From: Desulfomicrobium baculatum DSM 4028
GTDB taxonomy: Bacteria; Desulfobacterota; Desulfovibrionia; Desulfovibrionales; Desulfomicrobiaceae
NCBI RefSeq assembly: GCF_000023225.1
Contig: NC_013173.1
Span: 870,501 to 934,500, forward strand
Reading direction: 5' to 3'
DNA length: 64,000 nt
The position numbers and the translations under genes were made by a program. The notes under the pieces were generated by a model. That model saw only the letters and a program-made list of their open reading frames with translations. It ran no database searches and was not told where the DNA came from. Shown one piece after another: positions 1 to 64,000 of the stretch (position 1 is the stretch's first letter; each line of letters opens with the position of its first letter).

Positions 1-41
1 TGTGCATGGCCGCCGCCGGCCAGAAGCAGTTTCTTACCCAT
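1..41 (-). CDS. 5' end of a probable FAD/NAD-dependent oxidoreductase (partial)
   Basis: Only the first 13 codons lie in the window; the gene runs off the left edge on the minus strand. The start is supported by a GGGAG ribosome binding site 7-8 bases upstream of the ATG. The visible residues read MGKKLLLAGGGHAH, a glycine-rich Rossmann start (GGGHAH) typical of pyridine nucleotide-disulfide oxidoreductases, including those fused to SelD. The family cannot be fixed from so few residues. Confidence 0.5.
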   Translation of the reverse strand, partial: MGKKLLLAGGGHA

Positions 42-172
42 GGTCTTCTCCCGTGGTGATATTTCGGAACAGGCAGGTCGCTTGCCCATGTTTAACCATA
101 ATCCCTAGGCGGATGCAATGATCTGACGGGGTTTCCCCTGCCGTTATCGGGCGCGAAGATGAGGGCCGCGCT
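42..172. other. short intergenic region
   Basis: Holds the ribosome binding site of the left-edge gene and the 3' flank of nudC. No terminator, repeat or small gene was recognised. Confidence 0.5.
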
Positions 173-1117
173 TCAATCCCGGACTGACTCGCCAGGCGAG
201 TACCAGGCGTCGAAGAGCTGGCGGGCGATGGTCTCGGTAGAGGGCAGGGCGAACTCTCCCGAGGCCAACAAGGCCGGGATTTTATGGCGGGCAAACCAGC
301 GGGCGTCCTCGAGTTCGGTTTTATCGATATGAATATCCGTGGTCGTGGCGCGGGCATGAAAGCCGAGCATGAGCGATCCGGAAAACGGCCAGGGCTGGGA
401 GGAAAAATAGCGCACATCGCAAATCTTTATGCCGGTTTCCTCCATGACCTCGCGCAGGACCGCGTCCTCGGCGCTTTCGCCTGGCTCCACATAGCCGGAG
501 AGGGCCGAATAGACCCGGGGTTTCCAGGTGCTCTGGCGGCCGAGCAGGCATTTGTCGCCATGGATGCCCGCGTGGTGCACCAGCACGATCATGGCCGGAT
601 TGACGCGCGGGAAATGCTGCGCGCCGCACTGGGGGTTTGTGCAGGTCTGCGCCAGGGAGCCGGGCCTGATCGCGGTCGGGTGGCCGCAAAGACTGCAGAA
701 ACGCGCCAGGCTGTGCCAGCCCGCGACGGCGCGGGCGTAACCGAGCAGGGCGGCCATCTGATTAGGCAGCGCCGCCGCGTGCTGACGCAGCGGCACGAAG
801 ACGCCCAGGCTGCCCAGACACTGCGTAGTGCTCGCCGGCAGTCGCTCGATGTTGATGGCGAAGTAACGGCTGCTCCCGTCTTCGCCCAGCAGCATGGCCT
901 GCAGGTGTCCCTGGTCGCATTCTCCCAGCATTTGCGCGGCGAGCAGCAGCGGTTCATTCCGGGCCGCGTCGAAAAGGATTTCGTCTCCCCTGACCACGAC
1001 ATAGAGGGCGCGGCCCGAGGTCAGGCCCCAGTCCGGCGCGTCGGGGCAGGGCAAGGGTTTGCGGTTCAGGATCAGCCCGGCAAAGGTGTTGAGGGCAGAG
1101 CGGGAGTAATTATCCAT
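173..1117 (-). CDS. nudC: NAD(+) diphosphatase (NADH pyrophosphatase), Nudix family
   Basis: 314 residues, somewhat longer than E. coli NudC (257). It hydrolyses NAD(H) to NMN(H) and AMP; bacterial NudC also removes NAD caps from RNA (family knowledge). Visible features are a zinc ribbon near residues 141-164 with two CxxC-type pairs (CSLCGH and CTNPQCG), then the Nudix domain with the signature GYVEPGESAEDAVLREV...EETG, and the NudC-specific SQPWPFxxS motif just after the Nudix box. In that motif the usual PFP is PFS here. The N-terminal roughly 130 residues form the usual variable NudC N-domain. The ribosome binding site is weak. It lies 55 bases downstream of the radical SAM gene's stop on the same strand, so co-transcription is possible. 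Confidence 0.9.
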   Translation of the reverse strand: MDNYSRSALNTFAGLILNRKPLPCPDAPDWGLTSGRALYVVVRGDEILFDAARNEPLLLAAQMLGECDQGHLQAMLLGEDGSSRYFAINIERLPASTTQCLGSLGVFVPLRQHAAALPNQMAALLGYARAVAGWHSLARFCSLCGHPTAIRPGSLAQTCTNPQCGAQHFPRVNPAMIVLVHHAGIHGDKCLLGRQSTWKPRVYSALSGYVEPGESAEDAVLREVMEETGIKICDVRYFSSQPWPFSGSLMLGFHARATTTDIHIDKTELEDARWFARHKIPALLASGEFALPSTETIARQLFDAWYSPGESVRD

Positions 1118-1171
1118 GAGGCACTCGGATGGGCGGCTTTGTGTTCGGCGCGGGTTGTGCGCGGGGCGTGT

Positions 1172-2062
1172 TCAGCGTTGTGCCCTGCTTTTGAACCTGC
1201 GGCAATAGGTGCAGTGGCGGCAGACCTCCTCCACCAACTGCCCGGCCGCGAACCCTGCGGCCATGGCGCGGGCTCTGGGCGAATCCAGGATGTCGGCCAG
1301 GGGGGCGTCATGGAGATTGCCGAGCGCGATGCTGCCGTCCGCGTCCAGGCAGCACGGGCAGACCGTGCCGTCGGCCAGGATGGCGCAGTGCGTGGACAGG
1401 GCGTGGCAGAAACCGTGTTCACGCTTCTGCGTGGTCAGGTCGCCCGGCCAGTCAAAGATCGTATCCAGGTGCAGATAGGCGCGGCCCGCGAGCCTGGCGC
1501 TCTTGCGTCCCGGCGGGAGGTGCGGAGTTTCGCAGCCAAGGCTTGCCGCGATGCGTGCCAGTACCGCCGAGTTGAAATCGCTGCGCGCGGGAGCGTGAAG
1601 GTTGTTCAGGGTCCAGAGACGAAAATTGATGTAGAGTTCGGGCCGCAGGCTGAGCGCCTGTCTGCTGAACTCCAGGATCGCCTCCAGGGTGTCGTGATCG
1701 AGGCCATCGACCCGGCGCAGGGACTGCATGGAGAAGTTGATCTGCCGCAGAGCCCGGTTTTGCAGCAGGCCCGATTTTTCGGGCAGCAGGGTGGCGTTGG
1801 TGGTCAGGTTGACCTGTATCCCGGCGTTCGCGCACAGGTCCATGATTGTCCCGAAATGCGGATGCAGGAGCGGTTCGCCGAGAACGTGCAGGCAGACCTG
1901 CCCTGTCAGCGGGGCGATCTGCCGCAGGACCTGCTCGAAAAAGGCCGGATCCATGCTCGCGGGGCGCCGCGTGGTTCCGGCGCAGAAATCGCAGCGCAGG
2001 TTGCAGATGTTTGTGATCTCCACATAGACCCGCTGGAAACGCAAGGCAGGATCGTTGGTCAT
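1172..2062 (-). CDS. radical SAM protein with SPASM-type C-terminal cysteines
   Basis: 296 residues. The start at 2062 is preferred because AAGGA lies six bases upstream; an upstream GTG at 2080 is less supported. Near the N-terminus the CNLRCDFC motif (CxxxCxxC) binds the radical SAM 4Fe-4S cluster. The C-terminal third has a SPASM/Twitch-like cysteine set (CHALSTHC, GTVCPCCLDADG, CRHCTYC) that would bind auxiliary clusters. The DADGSIALGNLHD stretch is typical of SPASM proteins. Such proteins modify peptides or act as enzyme-maturing factors, but no precursor peptide was seen beside this gene, so the substrate is unknown. Confidence 0.85.
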   Translation of the reverse strand: MTNDPALRFQRVYVEITNICNLRCDFCAGTTRRPASMDPAFFEQVLRQIAPLTGQVCLHVLGEPLLHPHFGTIMDLCANAGIQVNLTTNATLLPEKSGLLQNRALRQINFSMQSLRRVDGLDHDTLEAILEFSRQALSLRPELYINFRLWTLNNLHAPARSDFNSAVLARIAASLGCETPHLPPGRKSARLAGRAYLHLDTIFDWPGDLTTQKREHGFCHALSTHCAILADGTVCPCCLDADGSIALGNLHDAPLADILDSPRARAMAAGFAAGQLVEEVCRHCTYCRRFKSRAQR

Positions 2063-2125
2063 ATGGTCCTTCGGCTCCACCCGGATGACGGGGATTTGCG
2101 GCTGTACGCGCCACTCCTTCGGGAC

Positions 2126-2152
2126 AAAAAAGCCCCCGTCGCGAAACGGGGG
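2126..2152 (-). terminator. intrinsic terminator downstream of the ACT gene
   Basis: On the minus strand GCCCCCGT and ACGGGGGC form an eight-base stem followed by six Ts. It sits between the ACT gene and the radical SAM gene and should end the paaK-ACT transcript. Confidence 0.8.
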
Positions 2153-2203
2153 CCAGGAGTGACGGCATGAACCCGCCCAGCTTTGGGCGCGGCGCGGTTG
2201 TCT

Positions 2204-2635
2204 TTACAGGGTGTAGAGTTCGTCTCCCGAAAGGATGCGCACGCTGTTCTTCTGCAGCACTTCGATGGCCTGGTCCGTGCGGTCGAAGCGGAAGATGAGG
2301 ATGGCGTTGCGTCCGCTTTGGGTCACGAAGGCGTACATGTACTCCACGTTTACGCCGCCGGCGTTGAGCATCTCCAGGATGGTGTGCAGCCCGCCGGGAC
2401 GGTCGCCCACCTCGGCGGCCACGACGTTGGTGCGGCCTACGGTGAACCCCTTGGCTTTGAGAACTTCCTTGGCCTTTTCGTTGTCGGTCACGATGAGGCG
2501 TAGGATGCCGAAATCGGAGGTGTCGGCCAGGGACAGGGCGCGGATATTGATCTGGTTTTCGGCCAGGGTCTTGGTCACTTCGGCCAGGCGGCCGGCTCTG
2601 TTTTCCAGAAAAACGGAAATCTGTTCAACTTTCAT
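2204..2635 (-). CDS. tandem ACT domain amino acid-binding protein
   Basis: 143 residues made of two ACT domains (roughly 1-66 and 70-140). The first opens with [20 protein letters not shown], the usual ACT ligand-binding strand and loop. A GGGAGG ribosome binding site precedes the ATG by four bases. It is the second gene of a two-gene unit, 51 bases after paaK. This pairing of PaaK-type ligase with a stand-alone ACT protein is common in anaerobes that ferment or oxidise aromatic amino acids through indolepyruvate oxidoreductase (family knowledge). A regulatory role, sensing an amino acid for the ligase or its pathway, is inference. Confidence 0.85.
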
Positions 2636-2686
2636 GATTCCTCCCGGTCTGGGGTGGGGGCGCGGGATTGGCGCCAGCCCTCTTGT

Positions 2687-3988
2687 TTACGAGTTGCGCA
2701 GGTCGATGATGCGCTTGGCCTTCCCCTCGGAGCGTTCAATGCTCTGCGGTTCGGACAGGGTCACCTTGGCGGTGACGCCCAGGAATTCCTTGATATTTTT
2801 TTGTATCTTGGCTTCGATACGCTGTAAATGCCTGATCTCGTCCGAGAAGAGTTTTTCGTCCACTTCCACCTTAACCTCAAGCATATCGAGGCTGCCCTGG
2901 CGGGTCAGGATGAGCTGGTAATGCGGGGCCACGCCCTGGGTTTCAAGCAGGATGGTCTCGATCTGCTGCGGGAACACGTTCACGCCGCGAATGATGAGCA
3001 TGTCGTCGCTGCGGCCCTGGATGCGGGAGATGCGCCGGTGCGTGCGGCCGCAGCGGCAGGGGATGGCCTCGATGCGCGTGATGTCGCGGGTGCGGTAACG
3101 GATGAGCGGTTGGGCTTCCTTGGTGATGGTGGTGATGACCAGTTCGCCGGATTCGCCCAGGGGGAGCTGCTCGCCCGTTTCAGGGTCGATGATCTCGATG
3201 AGGAAATGGTCTTCCCAGATGTGCAGCCCGTCCTGGGCGTCGCAGCACTCCATGCCCACGCCCGGACCCATGATCTCGGACAGGCCGTAGATGTCGAGGG
3301 CTTTGATCTGGAGCTTCGATTCGATCTCCGAGCGCATCTTTTCGCTCCAGGGTTCGGCCCCGAAGATGCCCGTGTGCAGCTTCAGGTCTTCGATGCTCAT
3401 GCCCGCCGCGAGGATGGATTCGTACAGAAAGAGGGCGTAGGACGGGGTGCTGCACAGGATGGTCGAGCCGAAGTCGCGCATGAGCATGACCTGGCGCCGA
3501 GTGCCGCCGCCGGAGATGGGCAGGATGGTCGCGCCCAGGCGCTCCACGCCGTAATGCATGCCGAGGCCCCCGGTGAAGAGGCCGTAGCCGTAGGCATTGT
3601 GCACGATGTCGCGGCGGCTGGCTCCCGCGCACATGAGCGAACGGGCCATCAGCTCGGCCCAGGTATTCACGTCGCGCTGGGTGTAACCGACCACGGTGGC
3701 CTTGCCCGTGGTGCCGGAGGAGGCGTGCACGCGCACGACGTTGTCGCGGGGCACGGCGAAGAGGCCGAAGGGGTAGTTGTTGCGCAGGTCCTGTTTCTCG
3801 GTGAAGGGCAGGTACTTGAGGTCGTCCAGGGAGCGGATCTGCTCCGGCCGGATGTCCATCTCGTTGAACCTGTTCTGGTAGAACGGTACGTTGTAATAGA
3901 CTTTTTCAACCATGGCCTTGAGCCGCGTGAGCTGCAGGGCCTCCAGTTCTTCCCGGGGCATGGTTTCGTTGGAAACGTCGTAAAGCAT
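2687..3988 (-). CDS. paaK: phenylacetate-CoA ligase
   Basis: 433 residues, the normal length for PaaK. It activates phenylacetate (or another arylacetate) with ATP to the CoA thioester via an acyl-adenylate. Motifs seen: the AMP-binding loop [14 protein letters not shown], the adenylate motif [12 protein letters not shown], and the C-terminal subdomain with [16 protein letters not shown]. The start at 3988 is chosen for a strong CTGGAGGT ribosome binding site; the reading frame stays open further upstream but only through a terminator-like hairpin. Followed by the ACT gene. In Desulfovibrionales this enzyme commonly accompanies indolepyruvate:ferredoxin oxidoreductase, which is not in the window. 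See the separate entry for the attenuator-like hairpin in its leader. Confidence 0.92.
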
Positions 3989-4004
3989 GGTTCGACCTCC
4001 AGGT

Positions 4005-4045
4005 AAAAAAATAAAAAAAGCCGCGAACAAGGGGCTGTTCACGGC
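4005..4045 (-). terminator. attenuator-like terminator in the paaK leader
   Basis: On the minus strand GCCGTGAACA pairs with TGTTCGCGGC (one C-A mismatch), followed by seven Ts, an A and more Ts, ending just before the paaK ribosome binding site. No minus-strand gene lies upstream for it to terminate, since the neighbouring rsfS is on the plus strand. It is therefore probably a leader attenuator of paaK. What would control it is unknown. Confidence 0.6.
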
Positions 4046-4261
4046 AGTTGAATCATTCGCGCGGTTGGCGCTACACCGTGGCCCCTTCTAAGGGGCTTCT
4101 AAATATCGGGAAAAGGGCTGAATCGATAATATACTGCATTGCAGATCTATGCCTTGACCCGTCGCATTCGTCAAGGTTTGCCTCATTGCCCTGCATGGAG
4201 AATTGACGTAGAAAATATGAGTTTGAGCGATAAAATAGCATATGGAGTGTAAGCGAACCTT
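4046..4261. promoter_or_regulatory. divergent paaK/rsfS control region
   Basis: AT-richer region between divergent genes. It contains a seven-base inverted repeat CCTTGAC...GTCAAGG (4152-4158 and 4170-4176, 11-base spacer) and the short palindrome CTGCATTGCAG. Either could be an operator. A TTGACG at 4203-4208 could be a -35 element for rsfS, but no well-spaced -10 was found. Confidence 0.4.
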
Positions 4262-4624
4262 ATGGAAGAAAAGATTGAACAGATAGTGACCTGGCTTTCG
4301 GACAAGAAGGGAACCAACATCAAGGCCCTTGACGTGCGGGGGTTTTCTCCGCTGACCGAGACCATGATATTTGTCACGGCCAGATCGGCCAAGCATGCCC
4401 AGTCCCTGGCGGACGAGGTCATGCAGAAGCTGGCGGAAAAGAAATGGGAGTTTTTCGGCGTCGAGGGCATGCAGGCCGGCCAGTGGGTGCTGGTCGATTG
4501 CAACGACGTCATCGTGCATGTTTTCCAGGACGAGATGCGTTCCATGTATAATGTCGAGGGGCTCTACTCCAAGGCAGAGGCCATGGAATTGCCGGCAAGC
4601 GTCACGGCCGGGGAAGGAAAATGA
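4262..4624 (+). CDS. rsfS: ribosome silencing factor RsfS
   Basis: 120 residues, the standard length of the RsfS/Iojap family. It binds ribosomal protein L14 and blocks joining of the 30S and 50S subunits when nutrients are short (family knowledge). The family landmarks are seen: DVRGFSPLTETMIFVTARSAKHAQSLAD and W-LVDCNDVIVHVF. Its stop overlaps the gpmI start by four bases (ATGA), so the two are translationally coupled. Confidence 0.92.
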   Translation: MEEKIEQIVTWLSDKKGTNIKALDVRGFSPLTETMIFVTARSAKHAQSLADEVMQKLAEKKWEFFGVEGMQAGQWVLVDCNDVIVHVFQDEMRSMYNVEGLYSKAEAMELPASVTAGEGK

Positions 4625-6153
4625 AAAAGCCCTGCGTGCTGCTCATCCTCGACGGCTGGGGCAAAGCCGCTCCAGGCCCGGGCAACGCGGTCAGCCTGGC
4701 CCATACCCCGCGCATGGACGCCCTGCTCTTTGGTCGCCCCAAAGGGGAACTCAAGTGCATGGGCCGGGACGTGGGTCTGCCTGACGGCCAGATGGGCAAC
4801 TCCGAGGTCGGCCACCTGAACCTCGGAGCCGGGCGCATCGTCTACCAGGACATCATGCGTATCAATCTGGCCATCGAGGACGGTTCCCTGGCCGTCAATC
4901 CGGTGCTGGCCGATCTTGCAGCCAAGACCAAAAAAGCCTCCGGCCGGGTGCATCTCATGGGCCTGGTCTCCGACGGCGGGGTACACAGCATGCAGAGCCA
5001 TCTCGTGGCTCTGATTCAGGCCTTGAGTAATCAGGGCGTTGCGGACATCTGCGTGCACGCCTTTCTGGATGGCCGGGACACCCCGCCGCGCAGCGGACTG
5101 GGCTACATCGAGGAACTGGAGGTCGATCTGGCCCGCATGGGTGCGGGACGCATCGCCACGGTCTCGGGGCGCTACTACGCCATGGACCGCGATCAGCGTT
5201 GGGAGCGGGTCGAACTGGCCTATGCGGCCCTGACCGAAGGGCGGGGCCTGCCGGCGGCGAGCGCCGCCGAGGCTGTGAGAGACGCCTACGCGAGCGGCGA
5301 GAACGACGAGTTTGTCAAACCGCGCGTGGTGATCGCTGACGGTCAGCCTTTGGGCCTGATCCGGGACGGCGACGCCGTGCTCTTTTTCAATTTCCGGGCG
5401 GACCGGGCGCGCGAACTGACCAGAGCGCTGACCGAGGACGAGTTCACCGGTTTTAGCCGGCCGCGAAAACCCATCGTGTCGGCCTTCGCGACCATGACCC
5501 GCTACGACAAGAATCTTGACCTGCCCGCACTTTTTCCGCCCGTCAGCCTAGACCGCATCCTGGGCCAGCTTGTTTCAGAGCGGGGCATGCGCCAGTTGCG
5601 CACGGCGGAAACGGAAAAATACGCCCATGTGACCTATTTTTTCAACGGCGGCCAGGAAACGCCTTTTCCCGGCGAAGACCGCGAGCTGCTGCCCTCGCCC
5701 AAGGATGTGCCCACCTACGACTTCAAGCCGGAGATGAGCGTGTACAAGGTCACGGACACTCTCGTCGGCGCTCTGGAATCGGGAGAATATGATCTGGTGG
5801 TGTGTAATTTCGCCAACCTGGACATGGTCGGCCATACCGGAGTCATCCCGGCGGCGGTCAAGGCCTGCGAAGCCGTGGACCAGTGCCTGGGGCGGGTCAT
5901 GGACTGCGTGGCACGGCTGGGCGGCACGCTCCTGGTCACGGCGGACCACGGTAACGCCGAAGACATGCTGGACGAGCAGGGCAACGTGAAGACCTCCCAC
6001 AGTTTGAATCCTGTGCCTTTCGTCTACGTCGGACCGGGAAACTTCAGGGTGCGCGACGGTCGCCTGGCCGACGTGGCGCCGACCATCCTGGGTATTCTGG
6101 GGATTGAGAAGCCTGCGGAGATGACCGGGGAGAGCCTGTTGCTGCCGCTCTGA
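4621..6153 (+). CDS. gpmI: 2,3-bisphosphoglycerate-independent phosphoglycerate mutase
   Basis: 510 residues, full length for the alkaline-phosphatase superfamily iPGM. It interconverts 3- and 2-phosphoglycerate in glycolysis and gluconeogenesis using two manganese ions. Seen: the first metal ligand in LLILDGWGKA, the phosphorylated serine in GQMGNSEVGHLNLGAGR, substrate-binding DGRDTPPRSG, and the C-terminal metal motifs NLDMVGHTG and VTADHGNAEDM. Coupled to rsfS through an ATGA overlap and followed by a good intrinsic terminator, so rsfS-gpmI is a two-gene operon. Confidence 0.95.
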   Translation: MKKPCVLLILDGWGKAAPGPGNAVSLAHTPRMDALLFGRPKGELKCMGRDVGLPDGQMGNSEVGHLNLGAGRIVYQDIMRINLAIEDGSLAVNPVLADLAAKTKKASGRVHLMGLVSDGGVHSMQSHLVALIQALSNQGVADICVHAFLDGRDTPPRSGLGYIEELEVDLARMGAGRIATVSGRYYAMDRDQRWERVELAYAALTEGRGLPAASAAEAVRDAYASGENDEFVKPRVVIADGQPLGLIRDGDAVLFFNFRADRARELTRALTEDEFTGFSRPRKPIVSAFATMTRYDKNLDLPALFPPVSLDRILGQLVSERGMRQLRTAETEKYAHVTYFFNGGQETPFPGEDRELLPSPKDVPTYDFKPEMSVYKVTDTLVGALESGEYDLVVCNFANLDMVGHTGVIPAAVKACEAVDQCLGRVMDCVARLGGTLLVTADHGNAEDMLDEQGNVKTSHSLNPVPFVYVGPGNFRVRDGRLADVAPTILGILGIEKPAEMTGESLLLPL

Positions 6154-6196
6154 TCTGGAATTGCGTGTAAGAACAAGCCCTGCAAAACGGGAAGCG

Positions 6197-6224
6197 AACC
6201 GCCGGGAAACCGGCGGTTTTTTTT
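6197..6224 (+). terminator. intrinsic terminator after gpmI
   Basis: AACCGCCGG and CCGGCGGTT form a nine-base stem with a four-base loop, running into a T-tract of eight. Confidence 0.85.
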
Positions 6225-6256
6225 GGGGAAAAGGCGCGGTTTTTGTTTGTTTGGAG

Positions 6257-6433
6257 TGGAGGGGCGGGTCGGTCCGGGCAGGCCGCTTCGAAACTCCCTC
6301 GCGGGCCTCGTAGGGCTGAATCGTTGCGTGCAGGACGTGAATGGGGTGCAATGCGAGCGGCAACGATTCCGCCAACGATGCCTGGCTCGGTCAAACAGTC
6401 GAATCGGCCTGCCCGGACCGACCCGCCCCTCCA
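6257..6433. repeat. nested inverted-repeat element
   Basis: Perfect 29-base inverted repeats lie at 6257-6285 and 6405-6433. Each includes the core GGGCGGGTCGGTCCGGGCAG or its complement. Inside them is a second perfect inverted repeat of ten bases, GAATCGTTGC (6318-6327) with GCAACGATTC (6360-6369). The whole 177-base element has no convincing reading frame. It resembles a MITE-like or long-hairpin intergenic element; no target-site duplication could be identified with confidence. Confidence 0.7.
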
Positions 6434-6479
6434 TGGCACTTTGGTGGAGCTTAAAGATCCGCCAAAAGCCACTCAAACT

Positions 6480-6600
6480 CCCCTCCTGCCAAGGAGGGGT
6501 GCCCGAAGGGCGGGGTGGTTGCTTCTTCAGAAGGTAGGGGTTCTGCGAAATATCAATGAAGAAATGGTATTGGAGTTGGGTCATCCCCGCGAAGGCGGGG
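6480..6600. repeat. short palindromic intergenic repeats
   Basis: CCCCTCCT/AGGAGGGG (6480-6487 and 6492-6499) is followed directly by the mini-hairpin GCCC-GAA-GGGC (6501-6511). Further on, CCCCGC/GCGGGG (6585-6600) lies within GTCATCCCCGCGAAGGCGGG, a sequence type seen as a dispersed intergenic repeat in many proteobacterial genomes. These lie between the inverted-repeat element and the cupin gene's 3' end. Confidence 0.6.
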
Positions 6601-6631
6601 AGCTTTCTCATTTTTTTTCAGTAGCTTTCTC

Positions 6632-7000
6632 TCACTCTTCCAGGGCGATGTAGTTTTTCGGGTCAAAGCGCGGGGTGCAGACGGCCAGGAAGATGAGGTC
6701 GAAGGCGCCGGTGCAGGTGATGCGCTGTCTGCACCCGGCAGGAATGACGACCACGTCGCCGGGGGCAACGTCTTGCGGCGGCAGGTCGCCGATTTCCACC
6801 AACCCCGTACCTTCAAGGATCACGTAGCGCTCCAGCGTATCGCGCAGGGCGTGCCAGGCCGTGGTGCGCCCCGGTTCGACCCGGGCGCGGGCCAGGGACG
6901 CGGCCGGGTCATGGTCGCCGTTGGAGAGTTCGGTGATGAAACACCCTTCCCGGAAGTAGTATTCGCTCTGTGGAGCGTGCTTCAGAATGCATGGCTGCAT
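6632..7000 (-). CDS. cupin domain protein
   Basis: 122 residues forming a single small cupin barrel. The two cupin motifs can be followed around RVEPGRTTAWHALRDTLERYVILEGTG and PGDVVVIPAGCRQRIT; the H-x-x-x-E-type metal ligands are only partly matched. GAGGTGAG stands six bases before the ATG. It starts three bases after the stop of the upstream CHAP-like lipoprotein gene, so the two are one transcript. The substrate cannot be told from the sequence. Confidence 0.8.
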   Translation of the reverse strand: MQPCILKHAPQSEYYFREGCFITELSNGDHDPAASLARARVEPGRTTAWHALRDTLERYVILEGTGLVEIGDLPPQDVAPGDVVVIPAGCRQRITCTGAFDLIFLAVCTPRFDPKNYIALEE

Positions 7001-7003
7001 GGC

Positions 7004-7723
7004 TCACCTCAATATGAAGCCGCTGATTTTGAGGTCTTTGGCCCAGGTTTTCCATGGCCCGCTCAGGAAGCTGGCGGTCATGGTCTTGGGGTTGAACAAA
7101 ACTTTCGCGTCAAGGTCCAGGTGGCATTTGCGGTCAAAGTTGGTGTGACTGAAGCGCAGGGTCCAGGTGCCGTCGGCGTTGGGGCAGGCTTCTTCCACGT
7201 AGCCAAGGTGGCCGGTGGGCATCTTGCGGCGCGTGTTGACGCCAATGACCATGATGGATCCGGCCTTGGGGATGGACGTGGTGGCTTTGCTCTTGCGCGC
7301 GCACTCGAACCATTCCACGGGGCCGGTGTCGCCCAGGCGGCAGGTCATGATGCCGCTGCGGCAGCGGGCGTAGGGCACGCATTGCGGCTGGCAGCGGCCG
7401 GTCACGGTCTTGCCCTTTGAATTTTTGGCCGTCTTGCCGGGCTGGAGCTTGAAGCAATCCGCACGGTCCTGGTCGGAACTCACTGTCTCGCATTCACGAC
7501 AAGGGGGCGCTTCGGCGGACTCAGGCTTGGGCTGGGGTTTGGCCTGCGGCGTCACGGACGGTTTGGGGATTTTCGCAGCCGGCGGAGCTTGGGGGATATT
7601 CTTCACGCTGTCGCCGTGCATCCGGGCGGGTTGCGAAGGCTGGGGGACGGTCTTTGCGCAGCCAAAGAGCATCGACAGGAAAAAGACGAGGAAAAGCGGA
7701 ACCGCTTTGGCGGAAAAAGGCAT
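7004..7723 (-). CDS. lipoprotein with a CHAP-like C-terminal domain
   Basis: 239 residues. The signal peptide ends in the lipobox MLFGC (cysteine near residue 22), so the protein should be lipid-anchored outside the inner membrane. A proline/alanine/lysine-rich spacer follows to about residue 75. The C-terminal half has four or more cysteines (CRECETVS, CQPQCVPYARCRSG) and a segment SIPKAGSIMVIG...PTGHLGYVEE. This resembles the cysteine/histidine amidase (CHAP) layout: C-x-x-Y-A, then G-x-I-x-V, then GHxxYVE. A peptidoglycan amidase role is inference; distant similarity only. An AGGAG ribosome binding site supports the start. Operon with the cupin gene downstream. Confidence 0.65.
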   Translation of the reverse strand: MPFSAKAVPLFLVFFLSMLFGCAKTVPQPSQPARMHGDSVKNIPQAPPAAKIPKPSVTPQAKPQPKPESAEAPPCRECETVSSDQDRADCFKLQPGKTAKNSKGKTVTGRCQPQCVPYARCRSGIMTCRLGDTGPVEWFECARKSKATTSIPKAGSIMVIGVNTRRKMPTGHLGYVEEACPNADGTWTLRFSHTNFDRKCHLDLDAKVLFNPKTMTASFLSGPWKTWAKDLKISGFILR

Positions 7724-7822
7724 CGGAAACTCCTGAGGCGGGGGTGTGATTGTCGGGCCTGATTATGCGCAAGGCAGAACCGCGTCAATCGGGTTCCGGT
7801 CAGGTTCCGGGAGGATTTTGGA

Positions 7823-7850
7823 CAAAAAAAAGCCCGTCGGTGACGGGCTT
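7823..7850 (-). terminator. intrinsic terminator after the RRM gene
   Basis: On the minus strand AAGCCCGTC and GACGGGCTT form a nine-base stem with a three-base loop, followed by a T-run of seven or eight. Confidence 0.85.
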
Positions 7851-7871
7851 CCTCATGATCGAACAGTCCGC

Positions 7872-8129
7872 TTAGTAGCGGGGGCGGCTCTCACGGGGCT
7901 GAGATTCGTTGACTTTCAGGGTGCGGCCCTGAAGATCGGTGCCGTTCACTGCCTGGATGGCCTTGCGGGCGCCTTCGTCATCCATCTCGACAAAACCGAA
8001 ACCGCGGGAGCGGCCGGTGGCGCGATCTTCGATGACGTGAGCAGAGGTGACTTCGCCGTACTGGGAAAACAGGGACTTCAGGTCGGCATCGGTGGTCGAC
8101 CAGGACAGATTTCCAACATAGATGTTCAT
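7872..8129 (-). CDS. RRM-type RNA-binding protein
   Basis: 85 residues, essentially one RNA recognition motif. RNP2 is IYVGNL (residues 3-8) and RNP1 is RGFGFVEM (around 43-50), followed by a short basic/proline tail (ESQPRESRPRY). Small glycine-rich or RRM proteins of this type in proteobacteria and cyanobacteria bind RNA and are often cold-induced (family knowledge). The gene has its own terminator and a long leader with possible alternative hairpins, so it is monocistronic. Confidence 0.92.
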   Translation of the reverse strand: MNIYVGNLSWSTTDADLKSLFSQYGEVTSAHVIEDRATGRSRGFGFVEMDDEGARKAIQAVNGTDLQGRTLKVNESQPRESRPRY

Positions 8130-8449
8130 AGACTAGACTATAACTCCGAAAAAAAAAGGTAAGAAAAATGCGGATATTTCGGCTGGAAACAGCTACCAGC
8201 TGGTCCGCACCAGCGCCACGTTCACTTCCCATGAAATGGCATGACGCTTCAAGACTGTTTGATTAGTTAGTAGTGAGCTGTTCGCCTGTCAATATTTTTT
8301 TAGGATTGCAACGTGTGTGGCCGGACTCAAAGAGGGCCCATGATTGAACCCCGGGTCATTCCGGGCGGGTGCGAAGGGAGAAAAGGCTGAAGCAAACGCG
8401 GCCCTTGCGTGCGCAAAAAGAATCGCCGGGAAGGGAACTCTTTGTTTTT
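8130..8449 (-). promoter_or_regulatory. leader and flank of the RRM gene
   Basis: About 320 non-coding bases. In the probable 5' UTR two short hairpins share bases and exclude each other: GCTGG/CCAGC (8182-8186 with 8196-8200) and GCTGGT/ACCAGC (8199-8204 with 8209-8214). A run of As at 8147-8158 (Ts on the transcript) follows towards the gene. No reading frame was convincing. The part from 8290 to 8449 shows nothing recognisable beyond the 3' flank of the transporter gene. Confidence 0.4.
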
Positions 8450-9349
8450 TCAGCTTGATTCGTGTGCATCCGCGAATTTTTGCACCACGGTGCCGACCAG
8501 GATGAAGGCCAACCCGACCAGGGTGGAAGCGTAGATGGTCTCGCCAACCAGGAAATGAATTATGAAGAGCGACAAAAACGGAGCCAGATAAATCAGGTTG
8601 CTGACCTGCGCCGTAGTCCGCGACAGGCGCAGGGCCGACATCCAGAGTACGAAGGTCACGCCCATCTCGAAGACGCCGATATAGACCGCGCCCAGAAACC
8701 CCGGTCCGTTGGGGATCAGCGAAATGCCGGACAGGAGCGCCCACGCCCCGGTGTAGATCGTACCGCAGCAGAAATTGAGCAGCAGGCGCAAGGTCGGGTC
8801 CAGGGTATCCCTGACTCCGAAAATCCAGAACAGGGCCCAGATCACCGTGCTGCCCATGGCCAGGGCAAAGCCCAAGGGGCTTTCCATCTCAAATCCCAGC
8901 AGGTCGCCGTGGGTGGAGATGATGAGCGCTCCGAGATAACCGAGGCCCATGGCCAGAATCTGCAGGCCGCGCAGGCGCTGCCCAAGGAGCGGTATGGCCA
9001 AGAGGCTCATGGTGATGGCCCAGGTGTAGTTGATGGCCTGGGCTTCCTGGGCGCGGAGCAGGTCGTAGGCGCGGATCAGCACGAGGTAGTAGAGGAAGGG
9101 GTTGAGGCCGCCCAGGAACAGCGAGAAGCGGGCTTTCTTGAATGTCAGCCGTGACAGTTCTCCCATCCTTCCCTGGAGGACCAGGATCAGGAGCAGGACC
9201 AGCACCGAGGTCAGACTGGCGTAGAAGAGCAGCGGCTCCGGCCCGAGGTGGCGTAGCGACAGCTTGAAGGCCGTGGCCACGGTCGACCACAGGCAGACCG
9301 CTGCAAGTCCGCAAATATACGCTTTCTTCTGGTTCTTCTGCATTTCCAT
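8450..9349 (-). CDS. EamA/DMT-superfamily transporter
   Basis: About 299 residues with ten hydrophobic segments arranged as two EamA repeats, typical of drug/metabolite exporters of the inner membrane. The first begins AYICGLAAVCLWSTVATAFKL and the second around GSTVIWALFWIFGVRD. The frame is open another 40 codons upstream, but that part is hydrophilic and unlike the family, so the ATG at 9349 is used; the ribosome binding site is not obvious. The substrate is unknown; relatives export amino acids or purines. Confidence 0.85.
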   Translation of the reverse strand: MEMQKNQKKAYICGLAAVCLWSTVATAFKLSLRHLGPEPLLFYASLTSVLVLLLILVLQGRMGELSRLTFKKARFSLFLGGLNPFLYYLVLIRAYDLLRAQEAQAINYTWAITMSLLAIPLLGQRLRGLQILAMGLGYLGALIISTHGDLLGFEMESPLGFALAMGSTVIWALFWIFGVRDTLDPTLRLLLNFCCGTIYTGAWALLSGISLIPNGPGFLGAVYIGVFEMGVTFVLWMSALRLSRTTAQVSNLIYLAPFLSLFIIHFLVGETIYASTLVGLAFILVGTVVQKFADAHESS

Positions 9350-9556
9350 GGGGGCCGGTGATGTGTTGCGGTTTTTGAAAAATGAATATACCGGTGTACA
9401 TGTCACAATGCTGCAAATCATTCGGCATTTGGAAGTGTTGTGCCGCACAATGAACTGGTTTTGACCCACTTGAAAAAACAGGTCGGTCTGGGCGGTTCAT
9501 GGTTACTTGTGGGGGAACCTGAATTTTTGTCAAACGTTTTCATGAGGATGAACAAC

Positions 9557-10300
9557 ATGCTGAAACGCGCTGCTTTTGTGATCGCCTGCCTCCTGTGCAT
9601 GGCTGCCGGTCCGGCCCTGGCCGAGGAAAAAGTCCTGTTGAACGGCATCGACGCCAACTATCCTCCGTTCGCCTACGTCGATCAGAGCGGCAAGCCCAGC
9701 GGCTTCGACGTGGACGCGGTGGACTGGATCGCGGCCAAGATGGGCTTCAAGGTCAAGCACGTGCCCGTGGACTGGGATGGCATCATTCCCAACCTGCTGG
9801 CCAAGAAGATCGACTTCATCTGCTCCGGCATGACCATCACCGCCGAGCGTTCCGAAAAGGTCAACTTCACCGCACCCTACTGGGAAGTGAAGAACGTGTT
9901 CGTGACCAAGAAGGATTCCGCGCTCAAGGCGGAGGAAATCTATGGCAAGGAAGTGACCGTGGGCATGCAGGCCGGCACCTCCGAAGCCAAGTGGATGGCC
10001 GACGAGAAGGAAAAGCAGGGCTGGAAGTTCACCATCAAGCTGTATGATTCCGCTCCCATGGCCATCGAAGACCTGGTCAACGGCCGCCTTGATGCCGCCG
10101 CCATGAACTATCCCCCGGCCCGCGACGCCGAGAAGAAACGCCCCGTGCAGATCGTCGGCATTTTCGGCGAGGTCGAGCCTTTTGGCGCTGCCGTGCGCAA
10201 GGAAGACAAGGAACTGCTCGACACGCTGAACAAGGGCTTCGAACTGCTCAAAGCCGATCCCTACTGGGAAGAGCTCATCGCCAAGCACCTGAACAAGTAG
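9557..10300 (+). CDS. amino acid ABC transporter, periplasmic binding protein
   Basis: 247 residues with a clear signal peptide (MLKRAAFVIACLLCMAAGPALA). The start at 9557 has GAGGA nine bases upstream; ATGs at 9542 and 9548 are alternatives. It belongs to the SBP_bac_3 family: GIDANYPPFAYVDQSGKPSGFDVD at the start of the mature part, then KIDFICSGMTITAERSEKVNFTAPYW. This is the signature of polar amino acid receptors. It is followed by a permease, an ATPase and a second permease. The exact amino acid cannot be told. Confidence 0.93.
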   Translation: MLKRAAFVIACLLCMAAGPALAEEKVLLNGIDANYPPFAYVDQSGKPSGFDVDAVDWIAAKMGFKVKHVPVDWDGIIPNLLAKKIDFICSGMTITAERSEKVNFTAPYWEVKNVFVTKKDSALKAEEIYGKEVTVGMQAGTSEAKWMADEKEKQGWKFTIKLYDSAPMAIEDLVNGRLDAAAMNYPPARDAEKKRPVQIVGIFGEVEPFGAAVRKEDKELLDTLNKGFELLKADPYWEELIAKHLNK

Positions 10301-10321
10301 TCCGACCGTTTTTTGAAACCT

Positions 10322-10360
10322 CGGGAAGGCCTGGCAATGCCCCGGCCTTCCCGTTTTTTT
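10322..10360 (+). terminator. intercistronic attenuator/terminator
   Basis: CGGGAAGGCC pairs with GGCCTTCCCG (10322-10331 and 10344-10353), followed by seven Ts. It lies between the binding-protein gene and the first permease. Partial termination here would give more receptor than membrane components, as in many ABC operons. Confidence 0.8.
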
Positions 10361-10391
10361 GCCAAGCCACGCCAAGGATTCAGCCCTGATC

Positions 10392-11060
10392 ATGAACGAA
10401 ACCGTCACCGTCCTGCTGGACGCCATGCCATATGTGCTGCAGGGCGCGACCGTCACTGTGATCGCAGTGGTCGGCGCAATGTTTTTGGGCCTTTTTATCG
10501 GCGTGCCTCTGGCCGTGGGGCAGGTTTACGGCCCGTGGGCGGTGCGGACGTTGTGCGGCCTTTACGTATGGTTTTTTCGCGGCGTGCCGATTCTGGTACT
10601 GCTTTTTCTTTTCTACTTCGGGCTCTTCAACCTTGTGGGGCTCAATCTGAACGCAGTGGCGGCGGCCATCATCGTGCTCGGCATGACCAGCGGAGCCTAT
10701 CAGTCACAAATTTTTCGCGGCTCCATCCTGTCCCTGTCCAAAGGCCAGCTGAAAGCGGCTCGGGCCCTTGGCATGTCGGACGGCCTGGCCATCCGTTCCA
10801 TCATCCTGCCGCAGGCCTTGCGCCTGTCCATCCCCGGCTGGTCCAACGAGTATTCCATCATATTGAAGGATTCGGCCCTGGCCTTTGTGCTCGGGGCGAG
10901 CGAGATCATGGCGCGGACGCACTTCGTGGCTTCGCGGACCTATCAGCACCTGCCTATGTACGTCAGCGCGGCAGTGCTTTATTTCTTATTGACCTGGGCC
11001 GGGGTCATTGCCCTGCGCGCCCTTGAAAAACGTTTCAGAATAAAGGGTTATGTGCATTAA
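10392..11060 (+). CDS. amino acid ABC transporter permease (first)
   Basis: 222 residues of the HisM/GlnP family with about five membrane segments. The EAA loop is seen as LKAARALGMSDGLAIRSIILPQALRLSIPGWSNE. The ATG at 10392 follows AAGGA at 14 bases; a TTG further upstream is rejected because it lies in the T-tract of the terminator. Its stop overlaps the ATPase start (TAATG). Probably pairs with the second permease of this operon as a heterodimer. Confidence 0.9.
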   Translation: MNETVTVLLDAMPYVLQGATVTVIAVVGAMFLGLFIGVPLAVGQVYGPWAVRTLCGLYVWFFRGVPILVLLFLFYFGLFNLVGLNLNAVAAAIIVLGMTSGAYQSQIFRGSILSLSKGQLKAARALGMSDGLAIRSIILPQALRLSIPGWSNEYSIILKDSALAFVLGASEIMARTHFVASRTYQHLPMYVSAAVLYFLLTWAGVIALRALEKRFRIKGYVH

Positions 11061-11833
11061 TGGTGAATACGAACACAAGAAATCCGCTCATGCGGGTGCA
11101 GGGCATCTCCAAGGTTCTGGGCGGGCGCGAGATACTCAAATCCGTGAGTCTTGATCTTTATGAAGGCGAAATGAAGGTGCTCATCGGTCCCTCGGGGGGC
11201 GGCAAGAGTACGCTCTTGCAATGCATGAACTATCTTATCGTGCCCGACCGGGGCGAAATCGAGCTGGACGGCAGGCGCGTGGATCCGCGCAAAGCGCGCG
11301 AGCTGTGCGAATTTCGTCAGCAGGTGGGCATGATCTTCCAGGATTTCAATCTTTTCGACCACCTGACCGCCTCGGAAAACGTCAGCATCGCCCTGCGCAA
11401 GGTCAAGGGCATGAGCCGCGCCCGGGCCAAGGCCCGTGCCAAGGCCGAGCTGGAGCGCGTCGGCCTGGCCGACAAGGGGCATCTCTATCCGGCGGAGTTG
11501 TCCGGCGGGCAGAAGCAGCGCGTGTCCATCGCCCGCGCCCTGGCCATGGATCCCAAGGTCATGCTGCTGGACGAGCCGACCTCGGCCCTGGATCCGGAAT
11601 TGGTCAGCGAGGTGCTGACCGTCATTCGCGGGCTGGCCCAGAACGGCATGACCATGGTCATGGCCACGCACCAGATGGGGTTCACCCGCTCCCTGGCCGA
11701 CGAGGTGCTTTTCATGCAGGAAGGCAGGATCATCGAGCAGGGCAGCCCCAAGGATCTTTTGGCCGAGGGGTCGGGCACCCGCACCCTTGATTTCTGCTCC
11801 CAGATTCTCGATGTCGAGGGCGCCTGCGCATGA
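11060..11833 (+). CDS. amino acid ABC transporter ATP-binding protein
   Basis: 257 residues of the GlnQ/HisP type. Walker A is GPSGGGKST, the signature is LSGGQKQRVSIARAL and Walker B is VMLLDEPTSALD; the switch histidine is in MATHQMGF. A second in-frame ATG at 11090 could be used instead. Coupled at both ends: TAATG with the upstream permease and ATGA with the downstream permease. Confidence 0.93.
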   Translation: MVNTNTRNPLMRVQGISKVLGGREILKSVSLDLYEGEMKVLIGPSGGGKSTLLQCMNYLIVPDRGEIELDGRRVDPRKARELCEFRQQVGMIFQDFNLFDHLTASENVSIALRKVKGMSRARAKARAKAELERVGLADKGHLYPAELSGGQKQRVSIARALAMDPKVMLLDEPTSALDPELVSEVLTVIRGLAQNGMTMVMATHQMGFTRSLADEVLFMQEGRIIEQGSPKDLLAEGSGTRTLDFCSQILDVEGACA

Positions 11834-12498
11834 ACGAGGAGTTCATCTTTCTGCTGGAGCGCCTGGTGCCCGCACTGAACAAGGGGGTGCTGGTCAGCCT
11901 GCAACTCATCGTGCCTTCGGCCATTCTGGGCATTTTTTTCGGAGTGGTGGTGGGCGCGTGTCGGGCTTTCGGCGGCGGCGTGCTGCGCGCCCTGGCCAAC
12001 GGTTACGCCGCGCTTTTCCGGGGTACGCCGCTGGTCATCCAGCTTTTCATCCTCTATTTCGGCCTGCCGAACGTGGGTATCTATTTTCAGCCCTACACGG
12101 CGGCCGTGCTCGGCTTCACCCTGTGCAGCGCGGCCTACCATTCGGAGTACATCCGCGGCGGGCTGCTTTCCATCAAGCGTGGTCAGGTGCTGGCGGCCCA
12201 GGCGCTTGGTTTCTCAACCTTCACGACCCTGATCTGGATCATCATCCCCCAGGCCTTTCGCCGGGCGTTGCCCGGTTGCGGGAACGAGATCGTGTATCTG
12301 ATCAAGTATTCGTCCCTGGCCTACGTCATCACCTGCTTCGAGCTGACCGGCCAGGCCAAGATCGTGGCCAGCGAAAGCTTTCGCTTCAGCGAGGTCTTCA
12401 TGGTCGTGGGCGTCTATTATCTGATTCTGGTCAGCGTGGCTTCCTATGGTCTGCGCAGGCTGGAAAAGAGACTGGAAATTCCCGGCTTCGGCCATTAG
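11830..12498 (+). CDS. amino acid ABC transporter permease (second)
   Basis: 222 residues, HisQ/HisM family, with the EAA loop LAAQALGFSTFTTLIWIIIPQAFRRALPGCGNE. Overlaps the ATPase gene by four bases. Last gene of the four-gene uptake operon; no clear terminator follows before ettA. Confidence 0.9.
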   Translation: MNEEFIFLLERLVPALNKGVLVSLQLIVPSAILGIFFGVVVGACRAFGGGVLRALANGYAALFRGTPLVIQLFILYFGLPNVGIYFQPYTAAVLGFTLCSAAYHSEYIRGGLLSIKRGQVLAAQALGFSTFTTLIWIIIPQAFRRALPGCGNEIVYLIKYSSLAYVITCFELTGQAKIVASESFRFSEVFMVVGVYYLILVSVASYGLRRLEKRLEIPGFGH

Positions 12499-12615
12499 TC
12501 TGCCTCACGTCCCGGCGTCATTTCTCGCGGTCGGCCTTTGTCGACCGCTTCCGTTCCCGGCCCGTGCATGGCCGGGAAGAAAGCATACAATCTATCCATA
12601 TTCGAGGTTATTATC

Positions 12616-14298
<1,683 letters not shown>

Positions 14299-14310
14299 CA
14301 TGACGTGATG

Positions 14311-14344
14311 AACCCGGCCCGGAATAATTCGGCCCGGGTTCTTT
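14311..14344 (+). terminator. intrinsic terminator after ettA
   Basis: AACCCGGCCCG pairs with CGGCCCGGGTT with one mismatch; the following T-tract is short (CTTTTC). Confidence 0.65.
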
Positions 14345-14414
14345 TCAATTGTGGCGGGTAGTGGTACTTATGTGAACCAGTGATGGCATACTCAATTTTG
14401 TCCATGAGGAGAAT

Positions 14415-14870
14415 ATGATGAATACACAAAGTCTTGCCTGTAAAGTGCTAATGCCTGCATACGGCATCATCGTGGCCGGCAGTATTTTAGAGAATCTGCT
14501 CCTTGGCACTGACTGGTTTTTGCTCGGTTCGGTGATTGGATTTTTATGGCTTGCGGCGGGCTTGGTCGGTCTGACGCTGGCCGTGCGCGAGTTGAGAAAA
14601 GGCGAGGGCTACATGCTGGTCGAGTCCGGTCCCTTCGCCTGGAGCCGCAACCCGATCCTGGCCGCCAATCTGCTTGGCATAATGCCTGGGCTTTGCCTGG
14701 TCCTGAACACCAATTTGGGGATTCTGGGCATTGCTGTCGGAATTTTCCTTTTTTTCAAAAACGTTGGAGCCGAAGAATTGGAACTCGAAGACCAGTTCGG
14801 CGAGACCTATCAGGCTTACCGCGAACGGGTCAGCCGTCTGCTTCCCCTTCCGTCCTGTCCGGAAAATTGA
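14415..14870 (+). CDS. isoprenylcysteine methyltransferase-like integral membrane protein
   Basis: 151 residues with about four membrane segments. The C-terminal part has the ICMT/PEMT-type pattern: GPFAWSRNPILAANLLGIMPG, then GAEELELEDQFGETYQAYRERVSRLLP (SAM-binding RNP and E-E motifs). Such proteins methylate small lipophilic substrates or phospholipids, but bacterial members are mostly uncharacterised. GAGGAG stands just before ATGATG; either ATG (14415 or 14418) may be used. Single gene between terminators. Confidence 0.8.
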   Translation: MMNTQSLACKVLMPAYGIIVAGSILENLLLGTDWFLLGSVIGFLWLAAGLVGLTLAVRELRKGEGYMLVESGPFAWSRNPILAANLLGIMPGLCLVLNTNLGILGIAVGIFLFFKNVGAEELELEDQFGETYQAYRERVSRLLPLPSCPEN

Positions 14871-14885
14871 TCCCTGCACGTTAAC

Positions 14886-14911
14886 GGCAGCCTTCGGGTT
14901 GCCTTTTTTTT
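14886..14911 (+). terminator. terminator after the methyltransferase-like gene
   Basis: GGCAGCC-TTCG-GGTTGCC hairpin with a stable UUCG tetraloop, followed by eight Ts. Confidence 0.85.
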
Positions 14912-14914
14912 CAA

Positions 14915-14940
14915 GAAAAAAGCGCCCTCGGGGGGCGCTT
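14915..14940 (-). terminator. terminator of the convergent lipoprotein gene
   Basis: On the minus strand AAGCGCCC and GGGCGCTT form an eight-base stem followed by Ts. Back-to-back with the plus-strand terminator. Confidence 0.8.
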
Positions 14941-14964
14941 CGTCAGGATCATGTCTGCTTTTTC

Positions 14965-15840
14965 TCAGCGGGATAGAACCAGCTGCATTGTGCTGATCTT
15001 CTGGATCTGTTTTCCGTATTCCCTGATTTCCTGCAGATCATAGCTGTCGTCCTGCACAGCGGATGCGACATGTGCATTGGCTTTTTGCAAAGTGGCCATG
15101 GCCTCATGAATCCGTGCGCCAATGGCGTGGACGCGGACACGAGATTCCTGCGCCAGCACGAAAGCTTTCACCGCCTTGCTCCTTTCGAGCAGGGAGTACG
15201 TGTCTTGGCTGTCGATAATGGCCGCAGAGATGATTTCAAGTTTCATGGCCGTGTCTGCATAGGCTTGCAAATAGCTGAGGGAAGATTCGCCCAGGGAAAA
15301 GTCGGCCTGCAGTCTGTTTGTAAGAGACGTTACGGAATCCGCAAAGGCCAGTACAATACCCTTGATGGTTTCGGACTTTCTGCGTGCTGTCCACGGGGCA
15401 TCAAGTCCCCGTGTGACGTTTTGCACGGCTTCTTCCTGGGCGCGGGTCAGTTCCGGCCCCAATGTCTCGGTGATGTTGTCCAGAAAAACCCGTGCTGACC
15501 TGCGTACCATCTCGGTGCGATCATCCGCTGCAAGGCGTATGAGCAGGTCGCCGTACATGCGCAGCGATTTGCAAGCGGCAACGCGCATGGCCGTTGTTTC
15601 GGCAAGGGCCGATTCGTCGTAGGCCCAGTTGTCTGTATTTTTTGATGTGTCGAGGAGCACGAGCAGCGAGTTCATTTCGATGACTTCGCTACGCATGGAG
15701 AGGAACTCGGATTCGCTCATGCGCCCGACTCTCTCCGTGGCCAGGCCGAAGCTCTCCATGGCGTTGCGTTGTGTCGCGTTTGTGGCGCAACCGGAAAGGA
15801 ATGCGCAAACAGTGATGCACGCGATCAGCATATATTTCAT
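14965..15840 (-). CDS. lipoprotein of unknown function
   Basis: 291 residues. Signal peptide with lipobox FLSGC (cysteine near residue 18). The rest is mostly helical and rich in charged residues and alanine (ATERVGRMSESEFLSMRSEV, then MRVAACKSLRMYGDLLIRLA). No catalytic motif was recognised. It resembles other uncharacterised anaerobe lipoproteins only in general layout. It has its own terminator and a 336-base upstream gap, so it is probably monocistronic. Function not assigned. Confidence 0.75.
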   Translation of the reverse strand: MKYMLIACITVCAFLSGCATNATQRNAMESFGLATERVGRMSESEFLSMRSEVIEMNSLLVLLDTSKNTDNWAYDESALAETTAMRVAACKSLRMYGDLLIRLAADDRTEMVRRSARVFLDNITETLGPELTRAQEEAVQNVTRGLDAPWTARRKSETIKGIVLAFADSVTSLTNRLQADFSLGESSLSYLQAYADTAMKLEIISAAIIDSQDTYSLLERSKAVKAFVLAQESRVRVHAIGARIHEAMATLQKANAHVASAVQDDSYDLQEIREYGKQIQKISTMQLVLSR

Positions 15841-16176
15841 GTTACGATCCCTTGAGCGGTAAGGCTGTCTTTAAAGGCATAATTTGCCAGATAAACAGCA
15901 GTTCTCATATACATGGTGTGTGCGCTTGAATCAAGGGTGTAATCAAAATAAATGTTGTCATACATTTTTTTATGATCTGAATTTGATTGAAATCTCTCTG
16001 AGCTTATATCAAGGACGTGCCCGGTTCATTTGCATGCAGCGTTACAAATTCCGCGATTTTATGGGATGTGGATGTGTAATATATTCGTATTACATAGCGC
16101 AGGAGACCGTTGTCGGATGTAGATTTGCAATGGAAGTCACGGTGGGGCTTCGCTTGACGTGACGAAATGCCCGCGA
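15841..16176. other. AT-rich intergenic region
   Basis: Lies between the lipoprotein gene start and the phnF stop. It is noticeably AT-richer than its neighbours and should hold the lipoprotein promoter. No terminator for phnF, repeat or small gene was recognised. Confidence 0.5.
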
Positions 16177-16899
16177 TCAGGTTTCAATGATGAATTGCAC
16201 ACGCTCGGACGCAAAGCGCGTTTCACAGAACTCTATGGGCCATTCTCTGGGGTCGACGTTCACGCTCTCCGTGACGAGTACAGGTCGGGTTTTGGCCTGG
16301 CGCAGCATGCGGGCTTCTCTGGCCGTGGGCAGGCGGCTTGAGATGTGCGTGCTTTTGCGGCGGTAGTCCATGACCCCGTAATGGCGCAGCGCCTGGGTCA
16401 CGGAACCTGTCTCGCGAAAATGTTCTGCCAGACCCGGAAAGCGGGCTTGAGGGAAATGAGCGCTGGCCAGGCAGATGCGCGCCCCGTCGGCCTCGCCGAG
16501 GGTTTCGAGCACGACGACGGGCTCGCCTTTTTCCAGTTCCAGCGCCCTGGCAACCTCAGTCGTGGCAGGAATGACGCCGGACGAGATAAGCTCCCCGCGC
16601 GGTTTTCGTTCCTGGCGAAGCAGGTTCTCGTGGAAACGGGTGCGCGCGCCCACCGCGTAGTCGATGACCTGTTCGCGCACGAAGCTGCCGCTGCCCTGTT
16701 CCGTGCGAATCAGCTCCTTTTCCGCGAGGAGCGTCAGCGCCCGCCGCACCGTGTGGCGGTTGACCCCGAAGCGTTCGGCCAGTTCCTGCTCTGTGGGGAG
16801 TTTGCTGCCGGGCGGCAACTCGCCCTCCTTGATCCTGAACTCCAGCCAGTCCTGAATCTGCCGCCACAGGGCCACCCCGTTTCTGCGTTGTAACTCCAT
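16177..16899 (-). CDS. phnF: GntR/HutC-family regulator PhnF
   Basis: 240 residues, the standard size. An N-terminal winged helix-turn-helix (KLPTEQELAERFGVNRHTVRRALTLLAEKELI, about 34-66) is followed by a UTRA ligand-binding domain ending in WPIEFCETRFASERVQFIIE. PhnF regulators repress phosphonate uptake and C-P lyase genes until ligand binds (family knowledge). Transcribed divergently from phnG with about 100 bases between, where a palindromic operator-like sequence lies. The position next to phnG and the HutC-type motifs make the assignment good. Confidence 0.9.
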   Translation of the reverse strand: MELQRRNGVALWRQIQDWLEFRIKEGELPPGSKLPTEQELAERFGVNRHTVRRALTLLAEKELIRTEQGSGSFVREQVIDYAVGARTRFHENLLRQERKPRGELISSGVIPATTEVARALELEKGEPVVVLETLGEADGARICLASAHFPQARFPGLAEHFRETGSVTQALRHYGVMDYRRKSTHISSRLPTAREARMLRQAKTRPVLVTESVNVDPREWPIEFCETRFASERVQFIIET

Positions 16900-16956
16900 C
16901 GCCGCCTCCCCGAATGCAAATTGTCACAGAATGCTGAGACTTCAATCCCAGTCGAA

Positions 16957-16976
16957 AGACATAGATGTCTATACAA
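16957..16976. promoter_or_regulatory. probable PhnF operator between phnF and phnG
   Basis: Two overlapping palindromic signals: AGACAT-AG-ATGTCT (16957-16970) and ATGTCTATACAA (16965-16976). The second matches the GTCTAxACAA core also found upstream of phnC at 30085-30094. It differs by one base from the TGTCTAGACA pattern typical of HutC-family regulators. It lies about 26 bases before phnG and could serve both divergent genes. Confidence 0.6.
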
Positions 16977-17001
16977 ATTTTCATATTGTGGAGTTTTCGT
17001 G

Positions 17002-17451
17002 ATGTCAACTGAAGAGACAACGCGGCAGGAGTGGATGGCCGCCCTGGCCCTGGCCCCGGAAGCCCGGTTGCGGGATGCCTGGAACGGTCTGGACGCGCAG
17101 CCGCAGTACAAAATCGTGCGCGGGCCGGAAACGGGACTGGTCATGGTCAGGGCCCGGACCGGCAACACCGGGGAGCGGTTCAACCTGGGCGAGATGAGCG
17201 TGACCCGCTGTACGGTGGCCCTGGACCAGGGAGTCATGGGCCACGCCTTCATCGGCGGTCTCTGCCATGAACGCGCCCGTCTGGCGGCGGTGTTCGACGC
17301 CTTGCTGCAACTTCCTGAGAGGTGCGAGGAACTGCGCCGCACGCTGATCAGTCCGTTGCGACAGGAACGGCAGGCGCATCTGGCCAGGCGGCGGGACGAG
17401 GTGCGTCCGAGCAGGGTCGATTTCTTCACCCTCGTGCGGGGGGAGGAATGA
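17002..17451 (+). CDS. phnG: C-P lyase core subunit PhnG
   Basis: 149 residues (E. coli 150). Subunit of the PhnGHIJ core complex that converts phosphonates and ATP to ribose 1-phosphonate triphosphate and then cleaves the C-P bond. Landmarks: RQEWMAALALAPEARL and the conserved GEMSVTRCTVAL...GHAFIGG. The start at 17002 follows GTGGAG by nine bases. First gene of the plus-strand phn operon; its stop overlaps the phnH start. Confidence 0.95.
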   Translation: MSTEETTRQEWMAALALAPEARLRDAWNGLDAQPQYKIVRGPETGLVMVRARTGNTGERFNLGEMSVTRCTVALDQGVMGHAFIGGLCHERARLAAVFDALLQLPERCEELRRTLISPLRQERQAHLARRRDEVRPSRVDFFTLVRGEE

Positions 17452-18056
17452 TGCTGCAATCCATTCCCGCCGGTTTTGCCCGCCCGGTTTATGAAAGCCA
17501 GGGCACGTTCCGCGCCATCCTCGAAGCCATGTCCCGGCCAGGCAGCCTCGTGCCACTTCCCGTTCAGGCCGACGGGCCGCGTGGCTGGAGCGGCGGCATG
17601 GCCTCCGTGGTCCTGACCTTGTGCGACATGGACACCCCGGTCTGGCTCGACGCCCAGGCAGCCACCGACGACGCCCGGCGTTTTCTGCGCTTTCACTGCG
17701 CGTGCCCGCTGACCGACGCTCCGGCAAAGGCTTCCTTCGCCGTGGTCTTGAGCCACGCGCTCATGCCGTCGCTGGACGTGTTATCCTTGGGCAGTTCCGA
17801 ATATCCCGAACAATCGACCACCGTGCTGCTGGCCACGGATTTTGATGCCGCCCCGGGCGAAAGCATCAGCGTCATGGGGCCGGGAGTGGACGGGGAGGAG
17901 CGTCTGCCCCTTTCCTGGCTTCCTCCCGGGTTCGTTGCCGACTGGCGCGGCAACGGCCGTCTTTTTCCCCGGGGCGTGGATTTGATCCTTGTCGGCCAGG
18001 CCCATGTCGTGGGCTTGCCCCGGACCCTTAAAATGGAGGACCGGCCATGTATGTAG
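17451..18056 (+). CDS. phnH: C-P lyase core subunit PhnH
   Basis: 201 residues (E. coli 194). Landmarks: GFARPVYESQGTFRAILEAMSRPG, then FLRFHCACPL and LGSSEYPEQSTTVLL. Two tandem ATGs occur (17448 and 17451) just after GGGAGGA; 17451 has the better spacing. Overlaps phnG by one base and phnI by ten, indicating coupled translation of the core complex. Confidence 0.95.
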   Translation: MLQSIPAGFARPVYESQGTFRAILEAMSRPGSLVPLPVQADGPRGWSGGMASVVLTLCDMDTPVWLDAQAATDDARRFLRFHCACPLTDAPAKASFAVVLSHALMPSLDVLSLGSSEYPEQSTTVLLATDFDAAPGESISVMGPGVDGEERLPLSWLPPGFVADWRGNGRLFPRGVDLILVGQAHVVGLPRTLKMEDRPCM

Positions 18057-19162
18057 CTGTCAAGGGCGGCGAGAAGGCCATTGCCGCCGCGCACAGGCTG
18101 CTGGCCCGGGAGCGGCGCGGCGACGAGTCCGTGCCGGAAATTTCCCTGGAGCAGATCCGCCAGCAGCTGTCCCTGTCGGTGGACCGGGTCATGAGCGAGG
18201 GCTCCCTTTACGATCCGCACCTTGCGGCCCTGGCCGTGAAGCAGGCGAGGGGCGACCTGATGGAGGCCATCTTTCTGCTGCGCGCCTACCGCACGACCTT
18301 GCCGCGCTTTGGCTACGCCCTGCCCATGGACACGTCACGGATGCATGTTCGCCGCCGCATTTCCGCGACGTTCAAGGACGTCCCTGGCGGTCAGCTGCTC
18401 GGACCGACCTTCGACTACACCCATCGTTTGCTTGATTGGGGCCTGGCCGGGGCACAGGAGCAGGAAGGGGGAGTCCCGGTGCCGACGGAGATCGACGAAG
18501 CGACTAACACGCGTGGCACGCCCGGCACGCCGAACATGCCGCGCGTGCTCGATGTGCTGGGCCGCGAAGGCATCATCGAATCCGAGGGCCGGGGCGACGA
18601 TCCCGAACCGGGCGACCTGACCCGCCACCCCTTGACCCTTCCCGCCGGACGCTCCATGCGCCTCCAGAATCTGGCCCGCGCCGACGAGGGCTTCCTGCTG
18701 GCCATGGGCTATTCCACCCAGCGCGGCTTCGGCAATTCCCATCCCTTTGTCGGTGAGATCCGCATGGGCGAGGTGGAAATCGAATTTGTGCCGGAAGAAC
18801 TGGGTTTTTCCGTGACCATCGGCGAGATCACCCTGACCGAGTGCGAGACCGTGAACCAGTTCATCGGCTCCGGCGACGCCCGCTTCACGCGCGGCTATGG
18901 CCTGACCTTTGGCCAGGGCGAACGCAAGGCCATGAGCATGGCCCTGGTGGACAGGTCGCTGCGCGCCGGGGAGCTGGGCGAGGAGGTGCGCGGACCGGCC
19001 CAGGATCAGGAATTTGTCCTCTACCACAGCGACAACGTCGAAGCCTCGGGCTTTGTGCAACATCTGAAGCTGCCGCATTACGTTGATTTCCAGTCCGAAC
19101 TGGCCCTGGTGCGCGGGTTGCGCAGGGACGCCGCAGGCAAGGAGGAAGACCATGAACGCTGA
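18047..19162 (+). CDS. phnI: C-P lyase core subunit PhnI
   Basis: 371 residues (E. coli 354). PhnI carries the nucleosidase activity that displaces adenine from ATP with the phosphonate (family knowledge). Seen: MYVAVKGGEKAI at the start, RRISATFKDVPGGQLLGPTFDYTHRLLDWGL in the middle, and the GYSTQRGFGNSHPFVGEIRMG block. Overlaps phnH by 10 and phnJ by 11 bases. Confidence 0.95.
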   Translation: MYVAVKGGEKAIAAAHRLLARERRGDESVPEISLEQIRQQLSLSVDRVMSEGSLYDPHLAALAVKQARGDLMEAIFLLRAYRTTLPRFGYALPMDTSRMHVRRRISATFKDVPGGQLLGPTFDYTHRLLDWGLAGAQEQEGGVPVPTEIDEATNTRGTPGTPNMPRVLDVLGREGIIESEGRGDDPEPGDLTRHPLTLPAGRSMRLQNLARADEGFLLAMGYSTQRGFGNSHPFVGEIRMGEVEIEFVPEELGFSVTIGEITLTECETVNQFIGSGDARFTRGYGLTFGQGERKAMSMALVDRSLRAGELGEEVRGPAQDQEFVLYHSDNVEASGFVQHLKLPHYVDFQSELALVRGLRRDAAGKEEDHER

Positions 19163-20006
19163 AGCCATGCCCGGATACAACTATGCATATCTGGACGAGC
19201 AGACCAAGGGCATGATTCGCCGTGCAATTTTAAAGGCCGTGGCCATCCCCGGCTATCAGGTCCCCTTCGGCAGCCGCGAGATGCCTCTGCCTTACGGCTG
19301 GGGTACCGGCGGCATCCAGATCACGGCCGGCATCATCGGTCCTGATGACGTCTTGAAAGTCATCGACCAGGGGGCCGACGACACGACCAACGCGGTTTCC
19401 ATCCGTTCCTTTTTCGCCAGAACGGCGCAGGTGGCCACAACCACCGCCACGGAAGAGGCCACGGTCATCCAGACCCGGCACCGCATCCCGGAAGCGCCGC
19501 TCAAATCCGGCCAGATTCTCGTCTATCAGGTGCCCATCCCCGAACCTCTGCGCTTCATGGAGCCCAGCGAGTCCGAGACGCGGACCATGCACGCTTTGGA
19601 GGAATACGGGGTCATGCACGTCAAGCTCTATGAGGACATAGCCGTACACGGCCGCATCGCCACCAGCTACAACTATCCCGTCAAGGTCGAGGGTCGCTAC
19701 ATCATGTGCCCATCCCCCATCCCCAAATTCGACAATCCCAAGATGGACGACTGCTCGGCCCTGCAGCTTTTCGGCGCAGGACGCGAAAAGCGCATCTACG
19801 CCATCCCGCCCCACACCAGGGTGAAGAGCCTGGATTTCGAGGACCATCCCTTCGAGATCCAGGCCTGGGACGAAGCCTGCGCCATCTGCGGATCGCGGCA
19901 GAGCTTTCTCGACGAGATCATCACCGACGACCGAGGTGGACGCATGTTCGTCTGTTCGGATTCGGATTACTGCGCGCGGCGCGTGCGTGAGCAGGAGGAT
20001 AAGTGA
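19152..20006 (+). CDS. phnJ: C-P lyase radical SAM subunit PhnJ
   Basis: 284 residues (E. coli 281). It breaks the C-P bond of 5-phosphoribosyl 1-phosphonate, giving alkane and the 1,2-cyclic phosphate. The unusual C-terminal cluster motif CX2CX21CX5C is intact (CAIC ... CSDSDYC). The start at 19152 follows GGAGGAAG and sits inside the phnI end. Its TGA overlaps the phnK ATG by one base. Confidence 0.97.
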   Translation: MNAEAMPGYNYAYLDEQTKGMIRRAILKAVAIPGYQVPFGSREMPLPYGWGTGGIQITAGIIGPDDVLKVIDQGADDTTNAVSIRSFFARTAQVATTTATEEATVIQTRHRIPEAPLKSGQILVYQVPIPEPLRFMEPSESETRTMHALEEYGVMHVKLYEDIAVHGRIATSYNYPVKVEGRYIMCPSPIPKFDNPKMDDCSALQLFGAGREKRIYAIPPHTRVKSLDFEDHPFEIQAWDEACAICGSRQSFLDEIITDDRGGRMFVCSDSDYCARRVREQEDK

Positions 20007-20779
20007 TGGATGATGAACTGCTTCGCGTCACGGGTCTGACCCGCTACTACGGAAACCGCGTGGGCTGCCGCGACGTGAATTTTACCCTCTGGCCCGGCGA
20101 GGTACTGGCCATTGTCGGTGAGTCGGGTTCGGGCAAGTCCACGCTTTTGAGCCTTTTGTCCGGACGGCTGATGCCCACCAGGGGGGAGGTGTCCTACCGG
20201 GACCGGGACGGCCGCTGGCTGTCCCTGGCCGAACTGTCCGAGGCCGACCGCCGCCGCCTGCAGCGCACGGACCTGGGCGTCGTGCACCAGAATCCGCGCG
20301 ACGGGCTGCGCATGCGCGTCAGCGCCGGAGGCAACATCGGCGAACGGCTCATGGCCTTGGGAGATCGTCATTATGGGCGGATCCGCAGGGCGGGCCTGGA
20401 CTGGATGGAGCGGGTCGAACTGGACCAGGCCCGCATCGACGATCACCCCTCGGCCTTTTCCGGCGGCATGCAGCAGCGCTTGCAGATCGCCCGCAACTTG
20501 GTCACGGAGCCGCGCCTCATTTTCATGGACGAGCCCACCAGCGGCCTTGACGTCTCAGTCCAGGCCAAGCTCCTGGACCTGTTGCGCCATCTGGTCTCGT
20601 CCCTGGGGCTGGCCGTGGTGCTGGTCACCCACGATCTGGCCGTGGCCCGCATCCTGGCCCATCGCATGATGGTCATGCGCGGCGGCGAGGTCGTGGAGAC
20701 GGGCCTGTCCGATCAGGTTCTGGACGACCCGTGCCACCCGTACACCCAACTTCTGGTCTCATCCATTCTGCAAGCGTGA
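20006..20779 (+). CDS. phnK: C-P lyase ATPase PhnK
   Basis: 257 residues. ABC-type ATPase that docks on the PhnGHIJ core rather than on a membrane permease. Walker A GESGSGKST, signature FSGGMQQRLQIARNL, Walker B LIFMDEPTSGLD. The GLRMRVSAGGNIGERL segment after the Q-loop (VVHQNPRDGLR) is typical of PhnK. Seven bases separate it from phnL. Confidence 0.95.
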   Translation: MDDELLRVTGLTRYYGNRVGCRDVNFTLWPGEVLAIVGESGSGKSTLLSLLSGRLMPTRGEVSYRDRDGRWLSLAELSEADRRRLQRTDLGVVHQNPRDGLRMRVSAGGNIGERLMALGDRHYGRIRRAGLDWMERVELDQARIDDHPSAFSGGMQQRLQIARNLVTEPRLIFMDEPTSGLDVSVQAKLLDLLRHLVSSLGLAVVLVTHDLAVARILAHRMMVMRGGEVVETGLSDQVLDDPCHPYTQLLVSSILQA

Positions 20780-20786
20780 GGCATCC

Positions 20787-21479
20787 ATGAATATTCCCAT
20801 GATTTCCATTCGCTCCCTGGCCAAGACCTTTGTCCTGCACACCCAGGGCGGGACATGCATCCGAGCCTTCGACGGCGTGGATCTCGACGTCGCGGCCGGG
20901 GAGTGCGTCGCCCTGCACGGCCCCTCCGGCGCGGGCAAGTCGAGCCTGCTGCGTTCCATCTACGCCAACTACCGGCCCACAACGGGCAGCGTCGTTATCA
21001 GTCATGACGGGGACGGTGTGGACATGACGTCCGCCCAGCCCCGTACGGTTCTCGACGTGCGCCGCCGCACCCTCGGCTATGTCAGCCAGTTCCTGCGCGT
21101 CATCCCCCGCGTCTCCTGTCTCGACCTGGTGGCCGAGCGCCTCGCCGCCATGGGCGTGGGCCTGGATGAAGCCAGGGACAGGGCCGGACGGATGCTGGCC
21201 CGCCTGAACATCCCCGAGCGCCTGTGGTCCCTGGCCCCGGCGACTTTCTCGGGCGGCGAGCAGCAACGCGTCAACATCGCGCGCGGCTTCATCCGCGACT
21301 ATCCCATCCTGCTCCTCGATGAGCCCACGGCTTCCCTGGACGGAGAGAACCGAAGCACCGTCGTGGACATGATTCTCGAAGCCAAGAAACGAGGCGCGGC
21401 AGTGGTGGGCATCTTTCATGACGACGACGTGCGCGGGCGGGTCGCCAACCGCTGCCTGCTGCTGAACAGACCGGAGTAA
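20787..21479 (+). CDS. phnL: C-P lyase-associated ATPase PhnL
   Basis: 230 residues. ABC-type ATPase required for phosphonate use; it associates with PhnK on the C-P lyase complex. Walker A GPSGAGKSS, Q-loop GYVSQFLRVIPRVS (the PhnL form), signature FSGGEQQRVNIARGF, Walker B ILLLDEPTASLD. Followed three bases later by phnM. Confidence 0.95.
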   Translation: MNIPMISIRSLAKTFVLHTQGGTCIRAFDGVDLDVAAGECVALHGPSGAGKSSLLRSIYANYRPTTGSVVISHDGDGVDMTSAQPRTVLDVRRRTLGYVSQFLRVIPRVSCLDLVAERLAAMGVGLDEARDRAGRMLARLNIPERLWSLAPATFSGGEQQRVNIARGFIRDYPILLLDEPTASLDGENRSTVVDMILEAKKRGAAVVGIFHDDDVRGRVANRCLLLNRPE

Positions 21480-21482
21480 GCC

Positions 21483-22625
21483 ATGAGTGAAATGATCCTT
21501 GCCAACGCCCGCATCGTCCTTGAGGGCGAGACTGTCCTCGGTGCCGTGAGCGTCCGTGACGGCCTGATCCACGATGTCTCCCCCGGCGCGAACGCTTGTT
21601 CCGACGCCGTCGATTTCGGTGGCGACCTGCTCATCCCCGGACTGGTCGAGCTGCACACCGACAACCTCGAAAAGCTGCTCGTTCCCCGGCCCGGCGTGCT
21701 CTGGCCCTCGGCCCGCGCCGCGCTGCTGGCCCACGACGCGCAGCTCATCAGCGCCGGTATCACCACCGTTCTCGACGCACTTTCCTGCGGGCAATACTAC
21801 GAGAAAAGCGACCGTCGCACCATGCTCGACCTGACCCTGACCGCCCTGGATGAGTTGCGGCCTACCGGCTTCCTGCGCGCCGAGCATTTCCTGCACGTGC
21901 GCTGCGAAATCTCCGACCCTGACATGCCGCGCCTCTTCGAACCCTTCCGAAACATGGACGACGTGCACCTTGTGTCCCTCATGGACCACACCCCCGGCCA
22001 GCGCCAGTTTGTCGACACGGACGCCTATCGCACGTATTACAGCAAGGACCGGCAGTGGTCGGACCAGGAATTCGAGGCCGAATTGACCCGCATGCAGGAG
22101 GCGCAGACCCGGTTCGCCGGAGCCCACGCCGAGGACATCCTGAGCTGGTGCCAGGCTCGCGGCGTTCCCGTGGCCAGCCACGACGACGCCACGCCCAGTC
22201 ACGTGGACTGGGCCCACGGCCAGGGCATCGTCATCAGTGAATTTCCGACCACCATGGACGCCGCGCGCCGCGCCTGCGAACTGGGACTTTTGACCCTAAT
22301 GGGCTCGCCCAACGTGGTTCGAAACGGCTCCCATTCCGGCAACGTGTCCGTGCGCGAAGTGGCCAAGGCCGGACTCCTGGGTGGCCTGTCCTCGGATTAC
22401 GTCCCGGGGAGCCTCCTGCACGCCGCCTGGATCCTGCACGCCGAAGTGGATCTGCCCCTGCACGAGGCCATGGCCCTGGTCACGCTCAACCCTGCCCGCG
22501 CCCTGGGCCTTCATGACCGAGGACGCATCGAACCCGGCCTCAAAGCCGACCTCGTGCGCGTCCACATCGACCGCGACCTGCCGGTGGTACGCCGGGTCTG
22601 GCGGGATGGGGGGCGGGTGTATTGA
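21483..22625 (+). CDS. phnM: alpha-D-ribose 1-methylphosphonate 5-triphosphate diphosphatase PhnM (first copy)
   Basis: 380 residues (E. coli 378). Amidohydrolase-superfamily enzyme that removes pyrophosphate from the ribose-phosphonate triphosphate before PhnJ acts. The PhnM form of the metal site is seen as ELHTDNLEKL, with LMDHTPGQRQF, SHDDATPSHVDWA and SSDYVPGSLLHA. A second, diverged PhnM is encoded at 26152-27288. Ends the tightly packed phnGHIJKLM run; a repeat-filled gap separates it from phnN. Confidence 0.95.
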   Translation: MSEMILANARIVLEGETVLGAVSVRDGLIHDVSPGANACSDAVDFGGDLLIPGLVELHTDNLEKLLVPRPGVLWPSARAALLAHDAQLISAGITTVLDALSCGQYYEKSDRRTMLDLTLTALDELRPTGFLRAEHFLHVRCEISDPDMPRLFEPFRNMDDVHLVSLMDHTPGQRQFVDTDAYRTYYSKDRQWSDQEFEAELTRMQEAQTRFAGAHAEDILSWCQARGVPVASHDDATPSHVDWAHGQGIVISEFPTTMDAARRACELGLLTLMGSPNVVRNGSHSGNVSVREVAKAGLLGGLSSDYVPGSLLHAAWILHAEVDLPLHEAMALVTLNPARALGLHDRGRIEPGLKADLVRVHIDRDLPVVRRVWRDGGRVY

Positions 22626-22657
22626 TGGTGTAACGGATTCCAGGGTGCGATACATCG

Positions 22658-22910
22658 TAGGGGCGAAAATTTTTTCGCCCCAACCCATGGAATCACGAAA
22701 ATTTTCCGCCAACAACGACCACGGCGGAACGCCCGTAGGGGCAGGCCCCCGTGCCTGCCCAATTTTTGGCGCACGGGAAGGATGACCACATAGGGCCGGA
22801 AGAAGGGCGGCCACGCAGGGCCGCCCCTACGATGTCGATATCATGGCGTTGATCCGGTACCGGAATCCGGGGGCGACACGTTGTAGGGGCGAAAAATTTT
22901 TCGTCCCTAC
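22658..22910. repeat. cluster of four hairpin repeats between phnM and phnN
   Basis: Four strong hairpins in about 250 bases. GGGGCGAAAA/TTTTCGCCCC lies at 22660-22681. GGGCAGGC/GCCTGCCC lies at 22739-22760. GGGCGGCC/GGCCGCCC lies at 22805-22826. The last is a 28-base near-perfect palindrome, GTAGGGGCGAAAA...TTTTTCGTCCCTAC, at 22883-22910. The first and last are copies of one unit that begins GTAGGGGCGAAAA. This style of GTAGGGGC...GCCCCTAC repeat is dispersed in intergenic regions of several bacterial groups. Confidence 0.75.
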
Positions 22911-22954
22911 GGATAACATGGGAAAATTTTTTATTGTTCTGCAACAGGATTCTT

Positions 22955-23518
22955 ATGTCAAAACTGATCTACATCATGGGGCCTTCAGGCTCCGGCAAGG
23001 ACTCTCTCATGGCCGAGGCCCGTCTGCGGCTTGCCGCCGAAGCTCCCGTCGTCTTCGCGCATCGCTACATCACTCGTCCGGCAGATGCGGGCGGGGAGAA
23101 TCATGTCGCCCTGAGCCGGGCCGAATTTCAGCTTCGCCTGTCGCGCGGCCTTTTCGCCCTGTCCTGGGAAAGCCACGGTTTTGCGTACGGCATTGGCCGG
23201 GAAATCGACATCTGGATGGAGTCGGGATTGAGTGTGGTTGTGAACGGTTCGCGCGGGGCGTTGTCTGCGGCGCTTCAAGCCTACCCGGAGCTGCTGCCCG
23301 TGCTGATCGATGTGCCCGAGCACATTTTGCGGGAACGGTTGGGCGCGCGAGGCCGCGAAGATGCCGGGGAAATCGAGGCCCGGCTGGTGCGGGCGCGCAT
23401 GGCCGTGGTCGAAGCGCCCGAGCTGGTGCGTTTCGACAACTCCGGCCCCTTGGCCGAACGTGGCCAAGCCCTGGCCGGACTGATTCTTGAAACCACCATA
23501 AGCGGCAGGAAATCATGA
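22955..23518 (+). CDS. phnN: ribose 1,5-bisphosphate phosphokinase PhnN
   Basis: 187 residues (E. coli 185). Makes PRPP from ribose 1,5-bisphosphate and ATP, the last step of the C-P lyase pathway. P-loop [11 protein letters not shown] at residues 8-18, then [23 protein letters not shown], the guanylate-kinase-like substrate segment. The start at 22955 has AGGA upstream. Overlaps the hexapeptide transferase gene by four bases. Confidence 0.93.
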
Positions 23519-24126
23519 CCATGCTCTCCCCTGAACCGACCATCCACCCCACGGCCATCGTCGTTGACAGCACCCTTGGCGCATGGACCGAGATCGGCCC
23601 GCAGACGGAGATCATTTCCTCCACCGTAGGCGACTATTCCTACCTGTGCGACCGCTGCCACGTCATGTACACGCAGGTCGGCAAGTTCTGCTCCATCGCC
23701 AACCACGCCCGCCTGAATCCGAGCAACCATCCGACCTGGCGAGCCACCCAGCACCACTTCACCTATCGCAGTTCCAAATTCGGCATGGGCCCAGATGATG
23801 ACGAGTTCTTCGCCTGGCGCAAGGAACACCCCGTGGTGCTCGGGCATGACGTCTGGATCGGACACGGAGCCCTGATCATGCCCGGCGTGACCGTGGGCAC
23901 GGGGGCGGTGGTGGCCTCGGGCGCGGTGGTGACCAAGGATGTGCCGGACTACGCCATCGTGGCCGGAATCCCGGCCAAGCCCATCAAGTACCGCTTTCCC
24001 CGCGAGATTCAGGGAAAACTCCTGACCCTGGCCTGGTGGGATTGGAAACATGAACGGCTGACGGCGGCCTTAAGGGATTTTCGGGAATTGGGTGTTGAAG
24101 CTTTTATCGAAAAGTACGCGGGGTGA
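23515..24126 (+). CDS. phosphonate-locus hexapeptide-repeat acetyltransferase
   Basis: 203 residues. Left-handed beta-helix (LbH) transferase of the subfamily that recurs in phn operons. Hexad repeats are seen at 9-50 ([19 protein letters not shown]) and 115-150 ([33 protein letters not shown]). It probably takes the place of PhnO, an N-acetyltransferase that detoxifies aminoalkylphosphonates (inference). Coupled to phnN through an ATGA overlap; last gene of the plus-strand operon. No terminator was recognised after it. Confidence 0.88.
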
Positions 24127-24159
24127 GAGGGGAAGAGGCATGGATGCTCTCTTTGCCGG

Positions 24160-24606
24160 TCATTCCTTTCCAAGGGCCTCCAAATCGGCGAGATCCTTCT
24201 TTCTTCCGGATGCTCTCTTGTTTTGAATGTATTGATTGAGACCTATGAAATACACCCGAACATCACCGTATTTTCCTTCTTCACGGTTGTTATATGCATC
24301 TTCCCAGGAAACTCCGGATATGGATGTCATGATGTCAACCCGGACTGGAGGATAGCCCAGCTGAATAATATTGTTTGTATTTGTAAAATCTTCCAATTTA
24401 AGGCCGGCTGAACCGAATCCAAAGTCGCTCAGAGCCTTTAAGATAAGGGACGCGTTCTTTGAATCTGATTTGACGAATATGTCGATATCTCCTGTATATC
24501 TCGGTGCGCCGAAATATGCCAGCGCGTATCCGCCGACTATGAGATATTGCACATCATGGGCGTTGAATAATTCGAGCAACTCTTTGAAGTCGTTCTGTAG
24601 TTCCAT
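24160..24606 (-). CDS. nucleotidyltransferase-fold protein (toxin-antitoxin-like)
   Basis: 148 residues of the polymerase-beta-like nucleotidyltransferase fold. Seen: YLIVGGYALAYFGAPRYTGDIDIFV, giving the GG and D-x-D catalytic motifs, with a third acidic candidate in VRVDIM. Such proteins form the catalytic half of AbiE/MNT-like modules or act on tRNA (family knowledge). Its start lies inside the 3' end of the small upstream gene (53-base overlap), suggesting a coupled pair. Base composition is AT-richer than the phn genes around it, consistent with transfer. Confidence 0.75.
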   Translation of the reverse strand: MELQNDFKELLELFNAHDVQYLIVGGYALAYFGAPRYTGDIDIFVKSDSKNASLILKALSDFGFGSAGLKLEDFTNTNNIIQLGYPPVRVDIMTSISGVSWEDAYNNREEGKYGDVRVYFIGLNQYIQNKRASGRKKDLADLEALGKE

Positions 24607-24733
24607 GCGCTTGTCTCCTTAAAAATTCAACTGCCGACAACCTTTCCTCTTGAGTTCTGCTCAGCCAATATTTCAGATCATCCATCAAATTGTCGTCTTT
24701 GATATTCTTTATCTGTACAATTTTCTTTATCAT
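24554..24733 (-). CDS. small helical protein paired with the nucleotidyltransferase
   Basis: 59 residues from the ATG at 24733; an ATG at 24778 would add 15 residues and overlap the RelE gene. It reads IKKIVQIKNIKDDNLMDDLKYW...RTQEERLSAVEFLRRQ. That is a charged helical protein of a type regularly found just upstream of small nucleotidyltransferases. Its role as antitoxin or partner is inference. Confidence 0.6.
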   Translation of the reverse strand: MIKKIVQIKNIKDDNLMDDLKYWLSRTQEERLSAVEFLRRQAHGTTERLQRVARIIQRP

Positions 24734-24755
24734 ACTTTTCTTTTGAGCTGACGTT

Positions 24756-25019
24756 TCAGAGGGATCTGTAGATATCACACCTATGCCCGATTTTCACGAC
24801 CATGACGACGAGCTCCTGATCCTTGATTTCATAGACGATTCGATATGTTCCCTGTCTCACCCGGAATCGCTCCTGGCCGGACAGTTTTTCGCTGCCGCTT
24901 GGCCTGGGATCATCCGCGAGTCCTTCGATGCGTTTCAAAATACTCTGCACATCACGTTTGGGGATCTGACGCAAATCCTTGGCCACGGACGCTTTGAAGC
25001 TCAGACTATATTTTGTCAT
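24756..25019 (-). CDS. RelE/ParE-superfamily toxin
   Basis: 87 residues. Typical features: YSLSFKASVAKDLRQIPKRDVQ at the start, then GQERFRVRQGTYRIVYEIKDQELVVMVVKIGHRCDIY, the RelE core with R-x-R, YRIVYEI and the final GHR-x-x-Y. RelE toxins cleave mRNA in the ribosomal A site; ParE-type members poison gyrase. The sequence favours the RelE branch. Overlaps its antitoxin gene by 14 bases. Confidence 0.9.
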   Translation of the reverse strand: MTKYSLSFKASVAKDLRQIPKRDVQSILKRIEGLADDPRPSGSEKLSGQERFRVRQGTYRIVYEIKDQELVVMVVKIGHRCDIYRSL

Positions 25020-25239
25020 GAGCCTTGAGGTCGTTCAAGAGTTCTTCATAGCTCATGACCGGTTCCGCCAGACGGTGCTCGAACGCCGCCAGATCCTCCT
25101 GGTCTTCGGCCAGGGCCGCCCGGACGGCGTCGTTGACGAGATCGGAGAGCGAACGGTTGGAATGTACGGCTTTAAGGCGCAGGGCCGCGTGCAGTTGCGG
25201 GTCGAAATAGATGGTGGATCGTTTTGTTGCTTCGGACAT
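25006..25239 (-). CDS. ribbon-helix-helix antitoxin of the RelE module
   Basis: 77 residues. N-terminal ribbon-helix-helix (RSTIYFDPQLHAALRLKAVHSNRSLSDLVNDAV), then an acidic C-terminal tail (EDQEDLAAFEHRLAEPVMSYEELLNDLKA) that would wrap the toxin. The ATG at 25239 has GAGGTG six bases upstream; a GTG at 25248 is the alternative. Antitoxin-before-toxin order with overlapping genes is the classic arrangement, and autoregulation is expected. Confidence 0.88.
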   Translation of the reverse strand: MSEATKRSTIYFDPQLHAALRLKAVHSNRSLSDLVNDAVRAALAEDQEDLAAFEHRLAEPVMSYEELLNDLKAHDKI

Positions 25240-25344
25240 GGTGGTCACCTCAGTAAATCATCATGTCGTCATAATGTCATGACGTCAAGGGCGTGCGTGT
25301 AGTGCTGGGCTTGCGATGAACACTGTTACCGAAGGAAAAGCCGA

Positions 25345-26049
25345 TCAGCCTTTCAGTTGGAGTGGGAAACGCCGCAAAACGGTAAAGGGTTCTTGTAAAC
25401 ATGCTTGACGAAACACGCAGATCTCCCGCACCGGGACGGGCCTGTGCAGTACGGGGGCGAGGAGGGGGATGAGCGCGGTGTGGAGGCGTTCGCGCTCGCC
25501 TGGGTCGTGGATGCTGCCGGTCAGGGTCAGGTGGAAGCGCATTTCTTCCAGTACGTAGGGGTAACCCCAGAGTCCGAGCAGGCGCTCCTGGTTCGGGGTC
25601 AGGCCTTTGGCGCGGCGACGGGCGAGCTCCTCGGGGTGGGGAGGGCGGCGAAAAGGGTCCGGGACCGTGACGCAGATGCGGGCCAGGTCTTCCAGTTCCG
25701 GGCATGGCGCGGTCGGGGTCAGGGCGAGGAAGGAGCCGATGCGTGCAAGCTCAAGTCCGGGCAGGTCGAATGATCGCATCCTTGAGGCGATCATGGCCGT
25801 GTTTTCCAGCAATTCCGTTTCATCATGCGACTCGGCCAGAAAGAAGGGCGGCTTCAAGGTGGCGTGCAACCCGTAGTGCCTGGGCGAGGCGGTCAGCTCG
25901 GCCAATCGCGCGGGCTCGATGCCCGGGATGGATGGCTGCTTCAGGGCAGCTCCCGTGCGTGCGCAGCGGCCCAGGATGGCCGAGCAGACGCTTTCGAGTT
26001 CGGACCCTTCAGACGGCGCGAAGTATATGGCGTAACGTGCTTCGGACAT
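25345..26049 (-). CDS. DUF1045 phosphonate-locus protein, 2H phosphoesterase-like
   Basis: 234 residues of the family found in phosphonate operons. It has two His-x-Thr motifs about 100 residues apart: HATLKPP and HLTLTG. This is the hallmark of the two-histidine (2H) phosphoesterase superfamily, whose members open cyclic phosphates. PhnP, the usual enzyme for ribose 1,2-cyclic phosphate 5-phosphate, was not found in the window. This protein is therefore a candidate for that step (inference). It starts about 100 bases after phnM2 on the same strand, and its own ribosome binding site is weak. Confidence 0.85.
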   Translation of the reverse strand: MSEARYAIYFAPSEGSELESVCSAILGRCARTGAALKQPSIPGIEPARLAELTASPRHYGLHATLKPPFFLAESHDETELLENTAMIASRMRSFDLPGLELARIGSFLALTPTAPCPELEDLARICVTVPDPFRRPPHPEELARRRAKGLTPNQERLLGLWGYPYVLEEMRFHLTLTGSIHDPGERERLHTALIPLLAPVLHRPVPVREICVFRQACLQEPFTVLRRFPLQLKG

Positions 26050-26151
26050 GTTCACATCATGCGGATCGAGATTGTTTCGTTATCATAACTTTCCCCAATT
26101 GATGAGGTGCAGGGGGCGCGCCCCCTGCCCGCCGGAGGCATGCCTTCAGTC

Positions 26152-27288
26152 TTACATCACCTGCCTGCCTTCGCGCCACACTGCAACAACCACGGGCACG
26201 TCGTCCACCATCCTGACGCGCAGGAGATCGGCGCGTTTGCCGGGGAGCAGTTTGCCCCGGTCGCTAAGCCCCAGGGCGCGGGCCGGATTGGCGGTGACGG
26301 TGGCCAGGGCCTCGTGCAGGGGCATGCCCAGGCGCTGGGCCATGACAAAGGGCGCCTGCAGGAGGCTGGCCGGCATGTAGTCGGAAGAGAGAATGTCCAC
26401 CAAGCCGTCGGCGGCCAGTGCCAGGGCCGAGATGTTGCCCGAGTGGGACTCTCCGCGCACCACATTGGGAGCGCCGAGGACCGTGGCCAGGCCAAGTTCC
26501 CGCGCCTTGGACGCGGCCTCGCGGGTGGTGGGAAATTCGGCGATGCCCATGCCCAGGCGGGCTGTCTCTTCCACGTGTTCCACCGTGGTGTCGTCGTGGC
26601 TGGCCAGGGGCAGGCCCCGCTGTGCGCAGAGGCTCAAGATGCTGGTCCGATTCGGTTCGGCGTGGCTTTTCTGCACGGCGCGCAGGCGCTCGATCTCGGC
26701 CAGGAGTTCCTCGTCGGTCCATTTCTTGTCGGCGTGAAAGGAGCGGTACTTCTCCAGGTCGCTCCACTGCCGCTGGCCCGGGGTATGGTCCATGATGGAC
26801 ACCAGGCGCAGGAGGTGGTGGTCCATGACGGAGGAAAACATTTCCACCACGGCCCGGTCGGCCAGTTCGCAGCGGATGTGCAGCAGGTGTTCGGCGCGCA
26901 GCAGGTTGTTATTCCTGGCCAGGGCCAGAGCTTCCAGGGTGGCTGTGAAAATTTCGCGGCGCATGCGCTTGGCGCTGAATTCGCCCGCGCTGACCGCGTC
27001 GAGGACCGTGGTGATCCCGGCGCCGACCATGTGGGTGTCGTGGGCCATGATGGCCGTGAGGCTGGTCGGCCAGCGCACCCCGGAGCGGGGCAGGAAGTGC
27101 TTCTCGATGTTGTCGGTGTGAATCTCGACCAGGCCGGGCAGCAGGTAGTCATCCCCGAAATCGAGAGCTTCGGGGATGGCCGTGGGCGAGTCGATTTCTG
27201 TTATGAGACCGTGCCCGGCCCTCAGAGATCCGTAGACAACACCGTCTGGCGTGACCAAACGGGCATTGGTGCAGCAGAAAGATGGCAT
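26152..27288 (-). CDS. phnM: PhnM-type amidohydrolase (second copy)
   Basis: 378 residues, full length. It carries the same landmarks as the first copy: EIHTDNIEKH, IMDHTPGQRQW, SHDDTTVEHVEE and SSDYMPASLLQAP. The two copies are clearly homologous but diverged through most of their length. Both keep the metal ligands, so both should be active. It follows phnE by 13 bases, making phnC-D-E-M2 a unit. Why the locus needs two PhnM proteins is unclear; a different substrate side chain is possible (inference). Confidence 0.92.
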   Translation of the reverse strand: MPSFCCTNARLVTPDGVVYGSLRAGHGLITEIDSPTAIPEALDFGDDYLLPGLVEIHTDNIEKHFLPRSGVRWPTSLTAIMAHDTHMVGAGITTVLDAVSAGEFSAKRMRREIFTATLEALALARNNNLLRAEHLLHIRCELADRAVVEMFSSVMDHHLLRLVSIMDHTPGQRQWSDLEKYRSFHADKKWTDEELLAEIERLRAVQKSHAEPNRTSILSLCAQRGLPLASHDDTTVEHVEETARLGMGIAEFPTTREAASKARELGLATVLGAPNVVRGESHSGNISALALAADGLVDILSSDYMPASLLQAPFVMAQRLGMPLHEALATVTANPARALGLSDRGKLLPGKRADLLRVRMVDDVPVVVAVWREGRQVM

Positions 27289-27301
27289 GATGGTGTCCGG
27301 T

Positions 27302-28105
27302 TCAGACAAAGAGTTTGCGCAGGCGCTGGGAAACAAGGTCGATGGCGGTCACGGAGATGATGATGAGGATCATGATGGCGCAGGTCTGGGCGAAATAGAA
27401 GCCGCGGATCATCTCCCACAGAACGACGCCGATGCCGCCCGCCCCGACGATGCCGAGCACCGTGGCCGAGCGCACGTTGGATTCGAAGCGGTACAGGGAA
27501 TAGGAGATCCACAAGGGGAGCACCTGCGGGATGACGCCGAAGATGACTTCTTCGATCACGGTCGCGCCCGTCGCGCGGATTCCTTCCACTGGCTGGGGGT
27601 CGATGGCTTCCACGGCCTCGGAAAAAAGCTTGGCCAGCACGCCGGTGGTGTGCACCCAGAGCGCCAGCACACCGGCAAAGGGCCCCAGACCCACGGAGAC
27701 CACGAAGAGCATGGCGAAGACCACTTCGTTGATGGCCCGGCATGCGTCCATGACGCGGCGGACGGGTTGGTAGATCCACCAGGGCGCGATGTTTTCGGAA
27801 CTGAGAATGCCAAAGGGCACTGCGCAGATCACGGCCAGGAACGTGCCCCAGACTGCGAGGTGGAAGGTTACGATGATCTCATCGAGGTAGAGTCTCCATT
27901 CGGAAAAATTTGGCGGAAAAAAATCACCCGCCAAGGTGGCCATGTTACCTGAGTCTTTGATCAGGTCCATGGGGCGCATGTCCGCGCCTCCCCAGGACCA
28001 GGCCAGAATGGCCATGACAATGGCCCAGCCCGTCAGTTTGGTCAGGGACGACTGCACGCTGCGGGGTGGGCGATTATCGACAAGAATCGTGTTCTGAGCT
28101 GTCAT
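27302..28105 (-). CDS. phnE: phosphonate ABC transporter permease PhnE
   Basis: 267 residues with about six membrane segments. Conserved PhnE features: [30 protein letters not shown] in the first periplasmic part, the EAA loop [34 protein letters not shown], and then [17 protein letters not shown]. The unit has one permease gene, implying a homodimer. Sits between phnD and phnM2. Confidence 0.94.
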
Positions 28106-28165
28106 GAATGCATCCTTGGATGCGGCCGGCTTGTTATGTCCGGCCGCATAGCGTGGCAGAGATGT

Positions 28166-29131
28166 CTAGATTTTGGCTTTGATGGCGTCGAGCTTGGCGT
28201 CGATTTCCGCGAGGGTCTTGGTCTTTTCTTCGGCGGATATGGCCGTATCGCCTTCAACCTTGACGCGCTTCTTGAAGAGTTCGAGCTGGCGGATGGGGAG
28301 AAGCTGGTCGTTGTTGGATTCCTTGAACGGAGCCCAGCCCAGGGCCTTCAGCACGGCGACTTCGCTTTCCTTGCCGGTGGTGCCGTAGGTCATGAGAAAA
28401 TTCTTGAGCTTGGCCTTGGTGGCTTCGGGCAGATCCTTGCGCCAGACCAGCGGATCGCTGGGGATGAGCGGGGAGGTCCACACGACCTTGATCAGGCCGC
28501 GCTTGTCGGGGTGGGTCACGTTCAGTCGAGCCAGGTTTTCGCTGTTGTTGGTGGCCACATCGACCTGCTTGTTGGCCACGCTCAAGGCGTTGGTCTCGTG
28601 GTTCGCGGAAACCACGTTCTTGAAGATCTTCTTGGGATCGACCTTGTTCACCGCGAACACGTAGTAGCTGGGCACGAGAAAGCCGGAGGTGGAGTTGGGG
28701 TCGCCGTTGCCAAAAGAGAGGGAAGCGGCGTTCTTGAGCACGTCTTCCAGTGAGTTCAGCGGGGAATCCTTGTGCACGATGAGGTGGGAATAGTATCCGG
28801 CTTCTCCGTCGGCGGGCACGGTCTGGGCGAAGATTTGACCATCGGCGCGGTCCACGGCTTCCATGGCGCTTTTGTTGCCGTACCAGGCCACCTGCACCTT
28901 GTTGAAGCGCATGCCTTCGATGATTCCGGCATAGTCGGAGGCGAAGAACGCGTTGATTTTTAGTCCGGTGGCCTTTTCCATATCGGAAAGGAAAGGCTGC
29001 CAAATGGTTTTCAGGTTCATGGAAGCTTCGGTGGAAATGATGCCGAAGTTGATTTCTTTCATCTCGGCGGAAGCGGTCTGGACGCCAAAAAACGCCAGTA
29101 GGATGAACAGGCCACATAGTTTGCGAAACAT
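28166..29131 (-). CDS. phnD: phosphonate-binding periplasmic protein PhnD
   Basis: 321 residues with a signal peptide cleaved after QTASA (about residue 22). The PhnD family pattern is seen: INFGIISTEASMNLKTIWQPFLSDMEKATG, YAGIIEGMRFNKVQVAWYGN, and SFGNGDPNSTSGFLVPSYYVF, which supplies the serine/threonine phosphonate-binding loop. It ends with a lysine/glutamate-rich helix. This is the receptor for the phnC-D-E uptake system and differs strongly from the second PhnD at 58.3 kb. Confidence 0.94.
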   Translation of the reverse strand: MFRKLCGLFILLAFFGVQTASAEMKEINFGIISTEASMNLKTIWQPFLSDMEKATGLKINAFFASDYAGIIEGMRFNKVQVAWYGNKSAMEAVDRADGQIFAQTVPADGEAGYYSHLIVHKDSPLNSLEDVLKNAASLSFGNGDPNSTSGFLVPSYYVFAVNKVDPKKIFKNVVSANHETNALSVANKQVDVATNNSENLARLNVTHPDKRGLIKVVWTSPLIPSDPLVWRKDLPEATKAKLKNFLMTYGTTGKESEVAVLKALGWAPFKESNNDQLLPIRQLELFKKRVKVEGDTAISAEEKTKTLAEIDAKLDAIKAKI

Positions 29132-29160
29132 TTTCTACTCCTTTGAAGTGCGGATGGTCG

Positions 29161-30003
29161 TTATGCCGCGGCAGGTGCCGGGGCGGGTTGGTTCTGGTTT
29201 CTTCCAGGCTGCTGGCGCATGGCGTTGTCCACGGCGGGAGAGAAAAGCTCCTCGGTTTCCGATCCGTAGATTTCTTTCAAAAAGGATGGGGTCAGGGCGG
29301 TACTGGGGCCGTCATAGACAACGCGACCCTGACGCAGGGCGATGGTCCGGGGGCAGTAGCGGATGGCGTATTCGACCTGATGCAGGGAGACCACGACGGT
29401 TATTTTGTCCTCGCGGTGGATCTGGGCCAGGATGTCCATGACTATGCGGGATGATTCGGGATCAAGGGAGGCGATGGGTTCGTCGGCGAGCAGGACCTTG
29501 GCGCGCTGCGTCAGGGCCCGGGCAATGGCCACACGCTGCTGCTGACCGCCGGACAGGGTCGAGGCGCGCTGCCAGGCTTTGCCTGCCATGCCGACCCGGG
29601 CCAGGGACTCCATACCCAGGCGGCGTTCCGATGGTGGAAAGAGGTTGGAAACGGACCGCCAGGTAGGCACCCGTCCCAGAGTGCCCATGAGCACGTTGGT
29701 CATGACCGAGAGGCGGTCCACCAGATTGAACTGCTGGAAGATGACCCCTACCTCGGTACGCACCTTGCGGGCATTCTTGGAGAGTCGTCCGTCGCGCTGC
29801 ATGATGCGGTTCAGCACTTCAATCTGCCCCCCGCTATCCGTGTCGCAGCACATGAGTCCGCAGATATGGCGCATGAGGGTCGATTTGCCCGAACCGGAAG
29901 AGCCGATGAGGGCGACCATCTCGCCGCTCTCCACGGTGGCGTTGATATTGTCGAGTCCCTTGGAGTTCTTGAAAGTCTTGGTCAGCTGTTTGATCTGGAT
30001 CAT
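29161..30003 (-). CDS. phnC: phosphonate ABC transporter ATP-binding protein PhnC
   Basis: 280 residues. Walker [11 protein letters not shown]-loop [21 protein letters not shown], signature [15 protein letters not shown], Walker [13 protein letters not shown]. After the ABC domain it has an unusual tail rich in Q, N, P and A ([19 protein letters not shown]). The start at 30003 follows GAGGAAACATC. First gene of the minus-strand unit, with a palindromic operator-like site about 76 bases upstream. Confidence 0.94.
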
Positions 30004-30078
30004 GATGTTTCCTCGCGTTTTGCTTTTACTAGGAAACATCTGTGACGGGAGCGTGTCCGGCCCATGACAAGTCTGCCT

Positions 30079-30098
30079 CAAGTGGTCTAGACAACTTG
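30079..30098. promoter_or_regulatory. probable PhnF/HutC-type operator upstream of phnC
   Basis: CAAGTGGTCTAGACAACTTG, a 20-base palindrome broken only at positions 6 and 15. The core GGTCTAGAC is the classic binding pattern of HutC-subfamily GntR regulators, to which PhnF belongs. It shares nine of twelve core bases with the site between phnF and phnG. Confidence 0.65.
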
Positions 30099-30403
30099 CT
30101 GTTTTGTCTTGTGTTTTTCCCGTGCTCCTCGTTGTCTGAACCGCTCTTGGCCGCTGCCGGATTTCAGGATCGGCAACGAAAAGCGAAAAACCGCGCGCAG
30201 CAAGCAGCGCGTCGGCGAAAGTGAAATTAAAGTCTTAACATGTTGAAATAATTAATACTCTGTTCGGGGTTGCCCGCTCTCGCTTATTGCCTTACTTCCC
30301 GGATCAGGTGTGTATGTTCGTTTTTTTTCCGGGTATAGCCGCATTCTTTTTTTAAGGAGCGGCAGGTACCCGTCTCCACTGTCAATCCCTTTGAGGCCCT
30401 GGT
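30099..30403. other. intergenic region between phnC and the TPR gene
   Basis: Contains the promoters of two divergent genes. An AT-rich stretch at 30222-30262 is the likeliest promoter location but no clear -35/-10 pair was assigned. No reading frame or repeat was recognised. Confidence 0.4.
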
Positions 30404-31771
30404 ATGTCGCACAAGTTGATACGAAAAGATGTCGCTCCGGTTTACGACAGGATAGTCGCCAATTTTTTACAGAACCAGAACGGATCTTTTTTTCTGGTCA
30501 CCAATGACGAGATATTCGTGCGTACCATGCGCGGAGCATTGCGCACCATGGGGCTGAACTACGATTCTTTATCCGTAGCCCATGTTTCTTCCGATATTTG
30601 GAAAAAGTGCAGGGACCTTTTGGAAGAAAGGTCGCAAGTGGTCATGTTTATCGAATCGAAAATCAATGGAAGATCGAATGTTTTCGACTTTAAGTCCTTG
30701 AAGGACAGCTTTGGAAACAGGCTGAAGATAATATGCATAACACCTGAAGTTTCAGAAGAGCATGTATCTTTTATTGCTGAAAACGATGTTGATTCAATAA
30801 TAGTCAAACCTATTTCAATAAACAACATAATACAAAAAATAGCATTTGCTATAAAGCCTTCCAATATTTTTCAAACTGAAGTCGAGAATATTAAGATTTT
30901 GATAGAGAAAAAAGAGTATGATCAGGCTCAATTAAAAATTGATATTCTTCTTGAAGAGAAGCCGAGTAGTTCTATATGTATGATTTTGAAGGGTGATATT
31001 GCCAGGAAGAATGGTGATATAAAAAATGCAGAAATATACTATAAAGAAGCTGTAAAGGAGTCTAGGCTTAATCTGAAGCCTTTGCAGAAGCTTGCGGATT
31101 TGTATGAAGAAATTGAAGAGTCAAAGGAATATATCAAATATCTTCTGCTCATGGATAAGATTTCTCCTTTGAACCATAAACGTAAAATCAATATCGGCGA
31201 ACAGTACAGCAAGACCGGCGAGGACGAGAAAGCCAAGAAATTTTATTCTGATGCGGTAAATATCGTGCGCTCGCAGGCCAACGATATGCTGGCCTCCACG
31301 CTCATGGATATTGGCGTGAAGCTGCGTGAGGTGAACCCCGAGCAGAGCATCCTGTTCATGAATCAGGCCCTTGAGACGAAGGGTGCCGACATGACCCGCG
31401 AAGATTTGTGGATGGTCATCGAGATGGGGGTGTCGCTGCGCAAGAAGGGTGACTGGAAGGGCGCGGTGCAGACCTACCAGCAGGCGCTGAACGTGATTCC
31501 CAACGAAGCGGGACTGCACTACAATATGGGCATGGCTTATGCGCAGGGTAAAGAGCATTACAAGGCCGTCTGCGAGTTCGAAAAGGCGATAGCCGCTTCT
31601 TCGGACATTCTTCAGGAATCGCCGCTTATCCCTTTCAATATCGGAATGGTCTATTTCCAGATGAACCGATTGCAGGAAGTGGAGCGGTTCATGAAAGCAG
31701 CATTGAAGTGCGATCCGAATTTCGAACGTGCCAAGACGATTCTCGGAAAAATAGGCTCCAAAGCGGAGTGA
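30404..31771 (+). CDS. pseudo-receiver/TPR-repeat protein
   Basis: 455 residues. The N-terminal 150 residues resemble a response-regulator receiver: FLVTNDEIFVRTMRGALRTMGL and later SIIVKPISINNIIQKI with the conserved KP. The strand that should carry the phosphorylated aspartate reads VVMFIESK, with glutamate and no aspartate, so it is probably a pseudo-receiver. The rest is a series of tetratricopeptide repeats (for example DLWMVIEMGVSLRKKGDWKGAVQTYQQAL and AGLHYNMGMAYAQGKEHYKAVCEFEKAI). It is likely a protein-protein scaffold. The first 800 bases are much AT-richer than the last 550. Confidence 0.8.
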   Translation: MSHKLIRKDVAPVYDRIVANFLQNQNGSFFLVTNDEIFVRTMRGALRTMGLNYDSLSVAHVSSDIWKKCRDLLEERSQVVMFIESKINGRSNVFDFKSLKDSFGNRLKIICITPEVSEEHVSFIAENDVDSIIVKPISINNIIQKIAFAIKPSNIFQTEVENIKILIEKKEYDQAQLKIDILLEEKPSSSICMILKGDIARKNGDIKNAEIYYKEAVKESRLNLKPLQKLADLYEEIEESKEYIKYLLLMDKISPLNHKRKINIGEQYSKTGEDEKAKKFYSDAVNIVRSQANDMLASTLMDIGVKLREVNPEQSILFMNQALETKGADMTREDLWMVIEMGVSLRKKGDWKGAVQTYQQALNVIPNEAGLHYNMGMAYAQGKEHYKAVCEFEKAIAASSDILQESPLIPFNIGMVYFQMNRLQEVERFMKAALKCDPNFERAKTILGKIGSKAE

Positions 31772-32089
31772 TGCCAGGTTTTCCGGCGAGTGTTGCCGAA
31801 CCGTTTATGCAGTCGGTGGCGATGCGTTGCTCAAAAACAGTCTATCACGGCGAATGGATTAATTTTCAGCCATGGTCAGATTCACCCAGAGAAGAGGTCA
31901 AAACGGTCTTTCGTGAATTCCAGCCGGTCTCGCCATAATGCATGTGCGTTTCAGGATTTACCGACTTGCGCATACTGCGGTATCTTGTAAGAAAGCGCAT
32001 CCACCACGAACGGTTTTCGGCACACGTTGGCCGGACTTTCGTCGCTAAACTGTCATCCTGCATGGCCCTGCAGGGCCTAAACGGTGCAC
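31772..32089. other. intergenic region before the hybrid kinase
   Basis: About 318 non-coding bases. The only clear structure is a perfect 14-base palindrome GGCCCTGCAGGGCC at 32064-32077, ending 12 bases before the kinase ATG and covering its probable ribosome binding site. No terminator was recognised after the TPR gene. Confidence 0.5.
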
Positions 32090-35008
32090 ATGCCACTATC
32101 ACCATCGAGTTTTGAAGATCCCCACGACCTGTTGATGGGCGCTCCCATCGGCATATTCACGTCCTCGCCCGAAGGCCGCTACCTGTCCGCGAATCCGGCC
32201 ATGGCCCGGATTTTTGGCTATGCGTCGCCCCAGGCCTTGGTCGCTGCATCCGCAGAGGTTGGAACGGGCAGCCATGCCGATTCTGCCGAGGGGGGCGCGT
32301 TCCTGCGGCTTCTGGACGTTCAGGACGAAATTTTCGACCGGGAAACCCGTCATCTGCGCCGGGACGGTTCCGAGGTCTGGGTGTCCACCAGCGCGCGGGC
32401 CGTGCGCGACAGCTCCGGAAAAACGCTGCATTTTTTGGGTTTCGTCACGGAGATCACGCCCCGCAAGCAGGTCGAGGCGGTCCTGGCCCACGAACGGAAC
32501 CTGTACCGCGATCTTGTCGCCTCGCAGCCTGCCGGAGTGTACAGGTTGCGCGTTTTGGCCCAAAAGCCATGGGGCCCGGAAGAGTGGGTTGAAAAGCTGG
32601 AATCCAACTACACGCTTGAAATGGTCAGCGACCGGTTCTGCGAAATCCTGGGCGCGACCCGGGAAGAGTGCCAAGCTAACGCGAGTATCGTGATCGAGCG
32701 CATGCATTCCGAGGACAGGGCGGATTTCGTGGCCAGGAACGTTCTGGCCGTGGAGTCGCTGTCGCGCTTCACCTGGGAGGGACGGATCGAGAGCGCCGAT
32801 GGGGATCGCTGGGTCCACTTCGAATCCGTGCCCAGGTCCCTGGACAACGGGGATGTGCTCTGGACCGGCATTCTGCTGGACATCTCCGGGTTCAAGCAGG
32901 CCGAGCGGGCATCGGACCAGAGGGCCCGTGAGCTGGCCGCTCTGCATGAGTTGAGCATGGTCGTCAGTTCCTCGCTGTCCCTGGACCAGATCGTGGCAGC
33001 CTCGGTGCGCGTGGTCCGGGAGACCACGGGTTCCGACATGGTCTATCTGTTCCTCCGGCAGGGAGAGCGTCTGCTGCTTCAGGCAGTGTGTCCGCAGGAT
33101 TCGGAAATGTTGCTGCATGAAGTTCATGAACACCGGGTCGGGGAGTGCTTGTGCGGGCTGGCGGTGCTGGACGGCGAGCCGCAGTACTCCAACGACATTC
33201 TCAGCGATGACCGCTGCACCAGGCAGGAATGCAAGGAGGCCGGTATCCTGTCCTTCGCGGCGCTGCCGCTTCGCGACGGCCGGGATGTCATCGGCGTCAT
33301 GGGACTGGCTTCCCGCACGCCCAGGGATTTTCATCCCCAGTCCGAATTTCTGGAGACCCAAGCCCATCAGGTGTCTATCGCCCTGGTCAATGCGCGCCTC
33401 TATGAGAAGGCCAACCAGGAGCTGGACAACCGCATCCAGGCCGAAAAGACCTTGCGAGAGCGTGAGGAATTCATCCGCACCGTGCTGGACAATCTGCCCG
33501 TAGGCGTGGCCGTGAACACGGTTTCTCCGGACGTCAGGTTCGAGTACATGAATGAGCTCTTCCCCAGGTTTTACGGAACGACCAGGGAGTCTATCACCGC
33601 CCCCGAGGGATTCTGGGAGGCCGCGTATCCCGAACCGGAATTCCGGGGAAAGATTCGCGGGATGGTCACGGCAGGCTGCGCCAGCGGGAGCCAGGAGCGC
33701 ATGTGCTGGGCTGATGTGCCCATCATGCGGCAGGACGAGACCCGCTTCGTCACCGCCCGCAACATCCCGCTGCCGGGCACGAACCTGATGATTTCGACGG
33801 TCTGGGACGTGACCGAACGTAAGCAGGCGGAGCAGGCCATGGCCAGGGCCAAGGATGCGGCCGAGTCCGCCAGCCAGGCTAAAAACGAATTCCTGGCCAA
33901 CATGAGCCATGAGCTGCGTACCCCCTTGAACGGCGTCATGGCCATGATGCAGCTCTTGGAGATGACGCCTTTGAACGGCGAGCAGACGGAGTACGTGCAT
34001 CTGGCCAGAAAGTCGTCCGAGCGGCTGACTCGCCTGCTGAGCGATCTGCTGGACATCTCGCGTATCGAGGCCGGCAAGGTCGAGATACGCGAGGAGGCGT
34101 TTGCGGTTCAGGAGCTGCTCCAGTCCGTTTCCGAACTGTTCAACACCAGCGCGCAGAGCAAGGGCGTGTCTCTGGAGCTGTCGACGGATCCTTCCGTGCC
34201 GCCCAGGCTCAAGGGTGACGCGGCCAGGCTCAGGCAGGTGCTTTTCAACCTGGTGGGGAACGCCCTGAAATTCACGGACCAGGGCTTCGTGCGCGTGGAG
34301 CTGACGGCGCTTCCCCCTAGGGGTCTGGAACAGTGCCGCATTCTGTTTTCCGTGATGGATACGGGCATCGGCATCCCTTCGGAAAAACAGCACGATCTGT
34401 TCACCCCCTTCTTCCAGGTCGAAGGCGCCTACACTCGCAGGTACCAGGGCGCCGGGCTGGGATTGGCCATAGTCAGGCGGCTGGTCGAGCTCATGGGCGG
34501 ACATATCACTCTGGACAGCATTTTCGGAGAGGGGACGGAGGTCCACGTCGCGCTGCCGCTGGGCCTGACCGAGAGCGAGGCGGACGCCTTGGCGAGCGCC
34601 GAGGATTTTGAACCCCTGCCCGTCATGCGCGTGTTGCTGGCCGAGGATGAGCCGATCAACGCCCTGGCCGCGAGCAGGATGATCAACCGGGATGGACATG
34701 AGGTTATTGTGGCCGAGAACGGGCGGCAGGTCCTTAATCTGCTCGAAGAACGGGAGTTCGACTGCATCCTGATGGACATCCAGATGCCGGTCATGGACGG
34801 TGAGGAGACAACCAGGGCGATCAGGTCCTCCGGCAAGGCCTATGCAAGCATCCCCATCATCGCCCTGACCGCCTACTCCATGAGCGGAGACCGCGAGAAG
34901 TTCCTGACGGCCGGAATGAACGACTATCTGTCCAAACCGTTCAAAATCGAGGAATTACGCAGGACTTTCAGACGTTGCGCAGGCATTGCGGGCCGAGGGA
35001 CCGGGTAA
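32090..35008 (+). CDS. hybrid sensor histidine kinase/response regulator (PAS-PAS-GAF-PAS-HisKA-HATPase-REC)
   Basis: 972 residues with no membrane segment, so a cytoplasmic sensor. Domains in order: PAS (about 12-125, LLMGAPIGIFTSSPEGRYLSANPAMARIFG), a second PAS (135-275), GAF (290-440, with C-x-x-x-E in TRQECKEAGILSFAALPL), a third PAS (455-575), HisKA with the phospho-accepting histidine at 607 (NMSHELRTPLNG), HATPase_c (695-815, LVGNALKFTDQGF and GAGLGLAIV), and a C-terminal receiver with aspartate 896 (CILMDIQMPVMDG). No cognate regulator is adjacent. It may act with the pseudo-receiver/TPR protein upstream (inference). A GTG at 32084 is an alternative start. Confidence 0.92.
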   Translation: MPLSPSSFEDPHDLLMGAPIGIFTSSPEGRYLSANPAMARIFGYASPQALVAASAEVGTGSHADSAEGGAFLRLLDVQDEIFDRETRHLRRDGSEVWVSTSARAVRDSSGKTLHFLGFVTEITPRKQVEAVLAHERNLYRDLVASQPAGVYRLRVLAQKPWGPEEWVEKLESNYTLEMVSDRFCEILGATREECQANASIVIERMHSEDRADFVARNVLAVESLSRFTWEGRIESADGDRWVHFESVPRSLDNGDVLWTGILLDISGFKQAERASDQRARELAALHELSMVVSSSLSLDQIVAASVRVVRETTGSDMVYLFLRQGERLLLQAVCPQDSEMLLHEVHEHRVGECLCGLAVLDGEPQYSNDILSDDRCTRQECKEAGILSFAALPLRDGRDVIGVMGLASRTPRDFHPQSEFLETQAHQVSIALVNARLYEKANQELDNRIQAEKTLREREEFIRTVLDNLPVGVAVNTVSPDVRFEYMNELFPRFYGTTRESITAPEGFWEAAYPEPEFRGKIRGMVTAGCASGSQERMCWADVPIMRQDETRFVTARNIPLPGTNLMISTVWDVTERKQAEQAMARAKDAAESASQAKNEFLANMSHELRTPLNGVMAMMQLLEMTPLNGEQTEYVHLARKSSERLTRLLSDLLDISRIEAGKVEIREEAFAVQELLQSVSELFNTSAQSKGVSLELSTDPSVPPRLKGDAARLRQVLFNLVGNALKFTDQGFVRVELTALPPRGLEQCRILFSVMDTGIGIPSEKQHDLFTPFFQVEGAYTRRYQGAGLGLAIVRRLVELMGGHITLDSIFGEGTEVHVALPLGLTESEADALASAEDFEPLPVMRVLLAEDEPINALAASRMINRDGHEVIVAENGRQVLNLLEEREFDCILMDIQMPVMDGEETTRAIRSSGKAYASIPIIALTAYSMSGDREKFLTAGMNDYLSKPFKIEELRRTFRRCAGIAGRGTG

Positions 35009-35109
35009 TGCACCGCACTGGCAGACGTTAAACAATTTTTGAAACATCGTCTTTTATCTCAGGTTGTTCTGCCGGAACGTGGGAGATTGCGTAGCAGGGT
35101 AGCCGGTCC

Positions 35110-35295
35110 TCACAGCGATTGCAGGTACGCCTTGGTGATCCACTGGTCGCCGTCCTCCTCAGTCAGGTTTTCGAGACTGGCGAGGGGTTTGCCCAGATAG
35201 TGTTCCGAATAGGCTCGGACATATGCGTCGCGGTCCATGTTCTGCCGCTCGCAGAGTTGGCGGAAGATGCTGGCCTGGATTCTGTTGATGAGCAT
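35110..35295 (-). CDS. small conserved-looking protein of unknown function
   Basis: 61 residues: starts MLINRIQASIFRQLCERQNMD and ends DGDQWITKAYLQSL. The start at 35295 follows CGGAG by six bases; the frame is open slightly further upstream. Acidic, probably helical, with no membrane segment or known motif. It sits alone between the hybrid kinase and nifV on the strand of nifV. Confidence 0.6.
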   Translation of the reverse strand: MLINRIQASIFRQLCERQNMDRDAYVRAYSEHYLGKPLASLENLTEEDGDQWITKAYLQSL

Positions 35296-35394
35296 GGATT
35301 CTCCGTTGGTGGTGCGGCCTGCTGACGCGCTCACGGCCCGGAACTCACGGTCATCCGGGACGTGAGCGCGTTTGTGTCGTCCGGGTGCTGATTT

Positions 35395-36516
35395 TCAGCA
35401 GATTCCGCCGTCCAGGCATTCCTGATGCTTGGCCAGGGCCTGCACTTCGCCTTGGGTCAAGGGGCGGCCTGTGCGGTGGGCGCGTTCGCGGATGGTGTCG
35501 ACCATGTTGCCGATGGAGTGTAGCGGTCCTTTAAGGCCCACCTGGCGCAGCATGGTCCTGACCGCTCCCCGTCCGGCCTTGGCGCCGAGGGCCAGGATGC
35601 GTTTGGCTCCTGTCTGGGCCGGGTCGTAGGGTTCGAACAGGGCCGGGTTTTTCAAAATGCCGTCGACATGCAGGCCTGATTCGGCCGCGAAGATGTCGCC
35701 GCCGGACATGGGCCGGTTGCGGGCCACCGGAATGCGGGCGTATTCGGCCACCAGATCGCATAGAGCGCGCACCAGATTCATGTCGTAGATATCGTAGCCC
35801 TGCACCAGCCGCAGGTGTCCGGCCACTTCCTCCAGGGCCGAGATGCCCGAGCGCTCGCCAATCCCCAGCACCGAGACATCCGCCCAGTGCGCGCCCGCCT
35901 CCAGGGCCGTGATGGCGTTGGCCGTGGCCATGCCGAAATCGTTGTGGCAGTGGATGGCGATCTCCATGTCCACGCTTTGCGCAAAGAAGCGCACCAGTTC
36001 GGCGATGCGGGTCGGGGTCATGACGCCAAGCGTGTCGGCCAGGCGGATGCGCGCGGCGCCGAGCTCCTTGGCCATGCGGGCCATGGACAGGGCGAAGTCC
36101 TGATCGGCTCGGGTCACGTCCTCGAGGCCGATGCTGATGCGCCGGATGCCGCAGGAGTGGGCCAGCCCCACGGTCTCGCGCAGCATGCGGGTCAGGCCGT
36201 CCCGGTCCGTGCGCAGCCGCTCGGCGATATGCAGGTCGGAGACGGGCAGGCCGATATTGATCGTATCGATGCTAAGGCCCGCAGCCCTGTACACGTCCAC
36301 GGTGCGGCAGGGCGACCAGACGCTCAGGTCGCAGGTCACGCCCCTGCCCCGTAGCGCCTTCACCACTTCATCCAACCCCTCCTGGCCCATCCAGCCGATC
36401 TCTATCTCTTCCACGCCCATGTCCGCGATGCGGCCGGCAATGCGGATCTTGGCTTCCTGCGGGATGCTGGTCCCGAACATTTGCGCCCCTTCCCTGAGTG
36501 TCGTGTCGATGAGCAT
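35395..36516 (-). CDS. nifV: homocitrate synthase NifV
   Basis: 373 residues (Azotobacter NifV 385). Condenses acetyl-CoA with 2-oxoglutarate to homocitrate, the organic part of FeMo-co. LeuA/HCS family signatures: LIDTTLREGAQMFG at the start and AIHCHNDFGMATANAITALEAGA with the HxH metal ligands. The start at 36516 is set by GGGAGG six bases upstream. The frame continues open about 80 codons further but without family similarity. Divergent from nifH across a 326-base control region. No sigma-54 element was seen on its own side. Confidence 0.93.
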   Translation of the reverse strand: MLIDTTLREGAQMFGTSIPQEAKIRIAGRIADMGVEEIEIGWMGQEGLDEVVKALRGRGVTCDLSVWSPCRTVDVYRAAGLSIDTINIGLPVSDLHIAERLRTDRDGLTRMLRETVGLAHSCGIRRISIGLEDVTRADQDFALSMARMAKELGAARIRLADTLGVMTPTRIAELVRFFAQSVDMEIAIHCHNDFGMATANAITALEAGAHWADVSVLGIGERSGISALEEVAGHLRLVQGYDIYDMNLVRALCDLVAEYARIPVARNRPMSGGDIFAAESGLHVDGILKNPALFEPYDPAQTGAKRILALGAKAGRGAVRTMLRQVGLKGPLHSIGNMVDTIRERAHRTGRPLTQGEVQALAKHQECLDGGIC

Positions 36517-37673
<1,157 letters not shown>

Positions 37674-37734
37674 CGCCCGGTACCCTGAAAACGAACCCAC
37701 GTTTCCAAATCAATAATTCAAGGAGAGAAAACAT

Positions 37735-38091
37735 ATGATCATGGTCAGAGCAATCGTACGTCCCGAAAAGTCCGATGACGTCCTCGCAGCCCTCATGGAT
37801 GCGGGCTTCCCGGCGGTGACCAAATATTCCGTGGCCGGTCGCGGCAAGCAGCGCGGCATCAAGATCGGCGAAGTGACCTACGACGAGATTCCCAAGACCA
37901 TGCTCATGAGCGTGGTCAAGGCCGAGGACAAGGACTTCGTCATCAGCGTGATCATGAAGGCCGCCCGCAGCGGCGCCAAGGGCGCTTTCGGCGACGGCAA
38001 GATTTTCGTCAGCGAAGTGGGCGACGTCTACACCATCAGCTCCGGCATCTGTGACAGCGCCCCCGCAGGAAGCGCCCCCGCAGGAGCATAG
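37735..38091 (+). CDS. nifI1: nitrogenase PII-family regulator NifI1
   Basis: 118 residues of the GlnB superfamily. Its place between nifH and nifD, directly followed by a second PII protein, defines the NifI1/NifI2 pair. In methanogens the pair binds NifDK and switches nitrogenase off in response to 2-oxoglutarate and ATP/ADP (family knowledge). Seen: MIMVRAIVRPEKSDDVLAALMDAGFPAVTKYSVAGRGKQRGI, with the GRGKQRG T-loop base of NifI1. GGAGAG stands before the start; an in-frame ATG at 37741 is possible. Confidence 0.95.
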   Translation: MIMVRAIVRPEKSDDVLAALMDAGFPAVTKYSVAGRGKQRGIKIGEVTYDEIPKTMLMSVVKAEDKDFVISVIMKAARSGAKGAFGDGKIFVSEVGDVYTISSGICDSAPAGSAPAGA

Positions 38092-38093
38092 CC

Positions 38094-38468
38094 ATGAAAG
38101 AAGTGATCGCGGTCATCCGCATGAACATGATGAACAAGACAAAGAAGGCTTTGCAGGACGCGGGCGTGGTCGCTTTCTTCGCCCACGAGGCTTTCGGTCG
38201 CGGCAAGGGCCTGGTGGACGTGAAGCCTCTTGAGGGAGCCAGAAAGGGCATCGAGGAAGCGGTGGCCGTGCTGGGGGAAAAGGGCAAACTCTACCCCAAA
38301 CGCATGCTGACCGTCGTGGTCACCGATGATCTTGTGCCCGAAGTGGTCAAGGTCATCACCGACACCAACAAGACCGGCCAGCCCGGCGACGGCAAGATTT
38401 TCGTTTTGCCCATGATCGACGCGGTGCGGGTCAGGACCGGAGAAAAGGGCGCCAAGTCCATTGAATAG
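38094..38468 (+). CDS. nifI2: nitrogenase PII-family regulator NifI2
   Basis: 124 residues. Second PII-like partner: MKEVIAVIRMNMMNKTKKALQDAG, then a longer T-loop region (GRGKGLVDVKPLEGARKGIEEAVAVL), as usual for NifI2, and the C-terminal GDGKIFVLPMIDAVRVRTGEKG. Two bases separate it from nifI1. A small hairpin GGTTTCA/TGAAACC (38473-38491) follows before nifD. Confidence 0.94.
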   Translation: MKEVIAVIRMNMMNKTKKALQDAGVVAFFAHEAFGRGKGLVDVKPLEGARKGIEEAVAVLGEKGKLYPKRMLTVVVTDDLVPEVVKVITDTNKTGQPGDGKIFVLPMIDAVRVRTGEKGAKSIE

Positions 38469-38513
38469 AGCCGGTTTCATCTCTTGAAACCAGGACACAC
38501 GAAGGAGAACATC

Positions 38514-40154
38514 ATGTCATCAGCTGCAAAAAAGCTCGTCAACTGGACGCCCACCGACATCAAGGCGGACATGCTCGCCAAGTATCCGCCCAAGGTGGCC
38601 AGAAAGCGCGCTTCCCAGATTCTCATCAACGAGGCGCTCGGCAACGAAACGCCTGAAATATCGGCCAATGTGCGCACCATCCCCGGCATCATCACCATGC
38701 GCGGCTGCACCTACGCCGGATGCAAGGGCGTTATCCTCGGGCCCACCCGCGACATCGTCAACATCACCCACGGCCCCATCGGCTGCGGCTTCTACTCCTG
38801 GCTGACCCGCCGCAACCAGACCGACGCATCGGCCGAGGGCGCGGAAAACTTCATGCCATACTGCTTTTCCACGGACATGCAGGACCAGGACATCATCTTC
38901 GGCGGCGAGAAGAAACTGCAGGCCGCCATCCAGGAAGCCTACGACCTCTTCCATCCCAAGGCCATCGCCATCTTCGCGACCTGTCCCGTCGGCCTCATCG
39001 GCGACGACATCCACGCCGTGGCGCGCAAGATGAAGGCCAAATTCGGCGACTGCAACGTCTTCGCCTTCAGCTGTGAAGGATACAAGGGCGTCAGCCAGTC
39101 CGCCGGCCACCACATCGCCAACAACAAGATCTTCAGCGAAGTGGTGGGCGAGAACGATGCCGAGAAGCCCGGCCAGTTCAAGATCAACCTCCTGGGCGAA
39201 TACAACATCGGCGGCGATGGGTTCGAGATCGACCGTATCCTTAAAAAATGCGGCATCACCAACATCTCCACCTTCTCCGGCAACTCGACCTACGACCAGT
39301 TCGCCTCGGCCCACAAGGCCGACCTGTCCGCGGTCATGTGCCACCGCTCTATAAACTACGTGGCCGACATGCTTGAAACCAAGTTCGGCATCCCGTGGAT
39401 CAAGGTCAACTTCATCGGCGCCAAGTCCACGGCCAAGTCCCTGCGCAAGATCGCGGAATATTTCGGCGATCCGGGCCTGACCGCCCGCGTGGAAGAGGTC
39501 ATCGCCGAAGAAATGCCCGCCGTGGAAGCCGTCATCAGCGACGTGCTGCCCCGCACCACGGGCAAGACGGCCATGCTCTTCGTCGGCGGCTCCCGCGCCC
39601 ATCATTACCAGGACCTCTTTGCCGAGATGGGCATGAAGACCCTGGCCGCCGGTTACGAGTTCGCCCACCGCGACGACTACGAAGGCCGCCACGTCATCCC
39701 GAATTTGAAGGTCGATGCCGACAGCCGCAACATCGAGGAAATCGAGGTCGAGGCGGACGAGAAGCGTTACGCCCCGCGCAAGACCTCCGAAGAGATGGCC
39801 AGGCTCGAAGCCGCCGGTTTGAAGTTCAAGGAATACGAAGGCCTGATCCCGGACATGGACCACCAGACTCTCGTTATCGACGACCTCAACCAGTACGAGG
39901 CCGAAAAGCTGGTCGAGATCGTGAAGCCCGACATCTTTTGCGCAGGCGTCAAGGAGAAGTTCTCCATCCAGAAGCTGGGCATCCCCATGAAACAGCTGCA
40001 CAGCTACGATTCCGGCGGTCCCTATGCGGGATTTCAGGGCGCGGTCAATTTCTATCACGAAATCGACCGTCTCGTGAACAGCAAGGTCTGGAGCTACATG
40101 AAGGCCCCCTGGCAGGAAAGCCCGGAACTGTCCGCCACGTACGTGTGGGAATAA
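38514..40154 (+). CDS. nifD: nitrogenase molybdenum-iron protein alpha chain NifD
   Basis: 546 residues, longer than Azotobacter NifD (492), in line with the clostridial/sulfate-reducer group that has an internal insertion. FeMo-co ligands are kept: Cys276 in VMCHRSINYV and His496 in QLHSYDSGGPY. P-cluster cysteines lie in CTYAGCKGV, GPIGCGFYSW and ATCPVGLIGDD. The histidine and glutamine near the cofactor are in GVSQSAGHHIANN. The start at 38514 follows AAGGAG; an upstream start in the same frame lacks support. Twelve bases separate it from nifK. Confidence 0.98.
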   Translation: MSSAAKKLVNWTPTDIKADMLAKYPPKVARKRASQILINEALGNETPEISANVRTIPGIITMRGCTYAGCKGVILGPTRDIVNITHGPIGCGFYSWLTRRNQTDASAEGAENFMPYCFSTDMQDQDIIFGGEKKLQAAIQEAYDLFHPKAIAIFATCPVGLIGDDIHAVARKMKAKFGDCNVFAFSCEGYKGVSQSAGHHIANNKIFSEVVGENDAEKPGQFKINLLGEYNIGGDGFEIDRILKKCGITNISTFSGNSTYDQFASAHKADLSAVMCHRSINYVADMLETKFGIPWIKVNFIGAKSTAKSLRKIAEYFGDPGLTARVEEVIAEEMPAVEAVISDVLPRTTGKTAMLFVGGSRAHHYQDLFAEMGMKTLAAGYEFAHRDDYEGRHVIPNLKVDADSRNIEEIEVEADEKRYAPRKTSEEMARLEAAGLKFKEYEGLIPDMDHQTLVIDDLNQYEAEKLVEIVKPDIFCAGVKEKFSIQKLGIPMKQLHSYDSGGPYAGFQGAVNFYHEIDRLVNSKVWSYMKAPWQESPELSATYVWE

Positions 40155-40166
40155 GAGGAAACAATC

Positions 40167-41543
40167 ATGCTACTGAGACATACACCCAAAGAAATAAAGG
40201 AACGCAGCGCCCTGGCCATCAATCCGGCCAAGACCTGTCAGCCCATCGGGGCCATGTACGCGGCGCTGGGCATCCACGGCTGCCTGCCGCACTCCCACGG
40301 CTCCCAGGGCTGCTGCGCCTACCACCGCAGCGCCCTGACCCGGCACTACAAGGAACCCGTCTCGGCGGCCACCAGCTCTTTCACTGAAGGCGCCTCGGTC
40401 TTCGGCGGCGGCGCGAACCTGGTTTCGGCCATCGAGAACATCTTCACTGTTTATGAGCCCGACGTCATCGCCGTGCACACCACCTGCCTGTCCGAGACCA
40501 TCGGCGACGACCTGCCCCAGATGACCGACAAGGCCAAAAAGAGCGGCAAGGTGCCGGAAGGCAAGCACGTCATATACGCCAACACCCCCAGCTACGTCGG
40601 CTCCCACGTCACGGGCTTCTCCAACATGGTCAAGGGCATGGCCAAGGGCTTTGCCGTGAACACCGGCAGGAAGAACGGCCGCGTGAACATCATTCCCGGT
40701 TGGGTCGAACCTTCCGACATGGAAGAAGTGAGGCGTCTGGCGACCCTCATGGGCCTTGATATCATCCTTTTCCCCGACACCTCCGGCGTCCTGAACGGCG
40801 CCCTGACCGGCGAGTACAAGATGTTCCCCGATGGCGGCACCCCGGTCGCGGACCTCGTGGCCGCAGGCGACGCCATTGGCACCCTGGCTCTTGGGGAATG
40901 GTGCTCGGCCGATGCGGCGCGCTGGCTCGATACCCAGTGCAAGGTGCCCTGCACGGTGCTGGACATGCCTTTTGGCCTCAAAGCCACGGACCGCTTCATC
41001 GACACCCTGCGCAAGGTCGCTGGGGTCAGCGTGCCCGACACCGTCGCCTTCGAGCGCGGCCAGCTCGTGGACCTCATCTCCGACATGCACCAGTACTTCT
41101 ACGGCAAGAAGGTGGCCCTGGTCGGCGACCCCGACCAGGTCATCGCCCTGACCGAATTCCTGGTTTCGCTGGACATGAAGCCCGTGCACATCGTCACCGG
41201 AACCCCCGGCAACAAGTTCGAGAAGCGCATCGACGAGATCACGGCCGAGGCCGGCTACAAGGCCAACGTGAAGGCGGGTGGGGACATGTTCCTCCTGCAC
41301 CAGTGGATCAAGAACGAGCCCGTCGATCTCATCATCGGCAACACCTACTGCAAGTACATCGCCCGCGATGAGGACATCCCTTTCCTGCGCTTCGGCTTCC
41401 CCATCCTGGACCGCGTCGGCCACCAGTACTTCCCGACGGTTGGCTACAAGGGCGGACTGCACATGCTGACCAGGATTCTCGATCTTATCCTGACCCGCAC
41501 GGATCGTGATGAAACAGAAGAGAAGTTTGAACTTGTCTACTAG
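40167..41543 (+). CDS. nifK: nitrogenase molybdenum-iron protein beta chain NifK
   Basis: 458 residues, the short form without the N-terminal extension of Azotobacter NifK (523). It forms the alpha2-beta2 dinitrogenase with NifD and shares the P-cluster. Cysteines lie in KTCQPIGAMYA, HGSQGCCAYHR and VHTTCLSETIGDD. The SSFTEGASVFGGGANL block is typical. A strong stem-loop follows seven bases after the stop. Confidence 0.97.
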   Translation: MLLRHTPKEIKERSALAINPAKTCQPIGAMYAALGIHGCLPHSHGSQGCCAYHRSALTRHYKEPVSAATSSFTEGASVFGGGANLVSAIENIFTVYEPDVIAVHTTCLSETIGDDLPQMTDKAKKSGKVPEGKHVIYANTPSYVGSHVTGFSNMVKGMAKGFAVNTGRKNGRVNIIPGWVEPSDMEEVRRLATLMGLDIILFPDTSGVLNGALTGEYKMFPDGGTPVADLVAAGDAIGTLALGEWCSADAARWLDTQCKVPCTVLDMPFGLKATDRFIDTLRKVAGVSVPDTVAFERGQLVDLISDMHQYFYGKKVALVGDPDQVIALTEFLVSLDMKPVHIVTGTPGNKFEKRIDEITAEAGYKANVKAGGDMFLLHQWIKNEPVDLIIGNTYCKYIARDEDIPFLRFGFPILDRVGHQYFPTVGYKGGLHMLTRILDLILTRTDRDETEEKFELVY

Positions 41544-41549
41544 ATACCT

Positions 41550-41571
41550 GGCGGCGGGGCGACCCGCCGCC
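41550..41571 (+). other. stem-loop between nifK and the NifX-like gene
   Basis: GGCGGCGGG-GCGA-CCCGCCGCC: a perfect nine-base stem with a GNRA-type tetraloop and no T-tract. Not a terminator by sequence. It may protect the 3' end of a processed nifHDK message (inference). Confidence 0.75.
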
Positions 41572-41589
41572 TCATAAAGGATCACGACC

Positions 41590-41931
41590 ATGACGTATCC
41601 CCCTCCACAAGCACACCGCCCTTTGGTGGCCGTGGCCAGCAGTACCGGCAAGACCGTCGACATGCATCTCGGCCAGGCCAGTGAGTTCAGGATCTATGGC
41701 CGCGATCAGGGCATGGTCGGGCTCATCGGGACCAGGCCCGCTCCGGCTCCCGGCGGTGGAAGCATTCGCTGGGAAGGGGTGGCCGAGGTCCTGAGCGACT
41801 GCACCTATCTGCTGGTTGCGAGCGTGGGGCCAAAACCCGTTGCGGCTCTTGCCGCCCAAGGCCTCACTGTCATCGAGGCCGAGGGCTTTGTGCTCAGCCT
41901 GGTGCGTCAGCTCTATGGCGCTACGGATTGA
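41590..41931 (+). CDS. nifX: NifX/NafY-type FeMo-cofactor-binding protein
   Basis: 113 residues of the dinitrogenase iron-molybdenum cofactor-binding domain family. Starts LVAVASSTGKTVDMHLGQASEFRIYG, the common NifX/NifB-C-terminus pattern with the conserved HLGQA, and ends with the GLTVIEAEGFVLSLVRQL helix. It carries or protects FeMo-co precursors during assembly (family knowledge). A homologous domain is fused to NifB in this cluster. The name nifX is by position and family; other labels in the family are possible. Confidence 0.85.
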   Translation: MTYPPPQAHRPLVAVASSTGKTVDMHLGQASEFRIYGRDQGMVGLIGTRPAPAPGGGSIRWEGVAEVLSDCTYLLVASVGPKPVAALAAQGLTVIEAEGFVLSLVRQLYGATD

Positions 41932-41968
41932 GGCTCAAAAAAACATTTCAAAATAGTTGGAGATAGAA

Positions 41969-42271
41969 ATGGCGATTCCAGAAAGACAGATCCTCGTGTG
42001 CCAGAGCTTTCGCGTCGGCGGCGATCCCAAGGGCGTGTGTTTCAAGCAGACCGACGGCTTCCTGCAGTACCTCGAAGAAGAGATCCTGGCCCGGGGGCTC
42101 GATATCCTGATCACGGCCACGGGCTGCATGAAGCTGTGCGAGAAGGGGCCGGTCATGGTCGTCCAGCCCGACAACTGGTGGTTCGGCGGCGTCAGCAGCG
42201 AAGAAGCCATCGACGCCATCCTGGACGGGATCGAGGCGGGCGAGCCCTGCGCCGAGTATCATCTGGGCTAG
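41969..42271 (+). CDS. thioredoxin-like [2Fe-2S] ferredoxin of the nif cluster
   Basis: 100 residues. Cysteines in ILVCQSFRVGGDPKGVCFKQ and ATGCMKLCEKGPVMVVQPDNWWFGGV match the thioredoxin-like 2Fe-2S ferredoxin pattern (C-x10-14-C ... C-x3-C). This ferredoxin type (FdxD/clostridial-like) is regularly found inside anaerobe nif operons between nifK and nifE, and probably donates electrons in cofactor assembly or to NifH. The ATG at 41969 follows TTGGAGA; the ORF is open slightly upstream. Confidence 0.9.
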   Translation: MAIPERQILVCQSFRVGGDPKGVCFKQTDGFLQYLEEEILARGLDILITATGCMKLCEKGPVMVVQPDNWWFGGVSSEEAIDAILDGIEAGEPCAEYHLG

Positions 42272-42300
42272 GCCCGGCATGACCGATTGAATTTCGATCA

Positions 42301-42351
42301 TCCCGAATCCGCCGAAGGGTCTCCTCCCTCGGCACTTCGGCGGATTCGGGA
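42301..42351 (+). other. long stem-loop between the ferredoxin gene and nifE
   Basis: TCCCGAATCCGCCGAAG (42301-42317) pairs perfectly with CTTCGGCGGATTCGGGA (42335-42351): a 17-base stem with a 17-base loop and no T-tract. It sits in the widest gap of the nif cluster (179 bases) and may be an mRNA processing or stability element, or a dispersed repeat. Confidence 0.75.
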
Positions 42352-42450
42352 CGGCGAAGAGACACGGATTGAAAACGGAATGAAGCGGGCACGAACCGCG
42401 GACGGATTTTTAGGCAGCCAGGTCATCAAGGCCGCCCCAAGGAGCACACC

Positions 42451-43839
42451 ATGAACAAGACCATACTCGAAGAACGAAAAAGCCAGATGCACCGCATCGG
42501 CGAAGAGCCTTTCGCCATGGCGTGCGATCGCCCCAGCCTGGCCGGCGCGGTCAGTCAGCGGGCCTGCGTGTTTTGCGGTTCACGGGTGGTGCTCTACCCC
42601 ATCGCCGACGCCCTGCATCTCGTGCACGGGCCCATCGGCTGCGCCACCTACACCTGGGACATCCGGGGCGCCATCTCCTCGGGTCCGCAACTGCATCGGC
42701 TCAGCTTTTCCACGGATCTGCAGGAAATGGACGTCATCTTCGGCGGCGAGAAGAAGCTCGAAGCATCCCTGCGCGAACTCATCAGCCTGCACAGCCCCAA
42801 GGCCGCCTTCGTCTATTCGACCTGCATCGTCGGCCTCATCGGTGACGACATGGAGGCCGTGTGCCGCCGCGTCTCGGCCGACACGGGCATCCCGGTCCTG
42901 CCGGTCATGAGCGAGGGCTTCAAGGGCAACAAGCGCGAAGGCTACGCCGCCGCCTGCAAGGCCATGTTCCGGCTGGTCGGCACGGGCGACACCACGGGCA
43001 TCTCGCCCATGAGCGTGAACATCCTGGGAGATTTCAACCTGGCGGGTGAGACATGGATTGTGCGCGAATATTTCAAGAGGATGGGAGTGGAGGCCGTGGC
43101 CAACATCACCGGCGACGGGAGGGTGGACGACATCCGGCGCTGTCACGGCGCGGCGCTCAATCTGGTGCAGTGCTCCGGGGCGACCATGGAACTCGCCAAG
43201 ATGATGGAGGAAAAATACGGCATTCCCTACCAGCGGGTATCCTACCTTGGCGTGGAGGACATGGCCGATTCCCTCTACAAGGTGGCCGATTTTTTTGCGG
43301 ACAAGGACCCGGACATCAAGGCCAAGACCGTGGCCCTGGTGCGCGAGGAACTCTCCGTGCTGATGCCGAAGCTGGCCGAGCTGCGTCGCGATCTCGAAGG
43401 CAAGAAGGTGGCCATGTATGTGGGCGGGTCCTTCAAGGCCTTTTCGCTGATCAAGGCCTTCCGGCATCTCGGGATGCGGGTCGTGGTCGTCGGCTCCCAG
43501 ACCGGAACCGAGGAGGACTACAAGGAGCTGGCCGCCATCTCCGACCCCGGGACCATCATCGTCGATGACGCCAACCCGCTCGAACTGGCTCAGTTCATCA
43601 AAGAGAAGGACGTGGACGTGTTCGTCGGCGGGGTCAAGGAGCGGCCCATCGCGTACAAGCTGGGGGTGGGGTTCTGCGATCACAACCACGAGCGCAAGAT
43701 CGCGCTGGAAGGCTTCATTGGCATGTATAATTTTGCAAAGGAAATCCACGCCTCGGTCATGAGTCCGGTCTGGAAGTTCATGCCCCGTCGCGCTGCCGGC
43801 CGCGTGACCTGCACCACCAAGGAGGCCGTCAATGGCTAA
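42451..43839 (+). CDS. nifE: nitrogenase cofactor scaffold NifE
   Basis: 462 residues. Homologue of NifD that, with NifN, forms the scaffold on which the NifB product is matured to FeMo-co. Cysteines are kept in SQRACVFCGSRVVLYP, GPIGCATYTWD and STCIVGLIGDD, and HRLSFSTDLQEMDVIFGGEKKLEASL is the shared NifD/NifE block. Overlaps nifN by eight bases. Confidence 0.96.
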   Translation: MNKTILEERKSQMHRIGEEPFAMACDRPSLAGAVSQRACVFCGSRVVLYPIADALHLVHGPIGCATYTWDIRGAISSGPQLHRLSFSTDLQEMDVIFGGEKKLEASLRELISLHSPKAAFVYSTCIVGLIGDDMEAVCRRVSADTGIPVLPVMSEGFKGNKREGYAAACKAMFRLVGTGDTTGISPMSVNILGDFNLAGETWIVREYFKRMGVEAVANITGDGRVDDIRRCHGAALNLVQCSGATMELAKMMEEKYGIPYQRVSYLGVEDMADSLYKVADFFADKDPDIKAKTVALVREELSVLMPKLAELRRDLEGKKVAMYVGGSFKAFSLIKAFRHLGMRVVVVGSQTGTEEDYKELAAISDPGTIIVDDANPLELAQFIKEKDVDVFVGGVKERPIAYKLGVGFCDHNHERKIALEGFIGMYNFAKEIHASVMSPVWKFMPRRAAGRVTCTTKEAVNG

Positions 43840-45184
43840 CACCTACGTTTCCACCACCAATGCCTGCAAGATGTGCACGCCCATGGGCGCGGCCCTGGTC
43901 TTCAAGGGCATCGAGAACGCCGTTCCCTTTCTGCACGGCTCCCAAGGCTGCGCGACCTACATGCGCCGCTACATCATCAGCCACTACCGGGAGCCCGTGG
44001 ACATCGCCTCCTCTGCCCTGGGCGAGAAGAGTGCGGTGTACGGCGGCGGGCCGAACCTCAAGAAAGGCATCTTGAACGTCATGCGCAAGTACGACGTGGA
44101 CCTGGTCGGCGTGGCCACGACCTGCCTGACCGAGACTATCGGCGATGATGTCGGCCGCTACCTGTACGAATTTCGTGAGGAATTTTCCGATCTGCCGCTG
44201 CCTGAGCTGGTTCATGTGGCCACGCCCAGCTACTCGGGCACGCACATGGAAGGCTGGCACGCGGCCGTGCGCTCCCTGGCCGATCAGGTGGTCAAGGACA
44301 AGGCCCCGGATCACGGCGGGGTGAACCTGCTGCCCGGCTTCCTGTCCCCGGCGGATTATCGATATCTCGGCTCTTTGGGCGAGAGGGCGGGCGTGCGCTT
44401 CACCATGCTCCCGGATCTGTCCCGGACCATGGATGGAGTGATCTGGGACGATTACCATTCCCTGCCCGACGGCGGGACGCCCGTGGCCGAGATCCGGGCC
44501 ATGGGCGGGGCGGCCGGAAGCATCGAGTTCGGCATGTCCGGTGGACTTGCGGAATCGGCCTCCGGAGTGCTGGAACGCAAATTCGGTGTCCCGGCGCGAA
44601 AGACCATGATCCCCATCGGCCTGCGGGCCACGGACAGGTTTATGGATACTTTGAGCGAATTCGCGGGCTGCGACATGCCCGAAAAGGACGCATTTGACCG
44701 GGGCAGGCTCCTGGACGCCATGGTCGACGGGCACAAGTACATTTTCGGCAAGCGGGCCGTGGTTTACGGCGAGGAGGATTTCGTCATCGCCATGTGCTCC
44801 TTCCTGGGCGAGATCGGCATCCAGCCCGTCCTGGCCGCCACGGGCACCCAGAGCGACCGCTTCGGCAAGGCCCTGATCGAAGCTCTGGGCGATGTCTGCG
44901 TGACCATGCCGGTCATCAGAAGCGGCGCCGATTTCAAGGACATCGAGGAAGAGGCCGCAGAGCTCGCTCCCGACCTCTTGGTCGGACACAGCAAGGGCTA
45001 CAAGCTGGCCCGCGCGGCGAACATCCCGCTCATCCGGGTCGGCTTTCCCATCCACGACCGCTTCGGCGGTCAGCGCATCCTGCATGTCGGTTACGAGGGG
45101 GCGCTGTCGCTCTATGACATGCTGGTCAATGCCGTTCTGGAAAAAAGTCAGGATGATTGTCCGGTCGGATACGGCTATCTCTAA
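43832..45184 (+). CDS. nifN: nitrogenase cofactor scaffold NifN
   Basis: 450 residues. Homologue of NifK; partner of NifE. It has the NifK/N start NACKMCTPMGAALVFKGIENAVPFLHGSQGCATYMRRY and the TTCLTETIGDDVG block. There is no separate nifX fusion at its C-terminus. Thirty-one bases separate it from nifB. Confidence 0.96.
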   Translation: MANTYVSTTNACKMCTPMGAALVFKGIENAVPFLHGSQGCATYMRRYIISHYREPVDIASSALGEKSAVYGGGPNLKKGILNVMRKYDVDLVGVATTCLTETIGDDVGRYLYEFREEFSDLPLPELVHVATPSYSGTHMEGWHAAVRSLADQVVKDKAPDHGGVNLLPGFLSPADYRYLGSLGERAGVRFTMLPDLSRTMDGVIWDDYHSLPDGGTPVAEIRAMGGAAGSIEFGMSGGLAESASGVLERKFGVPARKTMIPIGLRATDRFMDTLSEFAGCDMPEKDAFDRGRLLDAMVDGHKYIFGKRAVVYGEEDFVIAMCSFLGEIGIQPVLAATGTQSDRFGKALIEALGDVCVTMPVIRSGADFKDIEEEAAELAPDLLVGHSKGYKLARAANIPLIRVGFPIHDRFGGQRILHVGYEGALSLYDMLVNAVLEKSQDDCPVGYGYL

Positions 45185-45215
45185 CATGCACGCATAACAC
45201 GAATGGGAGGACGCC

Positions 45216-46472
45216 ATGTCCGAAGCAAAAGATAGATCACAGCATCCCTGTTTCAATAAAGAGACGTCCGGTTCCTGCGGGCGGGTCCATCTGCCCGTGG
45301 CTCCGGGCTGCAATATCCAGTGCAACTACTGCAACCGCAAATACGACTGCGTGAACGAGTCCCGTCCCGGCGTGACCAGCGCCATCCTGCCTCCGGACAG
45401 GGCGGTGGAGTATCTGGACGAGGTCCTGAAAAAAGAGCCGCGCATCACCGTGGTCGGCATCGCCGGACCCGGCGACCCCATGGCCGAGGCCAAGCGCACC
45501 CTTGAAACCATTGAACGGATCAACGCCAAATATCCGAACATGCTCTACTGCCTGTCCTCCAACGGGCTGGCCCTGCCCGAGCACGTGGACCGTCTGGCCG
45601 AACTTGGCGTGACCCACGTCACCGTGACCATGAACGCCGTGGACCCTGAGATCGGGGCCAAGATCTATTCCTGGGTGCGGGTCGGCAAGGTGGTCTACCG
45701 GGGCGTGGAAGGCGCGAAGATACTGCTCGAGCGCCAGCTGGAATCCATCCGGCTCTTGAAAGCCAAGGGCATCACCGTGAAGGTGAACAGCATCATCATC
45801 CCCGGCGTGAACGACCATCATCTGATCGAGGTGGCCAAGGTCGCGGCCAGCCTGGGCGCGGACATCCAGAATCTCATTCCGCTGCACCCGACGGCGGACA
45901 CTCCGTTTGCCGGGGTGGAGGAGCCGACGAAGGAGCTCATCCACGAGCTGCGGGCCAAGGGCGGCGCGCTCGTGCCGCAGATGACCCACTGCAAACGTTG
46001 CCGGGCCGACGCCGTTGGTCTTTTGTGTTCGGACCGCTCCAGCGAACTGATCCCGACCCTGAACAACCTGGCCTGCGGGTCCAAGGCGGGGACAAAACCT
46101 TATGTGGCGGTGGCCACGCGTGAAGGCATGCTCGTCAACATGCACCTGGGCGAGGCCCCGAGCTTTCAGATCTGGGCGCCGCAGGGCAAGGGCGCGCGCA
46201 TGATCGAGGAACGGCGGGTGCCGGAAGTTGGCTGTGGACCTGAACGCTGGCATAAGCTTGCCGAAGTCCTGCATGACTGTTCCCTGGTCCTGGCCGAAGC
46301 GGTCGGAAAGCAGCCCAAACAGGTTCTGGGCGAACACGGCATTACAGTGCTTGAATGCACAGGGCTCATCGCCGACATCGTGACGGAACATTTTCAGGGA
46401 GGAGACATCTTGCGCTACAAGACGCGTAGCCACAAGGCTGGATGCGCAGGTATGGGGGGCGGCTGCGGCTGA
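45216..46472 (+). CDS. nifB: FeMo-cofactor biosynthesis protein NifB (radical SAM + NifX-type domain)
   Basis: 418 residues. The radical SAM domain (about 1-285) carries CNIQCNYCNRKYDC with the CxxxCxxC cluster motif plus extra cysteines (HPCFNKETSGSCGR, THCKRCRADAVG). The C-terminal domain (about 300-400) is a NifX-type cofactor-binding domain (VAVATREGMLVNMHLGEAPSFQIW). NifB fuses two 4Fe-4S clusters and inserts the central carbide to give NifB-co. It ends in a cysteine/glycine tail (GCAGMGGGCG). Last nif gene, followed by a terminator. Confidence 0.97.
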   Translation: MSEAKDRSQHPCFNKETSGSCGRVHLPVAPGCNIQCNYCNRKYDCVNESRPGVTSAILPPDRAVEYLDEVLKKEPRITVVGIAGPGDPMAEAKRTLETIERINAKYPNMLYCLSSNGLALPEHVDRLAELGVTHVTVTMNAVDPEIGAKIYSWVRVGKVVYRGVEGAKILLERQLESIRLLKAKGITVKVNSIIIPGVNDHHLIEVAKVAASLGADIQNLIPLHPTADTPFAGVEEPTKELIHELRAKGGALVPQMTHCKRCRADAVGLLCSDRSSELIPTLNNLACGSKAGTKPYVAVATREGMLVNMHLGEAPSFQIWAPQGKGARMIEERRVPEVGCGPERWHKLAEVLHDCSLVLAEAVGKQPKQVLGEHGITVLECTGLIADIVTEHFQGGDILRYKTRSHKAGCAGMGGGCG

Positions 46473-46501
46473 GTGAAGTTTTGAGATGCGTGAACGCTAT
46501 C

Positions 46502-46529
46502 GGCGGCAGGGAGTCCTGTCGCCATTTTT
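46502..46529 (+). terminator. terminator of the nif cluster
   Basis: GGCGGCAGG pairs with CCTGTCGCC (one G-U pair), loop GAGT, then ATTTTT. Located 30 bases after nifB. Confidence 0.75.
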
Positions 46530-46924
46530 GTTTTCAGGCAAGCGAAGGGTGGACTTATCTTTTGAAACTATTTTGATGAAATATGATAATAGAATTTGAT
46601 TCATGCGTTCCGCAGACGTGTCCGCAGCTGTCGCAGCGTAAACCTTGGAGCACTGTTGTATTGTACAGTATGATAAGGTGGCGAGTTGTCAGTTTGGCGA
46701 AGCGGCAGCTTCATAAGCCTTCCTTTGATTTTTATCTGTTTGTGGTTGAAATATGGGGGTGTTGCATGTATGCTAAAATCAGATTTGTAACTGATTCGCA
46801 TTTATCGCTTTAGGCCTACGATGTGTTTTGTAATGATAACCATTTGAATATATTGTGTTTATTTTGGCTTGCTCGCCAAGTCGGTACTTGACCGCTACGT
46901 ACTTGAACCGTAAAGGCAAGGCCC
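46530..46924. other. AT-rich intergenic region after the nif cluster
   Basis: About 395 bases, clearly AT-richer than the flanking genes. It should contain the promoter of the carboxypeptidase gene. Short open frames on both strands look like chance. No repeat or RNA gene was recognised. Confidence 0.5.
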
Positions 46925-48130
46925 ATGACGAAAAGATACGCTGCTAAATTTTTGTTCGTATTGGTAATATATGCCCTGATCAGCGGATTGGCCGGAATCG
47001 GTTTTTCCGCTTTTGCGTCTTCGGGGACTCACGTTTTTCGGGGAGCGGTTGCGCCCAAGCCCAAGATCCAGGCCGTTGCGGCAGACAGCCAGATTGCGGA
47101 TCGGGCTGAACCCGACACGCCTGCTCAGTCCGTTCCGGCAGCATCCCCCGCAAAGGCTGCGGCATCGAAAAAGAAGACGACCACGCCCGCGCCCGATGTG
47201 GTCAAGAAAACGGCCAAGACCGCCCCAAAACAAACCGACGCCGCGCCAAAGGCTCCGGCGGTAAAAGCCAAAAAATCCGCCGTGGACAAGACCAAATCGG
47301 CGAAGCCTGCCGTGAAGCCGGGCACGTCCAAGGATTTGTTGCTGAACGCGCAGGCCGCATTGCTGATCAACATGTCCACTGGCGACGTCTATTATGAGCA
47401 CAACCCGGACAAGACCATTGCGCCGGCATCGATCACCAAGCTCTTGACGTTGTACATTATCCGCGAAGCCCTGGCCCAGGGCAGGCTTTCGCAGGCGACC
47501 CCCATTCCCGTCAGCGCCGAGGCGGTCAAGACCGGCGGTTCGCGCATGCGTCTCAAGCGCAATGAAAAGGTCCCGCTTGGCGAGCTTATCAAGGGTATCA
47601 GCGTGGTTTCGGCCAACAACGCCTGCGTGGCCGTGGCTGAATATTTCGGCAAGGGCGATCCTTCCAAGTTCGTGGCGCAGATGAACGAAAAGGCCAAGAA
47701 GATCGGAATGGTCAACAGCCGCTTCAAGAATCCCAACGGCCTGCCCGCCTCGGGGCAGCTCTCCACCGCTCGGGACATCGCCAAGCTGTCCGTGGCCTAT
47801 CTGCGCACTTTTCCCGAATCGCTGAAGGTGCATTCCATGACAAGCCACACCTTTCACGGCGCCACGCATCGCAACGCCAACACGCTGCTTCGTACATACA
47901 AGGGCGTGGATGGGCTCAAGACCGGCTTTGTTTGCGACGCCGGATACAACATCACGGCCACGGCCAAGCGCGGCAAGACCCGGCTTGTCGCCGTGGTGCT
48001 CGGTGCCCAGAATTCCGCCGTGCGCCAGCGCGAGACGGCCAGACTGCTTGATTATGGATTTCGGCGCGCGGCCGATGAAGAGAAGCTCGCCAACAAAACC
48101 TCGGCCGCGGCCAAGAAACCAAAAGCCTGA
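46925..48130 (+). CDS. D-alanyl-D-alanine carboxypeptidase (penicillin-binding protein, S11 family)
   Basis: 401 residues. An N-terminal hydrophobic segment (about 8-26) acts as signal or anchor. It is followed by a roughly 110-residue linker rich in alanine, lysine, proline and threonine (PAKAAASKKKTTTPAPD), unusual in length for the family. The catalytic domain has the three penicillin-binding motifs: SITK (SxxK), SANN (SxN) and KTG in DGLKTGFVCDAGYN. It trims the terminal D-alanine of peptidoglycan stem peptides in the periplasm. Its terminator is bidirectional. Confidence 0.92.
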   Translation: MTKRYAAKFLFVLVIYALISGLAGIGFSAFASSGTHVFRGAVAPKPKIQAVAADSQIADRAEPDTPAQSVPAASPAKAAASKKKTTTPAPDVVKKTAKTAPKQTDAAPKAPAVKAKKSAVDKTKSAKPAVKPGTSKDLLLNAQAALLINMSTGDVYYEHNPDKTIAPASITKLLTLYIIREALAQGRLSQATPIPVSAEAVKTGGSRMRLKRNEKVPLGELIKGISVVSANNACVAVAEYFGKGDPSKFVAQMNEKAKKIGMVNSRFKNPNGLPASGQLSTARDIAKLSVAYLRTFPESLKVHSMTSHTFHGATHRNANTLLRTYKGVDGLKTGFVCDAGYNITATAKRGKTRLVAVVLGAQNSAVRQRETARLLDYGFRRAADEEKLANKTSAAAKKPKA

Positions 48131-48150
48131 CCAGTCAGCGGTCTTGCCAC

Positions 48151-48188
48151 ACGTAAAAAAAGGGATTTCGGAATCCCTTTTTTTACGT
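48151..48188. terminator. bidirectional terminator
   Basis: ACGTAAAAAAAGGGATT pairs with AATCCCTTTTTTTACGT; the A/T flanks give T-tracts on both strands, serving the carboxypeptidase gene (plus) and the PilZ gene (minus). Confidence 0.85.
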
Positions 48189-48245
48189 GCGGTGTCCGGC
48201 GTCCGGGCCGGGGTGATTTTGTCCGGAGCGGCTTGGAAGAGGGGG

Positions 48246-48590
48246 TCAGGATTGGCCGTCCACCGCCTGTTTGAGGGGGAGCAGTTCGTCGAATTCGACT
48301 CCGATGTAATAAAGCCCCATGAGGGAACTGTCGTCGACTTGCCCCCAGCGCACGGTCCCGTGCACTTCCTCGATGGCCTCGAAGCGTTCGAACCCCGTGT
48401 TGGCAGCCGCTACGATGACCCTGTCTCCCATCGTGAAATTATAGTCGGCTTCGATGAGCAAACCGCCGCGGCCGATGTTTATGATCCGTGCCGAGACGAC
48501 CATGTCGGTCTCGGTTTGCGGGATGATCCTGCAGGGGAGCAGACAGCCGTAGCGCTTCCATTTTCTGTTTTTCTGCATCTCATGAACCAT
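48246..48590 (-). CDS. PilZ domain protein (first of a tandem pair)
   Basis: 114 residues from the ATG at 48590, which follows GAGGATC at nine bases. PilZ domain: RYGCLLPCRI at the start, then IINIGRGGLLIEADYNFTMGD (the D/N-x-S-x-x-G-type box, here NIGRGG) and GVEF near the end. The canonical RxxxR is not clearly present before it (RKWKRYGC comes closest), so c-di-GMP binding is uncertain. A homologue lies just upstream at 48689-49024. Confidence 0.8.
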   Translation of the reverse strand: MVHEMQKNRKWKRYGCLLPCRIIPQTETDMVVSARIINIGRGGLLIEADYNFTMGDRVIVAAANTGFERFEAIEEVHGTVRWGQVDDSSLMGLYYIGVEFDELLPLKQAVDGQS

Positions 48591-48688
48591 GGGAAGATCC
48601 TCGTGGGGTGGGAAGCTTTTTTGCGAAAAGGTAAAATTTCTAGCTCCATAGAGGAAGCGCGGAGACAACACAAGGAGAATGGCCGCGA

Positions 48689-49024
48689 TTATTGCTCGGT
48701 CAGCACCATCCTGCGCGGCAGTTCGCGTTCCAGGGCGATCCCCACATGGTAGACGTTTTGACCCGAGGATGCCGTAGACTGGCTCCAGCGCACCGTACCG
48801 ATCAGAATCTCGGCGAATTCAAAGAGCAGGGCGTCGTACTCGTCCTCCAGGGTGATGGCCACACGTTCGTTGGCGATGAACCCTTGTTCCGTCGCAAGCA
48901 TGACTCCGCCCGGACTCAGGTTGATGATGCTGCCCGGGGCCGAGTTGCGGCTATCGCCTTCGTAGCTGATCTTGCACGGCACCGTTATCGGTTCGCGGTC
49001 CCAGCGGCGCTTGTTTTGATCCAT
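48689..49024 (-). CDS. PilZ domain protein (second of a tandem pair)
   Basis: 111 residues, a single PilZ domain. RRWDREPITVPCKISY gives the RxxxR-type motif and SIINLSPGGVMLATE gives the NxSxxG motif, so c-di-GMP binding is more likely here than in the neighbouring copy. Both copies share the order motif, GTVRW, GIxxE and look like an old duplication. Preceded by AT-rich sequence to lplA. Confidence 0.85.
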   Translation of the reverse strand: MDQNKRRWDREPITVPCKISYEGDSRNSAPGSIINLSPGGVMLATEQGFIANERVAITLEDEYDALLFEFAEILIGTVRWSQSTASSGQNVYHVGIALERELPRRMVLTEQ

Positions 49025-49198
49025 TTTTTCCTCTTCGCGTTGGATTGGCTTTATGCAACATGAAGGTTCAGGATTGTTCCGTCAAGTATTGTCGATAACA
49101 AAATGCTTTGCTTCACTTTATTGCGAATGTTTCTTAAATTGATTGTGCACGTGAATTCTGTCTATCTATATATCGCCATAATTTCGGAAAAAGGGATG

Positions 49199-50176
49199 TC
49201 AGAAAAGACAATCTATGAATGTCGCAGCATCCACGTTGCGAATGAAGTCACCGACCGGTACATCCTCCAGGAGCTTTGACAGGTCGCCCCGCTCATGACG
49301 GCAGCCCGCAAGCAGGGACTCAAGTTCGCTCACTGCTCGCGCGCCGAAGAAATCCCCGAAAATTCTGGCCTGTTCGATGCGGCCGTGCTGCACATCCAGA
49401 TGGACTTCCACAACGCCGCCCTCGGTACGTGTGCTTCGCGTGAATCCGTAATTGGGCGATGATCCGAAATTCCAGTCCCAGGTGCCGTATTTTGATTCCA
49501 CGAGCTCGTTTATGGCTGCTTCCTCATCGGTGCGCAGGCCCGGCAGGTTCTCCGATTCATGGCCTGAGATATGGGCCATGACGCGGTGGACAAAGGTCTC
49601 CACATCGATGGGTTCAGGCAGGTGGCTTGAGATGTTGGTGACCCGCTTCGTGACGCTCTTGACCGCCTTGTCCGCGTATTTGACCGGGTTGACCTTGAGG
49701 GCTCCGGACAGGTCGGCCATCTGGGACGAGAAGAGGAGCGTGCCATGGTGCAGAACGCGGTCCTTTTCCAGGAGTTGGGCATTGCCGGAAAATTTTTGTC
49801 CGTCGATGACCAGATCGTTGCGGCCTTCAAACTGGCAGTTCACGCCCATGGCTTGCAGGGCCTCCATGATCGGAGCCGTGAAGCGATGGAAATCCAGATG
49901 CCTGGATTGCTTCCCGAGTTGGATGAAGGTGAAGTTGACGTTGCCCAGATCATGAAAAACCGCCCCTCCACCGGTCAGGCGCCGAATGACCGAGATGCCC
50001 CGTTCACGCACGAACTCCTCGTCGATCTCGGAAACCGTGTTCTGGTTGCGCCCGACGATGACGGCGGGTTCGTTGCGCCAAAGCATGAAGATGTCCGTGT
50101 CCGTATTGCGCAGCAGCCATTCCTCGGCCGCAAGGTTGAAGGCCGGGTTGGTGCAGGTGTTGTGGATGAAACGCAT
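49199..50176 (-). CDS. lplA: lipoate-protein ligase A
   Basis: 325 residues, near the E. coli length (338). Attaches free lipoate, via lipoyl-AMP, to E2 and H proteins. The family start is seen as NPAFNLAAEEWLLRN, then NEPAVIVGRNQNTVSEID, RRLTGGGAVFHDLGNVNFTFI and the catalytic lysine region DLVIDGQKFSGNAQ; the C-terminal accessory domain is present. The start at 50176 follows GGGAGA by six bases. Confidence 0.93.
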   Translation of the reverse strand: MRFIHNTCTNPAFNLAAEEWLLRNTDTDIFMLWRNEPAVIVGRNQNTVSEIDEEFVRERGISVIRRLTGGGAVFHDLGNVNFTFIQLGKQSRHLDFHRFTAPIMEALQAMGVNCQFEGRNDLVIDGQKFSGNAQLLEKDRVLHHGTLLFSSQMADLSGALKVNPVKYADKAVKSVTKRVTNISSHLPEPIDVETFVHRVMAHISGHESENLPGLRTDEEAAINELVESKYGTWDWNFGSSPNYGFTRSTRTEGGVVEVHLDVQHGRIEQARIFGDFFGARAVSELESLLAGCRHERGDLSKLLEDVPVGDFIRNVDAATFIDCLF

Positions 50177-50680
50177 GGGTTCTCCCGGAGAGGTGGTTTG
50201 TTTCGTCAATGCGGAGTAAGAAATGAGTTTGTTGTGATCGGCAGGCAATATGGGGGAAGCCGAATCTGGTCAATATGGGGGCCTGTGTTCTGGTCGCGGC
50301 GCGTGTTTCAGACAGGTCCGGTCGTAAACGTGCCGGGCAGAGGTGCTTTTAAAATAGATAATCGATAATGTTGTATTTAGTTTAATATGCTGTTTTGAAA
50401 GGATATTTATTGACTTGGTCGACTGGGCTCCGCGTTTCGTTCCACTGTGCGGGTCGCCTGAATGCTGGACAATACAAGGGGATGGAGACTATGGCACTAA
50501 ATCTGCTTAAAAGAAACCCCATGTCCCGGAAACAAACGCTTTCAGTGGATACATTGTATCAATTTGGATCACTCGTCCGTGCGGATGGTGTGTCAAAAAG
50601 GTTCATTGTGCCCACGGCGTTTTTTCGGGGCGGGATTCATGTCAACCGGACGGTTCGCCGTTCTTTACCGCAAGTTGGGT
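50177..50680. other. intergenic region upstream of hdrC
   Basis: About 500 bases between divergent lplA and hdrC. The part 50345-50400 is AT-rich and is the likely promoter region of the hdr-flox operon. A short plus-strand frame from 50482 to 50700 (starting METMALNLLKRNP) overlaps the hdrC start and resembles no known family. No redox-regulator (Rex-type) palindrome was recognised. Confidence 0.4.
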
Positions 50681-51247
50681 ATGTCCATGCAAATCTTTGA
50701 TCTTGCCACTGCCGACCTTGAGTTTGTCGCCGAGGTCGAAGCCCGCAGCCACCAGAAAATCAGGAACTGCTACCAGTGCGGCAATTGTACGGCCGGATGC
50801 CCGTATACATTCGCCTACGATTATTCGGTCAGTCAGATCATGCGACTGATTCAGACCGGACAAAAGGAAGCAGTGCTGAAAAGCAGGTCCCTGTGGCTGT
50901 GCGGCTCCTGTCAATCCTGTACCACGCGCTGTCCGAACATGATCGACGTCGCGCTGATCATGGATGTCTGTCGGCACATGGCCCGGGAAGCCGGGTACGC
51001 CACGGAGCGTTCCGTGAAGATTTTCGCCGACTCGTTTTTGGCCTCGGTCGAGCGCCATGGCCGCGCCTATGAGCTGGGTCTCATGACTGCGTACATGACG
51101 CGCTCCGGCCGCGTATTCACCGATGTCGATCTGGCACCGCAGGCTCTCATGCGCGGCAAGTTGCCGTTCAAACCGCACCAGATTCAGGGACGCGAACAGG
51201 TGGCCCGCATTTTCGAGCGGTTCCGCAAAGGAGGCGACAATGTTTAA
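50681..51247 (+). CDS. hdrC: heterodisulfide reductase subunit C-like protein HdrC
   Basis: About 188 residues; the start (50681 or 50687) is uncertain because no strong ribosome binding site is visible, and the frame is open upstream. Two 4Fe-4S motifs are seen: CYQCGNCTAGCP and CGSCQSCTTRCP. HdrC passes electrons between HdrA and HdrB. First gene of the hdrCBA-floxDCBA run; it overlaps hdrB by eight bases. Confidence 0.93.
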   Translation: MSMQIFDLATADLEFVAEVEARSHQKIRNCYQCGNCTAGCPYTFAYDYSVSQIMRLIQTGQKEAVLKSRSLWLCGSCQSCTTRCPNMIDVALIMDVCRHMAREAGYATERSVKIFADSFLASVERHGRAYELGLMTAYMTRSGRVFTDVDLAPQALMRGKLPFKPHQIQGREQVARIFERFRKGGDNV

Positions 51248-52124
51248 AATCGCGTATTATCCGGGCTGTTCCGGCCAGGGCACGTCTCTGGAATACGACA
51301 GCTCCACCCGCGCGGTCTGCAAGGCTCTGGACGTGGAACTGGTGGACATTCCGGACTGGAGCTGCTGTGGTTCCTCCCCCGCGCACACCGTGAATCATGT
51401 CCTGTCCGCGGCCCTGTCCGCCCGCAACCTGGCCCAGGTCGAGGTCATGGGCATGGACAAGGTGACGACGCCCTGTCCCAGCTGCCTGACCAACCTGCGC
51501 ACCGCCGCCCACAAGATGGAAGACCCCGGGTTTCGTTCCAAGGCCAATGCGCTCCTCGATGTGCCCTGCAATGGCCATGTGGACGCCCAGTCCGTCTTGC
51601 AGGTGCTGGCCGAAAACGTGGACCCCGAACTGATCAAGTCAAAGGTCGTAAAGCCCCTGACCGGAATCAAGATCGCCTGTTATTACGGTTGCATCATGAA
51701 CCGTCCTCCGGAGCTGATGCGCTTCGACCACCACGAAAATCCCATGGCCATGGACAATCTGATGACCGCGCTCGGGGCGGAGGTCGTGCCGTTCCCGCTC
51801 AAGGTGGAGTGCTGCGGCGCTTCGTACGGCATACCGCGTAACGATATCGTGATGCGGCTGTCGGGCAAGCTGCTGGACGCCGGGCGCGATGTCGGCGCGG
51901 ACGCCTTCGTGACCGCCTGTCCCTTGTGCCAGATGAACCTGGATCTCAGGCAGGGCCAGATCAACCGCGCCCTGCACGAGAAATTCAGGATTCCGGTATT
52001 CTATTACACCCAACTCCTTGGCTATGCTCTGGGATTGGACCGCGCCGTGCTTGGCTTTGAAAAGCTCTGTGTCGATCCGAGACTCGCCCTGGGCAAGATC
52101 AAACAACCGGCGCAGGCCAGGTAG
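51240..52124 (+). CDS. hdrB: heterodisulfide reductase subunit B-like protein HdrB
   Basis: 294 residues. Two CCG domains that bind the unusual non-cubane 4Fe-4S clusters at which disulfide is reduced: the first with WSCCGSSPAH and TPCPSC, the second with VECCGASYG and TACPLC. In sulfate reducers the substrate is thought to be DsrC trisulfide or an equivalent thiol/disulfide (family knowledge, still debated). The start at 51240 follows AAAGGAGGCGAC. Confidence 0.95.
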   Translation: MFKIAYYPGCSGQGTSLEYDSSTRAVCKALDVELVDIPDWSCCGSSPAHTVNHVLSAALSARNLAQVEVMGMDKVTTPCPSCLTNLRTAAHKMEDPGFRSKANALLDVPCNGHVDAQSVLQVLAENVDPELIKSKVVKPLTGIKIACYYGCIMNRPPELMRFDHHENPMAMDNLMTALGAEVVPFPLKVECCGASYGIPRNDIVMRLSGKLLDAGRDVGADAFVTACPLCQMNLDLRQGQINRALHEKFRIPVFYYTQLLGYALGLDRAVLGFEKLCVDPRLALGKIKQPAQAR

Positions 52125-52134
52125 GGAGGACGCG

Positions 52135-54117
52135 ATGCGAATTGGTGTTTTTATCTGCCATTGCGGCAGCAATATTGCCGGAACCGTGGACTGTCCGTCC
52201 GTTGCGGCGACGGCCCTTACCTACCCGGACGTGGTTTTCTCCACCGACACGATGTATGCCTGTTCCGAACCCGGACAGGATGCCATCATCCAGGCCATCA
52301 AGGACAAGAATCTCGACGGCGTGGTCGTGGCCTCCTGCACCCCGCGCATGCACGAGCCCACTTTCCGCCGGACCGTGGAGCGCGCGGGCCTGAACCGTTA
52401 CATGTTCGAAATGGCCAACATCCGCGAGCATGTCTCCTGGATCGGCAAATCAAAGGATTTGAACACGGGCAAGGCCGCCGAGCTGGTGCGCATGGCCGTG
52501 GAAAAACTGCGCCGCGACAAGCCGCTGATCCCCAAACGCTTCGAGACGGTCAAGCGCGTGCTGGTCATCGGCGGCGGCGTGGCCGGCATCCAGGCGGCGC
52601 TGGACTGCGCGGACGGCGGTCAGGAAGTCATCATGGTCGAGCGCGAGCAGACCATCGGCGGCAAGATGGCCAAGCTGGACAAGACCTTTCCCACGGTGGA
52701 CTGCTCGTCCTGCGTTCTGGGCCCCAAGATGGTCGACATCGCCCAGCATCCGAACATCACCCTGTATGCCTGTTCCGAGATCGAAGCTGTCGGCGGGTAC
52801 GTAGGCAACTTCCAGATCACCATCCGCAAGAAGGCGACCTACGTGAACTGGAAGGACTGCACGGGCTGCGGCCTGTGCGTGGAAAAATGCCCCAGCCGCA
52901 AGTTTCCCGACAAGTTCAACGAAAACCTCTGCAACGCGCCTTCCATCAACATCCCGTTCCCGCAGGCCATCCCCAAGAAGGCGGCCATCAACGCCGAATC
53001 CTGCCTGATGTTGACCAAGGGCAAGTGCGGCTTGTGCGCCAAGGTCTGCCCGGTCAAGTGCATCGATTTCGAGCAGCAGGACGAGCTGATCAACGTGGAT
53101 GTCGGCGCCATCGTCGTGGCCACGGGTTACGACCTTTTCGATTGGCACAAGTATCCGCAGTACGGCGAAGGGCGCTACCCGGACGTGGTCACCTCCATGC
53201 AGTACGAGCGCATGCTTTCGGCTTCCGGCCCGACCGGCGGACACGTCAAGCGCCCCTCCGACGGCAAGGAGCCCAAGAACGTGGTCTTCATCCAGTGCGT
53301 GGGTTCGCGCGACAAGTCCGTGGACCGTCCGTACTGTTCGGGCTTCTGCTGCATGTACACGGCCAAGCAGACCATCCTGACCAAGGACCACATCCCCGAT
53401 TCCCAGTCCTACGTTTTCTATATGGACATCCGCTCGCCGGGCAAGCTCTACGACGAGTTCGTGCGCCGGGCCATGGAGGAGTATGGGGCGCAGTACGTGC
53501 GCGGCCGCGTGGCCATGATCTATCCCAAGGGCGACAAACTCATCGTGCGCGGCGCCGACACCCTGGCCGGCACGCAGGTGGAGGTTCCCGCCGACTTGGT
53601 CGTTCTGGCCGTGGGCGCGGAATCGGCCAAGGGTGCGGTACAGCTGGGCGAAAAACTGCGCGTGGCTCCGGATCAGTACGGATTCTTCGTCGAGAGCCAT
53701 CCCAAACTCAAGCCCGTCGAGACCAACACCGCCGGTGTGTTCCTAGCCGGCGCCTGTCAGGGCCCCAAGGATATTCCGGCCTCCGTCAGTCAGGGCAGCG
53801 CCGCCGCTTCCAAGGTTCTGGGCCTTCTTTCCAAGAAGGAACTGGAATCCGATCCGGCCGTGTCCAGGGTCAACCCGGCGCGCTGCGTGGGTTGCGGCAA
53901 GTGCATCCAGACCTGTCCGTTCGGAGCCATCAAGGAAGTCCAGGATCGCTTCGGCAATCCCAAGGCCGAGGTCATCGACACGGTCTGTCAGGGCTGCGGC
54001 ATCTGCACGGTGACCTGCCCCCAGGGGGCCATCCAGCTCGAGCATTTCACAGATAACCAGATCCTCGCGGAGGTGAACGCCTTATGCCCGCCCAAGATGT
54101 TCGCGAATTACGAATAG
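52135..54117 (+). CDS. hdrA: heterodisulfide reductase subunit A-like protein HdrA
   Basis: 660 residues. FAD protein thought to perform electron bifurcation. N-terminal cysteines in GVFICHCGSNIAG, the FAD-binding GGGVAGIQAALDCADGG (about 145), KTFPTVDCSSCVLGPKM, a central ferredoxin pair (CTGCGLCVEKCP and CGLCAKVCP) and a C-terminal pair (CVGCGKCIQTCP and CQGCGICTVTCP). No in-frame TGA that would suggest selenocysteine. AGGGAGGA precedes the ATG. Its end overlaps floxD by 34 bases. Confidence 0.96.
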   Translation: MRIGVFICHCGSNIAGTVDCPSVAATALTYPDVVFSTDTMYACSEPGQDAIIQAIKDKNLDGVVVASCTPRMHEPTFRRTVERAGLNRYMFEMANIREHVSWIGKSKDLNTGKAAELVRMAVEKLRRDKPLIPKRFETVKRVLVIGGGVAGIQAALDCADGGQEVIMVEREQTIGGKMAKLDKTFPTVDCSSCVLGPKMVDIAQHPNITLYACSEIEAVGGYVGNFQITIRKKATYVNWKDCTGCGLCVEKCPSRKFPDKFNENLCNAPSINIPFPQAIPKKAAINAESCLMLTKGKCGLCAKVCPVKCIDFEQQDELINVDVGAIVVATGYDLFDWHKYPQYGEGRYPDVVTSMQYERMLSASGPTGGHVKRPSDGKEPKNVVFIQCVGSRDKSVDRPYCSGFCCMYTAKQTILTKDHIPDSQSYVFYMDIRSPGKLYDEFVRRAMEEYGAQYVRGRVAMIYPKGDKLIVRGADTLAGTQVEVPADLVVLAVGAESAKGAVQLGEKLRVAPDQYGFFVESHPKLKPVETNTAGVFLAGACQGPKDIPASVSQGSAAASKVLGLLSKKELESDPAVSRVNPARCVGCGKCIQTCPFGAIKEVQDRFGNPKAEVIDTVCQGCGICTVTCPQGAIQLEHFTDNQILAEVNALCPPKMFANYE

Positions 54118-54575
54118 TCGGCTTTCTTTGTAACTGGTGCTCCTATGGCGGCGCGGACACCGCAGGTGTGTCCCGCTTCACTCAGCCCACGGACCTGCGC
54201 GTCATCCGCGTACCTTGTTCGGGCCGTATCGACCCGCTCTTCATCGTCCGTTCGCTCATGAACGGCGCGGACGGAGTGCTCGTGTCCGGCTGCCACCCGC
54301 GTGACTGCCACTACGCCGAAGGCAACTTCTATGCCCGGCGCAGGCTCGAAATGCTCAAACGCTTCCTGCCCATCACCGGCATCGACGCGCGGCGTTTCGA
54401 ATACACCTGGGTTTCGGCTTCGGAAGGGCAGCGCTGGCAGCATGTGGTCACGGAGTTCACGCGCCGTATCCATGAGCTCGGGCCCGCGCCGACCTTCAAC
54501 CCGGCTTCCGAGGCGGACTGGAACACGCTGGCCGTGCAGGCCGGCCAGGGGCAGACGTGCCCGTGTCACGGATAG
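54084..54575 (+). CDS. floxD: MvhD/FlpD-family iron-sulfur protein FloxD
   Basis: 163 residues. The MvhD family signature is seen as VGFLCNWCSYGGADTAG and SGCHPRDCHYAEGNF. In methanogens MvhD links hydrogenase or formate dehydrogenase to HdrA; in Desulfovibrio the homologue FloxD links the flavin oxidoreductase (FloxABC) to HdrABC (family knowledge). The long overlap with hdrA supports a tight complex. Confidence 0.92.
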   Translation: MPAQDVRELRIVGFLCNWCSYGGADTAGVSRFTQPTDLRVIRVPCSGRIDPLFIVRSLMNGADGVLVSGCHPRDCHYAEGNFYARRRLEMLKRFLPITGIDARRFEYTWVSASEGQRWQHVVTEFTRRIHELGPAPTFNPASEADWNTLAVQAGQGQTCPCHG

Positions 54576-54597
54576 ATTTGCAATAACAGGAGGACAT

Positions 54598-55554
54598 ATG
54601 TCCCAATTGGATGATCTCAAAAATGCCATCAAGAGCCACCTCGGCGAGCTTGAGTGCGTCATCGGCTGGGAGCAGGGTTATGACCCGCTTCACGCCACGC
54701 CGCTCTTCATCCGCACCGAGGCGGATCTGGACCGGCTTATCATAGGCCCCCTGGCCGTGCACAATCTGGTCACCTATTTGACCGGGTTCAAGGGCAAGAA
54801 GATTGGAGTGGTGGTCAAGGGCTGCGACAGCAAGAGCGTGATCCAGCTTTTGAATGAAAATCTGATAAAACGCGACGAGGTCGTCATTTTCGGCCTGTGC
54901 TGCGACGGCGTGGTCAGCCAGCGCAAGATCCGCGCGGCGCTGCCTGCCGATCCGGGCTTCGTGGAGTCGGTGGATATCGGCGGGGGCGACCTCAAGATCA
55001 CCGTGGCCGGTCAGGCCGCGACCTTGAAACTCTCCGAAGTTCTGGCCGACAAATGCCTGATCTGCGCCACGCCCGACGCCATCATCTCCGATGTGCTGAT
55101 CGGCGCGCCGCATACTCCGACCCCGGCCGCGAGCCTGGCCTGTCAGGACGAATTCGAGGCCAAGTCTGATGCCGAGAAGCTCGCCTTCTGGCAGGAAACC
55201 ATGAGCCGCTGCATTCGCTGCTATGCCTGCCGCAACGCTTGCCCCATGTGTGTCTGCCGCGACCACTGCATAGCGACCAGCCGCGACCCCTTGTGGATCA
55301 GCCAGGACAATTCCCCGGCCGAGAACATGATGTTCCAGATGGTGCATGTCTCGCATCTGGCCGGACGCTGCACGGAATGCGGTGAATGCGAGCGGGCCTG
55401 TCCCGTGGACATCCCGCTCATGCTGCTGCGGCGCTGGATGAACAAGCAGGTCAAGGACGTGTTCGAACTGCAGGCAGGCATGGCTCTGGAACAGACCCCG
55501 CCTCTCTTGACCTTCAAGGTCGAGGAAGAGCGCATCAACGAGCGAGGCTGGTAA
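54598..55554 (+). CDS. floxC: iron-sulfur protein FloxC (F420 hydrogenase beta-like)
   Basis: 318 residues. The N-terminal half resembles the FrhB/FdhB-type module (YLTGFKGKKIGVVVKGCDSKS); the C-terminal half has two cluster motifs (CIRCYACRNACPMCVC and CTECGECERACPVDIP). An AGGAGG ribosome binding site precedes the ATG. Its TAA overlaps the floxB ATG. It probably carries electrons between FloxA/B and FloxD-HdrA. Confidence 0.88.
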   Translation: MSQLDDLKNAIKSHLGELECVIGWEQGYDPLHATPLFIRTEADLDRLIIGPLAVHNLVTYLTGFKGKKIGVVVKGCDSKSVIQLLNENLIKRDEVVIFGLCCDGVVSQRKIRAALPADPGFVESVDIGGGDLKITVAGQAATLKLSEVLADKCLICATPDAIISDVLIGAPHTPTPAASLACQDEFEAKSDAEKLAFWQETMSRCIRCYACRNACPMCVCRDHCIATSRDPLWISQDNSPAENMMFQMVHVSHLAGRCTECGECERACPVDIPLMLLRRWMNKQVKDVFELQAGMALEQTPPLLTFKVEEERINERGW

Positions 55555-56582
55555 TGGAACGATTCATAACAAAAGAGAACCTCATCCGTTTGGCCGAGGA
55601 GCTGTCCGCCACCTGCCGCGTGCTTGCGCCCGTGGCCGGCTGCGGCACTGTGACCTTCCGTCGTTTTTTGCCGGGGATGGTCCTTGATCTGCATTCGCGC
55701 ATGGCGGCGGTGTCGCCCAAGGCCGCAACCTTCCCGCAGACCGAGACCCTGCTGACTGTCAAGCGCGAGATTCCGGAGAAGAAGCCGGAAATCACCGAGA
55801 CCCTGCCCGAGGGCAAGAGCGTGGTCATCGGCTGCCGCCCGTGCGGGGCGCGCGGCAAGCTTATCTTCAACCCGGTCTATGAGACGGACAAGACCAAGGA
55901 CCCGTACTATATAACGCGCCGGGACAACACTGTTTTCATCTCCTTGGCCTGCGACCGGCCCGAGACGACCTGCTTCTGTCACAGCGTGGGCAGCGGTCCG
56001 GCGGACCCGGACGGCTCCGACGTGCTCCTGACCCTGGTGGGCGAGGGCTATGTGGCGCGTTCGGTCACTCCCGCAGGGGAAGATGTCCTGAAGTCCGCCC
56101 TGTTCACGGACGCCGGCGACAAGGGCAAAGAGGCCGACGCCAAGAACGCCAAGGCGCGCGAGATGATGGGCGAGGCCCACGATTACGTCTCCGCCCCGGC
56201 CAAACTGCTGGCCCGTTTCGACGACATGGACTTCTGGGCCGCCCAGTCGGCCAAGTGCATCTCCTGCGGAGCCTGCACCTACATGTGTCCGACCTGCTAC
56301 TGCTTCAACATCACCGATGACGACCTTGGCCTTGAAAGCCGCCGCATCCGCAGCTGGGACAACTGCATGTCCCACACCTTCACCCTGGAAGGCAGCGGCC
56401 ACAACCCGCGCCCGACCAAGGCCCATCGTCTGAAAAACCGCGTCGGGCACAAGTTCAGCTACTATCCGGACCTGCATGGGGGCGTCATGGCCTGTTGCGG
56501 GTGTGGCCGTTGCATCAAGCAGTGCCCCGCCGGAATCGATATCCGGCAGATCGTGAAAGCAGCACAGGAGTACTCCGAATGA
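55554..56582 (+). CDS. floxB: iron-sulfur protein FloxB
   Basis: 342 residues. Related to the 4Fe-4S dicluster subunit family of anaerobic sulfite reductase A and hydrogenase beta chains. C-terminal cluster motifs CISCGACTYMCPTCYCFNI and CCGCGRCIKQCPAGIDIRQ are seen, with a middle region IGCRPCGARGKLIF and ACDRPETTCFCHS. Coupled at both ends (TAATG with floxC, ATGA with floxA). Confidence 0.88.
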   Translation: MERFITKENLIRLAEELSATCRVLAPVAGCGTVTFRRFLPGMVLDLHSRMAAVSPKAATFPQTETLLTVKREIPEKKPEITETLPEGKSVVIGCRPCGARGKLIFNPVYETDKTKDPYYITRRDNTVFISLACDRPETTCFCHSVGSGPADPDGSDVLLTLVGEGYVARSVTPAGEDVLKSALFTDAGDKGKEADAKNAKAREMMGEAHDYVSAPAKLLARFDDMDFWAAQSAKCISCGACTYMCPTCYCFNITDDDLGLESRRIRSWDNCMSHTFTLEGSGHNPRPTKAHRLKNRVGHKFSYYPDLHGGVMACCGCGRCIKQCPAGIDIRQIVKAAQEYSE

Positions 56583-57409
56583 ATGCCAATCCCTATCTCC
56601 CGGACATGGCCACCATTGTCGAAGTGATCCAGGAGACGCACAACATCAAGACCTTCCGCATCGTCATCAACAACGAAGAGCGCATGAAGGCCTTCACCTT
56701 CCGGCCCGGCCAGGTCGGGCAGCTCTCGGTCTTTGGCGTGGGCGAATCGACCTTCGTCATCAACTCCTCCCCGACCCGCAAGGACTACCTGCAGTTCAGC
56801 GTCATGCGCGTGGGCGAGGTCACCACCCGCCTGCACCAGCTGCAGCCCGGCGACCAGATCGGCGTACGCGCCCCCTTGGGCAATTCCTTTCCGCTGGAGG
56901 ATTTGAAGGGCAAGAACATCGTCTTCGTCGGCGGCGGCATCGGCATGGCCCCGCTTCGGACCCTGTTCACCTACATGCTCGACAACCGTAAGGACTACGG
57001 GGATATCACGCTCCTTTACGGCGCGCGCAGCCCCGCCGACCTGACCTACAAGGCCGAGCTGCCGGAATGGACTGAGCGCAAGGACGTCAACACCGTGTTG
57101 ACCATCGACAACCCGTCCGACGGCTGGGAGCACAAGGTCGGCCTTATCCCCAACGTGCTGCTTGAGATCAATCCTTCGCCCAAGAACACGGTGGCCGTCA
57201 CCTGCGGCCCGCCCATCATGATCAAGTTCACCCTGCAGGCTTTGAAGAAACTTGGTTTTGAGGACGAAAACATCCTCACCACCCTGGAAAAACGCATGAA
57301 ATGCGGCGTGGGCATTTGCGGCCGCTGCAACATCGGCACGAAATACGTGTGCATGGACGGTCCCGTCTTCACCTATGCCCAGCTCAAAGAGCTGCCCTCG
57401 GAACTTTAG
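56579..57409 (+). CDS. floxA: NAD(P)H- and FAD-binding oxidoreductase FloxA
   Basis: 276 residues of the ferredoxin-NADP reductase/PyrK-like family. FAD-binding strand near VINSSPTRKDYLQFSVMRVGEVT, NAD-binding GGGIGMAPLRTLF, and a C-terminal 2Fe-2S motif CGVGICGRCNIGTKYVC. It oxidises or reduces NADH and is the pyridine-nucleotide end of the HdrABC-FloxABCD complex (family knowledge). Overlaps floxB by four bases. Confidence 0.92.
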   Translation: MNANPYLPDMATIVEVIQETHNIKTFRIVINNEERMKAFTFRPGQVGQLSVFGVGESTFVINSSPTRKDYLQFSVMRVGEVTTRLHQLQPGDQIGVRAPLGNSFPLEDLKGKNIVFVGGGIGMAPLRTLFTYMLDNRKDYGDITLLYGARSPADLTYKAELPEWTERKDVNTVLTIDNPSDGWEHKVGLIPNVLLEINPSPKNTVAVTCGPPIMIKFTLQALKKLGFEDENILTTLEKRMKCGVGICGRCNIGTKYVCMDGPVFTYAQLKELPSEL

Positions 57410-57417
57410 GAGGTTTT

Positions 57418-57894
57418 ATGGCAGGAATATTCAAGGCTACCGACATTCTCCTGGCCGCGCAGGAAGTCGAGACCCGTGGCGAGGTCTTCTACAACCGCCT
57501 GGTCGAGACCACCACCGAGCCCAAATTAAAAGACCTGTTCTCCTTCCTGGCCAAGGAGGAGACCAAGCACCGCGAGATCTTCGCCAAGCTCTATGAGCGG
57601 GTAGGGCAGGTCGAGCTTCCGGCCTGGGCCGAGGAGGACGAGTATGTGGACTACCTGAAATATCTGCTCGATTCCCACACCCTGTTCCGTCTGGGCGACG
57701 TGGCCCATCTGAAGACCTTCATGGGCACGGCGAAGGAAGCCATCGAGACGGCCATGGGTTTTGAGAAGGACACCATCATGTTTTTCCTGGAGATGCGCGA
57801 ATTCGTGCCCGAAGGGGAGAAAAAATTCGTTCAGGCCTGCATCGACGAGGAGCGCACGCATTTGCGTCTTCTGACCGGAATGCTGCGAAAATAA
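57418..57894 (+). CDS. ferritin-like diiron protein (rubrerythrin-type domain)
   Basis: 158 residues, a four-helix ferritin-like domain. Candidate diiron ligands are seen: EVETRGEVFY, KEETKHREIF (E-x-x-H), a third acidic helix AIETAMGFEKDT and DEERTHLRLL (E-x-x-H). It lacks the rubredoxin C-terminus of true rubrerythrins. A perfect TTAGGAGG ribosome binding site lies eight bases after floxA, so it is the last gene of the hdr-flox operon. A role in peroxide or oxygen detoxification for the oxygen-sensitive complex is inference. Confidence 0.88.
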   Translation: MAGIFKATDILLAAQEVETRGEVFYNRLVETTTEPKLKDLFSFLAKEETKHREIFAKLYERVGQVELPAWAEEDEYVDYLKYLLDSHTLFRLGDVAHLKTFMGTAKEAIETAMGFEKDTIMFFLEMREFVPEGEKKFVQACIDEERTHLRLLTGMLRK

Positions 57895-57915
57895 AAGTAC
57901 ACGGCCATCCTCTTG

Positions 57916-57953
57916 GGGGCTTTCGGGTGCGAATCCGAAAGCCCCTTTTTTTT
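57916..57953 (+). terminator. terminator of the hdr-flox operon
   Basis: GGGGCTTTCGG and CCGAAAGCCCC form an 11-base stem, followed by eight Ts. Confidence 0.9.
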
Positions 57954-58332
57954 GTATTTTATACCCCTGAACCTGCTCGGTCGCCAAGACTTCACGTTGC
58001 ACTAACGTTACAATTCGGTTACATTTTTGAAGGACGGAACGGGGGCAGGGGAGGGGGCTTGGCGGTTCAAGCCAAAACGCCTTTTTTGCGTCGTCGCGAT
58101 CAGGGAAAATCCGTGTTGTGGACGCGAGGGCCGGATACCGGCTTTTCCGCGAAAAGGCGTTTTTGGATTTTTTTTTGTTCGAAAGTGAACAGACCCTTTC
58201 CATAACGAATGTGAATGTGGAGCGGACGCCCTGTCGCCGGCTCCAGTCGATATGGCCGCGTCTGAGTCGGTTTTGCCTAGAATTGGCTGGCGCATGCGCC
58301 ATGATAATAAACAATGTAACAAGGAGATGATC
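57954..58332. other. intergenic region with an imperfect inverted repeat
   Basis: About 379 bases. CCAAAACGCCTTTT (58072-58085) matches the complement of AAAAGGCGTTTTTGG (58152-58166) with a one-base bulge; the right arm runs into a T-tract. This may be a dispersed element. The region also holds the promoter and AAGGAG site of the second phnD. No GTCTA-type PhnF site was seen. Confidence 0.5.
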
Positions 58333-59349
58333 ATGCAGAAGGGTTTCTTGGGCTTTTTGGCTGCGGTGCTGATCCTGGCCTTCGCGGGCCTCGCGTTTGC
58401 GGAGGAATGTTCCAATCGCGGCATACTGGACACCATGTATTGCGACAACGACAAGGATCTGGTTGCCGACAACGCGCCTGCCGGCGAATGCAAGGATCCT
58501 TCGACTCTGGTTTTCACCTACACCCCGGTGGAAGATCCCGCCGTGTATCAGGACCTGTTTGCGGACTTCCAGGCGCACATCAAGAAGGTCACGGGTAAAG
58601 ACGTGATTTATTACACCGTGCATTCCAACTCGGCCCAGGTCGAGGCCATGCGCTCCGGCCGCCTGCACATCGCTGGCTATTCCACCGGCCCCACCGGCTT
58701 TGCCGTGAATCTGGCCGGTTATGTGCCCATCGCCGTCAAGGGCGACGAAAAGGAATTTCAGGGCTACAATCTGATCGTCATCGTCAAGAAGGACAGCCCC
58801 ATCCAGACCATGGCCGACCTCAAGGGCAAGAAGGTCGCGCACACCTCGCCCTCGTCCAACTCCGGCAACCTGGCACCCCGCGCCTTGTTCCCGGCCCAGG
58901 GCATAGTGCCCGACGAAGATTACACTGTCGTCTACTCCGGCAAGCATGACCAGTCCGTACTGGGCGTGGTGCATGGCGACTATGACGCCGCCCCCGTGGC
59001 TTCCGACGTTTACGAGCGCATGCTGCGCGCCGGCCGTGTCGATGAAGGTGCCGTTCGGATCATCTTCACCAGCCCCCGTTTCCCCACGTCGTCCTTCGGC
59101 TATTCCAGCCAGCTGTGCCCGGAACTGGTCGAGAAGATCAAGGAAGCGTTCTTCTCCTATCGCTACACCGAAGAGATGAAGAAGGCCTTTGACGGCGCGG
59201 ATCGTTTCTTCCCCATCACCTACCAGAAGGATTGGGCGGTCATTCGCGACATCGCCGAAGCCACGGGCGCAAGCTACAATGAAGAAGGCCTGCAGGCCAT
59301 GATCGCCAAGGAAAAGGCGGACGCGGAAAAGAAAGCCAAGAAGCAGTAA
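58333..59349 (+). CDS. PhnD-family phosphate/phosphite/phosphonate-binding protein (second system)
   Basis: 338 residues with a signal peptide ending in GLAFA. Just after it lies a cysteine-containing segment ([22 protein letters not shown]). It includes DNDKDLVAD, an acidic loop resembling a calcium-binding dockerin/EF-type motif. The PhnD fold follows: [31 protein letters not shown] and [24 protein letters not shown] lies six bases before the ATG at 58333. It is encoded with its own ATPase and two permeases. Ligand among phosphonate, phosphite or other oxyanions is not determined. Confidence 0.9.
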
Positions 59350-59368
59350 CCCAATACAAGGCATTATC

Positions 59369-60163
59369 GTGACGTCACCACACAATAGCGGGAACGGGGG
59401 GAATGCCTCCCGTTCCCTGATCGTAAAGGATCTGGTCAAGGCTTACGTGCCGGGCAAACCGGTACTCAAAAACATCTCTTTCGAGGTCCGTGGGCGTTCC
59501 ACGGTGGCCATCATCGGCCCTTCCGGAACGGGCAAGAGCACGCTCCTGCGCTGCATCAACCGCCTCATCGACCCGACCAGCGGCACCATCACCGTGGCCG
59601 GACACGAAATCACGCGGCTCTCGGGCAAGGACCTGCGTCTGGCCCGGCACCATGTGGGCATGGTCTTTCAGGAATTCAATCTGGTGGAGCGCCTCTCGGT
59701 CATCGAAAACGTGCTCTGCGGCCGGCTCGGGTTCGTGCCGGTCTGGCGGGCCTGGCTGCGCAAGTTCGAGCCGCACGACATCGACCGGGCTTTCGAGCTC
59801 ATCGACATGGTCGGGTTGAGCGAGTTCGCCACGGAGCGGGCCGACGCCCTGTCCGGCGGGCAGCGCCAGCGCGTGGGCATTGCCCGGGCCGTGATGCAGA
59901 ACCCGGACGTGATCATGGCCGATGAGCCCACCTCGTCCCTTGATCCCAAAACCTCCGTCGAGATCATGGGCCTTTTGAACGATTTCTCCAAGGCGCACGA
60001 CATCCCGGTGCTGATCAACATTCATGACGTGAATCTGGCCAAACGCTTTGCGGACCGGGTCATCGGCATGTCGCTGGGGAGCATCGTGTTCGATGGTCCG
60101 CCTGCGGATCTGACCGACGCGCATCTCAAAGAGATCTACGGCGGCGAGGACTGGTTGTCATGA
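59369..60163 (+). CDS. PhnC-family ABC transporter ATP-binding protein (second system)
   Basis: 264 residues starting with GTG. Walker [11 protein letters not shown]-loop [21 protein letters not shown], signature [15 protein letters not shown], Walker [13 protein letters not shown]. The first dozen residues ([12 protein letters not shown]) form a flexible extension. Overlaps the first permease by four bases. Confidence 0.92.
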
Positions 60164-60945
60164 GCGCGGCCATCACCAGAAGAGCCTTCAAGCCCAATTG
60201 GCTTGCGCGGCTGGGGTGGCTCGCCGTGATCGGGTATTGCGTGATCGCATTCTGGTCTCTGGACATCACCTGGGACCGTTTTGTGATCGGCCTTGAGAAT
60301 GGCGCAAAATTCCTGGGCAGCATGATTCCGCCCAATTTCGAGCGCTGGAAGCTGTTGCTGGGCAACCTTCTGGAGACACTTGAAATCGCGGTGATTGCCT
60401 CGGCTTTCGGCGTGGCGCTTTCCCTGCCCATCGGCCTGGCCGCGTCGCGCAACCTGATGCCGACCTGGGCGACCTGGCCGGCCCGGATTGTCATTGCGAT
60501 CTGTCGCTCGTTCCATCCGGTCATCTTTGCCATCCTGTTCGTGAAGGCGGTGGGATTCGGCCCTCTGGCGGGCATCCTGACCCTGGTTTTCGCGTCCATC
60601 GGGTTTATCGGCAAGCTCTTCGCCGAGGCCATCGAGGAGATTTCCCTCAAGCCGGTGGAGGCCTGCCGGGCGGCCGGAGCCCCGTTCATGAGCGTCATCC
60701 TGTATGCCGTGCTGCCGCAGGTGCTGAACCGTTTCATCGGCTTCGCAACCTACCAGTTCGACGCGAACATCCGCAATTCGACCATGGTCGGCATCGTCGG
60801 CGCGGGCGGCATCGGCGGCACCCTGTTCGCGGCCTTCCAGCGTTTCGATTACGATTTCCTGGCCGCCATTCTCATCTCCATCATTGTCCTCGTCATGCTC
60901 GGCGAGTATCTCGCATCCATAGTCAAGGCGGTGTTCAATGACTAG
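60160..60945 (+). CDS. PhnE-family ABC transporter permease (second system, first permease)
   Basis: 261 residues with about six membrane segments; EAA loop [36 protein letters not shown] followed by [20 protein letters not shown]. Very similar in layout to PhnE at 27.3 kb. Overlaps the second permease by eight bases; the two probably form a heterodimer, as in PhnE1-PhnE2 systems. Confidence 0.92.
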
Positions 60946-61729
60946 TCGCATCTGGGAACGCTTTACCCCGGCCCAGCGCCTGGCGCGGTTCACCATCTAT
61001 CTGGCTGCGGTCATCGCCCTGGTCGTGTCCATGCGCACGGTCCAGATCGTCCCCGAATTCCTGTACGACGCCCCGACCCAGATGGCGGACATGTTCGAAA
61101 GGATGTGGCCGCCGGACTATGCCTATTATCCGGACGGCGTGCACGAGGCATTGGTTGAGAGCATGCACATCGCGGGCATGGGAACGATTCTGGCGCTGGT
61201 GATGTCCCTGCCCGTGGCGCTGCTGGCGGCCAAGAACATTACCCCCGTCCCTGCCCTGAACTGGCTGGCCAGGCTGATCCTCGTGTCCTCGCGTTCGGTG
61301 AACACGCTGGTCTGGGCGATCCTGTTCGTGGCGGTCTTCGGCCCCGGCGCCCTGGCCGGAACGATCGCCATCGGATTCAGGTCCATCGGCTTTTGCGGCA
61401 AGCTTCTGGGCGAGGCCCTGGAGGAATGCAACAAGGGGCCGGTGGAGGCCCTGAAGGCGGCGGGAGCGCCGTGGCCGAGCATCTTCCTGAAAGCCTACTG
61501 GCCTCAGGTTTCCCCGGCCTTCTGGGGCATCACCCTGTTTCGGTGGGACATCAACGTGCGCGAGTCGGCGGTCATCGGCCTGGTCGGCGCCGGCGGAATC
61601 GGAATGGCCCTGGATACGGCCATCGACCTGTTCCGCTGGACCCAGGTCTCGCTCATCCTCCTGTGCATCTTTGCCGTGGTCATCGTGGCCGAGATCGTGG
61701 TCACCAAGATCCGGCAGAAAATCATCTAA
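60938..61729 (+). CDS. PhnE-family ABC transporter permease (second system, second permease)
   Basis: 263 residues; EAA loop VEALKAAGAPWPSIFLKAYWPQVSPAFWGITLFRWD followed by NVRESAVIGLVGAGGIGMAL. The periplasmic part has MADMFERMWPPDYAYYPDGVHEALVESMHIAGMG. Last gene of the second uptake operon, followed by a strong bidirectional terminator. Confidence 0.92.
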   Translation: MTSRIWERFTPAQRLARFTIYLAAVIALVVSMRTVQIVPEFLYDAPTQMADMFERMWPPDYAYYPDGVHEALVESMHIAGMGTILALVMSLPVALLAAKNITPVPALNWLARLILVSSRSVNTLVWAILFVAVFGPGALAGTIAIGFRSIGFCGKLLGEALEECNKGPVEALKAAGAPWPSIFLKAYWPQVSPAFWGITLFRWDINVRESAVIGLVGAGGIGMALDTAIDLFRWTQVSLILLCIFAVVIVAEIVVTKIRQKII

Positions 61730-61748
61730 CATCCAGCGCATAACTGCG

Positions 61749-61801
61749 AAAAAAACCGCGTCACGGTAAAGCGAGAGCTTTTCGTGACGCGGTTTTTTTT
61801 T
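61749..61801. terminator. bidirectional terminator
   Basis: AAAACCGCGTCACG (61752-61765) pairs with CGTGACGCGGTTTT (61783-61796), flanked by A- and T-tracts on both sides. Serves the second phn transporter and the NERD gene on the opposite strand. Confidence 0.88.
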
Positions 61802-61864
61802 GTTTCACGCCGGGCGTGACCGCACCTTTTGTATCGTTGCCAAAGGCCGCGCATGGGCGCGGGG

Positions 61865-63556
61865 TTAGAAATCGAGTTGCCCCTGATCGCTCAGAAAGCT
61901 CATGGTCGTGTGCCTGCGTTTTCCACTTTCCAGATACACCACGCTGTAGAAGCCCTTGGGCAGGACAATGTCCCGCACGCTCTTGCCCTTTATCTCGAAG
62001 GGGCCGAACTCCTTACAAGTCTGCTGGTTTTTGAACCACAAGACAAGGGGGCGCGGAGAGGTGACGACGAGCCTGCCCTGATCGAACGACTCTTTCGTGC
62101 TTTGGGGAAGGCTTTTGCCCGCGACTTCGGCTTTAGGCTTGGGGAGTGTCGCAGTGGGCGATGGCGCGTCCTGGTGTTTTTCACCGGAATGCGCATCCGT
62201 ATCCGGGGATGTGGCATTCACATCCAAATGCGCTGCCGCGGTGGCGGAGGAGTTTGCTTCGGGTTCCGGTTCAGGCGTGGATGCCGCATCGTCATTGGAC
62301 TGGGAGAAGACCGGGGACGCGGGTTCGCCTTCGATCGCGTCGGCCCTGGACGCCTCGACTGACGGCAAGATGTCCTTTAGCGCAGGACTGGTATGATTGC
62401 CGCTATTTTTGGGTTGCCCCACCATGGGGGCGGGGGAATCAGCGGCATTTCTTGCAGCTGGTGCGGGTGCTACGGAGGCTTCGGGTTCGGCACCGGCTGT
62501 CTGCCCTGTTTGGATGAACATATGTTCCATCCTCAAGAGGCCTTGTCTGTGGGCAATGTATCCCGTGTAGCCGGCAATGAGTAAAACAGTCACCGCAAGT
62601 TGCGGGATGCTCGGTTTCCAAAGAATCTTATGGGGTTGGTCCGCTGGTGCGGCCTCGGACTCATCCGGAATAAAGGAATAGAGTCGGCCGCATTTGGGGC
62701 ATTCGCCGGAAAAGAGCTCAAATTCTTCCAGGCTTGGCTGGTGGCCGCACCTGGTGCAAATAGGGCGATTTGAGTTCGGCTGCGGGCGAGACATATCGGA
62801 GTCGTTGTGGAGTCCGCCTGTAGCGCTGAGTCGCGGCCCGGTTTGGGAGCTTACCAATGCAGACAATTTTTCGATCAGCACATGGATCTTGTCCGCAGGC
62901 AGTGGGTCGTCGTGGGCCAGGATGGCCTGCACCAGGTTTCCGGCCTCGACAACCAGCGCTGCGCGAACAGGGCCTGTAATCCCGACGCTGGCCCGGCTGA
63001 AGCACAGCACCGGACAGGGGCGCACTCCGCCTGTGTACTGTAAATCCAAGTGTTTGGTCAGTTTTTGGGTCTGGTTCCAGCAATGGGTCAGCATGTCCAG
63101 TAGGAATGGCCATCCGTTGAGGCGCAGAGACTCGCCCGTGGCCGTGATATTCCCGAGATGGCTTCTGGTCTTGATCAGGAAGAGCCCGTTCGGGCCGATG
63201 ACGGCGTGGTCGAGCTGGGTGCCTTCGAAATGCAAATTATGGAAGACATGGTACTCGTCGGGGAGTTGCCGCAACGCTTTGTTGACGATCTGGGCTGCCC
63301 GGGCGTTTGTCTGTGAATGCGAGAGATAGTGCGAAAGGGTCAGGCCAAGCTCTTCGAAACGCAGGATGGCCGCTATGAAGAACACGGCAAAGAAGGCGGT
63401 GATCCATGGCTGGTTTTGGTTGAACGCATACAGGCCTGCCGCCGCCAGCATCAGGACGAAAAGCAGGGGCAGGACAAGGCGCAGCAGGATGTCTTTGCGC
63501 CGGGCGCTGGCCCGGGTGATGCTACTGTGAACCGCGCTGCCGTGTATATGAGCCAT
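61865..63556 (-). CDS. membrane-anchored NERD-domain protein with zinc ribbon
   Basis: 563 residues. Two N-terminal membrane segments (about 24-44 and 50-66) precede a NERD domain (about 84-215, EYHVFHNLHFEGTQLDHAVIGPNGLFLIKTR), a predicted nuclease-related fold. A zinc ribbon (CTRCGHQPSLEEFELFSGECPKCG, about 270-293), a third membrane segment (about 325-342) and a long Ala/Pro/Glu/Ser-rich linker follow. The protein ends in a small C-terminal domain (FDQGRLVVTSPRPLVLWFKN ... DQGQLDF). NERD keeps the D-x-x-V and K of the nuclease motif in outline. Function unknown; the last domain was not recognised. Confidence 0.8.
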   Translation of the reverse strand: MAHIHGSAVHSSITRASARRKDILLRLVLPLLFVLMLAAAGLYAFNQNQPWITAFFAVFFIAAILRFEELGLTLSHYLSHSQTNARAAQIVNKALRQLPDEYHVFHNLHFEGTQLDHAVIGPNGLFLIKTRSHLGNITATGESLRLNGWPFLLDMLTHCWNQTQKLTKHLDLQYTGGVRPCPVLCFSRASVGITGPVRAALVVEAGNLVQAILAHDDPLPADKIHVLIEKLSALVSSQTGPRLSATGGLHNDSDMSRPQPNSNRPICTRCGHQPSLEEFELFSGECPKCGRLYSFIPDESEAAPADQPHKILWKPSIPQLAVTVLLIAGYTGYIAHRQGLLRMEHMFIQTGQTAGAEPEASVAPAPAARNAADSPAPMVGQPKNSGNHTSPALKDILPSVEASRADAIEGEPASPVFSQSNDDAASTPEPEPEANSSATAAAHLDVNATSPDTDAHSGEKHQDAPSPTATLPKPKAEVAGKSLPQSTKESFDQGRLVVTSPRPLVLWFKNQQTCKEFGPFEIKGKSVRDIVLPKGFYSVVYLESGKRRHTTMSFLSDQGQLDF

Positions 63557-63742
63557 GACGCCTCTGCATGATCTTGCGTTACGGGGTGCTGAACGCTCGG
63601 ACTTTAAGCCCGAGATCGGGAATCATGTCAAGCGCTGCGAATGTAAGACAAAATTGCGTAACGCATCGGAGCGGGCACCCGTGGCGGTTACGCATGCGAG
63701 GCCATGACGCGGACATGCGTCGCGAATGCAGGAGCGATGGGG
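63557..63742. other. short intergenic region
   Basis: No clear gene, repeat or terminator. Contains the upstream region of the NERD gene and the 3' flank of the ybaK-type gene. Confidence 0.4.
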
Positions 63743-64000
63743 CTATTGCGTGAGCCGGGCAAAACCGCCCCCGGTCATACGGGCCAGATCCGCCGGGGCG
63801 ATTTCAATGTCCAGGCCGCGACGGCCGCCGCTGACCAGGATGGTCGCATGAGCGGTGGCCGAGGCGTCGACGAAGGTGCGCAGCCGCTTTTTCTGCCCCA
63901 AAGGGCTGACCCCGCCCAGAACGTACCCCGTGGTCCGTTCCACCAGGGACTTGTCGGCCATGGCCGCCTTCTTGGCCCCGGCGGCCTTGGCCAAGTGCTT
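63743..64000 (-). CDS. ybaK: YbaK/EbsC-type Cys-tRNA(Pro) deacylase (partial)
   Basis: The C-terminal 85 residues are in the window; the 5' part runs off the right edge. The visible sequence matches the end of the YbaK family: [46 protein letters not shown], with the conserved TGYxxGGxSPxGxK motif. Such proteins clear Cys from mischarged tRNA-Pro. Confidence 0.9.

Follow-up and report, generated by a model that had tools for sequence, protein, structure and literature searches.

Phenylalanine-coded attenuators are represented in Rfam by the Phe_leader family (RF01859), which targets pheA and pheST and has a gamma-proteobacterial host range. Here we analyze the region preceding the phenylacetate-CoA ligase gene paaK in a window of 64,000 nucleotides from Desulfomicrobium baculatum DSM 4028 (NC_013173.1, positions 870,501 to 934,500). 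Like Phe_leader, this region combines a short Phe-coded ORF, competing antiterminator and terminator, and a T run before the gene; it differs in that it would control paaK and a following ACT-domain gene (paaK-ACT) rather than pheA or pheST, in its lineage, and in the placement of its leader ATG at the putative transcript start. The RF01859 model is the best Rfam match of one paaK leader (L037), at 33.6 bits against a gathering threshold of 55 bits, and has no match in the window or in the other 12 of the 13 sources searched. The mechanism that we propose is an ordinary, known one; what appears new is its gene target, its lineage and its apparently leaderless layout, placing a codon-reading attenuator in the Desulfovibrionales on a transcript whose start seems to coincide with the leader ATG.

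A precedent for this layout is trpL of Sinorhizobium meliloti, the transcript of which has the start codon of the leader ORF at its 5' end (PMC7298713); there a Trp-sensing leader precedes trpE(G), whereas here the ATG stands 6 nt after the -10 box of a predicted promoter. A survey based on Rfam models and covering 24 groups, Desulfovibrionales included, suggests a possible gamma-proteobacterial origin of amino acid attenuators, and states that no Phe motif was in Rfam at the time (PMC3766115). On the metabolic side, a biosynthetic aryl-acid route has been reported in Methanococcus, with aryl acids as aromatic amino acid precursors tied to indolepyruvate oxidoreductase in the archaeon Methanococcus maripaludis (PMC4162585, citing Porat et al.); here, a comparable route is deduced from regulation and co-occurrence. 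A literature search, which missed most subscription journals, returned no report of an attenuator before a phenylacetate-CoA ligase and none on Desulfovibrio transcription attenuation with a leader peptide, and a term search of the main text of PMC2965389 found nothing on this element.

All leader features described below lie on the minus strand of the window. The paaK gene (2687..3988, with its ATG at 3988) encodes a protein scoring 622.6 bits against TIGR02155, slightly below the cut-off of 646.3, and is followed after 51 nt by the gene for an ACT-domain protein (2204..2635). A 26-base hairpin, GCCGTGAACAGCCCCTTGTTCGCGGC (4045-4020), precedes it, with nine nested pairs in its stem (the terminator scan counts 11) and 14 T in the 15 bases just past it (4019-4005); the T run stops 4 bases short of the GGAGG ribosome binding site of paaK (3996..4000). 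The nearest gene upstream, rsfS (4262-4624, TIGR00090), is divergent, on the other strand. An earlier sequence-only reading, which had noted a hairpin with about 14 Ts before paaK and a sole upstream gene on the opposite strand, was thus correct on both counts. The terminator scan alone does not exceed chance, returning 7 sites in 4 kb versus 3.9 +/- 2.1 in shuffles; nor does the fold of the whole 261 nt (z = -0.89; 34 of 200 shuffles equally stable), whereas that of 4005-4125 exceeds it moderately (z = -2.26; 6 of 200). The hairpin and T run are taken to exceed chance because they are conserved in all 16 same-genus genomes, and not on the strength of the scan.

This conservation is evident in several ways. 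When the 491-base region was searched against 41 genomes, it matched all 16 Desulfomicrobium genomes, and a covariance model built for the genus finds in each of them one site at E <= 1e-9, invariably adjoining paaK; G009 (0.0095) and G006 (0.83) each have a weak second match. Outside the genus the model yields four matches, one of which (G017, E 0.03) ends 44 nt before paaK. The genus alignment retains CTTGAC, a GCAT -10 region, the ATG, the short ORF and the hairpins. The earlier reading would have been undermined by a hairpin peculiar to this genome; both alignment and covariance model instead place it across the genus.

The leader is preceded by a candidate promoter (4146-4174), comprising a -35 box TTGACG (4169..4174) and, after a 17 nt spacer, a -10 box CATAGA (4146..4151) identified by consensus and conservation. 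TTGAC occupies this position in all 16 genus loci, with the ATG 34-36 nt from its first T in every case, and also occurs in the leaders of other genera that pass the screen described below, which itself required TTGAC. A simple promoter scan of the window did not return the CATAGA/TTGACG site. Because the leader ATG follows the -10 box by six bases with a 17-nt spacer, transcription would start at the ATG or within a base or two of it, making the leader mRNA apparently leaderless. The putative start thus lies upstream of the hairpin and not downstream of it, where it would have spoken against leader control, and the leader, put earlier at up to about 200 bases, would be about 135 nt long from this start.

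In 15 of the 16 genus loci the spaced ATG opens an ORF, which spans 4071..4139 in the window; at L016 the ATG is followed at once by TAA, hence leaving no leader ORF. A longer reading of the ORF, with 56 codons, was dropped in favour of the promoter-spaced ATG. In the alignment of L001-L014, gaps within the ORF measure 3 nt and those between its stop codon and the terminator 1 or 2 nt. The leader ORFs of L013 and L014 end earlier, and the peptide of L015 has diverged. In the window, the peptide contains two Phe and one Tyr, and the proposed control codons, TTC CCG ATA TTT (Phe-Pro-Ile-Phe, 4101..4112), stand directly before the first of the pairing regions. Compared codon by codon over the 14 genus peptides (L001-L014), the first site of this F-x-I-F motif is aromatic in 12 (11 Phe, 1 Tyr), with L013 and L014 carrying Phe one codon later; the second site is Phe in 13 and Val in the remaining one (L011), and all 14 keep the Ile. 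The 14 genus peptides that pass the screen described below contain 11.5% Phe, a thin version of the leader given the 9.4% obtained in shuffles, and there is no excess of Phe codons on content alone in the window's genus; for this reason, phenylalanine specificity in the genus rests on homology and position.

Downstream of the control codons, the leader can adopt alternative foldings. Region 1 (GCCCCTT, 4090..4096) can pair with 4081-4087, inside region 2 (AAGGGGCCACGGTG, 4074..4087), and region 2 can pair in turn with region 3 (TGCCGTG AACA GCCCCTT, 4029..4046), AACA then forming a bulge. Region 3 comprises the 5' arm and loop of the terminator hairpin (3:4, 4020..4045; supported by terminator scan, folding and alignment), which is followed by the T run (4005..4019). 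Both alternatives were assessed on the 16-row alignment against 500 shuffles, with counts that are not probabilities because the rows are related: the 1:2 helix is paired in 91.7% of cells (0/500 shuffles), with 3 pairs changed on both sides (7/500), and the 2:3 antiterminator in 88.8% (2/500), with 4 such pairs (1/500). Sliding the partners lowers pairing to 52-75% for 1:2 and to 34-50% for 2:3. The terminator helix itself is paired in 95.1% of cells over the 16 rows and is nearly invariant, rendering its covariation uninformative (155/500 shuffles do as well). The covarying alternative hairpins and the leader peptide that the earlier reading suggested looking for among relatives are both there, as pairings kept through paired changes (1:2 and 2:3) and as a leader ORF. 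In the genus, the antiterminator excludes the terminator and the pause hairpin excludes the antiterminator, the comparison with other genera covering the antiterminator; a predicted terminator lies between leader ORF and structural gene both in the genus and in the screened leaders.

The layout of these regions relative to the ORF suggests how they would work. Region 1 begins four further bases past the second Phe codon and would be covered by a ribosome stalled there; region 2, with its end at the leader stop codon, would be covered by a terminating one. RNA polymerase would start at or beside the leader ATG, and a ribosome would translate the leader peptide. With charged tRNA-Phe plentiful, it would reach the stop codon and cover region 2, leaving region 3 to pair with region 4, so that the terminator would form and paaK-ACT would be off. 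With tRNA-Phe short, it would stall at the Phe codons before region 1 and mask it, region 2 would pair with region 3, and, with no terminator formed, paaK-ACT would be transcribed. What sequence comparison establishes is the TTGAC-ATG spacing, the leader ORF, the alternative pairings and the occurrence of Phe-rich leaders in the corresponding position in other genera; the transcription start, stalling and read-through at the paaK leader are inferred. On this evidence, the leader of paaK in the window is likely a ribosome-mediated transcription attenuator of the trp/phe type, with a Phe-specific response of the window's own copy held less firmly. The proposal that paaK is leader-regulated gains support from the conserved hairpin, the paired changes and the Phe-rich leaders of other genera, and, where the choice between an RNA and a protein sensor had been left open, a translating ribosome reading Phe codons now appears to be the best answer.

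Two computational checks bear on this mechanism. For 24 loci, we determined which segment best complements the 5' arm of the terminator, using 500 shuffles of each as reference. The region 2 complement reaches 9, 10 and 11 bp in L037, L047 and L079, and complementarity is strong in several loci (0/500 shuffles for L037 and L079, 2/500 for L076, 4/500 for L091 and L011, 5/500 for L075, 6/500 for L047) and weak in others (116/500 for L003, 122 for L008, 125 for L007, 144 for L074, 218 for L013, 280 for L082 and 494 for L016). The window is among the latter, with a 2:3 core of 7 bp that 79/500 shuffles reach and that is not significant singly; the antiterminator of several single loci, the window included, thus does not exceed shuffles. 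In 20 of the 24 loci, the complement starts near the leader stop codon, no more than 18 bases before its end and no more than 6 bases past it. The second check folded 20 leaders with a masked ribosome, assuming a footprint size and region limits and using hand-chosen loci and arms. With the ribosome at the first Phe codon, predicted sequestering of region 3 averages 0.82, against 0.57 in shuffles, and the modeled difference between stalled and stop positions is 0.52 versus 0.20, exceeding all 60 shuffled sets. L037 switches cleanly in the model (1.00 when stalled, 0.02 untranslated and 0.00 at the stop codon), and L077, L007 and L008 do not fit. For the window taken singly, the difference is reached by 20 of 60 shuffles and is not significant, its untranslated leader sequestering region 3 as well as the stalled one (0.77 vs 0.78).

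The element extends to other genera of the order. A PaaK match at E <= 1e-120 is present in 233 of 247 genomes, and the region upstream of the best paaK was taken from 100 of these (60 + 40, picked by genus among the matches listed), to which we added 80 named loci and the loci from the 41-genome search. After dropping regions shorter than 150 nt, those with their last 120 nt identical to another and 13 loci judged to lie outside the order, 174 regions were counted, among them L024, with a PaaK only 50% identical. In a first screen, 10 of 147 regions had short ORFs with at least 5 Phe per ten residues, where shuffles predict 0.85 and the reverse strand gave 1; L138, from outside the order, showed 4 Phe in this screen and was rejected, its ORF being the terminator itself. 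A second screen was blind to residues, requiring only geometry: TTGAC, an ATG 34-39 nt on, an ORF of 8-40 codons and a terminator behind it. It is passed by 44 of the 174 regions, which are related to one another and do not amount to 44 independent cases. With a slightly different terminator filter, which passes the same number of real regions, none of the 174 reverse strands passes, and 20 shuffled sets of 174 give 6 passes (0.3 per set). Of all the evidence for the element, we regard this result from outside the genus as the strongest. At L022, a similar leader has its ATG a few bases beyond the set spacing and stands outside the 44.

Although selected by geometry, the 44 peptides contain 22.3% Phe overall, and the 30 from outside the genus 27.5%, against 9.4% in shuffles, an excess of Phe codons in a short putative leader ORF being seen at the level of the order. 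At least 4 Phe occur in 22 of these 30, such as MFNHDFFTFFFFFFFKTEI, MIKLFFFRFFFFMGLP, MQLLNYATDKFNFPFFAFFNFNKYYMSVA and MTAFPSTISFFATYWYFWYGFRSESVVV, and only 1-3 in the other eight (L020, L074, L082, L195-L198, L201). Phe runs reach seven residues; otherwise, peptide sequences vary freely between genera. The remaining 130 regions fail the screen, those of sister genus g4 among them, and L127 is the only named Desulfovibrio-type locus to pass. In one g4 locus (L032, genome G018), TTGACG and the following ATG seem to be kept, yet no terminator could be located downstream, as though an attenuator before this paaK had decayed. The ACT gene had earlier been taken as a hint of aromatic control. 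Phe-rich leaders in other genera support such control, but the ACT gene is a poor guide to it: it lies behind paaK in all 12 Phe-rich-leader loci with a fetched downstream side and also in 6 of 8 others, and so does not predict the leader. Many of the named loci L115-L171, which include many gut and rumen Desulfovibrio, lack an ACT gene after paaK in as much of the flank as was fetched.

Attenuation by Phe codons tells the purpose of a gene, as one that is wanted when phenylalanine is short, and, because it would turn paaK on under precisely that condition, PaaK would serve to acquire phenylalanine rather than to degrade it. In the route that we envisage, PaaK would convert phenylacetate to phenylacetyl-CoA, and an indolepyruvate-type oxidoreductase (IOR) would carboxylate the latter reductively to phenylpyruvate. 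PaaK-ACT and IOR would thereby constitute, in Desulfovibrionales, a reductive supply of phenylalanine from phenylacetate, placed under a leaderless Phe-codon attenuator responding to Phe starvation and able to replace prephenate dehydratase; we advance this tentatively, rating it a little short of an even chance. If correct, an enzyme annotated as catabolic would probably contribute to the supply of amino acids in many sulfate reducers, and the direction in which the PaaK-IOR pathway runs becomes testable.

Co-occurrence of the two enzymes is consistent with this route. PaaK and IOR tend to be missing together: an IOR match (E <= 1e-80) is absent in 11 of the 14 genomes without a PaaK match (E <= 1e-120), versus 10 of the 233 others, one IOR-less genome (G246) having been assigned by elimination. 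In 18 of the 233, the PaaK match lies only between about 1e-125 and 1e-144, where the window genome's own paralogue also scores; these genomes probably carry just a paralogue, and IOR is kept in most, which lowers the probability of the supply route. Recounting the 18 as lacking PaaK leaves IOR absent in 15 of 32 versus 6 of 215. The association has a Fisher p of about 1e-11 under both counts, uncorrected for kinship, and 17 of the 32 genomes counted as lacking PaaK keep IOR, with losses clustering in a few genera. The iorA genes sampled show no comparable leader: upstream of iorA in 20 relatives, a sample made up of G194 and 19 genomes that passed our paaK screen, we found no Phe-rich leader with a terminator, the maximum being 3 Phe per ten residues and only L254 presenting a terminator-like site.

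The genome of the window is a less clear case. An IOR match over the family cut-off is found in 197 of the 247 genomes of the order and not in this one, the weaker alpha subunit matches of which lie at C1:2660266-2662074 and 3486698-3488443. In the window's genus (g1) and sister genus g4, the best IOR alpha matches have E of about 1e-160 and 1e-94, weaker than in the relatives with Phe-rich leaders; the leaders of the same two genera are thin or missing. Since IOR matches are weak there, the partner enzyme of PaaK in the genus is uncertain. Inspected by eye and with an ORF and terminator screen, neither iorA-like gene of the window genome has a Phe-rich ORF plus terminator. One (L030) is preceded, about 215 bases before its ATG, by a 29-codon ORF, MFSFRRKIFWFRIPTAW..., with 4 Phe per ten residues and no terminator; the other has a terminator-like site 156 bases upstream and ORFs with at most 3 Phe per ten. 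The presence of prephenate dehydratase would make the supply route a supplement in this genome; no Phe leader fits directly before that gene, the start of which overlaps the end of the preceding one. By contrast, G012, a same-genus single-contig assembly with completeness 99, has no prephenate dehydratase (PF00800) match at E <= 10. At L240 (around G012:C1:1306004-1306969), it encodes a 167-residue protein with chorismate mutase only, overlapping an EPSP synthase gene; the protein at this place in the window genome has 372 residues and combines chorismate mutase, dehydratase and ACT domains. G012 keeps dehydroquinate synthase II, the leader and paaK; it could be an auxotroph or reflect an assembly error, and would fit PaaK supplying phenylalanine from phenylacetate.

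These features lend some weight to an alternative that we nevertheless consider unlikely, in which the genus element is a relic that has lost Phe-specific control and its terminator lowers paaK expression either constitutively or together with general translation. The Phe content of the genus leaders is near the shuffle value, g4 has no detected terminator, and ATG TAA at L016 suggests that one genus member may be without a working leader. Furthermore, the untranslated window leader already forms the antiterminator in the folding model, and the IOR matches of the genus all fall under the family cut-off that those of relatives with Phe-rich leaders exceed. Against this, both alternative foldings are kept by paired changes, and the second Phe is retained in nearly all genus peptides while most of its neighbours vary, although the Ile before it, which is invariant, means that RNA constraint could be responsible instead. 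We retain the attenuator as our reading, and would have even the thin genus leader sense phenylalanine rather than translation in general, a point of which we are less sure than of attenuation itself.

Much less probable is a leader of the TnaC type, with free phenylalanine or phenylacetate stalling the ribosome on the nascent peptide and inducing paaK for degradation, since arrest peptides of this type have fixed residues and those before paaK are unconstrained save for their Phe runs, as a codon-reading attenuator would have them. The enzyme itself speaks for such induction, PaaK being usually named as catabolic, and catabolic phenylacetate CoA-ligases and IorAB have been described in another sulfate reducer (PMC5109826). 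We likewise give very little credence to a metabolite-binding riboswitch or a site for an RNA-binding protein, either of which would dispense with translation: the leader fold is more stable than most shuffles, as such elements would be, but what is kept between genera is the ORF and its Phe content and not an aptamer-like sequence. In the window, Rfam yields no match at threshold, a permissive search of the leader returned only PreQ1, Spot_42 and isrK at chance-level E values of 1.1-3.6, and the T-box riboswitch appeared in neither search. That the terminated leader acts mainly as a trans-acting small RNA or codes for a functional small peptide, as the attenuated Sinorhizobium leader products rnTrpL and peTrpL can act in trans (PMC7298713), is equally hard to credit when peptide and RNA differ strongly between genera and the position before paaK is kept, though the leader may have such a second role.

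Two minor features of these loci were also observed. About 270-330 bases before paaK, L021 carries a short tandem repeat of GGCTGAA in about eight or nine copies. In the window, paaK-ACT is followed on the same strand, after short gaps, by genes for a radical SAM-like protein (1172-2080) and an NAD+ diphosphatase (173-1117, NF001299), which may share one transcript with paaK-ACT.
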